From an uncultured Clostridium sp. (GTDB lineage: Bacteria > Bacillota > Clostridia > Lachnospirales > Lachnospiraceae): 10,991 bases of DNA. The position numbers were made by a program, and so were the translations under genes. The notes beneath the pieces are model-generated. The model was given only the letters and a program-made list of their open reading frames with translations, had not been told where the DNA came from and made no database searches. The stretch spans positions 1-10,991 of the forward strand of contig CATWBR010000114.1 of the NCBI GenBank assembly GCA_958349075.1, read 5' to 3'. The first letter of the stretch is position 1; the number at the start of each line of letters is the position of its first letter. This document shows positions 1 through 10,991 of the stretch, piece after piece.

Positions 1-15
1 AAAAAGAATTGGCAT

Positions 16-43
16 GTAACTTGCTTTAATAGAAAGCAGTTAC
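16..43. promoter_or_regulatory. Hairpin / imperfect palindrome upstream of first operon
   Basis: GTAAC-T-TGCTTT at 16-27 can pair with AAAGCA-GTTAC at 33-43: an 11-bp stem with one bulged T and a 5-nt loop (AATAG). It is followed by AT-rich sequence rather than a clear U-tract, so it is a poor intrinsic terminator. As DNA it is an imperfect palindrome about 40 bases ahead of the first gene, which would suit an operator. No convincing -35/-10 pair was found in bases 1-81, so the promoter may lie outside the window. Confidence 0.35.
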
Positions 44-81
44 TTACTAATTAATTTAAAGTTCTGAAAGGAGAAAGTATT

Positions 82-816
82 ATGCAGTACAAATTAAGAG
101 ACATGTCATGGAGTGAGTTTGCAGAGAGAAGTAAAACAGCAAAAACAATTATTCTTCCATCCGGCGCCTGTGAGGTTTATGGCCCGCACAACCCCCTGGG
201 AGCAGATATACTGGTAGCAAAGAAGATGTCCGATATGCTGGCGGAGCGAGTAAACGGCATTGTGGGTCCATGCCTGGAGGTAGGCCAGTCCAAGAGCCTG
301 ACTTCCTTCCCCGGAACGATCGCAATATCGGGGGAAACCCTGAAGGCGGTATACAGCGAGATAATTGCGGAGTTTGTACGCCTCGGTTTTAAAAACTTCT
401 TCATTGTCAACAACCATCTTCACAACACACAGCCTTTAAACGAGGTTCTGGAAGATGCAAGAATCGGATTCGGAATCAAATACGCGCAGGTTGGCGTCTG
501 GCAGTACCTTCCGGCCTTATCGGATAAGCTGGGTATGTGGGAAACTCCGGCTCCGCACGGACATGCGAGCGAAGCACAGACATCCGTGCTGATGTACTTA
601 TTCCCGGAACTGGTGGATATGTCCAAGGCTCCAAACACGCCGAATATGTTTGACGACAGATGGCCGGCCATCATGAAGAGCGAACCGTACTGCAGCATGA
701 CCGACACAGGCACCCTCGGCAATGCCCAGGCTGCCACTCTTGAAAAAGGCAAAAAGGCGGTGGAGCTTATGCTCGACGAGATGGAAGACTGTGTAAACAA
801 TTATCTTGAGAAATAA
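82..816 (+). CDS. Creatininase-family metal-dependent amidohydrolase
   Basis: A 244-residue cytoplasmic protein, close to the usual family length. The family comprises metal-dependent hydrolases of cyclic amides and related C-N or C-C bonds (creatininase, FAPy deformylase ArfB, mycofactocin peptidase MftE, the inosose hydrolase IolN). Recognisable motifs are LPSGACEVYGPHNPLGAD (residues 26-42), the NNHLHN loop (110-115) corresponding to the usual NGHGGN, and HASEAQTS (161-168) corresponding to HAGExETS. By alignment from memory to creatininase ligands E34/H36/D45/H120/E122, the residues here are E31, Y33, D42, H112 and H114, so two metal-ligand positions differ. Y33 is, as far as I recall, seen in an EVYGPH subgroup; the reaction is therefore not predictable as creatinine hydrolysis. 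The start is set by AAAGGAG at 67-73, 8 nt before ATG. The TRAP dctP gene starts 26 nt downstream, so co-transcription is likely and its substrate is plausibly imported by that transporter. Confidence 0.88.
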   Translation: MQYKLRDMSWSEFAERSKTAKTIILPSGACEVYGPHNPLGADILVAKKMSDMLAERVNGIVGPCLEVGQSKSLTSFPGTIAISGETLKAVYSEIIAEFVRLGFKNFFIVNNHLHNTQPLNEVLEDARIGFGIKYAQVGVWQYLPALSDKLGMWETPAPHGHASEAQTSVLMYLFPELVDMSKAPNTPNMFDDRWPAIMKSEPYCSMTDTGTLGNAQAATLEKGKKAVELMLDEMEDCVNNYLEK

Positions 817-842
817 GGTAAAGTGACGGGGAAGGTGAAAAT

Positions 843-1910
843 ATGAAGAAAATAATATCTATCGCATTAACGGCAGCTTGTGTTACAAGTCTTTGCGCAT
901 GTGGAGGCAGAGGTTCCTCCGCGCCTGCATCGACAGCGGCTCCCCAGGCCGCTGCATCCGGCGAGTCTGCGGCAGCGGACGGTAAAAACTATGACAAGGT
1001 ATCTTTAAAACTAAGTTATGCAACAGGCGATACCGGTATGGACGGTCTTACCGCAATCGAGTTCGAGCGTCTTGTGGAAGAGAAAAGCGGGGGACAGGTA
1101 CAGATAGACCGTTTCCCGAACTGCCAGTTGAGCGGAGGGGACATGGTTCGCCATGTCGAGATGATGATATCCGGCGGCGCATTTGAACTTGCCATAATCA
1201 GTGAAAATTCATTCTCCGATGTAGATCAGACATTCCAGGTAACTTCCATACCGTTTACCTTTGCAGGTTATAACCAGGCCTGGGAAAAAGCCGACTCTAC
1301 CGGCGGCGAGTTCAGCAAGGGCCTCTTTGCAAAGCAGGGTGTCGTGTACTTAAGCACATTTCCGAACGGTATCATGCAGTTTGCCAACAACAAGCGCGAG
1401 CTTCATACTCCGGCGGATATGGTGAACTTAAAGATGCGTACCTACGGCGATCTTCAGATGTCCTTAATGCGTTCTCTCGGGGCGGATCCGACGCAGCTCA
1501 GTTGGTCCGAACTTTATTCCGCATTACAGACAGGCGCGGTGGACGGAAATATGAACGGCTACCAGACCCTGTATTCCGGTTCCATGCATGAAGTACAGCC
1601 GTACATCACCGAAGTTAACGCGACGCTTGGGCTTTACGATTTCCTTGCCAATCAGGCGGCGTGGGATAAGTTAAGCCCGGATGTCCAGACTCTTCTTCAG
1701 GAGTGCGCGACGGAAGCGGCTCTATGGGGCCGTGAGTATATGAGCAGGACCGAAGAAGAAGTGAAGAAGGAAATGATCGATTACGGCGTTAAAATCTATG
1801 TTCCCACAGAAGAAGAGTTAAAAGCTTTTAAGGACGGAGCTGCCCCGACCATCGAAGAATATAAGAAAATCGTCGGACCGGAAGCATGCGAAGCCTGGGG
1901 CGTAGAATAA
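843..1910 (+). CDS. dctP: TRAP transporter solute-binding lipoprotein DctP (system 1)
   Basis: The extracytoplasmic substrate-binding subunit of a tripartite ATP-independent periplasmic transporter, 355 residues. It has a lipoprotein signal peptide: basic KK at 2-3, a hydrophobic core, and lipobox LCAC with the lipidated Cys20. A low-complexity Ala/Ser/Pro linker (about 21-48) tethers the domain to the membrane. The DctP/TAXI-like fold signature lies around residues 190-240: TPADMVNLKMRT places the conserved carboxylate-binding Arg at R199, followed by LGADPTQLSWSELYSALQTGAVDG (helix and GxVDG motif). Loss of the usual ENP after DG (here NMN) and the C-terminal EEL-rich segment are ordinary variation. 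GGAAGGTG at 829-836 precedes the ATG. It is placed between the creatininase-family gene and dctQ (21-nt gap). Ligand unknown; Arg199 suggests a carboxylate-bearing compound. Confidence 0.93.
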   Translation: MKKIISIALTAACVTSLCACGGRGSSAPASTAAPQAAASGESAAADGKNYDKVSLKLSYATGDTGMDGLTAIEFERLVEEKSGGQVQIDRFPNCQLSGGDMVRHVEMMISGGAFELAIISENSFSDVDQTFQVTSIPFTFAGYNQAWEKADSTGGEFSKGLFAKQGVVYLSTFPNGIMQFANNKRELHTPADMVNLKMRTYGDLQMSLMRSLGADPTQLSWSELYSALQTGAVDGNMNGYQTLYSGSMHEVQPYITEVNATLGLYDFLANQAAWDKLSPDVQTLLQECATEAALWGREYMSRTEEEVKKEMIDYGVKIYVPTEEELKAFKDGAAPTIEEYKKIVGPEACEAWGVE

Positions 1911-1931
1911 AAAACGAGCGAAGGGGGCCCT

Positions 1932-2408
1932 ATGAAAAAACATTCAATCAGCATTGAATCAGTAATCGTTGCAGTTGTTATGCTTACGATGCTTACATTA
2001 GTGTTCCTGGGCGTTATTTCCAGATACGTACTCCATTTCTCTTTTTCCTTTACAGAAGAACTGGTCTGCGCGATGTTCGTCCTCCTGTCCACGGTGGGCG
2101 GCGCGCTGGCCAGTAAGGAGAACGGCCACTATACGCTGGATTTGATTACCGGGATGATGAAGCCGAAAATGAAAAAAATATTTTTAATCATAGATACGGC
2201 GCTTACCTGCGTTGCGGCTTCCGTGTTACTGTATACAGGAATTACGATGGTAAAAAGCCAGATGAAGATAGGCAGCCTGTCAATCGCCTTAAAGATCCCG
2301 AACTGGGTGTATGGCGCATTTGTGCCGTTAGGCCTGGCATTTATCCTGATCCGCAGTATTGAGTTCATTGTCAAGACATTTAAAAATACAGAGGAGGAAG
2401 AAAAATGA
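1932..2408 (+). CDS. dctQ: TRAP transporter small membrane subunit DctQ (system 1)
   Basis: A 158-residue integral membrane protein, typical for DctQ. Four hydrophobic segments are visible at about 11-33, 44-62, 83-104 and 124-146. Family landmarks are RYVLHFSFSFTEEL after the first helix, KENGHYTLDL near 62-71, and PNWVYGAFVPLGLAF before the fourth helix. The DctQ subunit forms a complex with the large DctM subunit and helps dock the substrate-loaded binding protein. The start follows AAGGGGG at 1921-1927 closely. Its 3' end overlaps the dctM start by 4 nt (ATGA), a sign of translational coupling. The acidic tail (EEEEK) is encoded by the same GAGGAGGAAG bases that serve as the ribosome binding site of dctM. 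Confidence 0.92.
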   Translation: MKKHSISIESVIVAVVMLTMLTLVFLGVISRYVLHFSFSFTEELVCAMFVLLSTVGGALASKENGHYTLDLITGMMKPKMKKIFLIIDTALTCVAASVLLYTGITMVKSQMKIGSLSIALKIPNWVYGAFVPLGLAFILIRSIEFIVKTFKNTEEEEK

Positions 2409-3691
2409 CAGCCGTAACCATGCTTTTGGTATTTTCCCTCTGCGTTATCATCGGCGCGCCGATTGGAACGGCCATGTGCCTTTCCAGCGTCGCCGCCCTT
2501 CTGACATCCGGAATGGGGCTCTCCATGGTTCCATTCAACTATTATGCGTCTATCAGCAAATTCCTGCTTCTTGCCATTCCGTTTTTTATTCTGGCCGGAA
2601 ATATCATGGAAAAAGCGGGGATTTCCACCAAGTTAATCAAATTTGCCCAGTCCTTTGTGGGGCATATTAACGGTGGGCTGGCTCTGGTGTGTGTGTTGGT
2701 AGCCTGTTTCTTTGCCGCCATTTCGGGTTCCGGCCCGGCTACGGTGGCAGCTCTCGGCGGAATTATTATTCCGGCCATGACAGCCGTAGGTTATTCAAAA
2801 GGTGATGCATCGGCCCTAATGGCTACGGCCGGAGGAATCGGAATCATCATACCGCCGTCGATTTCCTTCGTCGTTTACAGCTCCATAGCAAACGTATCGG
2901 TCGGAACTCTGTTCATGGCAGGAATTGTTCCGGGACTGCTCATGGGATTCTCTCTGTTTGCGGCATCCATGTGGGTGACGCGCAAGAGCAGGCTGCTGCG
3001 CGCGCCGAAAGCCAGTGCGGCAGAGCGGTGGGCGGCGTTTAAGGATGCGTTCTGGGGATTGATGATGCCTGTTATCATCCTGGGAGGAATTTATGGGGGG
3101 ATTTTCACACCGACAGAGGCGGCCGCTGTTGCCGCGGTCTACGGACTCTTAGTGGGCATGTTCATTTACAGGACGCTGCGAGTGAAAGAATTACTGGCAA
3201 TCGTTGTGGATTCCGGCAAGCAGACCGGCGCGGTCATGTGGACGGTCGGTAATGCGGCGCTGATGAGCTGGGTATTATCGGTTTCCGGCATTTCCAACGC
3301 GCTGTCTGATTTTGTCGTTCAGATTTCAGGCGGCCATACTTTTATTTTCCTGATTGTTGTAAACATTGTGATTCTGATTGCAGGATGCTTTATTGACGGA
3401 AACTCCATCATGTATATCTTTGTTCCAATTTTCCTGCCGGTTGCATTACAGCTCGGCTATAACCCGATTGTTCTCGGCGTTGTGCTGGTTATGAACGTTG
3501 CCATTGGCATGGTTACTCCGCCGGTTGGCTGTAACCTGTATGTGGCCTGCGGAGTCTCGGGAATTCAGGTGAAGGATATTGTAAAACCGGTTGTCCCGTA
3601 CATAGTTGCCAGTGTAATTACTCTTTTATTAGTAACGTATATTCCGCAGATTGCGCTCTTCCTGCCAAGAATTCTGGGACAAATCAGTTAG
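2405..3691 (+). CDS. dctM: TRAP transporter large permease subunit DctM (system 1)
   Basis: A 428-residue polytopic membrane protein that forms the ion-coupled translocation pathway; full length for DctM. Hydrophobic segments cover nearly the whole chain. Family motifs in order: PFFILAGNIMEKAGIS (59-74), SGSGPATVAALGGIIIPAM (107-125), the first-repeat IIIPPSISFVVYSSIANVSVG (147-167), FTPTEAAAVAAVYGL (234-248), and the second-repeat MVTPPVGCNLYVACG (369-383). The two PP-containing loops correspond to the inverted repeats of the elevator-type ion transporter superfamily. GAGGAGG at 2391-2397 supports the ATG at 2405, which overlaps dctQ by 4 nt. No terminator was seen in the 78 nt before the next gene, so it probably continues into the amidase gene. 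Confidence 0.95.
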   Translation: MTAVTMLLVFSLCVIIGAPIGTAMCLSSVAALLTSGMGLSMVPFNYYASISKFLLLAIPFFILAGNIMEKAGISTKLIKFAQSFVGHINGGLALVCVLVACFFAAISGSGPATVAALGGIIIPAMTAVGYSKGDASALMATAGGIGIIIPPSISFVVYSSIANVSVGTLFMAGIVPGLLMGFSLFAASMWVTRKSRLLRAPKASAAERWAAFKDAFWGLMMPVIILGGIYGGIFTPTEAAAVAAVYGLLVGMFIYRTLRVKELLAIVVDSGKQTGAVMWTVGNAALMSWVLSVSGISNALSDFVVQISGGHTFIFLIVVNIVILIAGCFIDGNSIMYIFVPIFLPVALQLGYNPIVLGVVLVMNVAIGMVTPPVGCNLYVACGVSGIQVKDIVKPVVPYIVASVITLLLVTYIPQIALFLPRILGQIS

Positions 3692-3769
3692 AGCGTGTTT
3701 GAAGCAGGCGGGCCGCAGTTAAGAACAGCTATCTATAACAGTTAACGTGTATTTGAAAGGTGAGAATCT

Positions 3770-4582
3770 ATGAAAAGTAAATTTGTTTTAGCTCAGCTTG
3801 AGCAGAAGGGACTGCCGGAAGAAAACCTGGCAAAAGCCAAGAAAGCGGTTGCCACGGCAAAAGAGCTTTATCAGCCGGATATGATGATATTTCCCGAATG
3901 TTTTATGAGCCATTTTCCAATGGGGACCGAGCGCGCCGTCTGCCTTGGGACGGCACAGACCCTGGATGGGCCGTTTGTAACAGAGATGAGAAAACTTGCC
4001 AAAGACAACGGACTCTGGATTATCTTCGGCATGAACGAGAAAGTGGAGGATCCGGAGGATGACCGCAATTATAACTGTACGGTAGTGATCGACAGCGAGG
4101 GCGGGATTGCATCCACTTACCGGAAAACACACCTTTATGATGCGTTCGGCTATAAGGAGTCGGATGACAACAAACCGGGGGACAAGTTCTTTGAGCCGAT
4201 TGACACCCCATTCGGTAGAATTGGCCTCTTCGTGTGTTATGAGGTCCGGTTCCCCGAGGTTGCCCGCTATCAGCGTTCTAAAGGCGCGGATATCATCATT
4301 ATGCCTACCGCATGGGTGCCGGGGCCGTTAAAGAGCGCCCAGTTCCGGACTCTAATCTCCGCGCGGGCGATTGAGAACACCGTTTATATGGTGGCCTGTG
4401 ATCAGGTCGGCGCAAACGGAATGGGAGAGAGCGTTGTGGTTGATCCGATGGGCGTTGTGGTTGCAAGCGCCGGTGAGGTGGAGACTTTGTTTTGCGCCGA
4501 GATTGATTCGGAGCGCATAGAGCAGGTAAGGGCAAAATTGCCGGCTTATAAGGATCGCCGCCCGGAACTTTATACAATCTGA
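3770..4582 (+). CDS. Carbon-nitrogen hydrolase (nitrilase superfamily) amidase
   Basis: A 270-residue cytoplasmic enzyme of the nitrilase superfamily, which hydrolyses non-peptide C-N bonds (amides, ureido compounds, nitriles) through a Glu-Lys-Cys triad. All three are present in canonical context: E43 in MIFPECFMS, K119 in TYRKTHLYD, and C156 in GLFVCYEVRFPEVAR. The glycine-rich VDPMGVVVASAG near 224-234 and the closing EIDSERIEQVRAKLP segment are also typical, as are the later QFRTLISARAIEN residues. The overall pattern resembles omega-amidase/Nit2-like and carbamoylase-like branches more than true nitrilases, but the substrate cannot be fixed. GAAAGGTGAG at about 3756-3765 gives a suitable ribosome binding site for the ATG. 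It is the last gene of the first operon, 78 nt after dctM and 28 nt before a strong terminator stem. With the creatininase-family protein it suggests stepwise opening and deamidation of an imported amide or lactam (inference). Confidence 0.92.
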   Translation: MKSKFVLAQLEQKGLPEENLAKAKKAVATAKELYQPDMMIFPECFMSHFPMGTERAVCLGTAQTLDGPFVTEMRKLAKDNGLWIIFGMNEKVEDPEDDRNYNCTVVIDSEGGIASTYRKTHLYDAFGYKESDDNKPGDKFFEPIDTPFGRIGLFVCYEVRFPEVARYQRSKGADIIIMPTAWVPGPLKSAQFRTLISARAIENTVYMVACDQVGANGMGESVVVDPMGVVVASAGEVETLFCAEIDSERIEQVRAKLPAYKDRRPELYTI

Positions 4583-4610
4583 TTGATAAACAGTTGGTTA
4601 TACAAAAGGA

Positions 4611-4647
4611 AGGTGCTTCTGATTATCGGGAAGCACCTCTTTTCTTT
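4611..4647 (+). terminator. Rho-independent terminator of operon 1
   Basis: AGGTGCTTC (4611-4619) pairs perfectly with GAAGCACCT (4630-4638), a 9-bp stem with a 10-nt loop, followed by CTTTTCTTT (4639-4647). It lies 28 nt after the amidase stop codon and is correctly placed to end the first operon. Confidence 0.9.
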
Positions 4648-4666
4648 AACAGGAAGCATTCTGTTA

Positions 4667-4739
4667 GAAAAAACGCTTTGCTAAAGAAAACCGCTCTGTT
4701 AAGGAAAACTGCTCTGTTAAGGAAAACCACTCCGCGGAG
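4667..4739. repeat. Degenerate 18-bp tandem repeat
   Basis: Four head-to-tail units are visible: 4667-4685 (19 nt, diverged), 4686-4703 and 4704-4721 (differing at one base: GAAAACCGCTCTGTTAAG versus GAAAACTGCTCTGTTAAG), and 4722-4739 (diverged at its 3' half, ending GCGGAG). A partial copy of the CTGTTAG end precedes them at 4661-4667. Units lie directly after the terminator of operon 1 and contain no open gene. There are no unique spacers, so this is not CRISPR. Function unknown; replication slippage is the simplest origin. Confidence 0.75.
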
Positions 4740-4787
4740 GATGTGCACTGCGTGCTAAGGCAGTTTTATTCTATCCGAAATGGGATG

Positions 4788-4851
4788 AAAAAGAAAAAAG
4801 CATCGGGTCAAATTCAGTTTTTGCAAATGAATTTGGCCCGTTTTCTTTTTT
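4788..4851. terminator. Second, probably bidirectional terminator
   Basis: CGGGTCAAATTCA (4804-4816) pairs with TGAATTTGGCCCG (4828-4840): 13 bp with one G-U wobble and an 11-nt loop. A T-tract (4841-4851) follows on the + strand and an A-rich tract (4788-4799) precedes it, giving a U-tract for - strand transcripts as well. On the + strand it would back up the terminator at 4611. No minus-strand gene converging on it was found within the window. Confidence 0.85.
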
Positions 4852-5017
4852 GTAACCGTCACACTACCTGCTATTGGTCTGACATTACTATATAGTGATT
4901 AGTGGATTCATCAAAGGGAAAATGGAAGTTTAAGGAAATTAGCAGTATACGTGCCTGATAAATTAGGAATTATCAACAAAACGGGGCTTGAAAACGGCAA
5001 AATCCTGTAAGTAATGC

Positions 5018-5046
5018 TTGACAAAGGGAATACCATGGTTTATTCT
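5018..5046 (+). promoter_or_regulatory. Sigma-A-type promoter for operon 2
   Basis: A perfect -35 box TTGACA (5018-5023) is followed after 17 nt by TATTCT (5041-5046), matching four of six -10 consensus positions. An alternative TATACT at 5046-5051 matches better but lies at an unfavourable 22-nt spacing. Initiation would be expected near 5053, leaving a leader of about 210 nt before dctP of system 2. It is the only good promoter candidate I see between the two terminators and the second operon. Confidence 0.65.
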
Positions 5047-5058
5047 ATACTCATGAGA

Positions 5059-5074
5059 TAATCAATAATGATTA
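5059..5074. promoter_or_regulatory. Operator-like palindrome at transcription start
   Basis: TAATCA (5059-5064), a 4-nt ATAA spacer and TGATTA (5069-5074) form a perfect 6+6 inverted repeat immediately downstream of the -10 element, where a bound repressor would block initiation or clearance. The word TGATTAGTG overlapping its right arm (5069-5077) also occurs at 4896-4904, next to the palindrome ACTATATAGT (4887-4896). No regulator gene is in the window, so the binding protein is unknown. AT-rich palindromes also arise by chance. Confidence 0.4.
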
Positions 5075-5158
5075 GTGTTTAATCTAAAGAGATTTACAAT
5101 GTGGCAAAAGAGGAGAAAAGGGGGCTCCGGACAACAAGTTTAAAGGGAAAAGGCGATT

Positions 5159-5190
5159 AATGTTCCTGACGGATGCTTAGCCGGAACATT
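5159..5190 (+). promoter_or_regulatory. Leader hairpin upstream of second dctP
   Basis: AATGTTCC (5159-5166) pairs with GGAACATT (5183-5190), an 8-bp perfect stem with a 16-nt loop, inside the leader of operon 2. It is not followed by a U-tract, so it is not an intrinsic terminator. The sequence AAAGRCGATTAATG appears at its 5' edge (5149-5162) and again at 5219-5232 shortly before the ribosome binding site. I recognise no known riboswitch class. Confidence 0.4.
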
Positions 5191-5265
5191 CAAAATGATG
5201 AATTAGAAACGATGGATCAAAGACGATTAATGCAGGAGACGAGGGTATATTAAGGAGGTTACTTT

Positions 5266-6312
5266 ATGAAGAAACAAGTGTTGGCATGTGTAATGGCAGT
5301 ATCTATGATCGTTCTTTCAGCCTGTGGCGGAAGCGGTTCCGGAGGGACGGCAACGGCAGCAGGCGGCTCCGGAGGGGCATCGGCAGAACAGAGTTCCGGT
5401 GACAGCTATAAAATCCGTGTTGCCCATGTAACGGGAACCGGTTCTCCCTATGATTACGGAGCAAATAAGTTCAAGGAACTGGTGGAGGCAGGAAGCGGCG
5501 GCCGCGTCACCGTGGAAGTATTTGCAGGAGACATGACGACCGACGACGTTGAGGGTGTGGAGATGACGCAGAACGGTAACCTGGAGGTTATGTGGGCGTC
5601 CACCGGAGCCCTGAGCGGGTATGTGTCCGACCTGGGCGTTATCCAGCTCCCATTCCTTTTTGACTCACCTGAGACTGTTGAGAAGGCCCTGACCGGCGAA
5701 TTCGGCCAGACGATCCTGAAAGAGGTTGATCAGGTGGACGGTATCCTGGGACTTGCATTCCACGAGGACGGATGGAGAAATATCCTGACAAAGGGCGTTA
5801 CCATCAACAGTGTTGCAGACATGAAGGGCGTCCGCATGAGAAGTATGACAAATGAGGTATGTGTGGCTATGTATGAGGCGCTCGGCGCCACTCCGATTTC
5901 CCTGTCATCCGGTGAAATCTTCACCAGTATCCAGAACGGCGTGGTAGACGGCCAGGACAACAGCGTACTTTATGCTAAGGCCGACGGATACATTGAAGCA
6001 ATCGACAATATCTGTGATATCCATCATTTCTATACAAGCGGACTGATTGTTGCAAACCAGAAATGGTTTGAGGCACTTAGCGCAGAGGATCAGGAGCTGA
6101 TCCGCAAATCCGCGGAGGAAGCCGGTGCTGCACAGAGGGCATGGTTCCTGCAGGCAGACGAAGAATTGATTGCCGAGTATGAGGCAAAAGGCTACACCGT
6201 AACCCGCCCCGACGATCTGGATGCATGGAGGGAAGCGGTCCAGCCTGTATATGACAAGATGTATAAGCAGTATCCGGAATGGGAAAAGCTTGTCAACATG
6301 ATTCAGCAATAG
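5266..6312 (+). CDS. dctP: TRAP transporter solute-binding lipoprotein DctP (system 2)
   Basis: A 348-residue extracellular lipoprotein that captures the substrate for the second TRAP importer. Its signal peptide ends in lipobox LSAC with lipidated Cys20, then a Gly/Ser-rich linker (about 21-46). DctP-family landmarks are the first strand YKIRVAHVTG (48-57), GWRNILTKG (169-177), and VADMKGVRMRSM with the likely carboxylate-clamping Arg at R192. LGATPISLSSGEIFTSIQNGVVDG follows at 206-229, leading into QDNS where many relatives have xENP. It is clearly diverged from DctP of system 1, so the two importers probably differ in ligand. TAAGGAGG at 5251-5258, 7 nt ahead of ATG, is a near-perfect ribosome binding site. 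It is the first gene of the second operon, behind the promoter at 5018-5046. Confidence 0.95.
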   Translation: MKKQVLACVMAVSMIVLSACGGSGSGGTATAAGGSGGASAEQSSGDSYKIRVAHVTGTGSPYDYGANKFKELVEAGSGGRVTVEVFAGDMTTDDVEGVEMTQNGNLEVMWASTGALSGYVSDLGVIQLPFLFDSPETVEKALTGEFGQTILKEVDQVDGILGLAFHEDGWRNILTKGVTINSVADMKGVRMRSMTNEVCVAMYEALGATPISLSSGEIFTSIQNGVVDGQDNSVLYAKADGYIEAIDNICDIHHFYTSGLIVANQKWFEALSAEDQELIRKSAEEAGAAQRAWFLQADEELIAEYEAKGYTVTRPDDLDAWREAVQPVYDKMYKQYPEWEKLVNMIQQ

Positions 6313-6354
6313 GCGCCGCTTTGATGCGGAGACAGATAGAGTGGGTGAGAGAAT

Positions 6355-6888
6355 ATGGAAAATTTAATTATACGTCTTAGGAAGATTGGCGATGTAATCA
6401 ATACCGTAACAAGGGCTGTACTGGGCGTTTTCAGCCTGGCTCTCTGTTTTGCGGTCATCGGCCAGTTTGTACTTCGCTGGGTGGGATTATCCATGAGCTG
6501 GGCCAGTGATTTTTCCTGTTACATGTTTATATGGACGACGATGCTGGGCAGCGCTGTTGCCAGCCGTCATCTCCTGCACATCGGAGTGGATATTATTATC
6601 AACTGCTTTCACGACAGGATTAAGAAGGCCATTGTGATTCTGGCAGACGTGGTCCTTTTGGTGGCGCTCGTTCTGTTCATCATTTCCGGCGCACAGTATA
6701 CACTGGGGCAGATATCCCATATGGGAACAACGGTAAAGGTATCTCTGTCAATATTCTATGTATCACTTCCGGTCTGCGGTGTGATTATGGCATATTATAC
6801 ATTCGTCCAGTTGTTAGAAACTATTTACTACGGGGAAGCTGTAAAGCTTCCTCTGCCCGGAGATGAAGAGGAGGCGGCAGATGAGTAG
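6355..6888 (+). CDS. dctQ: TRAP transporter small membrane subunit DctQ (system 2)
   Basis: A 177-residue membrane protein with four hydrophobic segments at about 21-43, 52-70, 92-113 and 129-150, the DctQ topology. Landmarks are the RWVGLSMSWASDF stretch after helix one, the SRHLLHIGVDI segment at 70-80 equivalent to the usual xGHxxxDL, and SLSIFYVSLPVCGVIMAYY before and in helix four. The C-terminus is acidic (GDEEEAADE). The ribosome binding site GGGTGAGAG is weaker than that of its neighbours. It lies 42 nt after dctP and its end overlaps dctM by 8 nt. Role: partner of DctM in the membrane complex. Confidence 0.92.
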   Translation: MENLIIRLRKIGDVINTVTRAVLGVFSLALCFAVIGQFVLRWVGLSMSWASDFSCYMFIWTTMLGSAVASRHLLHIGVDIIINCFHDRIKKAIVILADVVLLVALVLFIISGAQYTLGQISHMGTTVKVSLSIFYVSLPVCGVIMAYYTFVQLLETIYYGEAVKLPLPGDEEEAADE

Positions 6889-8164
6889 CATTATTTTATT
6901 TGGCAGTTTCTTTCTGTTTCTGGCTGCAGGAGTTCCGATTGCGTTTGTACTTGTCATTGCAACGGTTTCCTATGCACTTTTCAGCACAGGCGATGCGAAT
7001 CTCGCACTTGTGCCACAGAGAATTATATATGGCGTCAACAGCTTTACAATGCTGTGTCTGCCGTTCTTCGTGCTGGCTGGAAACATTATGAACCACGGCG
7101 GCATTACGATGCGCCTGGTGCGCATGGCACAGTCATTTATCGGACATATCCGCGGCGGGCTCGGCATGGTGGATGTATTGGTATGTATGATGTTCGGTAC
7201 GATTTCCGGATCTGCGGTCGCAGGAACCGCCGCGGTGGGTTCCCTGATGATTCCGGCGATGAAAGAAGAGGGTTATGAACCGGCTTTTGCGGCCGGACTG
7301 ACTTCCGTTGCCTCTACCTGCGCGCCGATTATCCCGCCCAGCCTGGCATTTGTCATTTACGGCGCGGCGGCCAAGGTCTCTGTCGGAGATATGTTTATAG
7401 CCGGTGTTGTGCCGGGCATTCTGATGGGTCTTATCATGATAATGCTTGTGTACGTTTTTGCGCTGAAAAAGAATTTTAAGAAGCTCCCGAAAGCAACCTG
7501 GAAGGAGAGGGGACAGGCTACGGTCAATGCCCTGCCCTGCCTTGGACTTCCTCTGATTGTAGTCGGCGGCATCATGTTCGGCTGGTTTACGCCCACCGAG
7601 GCGGCGGCAGCGGCGGTGTTATACTCCCTGTTCCTCTCCTGTGTCGTATATAAGAGCGTGACACGGAAAACACTCTGGAAAGCCCTGATCGACAGCGCGA
7701 TTGACAGCGGCACGGTAATGCTGATTGTAGGCGGCTGTTACCTGTTCGGCTGGGTTATTTCAAATGAGCGCTGGGCCGTTAAACTGACCGAAGCGCTGGT
7801 GGTGATGAACGCGCCTCTGAGCGTAAAACTGATTCTAATTAATGTGGCTCTGCTAGTTGTGGGTATGTTTATGGACAGCTCACCGGCCATTATGCTGGTG
7901 GCGCCGATCCTGGCTCCCGCCATGCAGGGACTGGGGATTTCCCCCATCCAGACGGGTATGATCGTCTGCATGAACCTGGTAATCGGCCTGAGCACACCTC
8001 CTGTGGGTGTGTGCCTGTATTCCGCAACGAATATTGCCAAGTGCAAGTTCGGGGATACGGTAAAAGCGGCGATTCCGTTTACGATAGCGTCTCTGGTGGC
8101 CCTGGCGCTTGTCACGTTTATTCCGGCTATTTCGCAGATTCCGTTTATCCTGATGGGCCGATAG
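6881..8164 (+). CDS. dctM: TRAP transporter large permease subunit DctM (system 2)
   Basis: A 427-residue permease forming the ion-coupled channel of system 2. DctM motifs in order: PFFVLAGNIMNHGGIT (61-76), SGSAVAGTAAVGSLMIPAM (109-127), the IIPPSLAFVIYGAAAKVSVGD region (150-170), FTPTEAAAAAVLYSL (236-250), and LSTPPVGVCLYSATN (370-384). The start at 6881 was chosen over an in-frame ATG at 6863 because AGGAGG (6869-6874) lies 6 nt before 6881, and the chosen start gives the usual DctM N-terminus beginning at the first membrane segment. The 8-nt overlap with dctQ implies coupled translation. It is followed by a 117-nt spacer with hairpins but no terminator. Confidence 0.95.
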   Translation: MSSIILFGSFFLFLAAGVPIAFVLVIATVSYALFSTGDANLALVPQRIIYGVNSFTMLCLPFFVLAGNIMNHGGITMRLVRMAQSFIGHIRGGLGMVDVLVCMMFGTISGSAVAGTAAVGSLMIPAMKEEGYEPAFAAGLTSVASTCAPIIPPSLAFVIYGAAAKVSVGDMFIAGVVPGILMGLIMIMLVYVFALKKNFKKLPKATWKERGQATVNALPCLGLPLIVVGGIMFGWFTPTEAAAAAVLYSLFLSCVVYKSVTRKTLWKALIDSAIDSGTVMLIVGGCYLFGWVISNERWAVKLTEALVVMNAPLSVKLILINVALLVVGMFMDSSPAIMLVAPILAPAMQGLGISPIQTGMIVCMNLVIGLSTPPVGVCLYSATNIAKCKFGDTVKAAIPFTIASLVALALVTFIPAISQIPFILMGR

Positions 8165-8186
8165 GGCTGCATCGCGGGATGAAAAA

Positions 8187-8247
8187 CGGGATATAAGAAT
8201 CCCGGGCTGTGCTGTGCAAAATGGTAATTGCACCGCTTTTGTGCAGC
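8187..8247 (+). promoter_or_regulatory. Two intercistronic hairpins before the racemase gene
   Basis: CGGGAT (8187-8192) pairs with ATCCCG (8199-8204). GCTGTGCAAAA (8211-8221) pairs with TTTTGTGCAGC (8237-8247) over 11 positions including two G-U pairs. A shorter alternative TGCAA/TTGCA pairing competes with the second stem. Neither has a downstream U-tract, so they are not obvious terminators. They may be processing or mRNA-stability elements setting different expression of transporter and enzyme; they could also be incidental. Confidence 0.35.
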
Positions 8248-8281
8248 GACGGAAAAAGAGATGAATCAGGAGGATTAAGAT

Positions 8282-9292
8282 ATGTTAATAGAACAGATGA
8301 TTAATGTCATCGACGCCCACACGACCGGCACGCCGATCCGTATTGTCACCAGTGGAATTCCAACATTATACGGTAAAAGCGTCAGCGAAAAGATGGATTA
8401 TATGCGTACCCATTACGATCACTTAAGAACCTGCATTATGCAGCAGCCGCGTGGATTTACCTCCCTTGTGGGGGCAATCCTGACCGAACCGGTGGCTCAG
8501 GAAGCTGATTACGGGCTGTTTTATATAGACGATCTGACTTATCAGCCGATGTGCGGTGCCGGGACACTGGCCGTGGCCAAGTCCCTGGTTGCAACGGGGA
8601 TGGTGCCCGTAAAGGAGCCGGAGACGGAAGTGGTGCTTGAGACTCCGACCGGTATTGTGCGGGTGACGGTTGAGGTGAAGGAGGGAAATGCCGGTAAGGT
8701 ATCCCTCAGAAATGTTCCGGCTTTCCTGTATAAAAAGGATTTGGAACTGAATGTCCCGGGCATCGGAGAATTCACCGTAGATATCGGATACGGAGGCAAT
8801 TTTTTCGTGCTGGTTGATATTGACAGGATACATGATGAAATCCGGAAAGAACGGATATCAGACCTGCGTGCGCTGAGCCGCGTAATCCTGAAGGAGGCCA
8901 ATGCCAAAATCCAGGTGGTGCATCCGGTTAACCCGGCAATTAATTACCTGGATCAGCTTTTATACTACAGCACGAAAGCGGAGGAGGACGGCAGTTACAG
9001 GGCACAGTGTATTTTCGGCGATGCCCAGGCGGATATTTCCCCTTGCGGCACCGGCACATCCACCCGCCTTGCGCAGAAATTCTTCCGCGGAGAGATCGGC
9101 CTGAACGAATTATTCCGTCAGAGAAGCGTATGCGGCGGAACCTTTGAGGGACGCCTGGCTGAGACTGCAATGGCGGGAGAATTAAATGCCGTAATTCCGG
9201 TTGTGTCATGCGAAGACGTGCATATTACAGGTTTTAATCAGTTGGTTGTGGAACGTGACGATAAGCTGAAGAACGGTTTTATAAGCTGGTAG
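8282..9292 (+). CDS. Proline racemase / hydroxyproline epimerase-family protein
   Basis: A 336-residue cytoplasmic protein of the proline racemase superfamily (proline racemase, 4-hydroxyproline 2-epimerase, trans-3-hydroxyproline dehydratase), close to the usual length. The N-terminus carries DAHTTGTPIRIVTSGIP (11-27) and YDHLRTCIMQQPRG (45-58). Two catalytic-type cysteines are visible: C91 in PMCGAGT and C255 in DISPCGTGTS. The substrate-amine aspartate preceding the second is D251, and the GYGGNFF segment is at 169-175. Having both Cys points to a racemase/epimerase rather than the dehydratase branch, where the second Cys is replaced by Thr. Odd: the nearly invariant His after the first CysGly (MCGH) is A93 here, and HTxGE is HTTGT, so the substrate may not be proline itself. 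AGGAGG (8268-8273) lies 8 nt before ATG. It sits between dctM and the dehydrogenase in operon 2. Confidence 0.9.
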   Translation: MLIEQMINVIDAHTTGTPIRIVTSGIPTLYGKSVSEKMDYMRTHYDHLRTCIMQQPRGFTSLVGAILTEPVAQEADYGLFYIDDLTYQPMCGAGTLAVAKSLVATGMVPVKEPETEVVLETPTGIVRVTVEVKEGNAGKVSLRNVPAFLYKKDLELNVPGIGEFTVDIGYGGNFFVLVDIDRIHDEIRKERISDLRALSRVILKEANAKIQVVHPVNPAINYLDQLLYYSTKAEEDGSYRAQCIFGDAQADISPCGTGTSTRLAQKFFRGEIGLNELFRQRSVCGGTFEGRLAETAMAGELNAVIPVVSCEDVHITGFNQLVVERDDKLKNGFISW

Positions 9293-9385
9293 GCGGCGGA
9301 TACAGGCTGGTATCAGTGGCCGTCCGGCGATGATGTATTCCGAACTTATTGTGCAGCACCGGAAACATGAAAAGGAGAGAATGAG

Positions 9386-10555
9386 ATGTTTTTAGTAGAT
9401 ACATATACACCAACCAGGGTTTTGTTCGGCCCGGGAAGATTAAAGGAATTGGCAGGCGTGAAACTGCCCGGAAAGAAGGCCCTGATCTGTGTTACAGAGG
9501 ACGGGCTGATGGAAAAATTGGGAATCCAGGACAAGGTTCTCGCACTGCTGAAGGAAAATAATACGGAGGCCGTTGTATTTGATAAAGTAAAACCAAATCC
9601 AACGAAGTCGGGCGTTATGGCGGCGGCGGCTCTGGCAAAAGAGACGGGCTGTGATTTCCTGATTGGCCTTGGCGGAGGAAGCAGCGTGGATACGGCAAAG
9701 GCCGCAGCCATCATGATGGCCAATCCCGGGGATCTCTGGGACTATGCCGGTACGGGCACCGGCGGCAGGAAGGAAGTGAACGCGGCGGCGCCGATCGTCA
9801 CGATTTCAACAACATCCGGCACCGGCACGGAGACGGATCCATATTGTGTAGTTACCAATGAGGATACGAATGAGAAACTGGATTTCGCGCTGGATGCAAT
9901 CTTTCCGGTTCTTTCAATTATCGATCCGGAATTAATGAAGACTCTGCCCCACAGCCTGACTTTGTATCAGGGCTTCGATGCACTGTTCCATGTTGCGGAA
10001 TGCTTTATTTCCAATGAGCATGAGAACCGTCTTCTGGATGTTTACTCCCAGGAGGCCGTGCAGGTGGTAGGGCAGTGGCTTCCGGTAGTATCCGGCGACG
10101 GAGAGAATATGGAAGCGCGTACCTGGATGGCCTATGCCGCCGATATTCTGGGCGGGTACACCCAGGCAATTGTAAATACTACCTCCCACCATATTATTGC
10201 ACAGACAATCGGAGGGCTGTTTCCAAAGGTTACACACGGACTGTCCCTGCTGTTTATTGCCGAGGCGTATTACGGCAAGGTAAAAGAACTTCGCCCGGAG
10301 CTTCTGGACGAACTCGGAACTTTTCTGGGAATCGCCGCCGATCCGGAGGAACCGGGAGCCGGATTTGTTAAAGGCCTGGTGGAACTGATGGAGAAAACCG
10401 GAATGAGAAATACGGCAATGTCGGAGTACGGGATTACCCCGGACGATTTCCAGAAGATCGCCGACATTACCGTTGACAATACCGGTATAGAATGGGAAAA
10501 ATATGCTCTTTCCAAGGAAGATATTATTGAGATATTAGAAAAGAGCTACCGTTAA
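9386..10555 (+). CDS. Iron-containing (group III) alcohol dehydrogenase
   Basis: A 389-residue cytoplasmic NAD(P)-dependent oxidoreductase interconverting alcohols and aldehydes/ketones. The N-terminal nucleotide-binding half has the signature GLGGGSSVDTAKA (94-106) and STTSGTGTETD (141-151). The C-terminal metal domain has D198 and H202 in GFDALFHVAE, H269 in SHHIIAQTIGG and H284 in KVTHGLS, matching the Asp-His-His-His iron/zinc ligand set. The position equivalent to the second conserved His of HxxxH in FucO-type enzymes is Q273, a departure seen in some branches as far as I can recall. The start is fixed by AAAGGAG (9371-9377) 8 nt before ATG. It is 93 nt after the racemase-family gene and is the last protein gene of operon 2. 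Substrate unknown; it may reduce or oxidise a product of the imported compound. Confidence 0.94.
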   Translation: MFLVDTYTPTRVLFGPGRLKELAGVKLPGKKALICVTEDGLMEKLGIQDKVLALLKENNTEAVVFDKVKPNPTKSGVMAAAALAKETGCDFLIGLGGGSSVDTAKAAAIMMANPGDLWDYAGTGTGGRKEVNAAAPIVTISTTSGTGTETDPYCVVTNEDTNEKLDFALDAIFPVLSIIDPELMKTLPHSLTLYQGFDALFHVAECFISNEHENRLLDVYSQEAVQVVGQWLPVVSGDGENMEARTWMAYAADILGGYTQAIVNTTSHHIIAQTIGGLFPKVTHGLSLLFIAEAYYGKVKELRPELLDELGTFLGIAADPEEPGAGFVKGLVELMEKTGMRNTAMSEYGITPDDFQKIADITVDNTGIEWEKYALSKEDIIEILEKSYR

Positions 10556-10576
10556 ATAAGGATTTAATTGAGATGC

Positions 10577-10942
10577 GAGGACGCCTCTGTAAGACGGCGG
10601 ACGGGGTAGTGGGAGGTTGGATATGAGTCTTCAGTCCCGGTTTATAGTTTGTGGTGAGGGGAATCCAGGAGAAAAAATTCCTACAGGGACTCGCTTCCGC
10701 TTGTGGAGCGCACAGCGGATGCTAAGACGTCAAAGAACGCCGTCTAAGCACCGGCGGGCTCCAAGGTCCCCTTCGGAAAGTTTTCTCCTTCCTTCCCCGA
10801 GCAGGTTGTCGACGGGACTGAAGACTCAGCGAAGGTTATTGCCCCGTCCGCCGGCTTCAGAGGCTGATTGTCTCTTTCGTCAAGTGCGGAGGGAGGTCTT
10901 GTCGCGGTCACTATGTTGTCGTGAACCTTTTACCTCGAGGTA
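10577..10942 (+). ncRNA. HEARO-like RNA (IscB/IsrB omega-RNA class), apparently stand-alone
   Basis: A long nested fold is directly visible. The outer stem pairs 10583-10606 with 10842-10864 (7 bp GCCTCTG/CAGAGGC, a small bulge, then 12 bp CGGCGGACGGGG/CCCCGTCCGCCG). The next is a perfect 16-bp stem, 10624-10639 with 10813-10828. Inside are GGGGAA 10658-10663 with 10793-10798, GGAGAAAA 10668-10675 with 10781-10788, and GGGAC 10686-10690 with GTCCC 10766-10770. A multi-hairpin core holds CGCT(T)CC/GGAGCG (10692-10710), GCACAGCGGATGC (10710-10722), AGACG/CGTCT (10725-10745) and TAAGC (10745-10749). That core arrangement matches what I remember of omega-RNAs from IscB systems and of the HEARO motif (HNH endonuclease-associated RNA and ORF). 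Such RNAs guide the transposon-encoded nuclease using sequence at their 5' end. No HNH/RuvC gene is embedded or visible after it. A hairpin at 10906-10927 and palindrome TACCTCGAGGTA (10931-10942) follow; exact ends are uncertain. A 117-codon frame through it looks spurious. Confidence 0.75.
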
Positions 10943-10991
10943 TTTCGGGTTGGATTCAGAGATAATATAAAGCAAACTTTTAAGATTAATT

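Follow-up and report, generated by a model that had tools for sequence, protein, structure and literature searches.

A dispersed palindromic repeat with a conserved GNRA-bearing core, probably MITE-like, in Lachnospiraceae-type Clostridia

The bcr1 repeat of the Bacillus cereus group is 167 bp long and occurs in 31 copies in B. anthracis, and its mobile-element character is given in the title of a paper cited by the same source (available text of PMC2267715). REP and BIME repeats are dispersed palindromes of 20-40 bp, mostly between genes and tagged GTAG or CGTC, and those of the GTAG type are often found near RAYT genes (available text of PMC3733652). They are reported there from other phyla, and no words beginning with clostridi or firmicutes occur in the text (PMC3733652). 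In sponge mitochondria, repetitive hairpin-forming elements are described as invading intergenic regions (available text of PMC2800124). HEARO (omega) RNAs are structured, tied to mobile elements and located 5' of their nuclease gene, with the Rfam model RF02033 matching 65% of HEARO-nuclease 5' UTRs (available text of PMC9755519).

The locus considered here lies near the 3' end of a stretch of 10,991 nt (the window) from an uncultured Clostridium sp. of the Lachnospiraceae. It is probably a copy of a dispersed, non-autonomous, palindromic MITE-like mobile element of Lachnospiraceae-type Clostridia; the window copy is assigned to this family through homology of its core, with the evidence for mobility coming from its relatives. 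In kind, the element is a palindromic MITE-like repeat, as are bcr1 or the REPs as far as the available texts describe them (PMC2267715; PMC3733652). Like bcr1, it is a dispersed stem-loop repeat with mobile-element character, and the two are alike in size and copy number (available text of PMC2267715), but its hosts are different and, by description, it stands out by a common GNRA-bearing centre and strongly diverging arms. With MITEs it has in common that it is short, gene-less and multi-copy, and that one subfamily, in genome G004, carries terminal inverted repeats (TIRs) and target duplications; however, the centre and not the ends is common to genomes, and no partner insertion sequence was seen by eye at 13 loci with the ends of that subfamily. 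The likeness to REP/BIME repeats lies in dispersed palindromes mostly between genes (PMC3733652), and that to the sponge mitochondrial elements, likened by description and belonging to an organelle of unrelated hosts, in hairpin repeats that invade intergenic regions (PMC2800124). Unlike HEARO RNAs, the family is palindromic, lacks a covariance-model match and has TIRs in one subfamily, and no IscB domain was found in nine genomes by a weak test. Compared with known repeats, it is unusual in combining unstable arms and ends with a centre that is conserved, covaries and bears a GNRA-type loop. A supposed orphan guide RNA is replaced by a repeat family without Rfam 15 match, for which there are now covariance models, a large number of copies, a single empty site and exact ends in one subfamily. 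This raises the question of why a three-way junction that covaries and bears a GNRA-type loop persists at the tip while palindrome arms and ends turn over, and it carries a warning that nested stems and covariation can stem from mobile DNA and need not mark a non-coding RNA gene.

A structured stretch without a plausible protein had been reported at 10577-10942 in an earlier note on this DNA. The structure is real: the minimum free energy (MFE) of 10556-10991 was -186.8 kcal/mol, compared with -144.15 (sd 5.89) in shuffles, and none of 100 shuffles was equally stable. The paired span is somewhat narrower than had been noted, since local folding of the window gave a nested palindrome of 282 nt with 103 pairs, whose parts are as follows.

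10583-10864, no strand assigned: whole nested palindromic element as folded (local fold; z -7.24; ends approximate)
10591-10606, no strand assigned: outer arm, 5' side, partner 10842-10857 (inverted repeat I3, 94% complementary)
10842-10857, no strand assigned: outer arm, 3' side, partner 10591-10606 (inverted repeat I3)
10624-10639, no strand assigned: perfect 16-bp arm, 5' side, partner 10813-10828 (inverted repeat I2, 100% complementary)
10813-10828, no strand assigned: perfect 16-bp arm, 3' side, partner 10624-10639 (inverted repeat I2)
10556-10666, plus strand: 5' arm region, 72% match to a core-less repeat of genome G024 (loci L021/L025)
10862-10916, plus strand: stretch at and past the 3' palindrome edge, 78% similar to one adjoining the G024 repeat

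The nested stems described earlier are thus confirmed as a perfect 16-bp helix (I2) and as 12 consecutive perfect pairs inside the outer arm (I3), which is 16 nt long and has one mismatch. Searching the whole 11-kb window for inverted repeats with arms of at least 14 nt, up to 300 apart, also gave the arm pair 10658-10690/10766-10798, which is 76% complementary; the three remaining inverted repeats, with 81% pairs, are located outside the palindrome. The palindrome starts 28 bases past the stop codon of the gene for an iron-type alcohol dehydrogenase (9386-10555), the best relative of which is 44% identical. Across the palindrome, the sole open reading frame (ORF) of at least 80 aa, one of 117 aa at 10617-10970, had no Pfam match, in agreement with what had been noted; the window copy is short and without coding capacity by Pfam on its ORF, and the family is multi-copy in relatives. 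No match to 10556-10991 was obtained by blastn against plasmids and phages, and five exact core patterns, one of them with a misread base, gave 0 matches each against viral contigs. Among 116 relatives of G024, five match the window region at E 0.01, the best being G024 itself. The window stretch 10862-10916 resembles a stretch of L025 that adjoins the core-less G024 repeat, the two matches being on opposite strands.

The tip common to copies is about 110 nt long and has the shape of a three-way junction, in which a paired arm meets a mini-hairpin of 2 bp and an apical hairpin whose internal mismatch is conserved. A covariance model (R2) was built from 11 sequences with the window left out, because circularity was to be avoided, and it matches the window once, with 52.9 bits and E 1.2e-11, as the sole match up to E 1. 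R2 was written for the plus strand and its match in the window was reported on that strand, with the GNRA-type loop on the minus strand.

10677-10789, no strand assigned: conserved family core, three-way junction with apical hairpin (R2 match)
10693-10700, minus strand: two-base-pair mini-hairpin GC-GGAA-GC with GNRA-type loop (read in the sequence; minus-strand MFE)
10716-10753, no strand assigned: apical hairpin with its loop and a conserved region of internal mismatch, TAAG on either side (alignment, R2)

Core statistics were taken from 102 matches in 83 sources (99 distinct sequences), the sources having nearly all been picked for holding a core. Both sides change in 18 of 19 pairs (15.1 in shuffles, 2/500 of which reach that number), 96.7% of cells are paired (71.7% in shuffles, 25.0-38.5% in slid alignments), and the covariation score is 0.676, compared with 0.211 in shuffles. 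Further pair types numbered 48, no more than in shuffles (47.3; 249/500). The covariation is strong, yet it is not independent proof, because related sequences were used and their alignment had been fitted to the structure. As for a lack of compensatory changes in homologues, which had been considered as an outcome in the earlier note, the opposite was found, with core stems that covary, as in a structured family other than HEARO; compensatory changes are present in them and are weaker in the arms. The mini-hairpin loop is of GNRA type on the minus strand in 93/99 sequences (GAAA 50, GAGA 26, GGAA 8, GCAA 7, GGGA 2) and never on the plus strand; the window has GGAA. When folded by itself, the core of the window reached -44.8 on the minus strand (z -2.44, 4/200 shuffles as good) and -39.6 on the plus strand (z -1.69, 7/200), and the mini-hairpin was formed in the MFE of both strands, while it was absent from the MFE of the L113 and L095 cores on the corresponding strands. 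Some DNA mini-hairpins with GNRA-type loops are also very stable, so the core may act as RNA or as single-stranded DNA. It is conceivable, though rather doubtful, that the tip, with its junction and GNRA-type mini-hairpin, serves as a recognition module for a putative factor that would read it in folded form, as RNA or single-stranded DNA. Many different palindromes would carry this module, and it would drive their spread, for instance by directing them to hairpin loops. If true, mobile structured elements of this class would be defined by their centre rather than their ends.

Relatives were searched for at several levels. By blastn, matches at E 0.001 were found in 5 of 397 genomes of the family to which the Lachnospiraceae MAG G001 (the genome of locus L009) belongs. 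With a covariance model (R1) of eight aligned core sequences, the window among them, and at most 150 candidates scored in each of seven genomes, 35 copies were counted in G275, 31 in G363, 24 in G004 (the genome of locus L007, a Lachnospira MAG), 14 in G212 and 3 weak ones in G269, with none in G003 or G024; R1 also had no match in loci L026 and L027. At class level, 11/391 genomes match at E 1e-5 under strict filters with 9 candidates scored per genome, and at phylum level the second model matched 4/398 genomes, all four known before. No Rfam 15 family was matched by the window or its relatives in these searches, and no recognised description of the repeat family was met in the literature searched, a partial search, so that prior publication is possible. 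Hairpins of L020 and L024, both in G269, share innermost letters of the TAAGACGTCAAAA type and have different arms; they are possibly a distant branch.

Around the core, 29 of 33 folded matches, taken from the 102, form long palindromes that are paired for the most part and measure 136-363 nt, the largest of them taking in neighbouring sequence. The four other folds do not resolve in this way: L106, L139 and L140 are short, and one copy of L125 has a different pairing. From one subfamily or locus to another the arms differ, yet mostly pair; they are seemingly unrelated among G212 copies and common within subfamilies among those of G275 or G004. In 14 comparisons between orthologues, with sequences partly common to several of them, core pairs were the same in 337 cases, kept with a change on one side in 3, kept with changes on both sides in 18, broken in 26 and gapped in 2. 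The corresponding numbers for arm pairs were 364, 41, 37, 129 and 20. Arm pairs are often broken between orthologues, and arm compensation was therefore dropped as proof of selection.

Ends were defined in G004, where 11 similar aligned copies of 193-250 bp carry the common TIRs CTCAAACTTCGCACA, altered in L139 and L145. With up to two mismatches, the end pattern gave 65 matches in this genome, compared with 3 for a reversed control. With ends located by pattern and a trim of at most two bases in test and control alike, flanking direct repeats of length at least 6 were present in 6/11 copies (lengths 7, 10, 8, 6, 7 and 7), compared with 3/110 mismatched flank pairs (all of length 6). These target duplications are short and AT-rich. 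Ends and duplications are known from this one G004 subfamily, in which 5/11 copies have no duplication of length at least 6, and two of the six that have one, L142 and L144, have flanks that are palindromic and AT-rich, in which direct repeats arise easily. An occupied and an empty site were found at one locus, occupied in G212 and empty in its sister genome G619 and nine more genomes: G619 joins positions 4-752 of the query directly to 936-1699, with flanks 92-94% identical, which corresponds to a gain of 183 bp in G212, and at this locus R1 detected no core in G619 or the nine further relatives. Besides the palindrome, the gained stretch contains about 40 AT-rich bases, and it shows no clear duplication. 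At several further sites both G212 and G619 carry a copy, and movement is therefore slow there. No transposase with matching ends was seen by eye in the ORFs of 13 loci, out of 30 loci listed for the 65 end matches in G004. Short G004 palindromes with the same ends were considered as core-empty sites and rejected, L233 and L251 being read as internal deletion derivatives; L258 and L261 are further short palindromes with the same ends and without core. The core-bearing copies of L142, L144 and L145 each sit centrally within a second palindromic repeat, whose ends resemble TTGCGAAAC/GTTTCGCAA, and appear to have been inserted there.

It can be proposed that such elements, which carry no gene, would therefore be moved by a transposase coded elsewhere, leaving duplications of roughly 7-8 bp. 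Insertions would sometimes land in existing palindromes and so build nested stems like those of the window, and the window copy would have arisen by the same route. The core would be kept through recognition in a folded single-stranded form, RNA or DNA, with the GNRA side on the minus strand.

The earlier reading, in which a stand-alone HEARO or omega RNA serves as a guide for an IscB/IsrB nuclease in trans, draws on nested structure, mobile relatives and the lack of a gene inside, and the core letters then quoted are present in the window. As a HEARO motif, however, this core is not borne out: RF02033, used without a positive control, had no match in 10540-10991 on both strands up to E 10, in the whole window up to E 1 (Rfam release 15), in 10 relative loci up to E 1 (the full core being present in five, a shortened one in two and matches to the arms alone in three), or in 20 core-holding loci at gathering score. 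In the scan of these 20 loci, one lysine riboswitch was found, elsewhere in L069. Weak Rfam matches to sR28, mir-8303, IRES_KSHV, mir-548 and KCNQ1OT1_1 were far below gathering scores and were set aside. Since RF02033 reaches just 65% of HEARO 5' UTRs (available text of PMC9755519), a missing match alone is not absolute. RRXRR, the IscB N-terminal domain, was found in 0/9 genomes by a search that is weak because no control genome gave a match either. The case against HEARO is carried by the positive identification as a repeat family, rather than by the RF02033 miss, and the relatives carry TIRs and target duplications; a gene-less, non-autonomous, mobile family stands, on the target duplications and the occupied and empty site of relatives, whereas the HEARO identity does not and is scarcely credible. 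Dispersed palindromes would also be expected of REP/REPIN-type elements moved by a Y1 tyrosine transposase (RAYT), and Y1 genes are present in G212, G619 and G831. However, Y1_Tnp was not found in the copy-bearing genomes G275, G363, G004, G065 and G185, whose assemblies may be incomplete, no core was found in six Y1 loci (two of G212, one of G619 and three of the 11 in G831), and the elements are far longer than REPs of 20-40 bp. Overall, Y1 was found in 3/8 copy-bearing genomes and in 2/6 genomes without match at class level, with the same reservation about assemblies. Target duplications, as seen in the G004 subfamily, are not an expected product of Y1 transposition, and this route is unlikely.

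If the element were instead a cis-acting RNA feature selected in place, such as a terminator, attenuator or mRNA-end stabiliser, the persistence of several copies at the same sites in G212 and G619 would be accounted for, and so would copies that extend terminator-like hairpins in an intergenic region between genes that, by their protein sequences, are taken to be pnp and prfC. There, 15 of 25 loci were readable across, 7 with the element and 8 without (R1 negative). In two groups the element extends a GC-rich base stem that is not the same in both and is terminator-like by eye; one of the two stems is present in G839 as a short hairpin without core, which could be a deletion remnant. A terminator scan found this G839 hairpin on one strand, but with no excess over shuffles, the counts in L173 being 3 vs 3.2 in shuffles; it found none around the L092 element. 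At least six T in the nine bases after the hairpin were counted in 4/92 copies, and the converse, with A ahead of the hairpin, in 7/92, with the arms of 21/92 copies unresolved and the window span shortened to 141. Moreover, copies lie mostly between genes with no orientation bias: according to a crude ORF caller applied to 91 of the 102 matches, both flanking ORFs are on the strand of the core in 34 and on the opposite strand in 31, with 13 divergent, 7 convergent and 6 other contexts or positions inside a called ORF. The 11 matches dropped were the window, L028, two cut at contig ends, L083 and six in the overlapping L077/L086. A general terminator role is not borne out by these T tracts and scans, and selection in place as a cis-acting feature is improbable. 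Finally, the folding might be a by-product of palindromic DNA, with arms complementary through template-switch repair and cores alike by recent ancestry. Palindromes are prone to template-switch correction and the arms change fast between orthologues, but the core covaries across genomes and keeps unpaired features, namely the GNRA-type loop on one strand in 93/99 sequences, the internal mismatch and a 7-nt loop, which correction would erase; a pure by-product is very unlikely.

Other repeats were noticed beside these copies and in the window. In G826, the pnp-prfC intergenic region (L164) contains a different hairpin repeat with GGCGAGCGAAGCGAGAGC-like letters in four tandem copies, and this repeat also occurs in L155, L162 and L173. 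At 4671-4735 of the window, imperfect tandem copies of a GCTCTGTTAAGGAAAAC-like unit lie within an intergenic region of 683 bases. Upstream of the palindrome, 82-10555 is a catabolic cluster that comprises a creatininase-type amidohydrolase, transporter genes, a carbon-nitrogen hydrolase, a member of the proline racemase family and the iron-type alcohol dehydrogenase. Among the transporter genes, that at 1932-2408 is of DctQ type by Pfam, and the others are TRAP-like components by eye.
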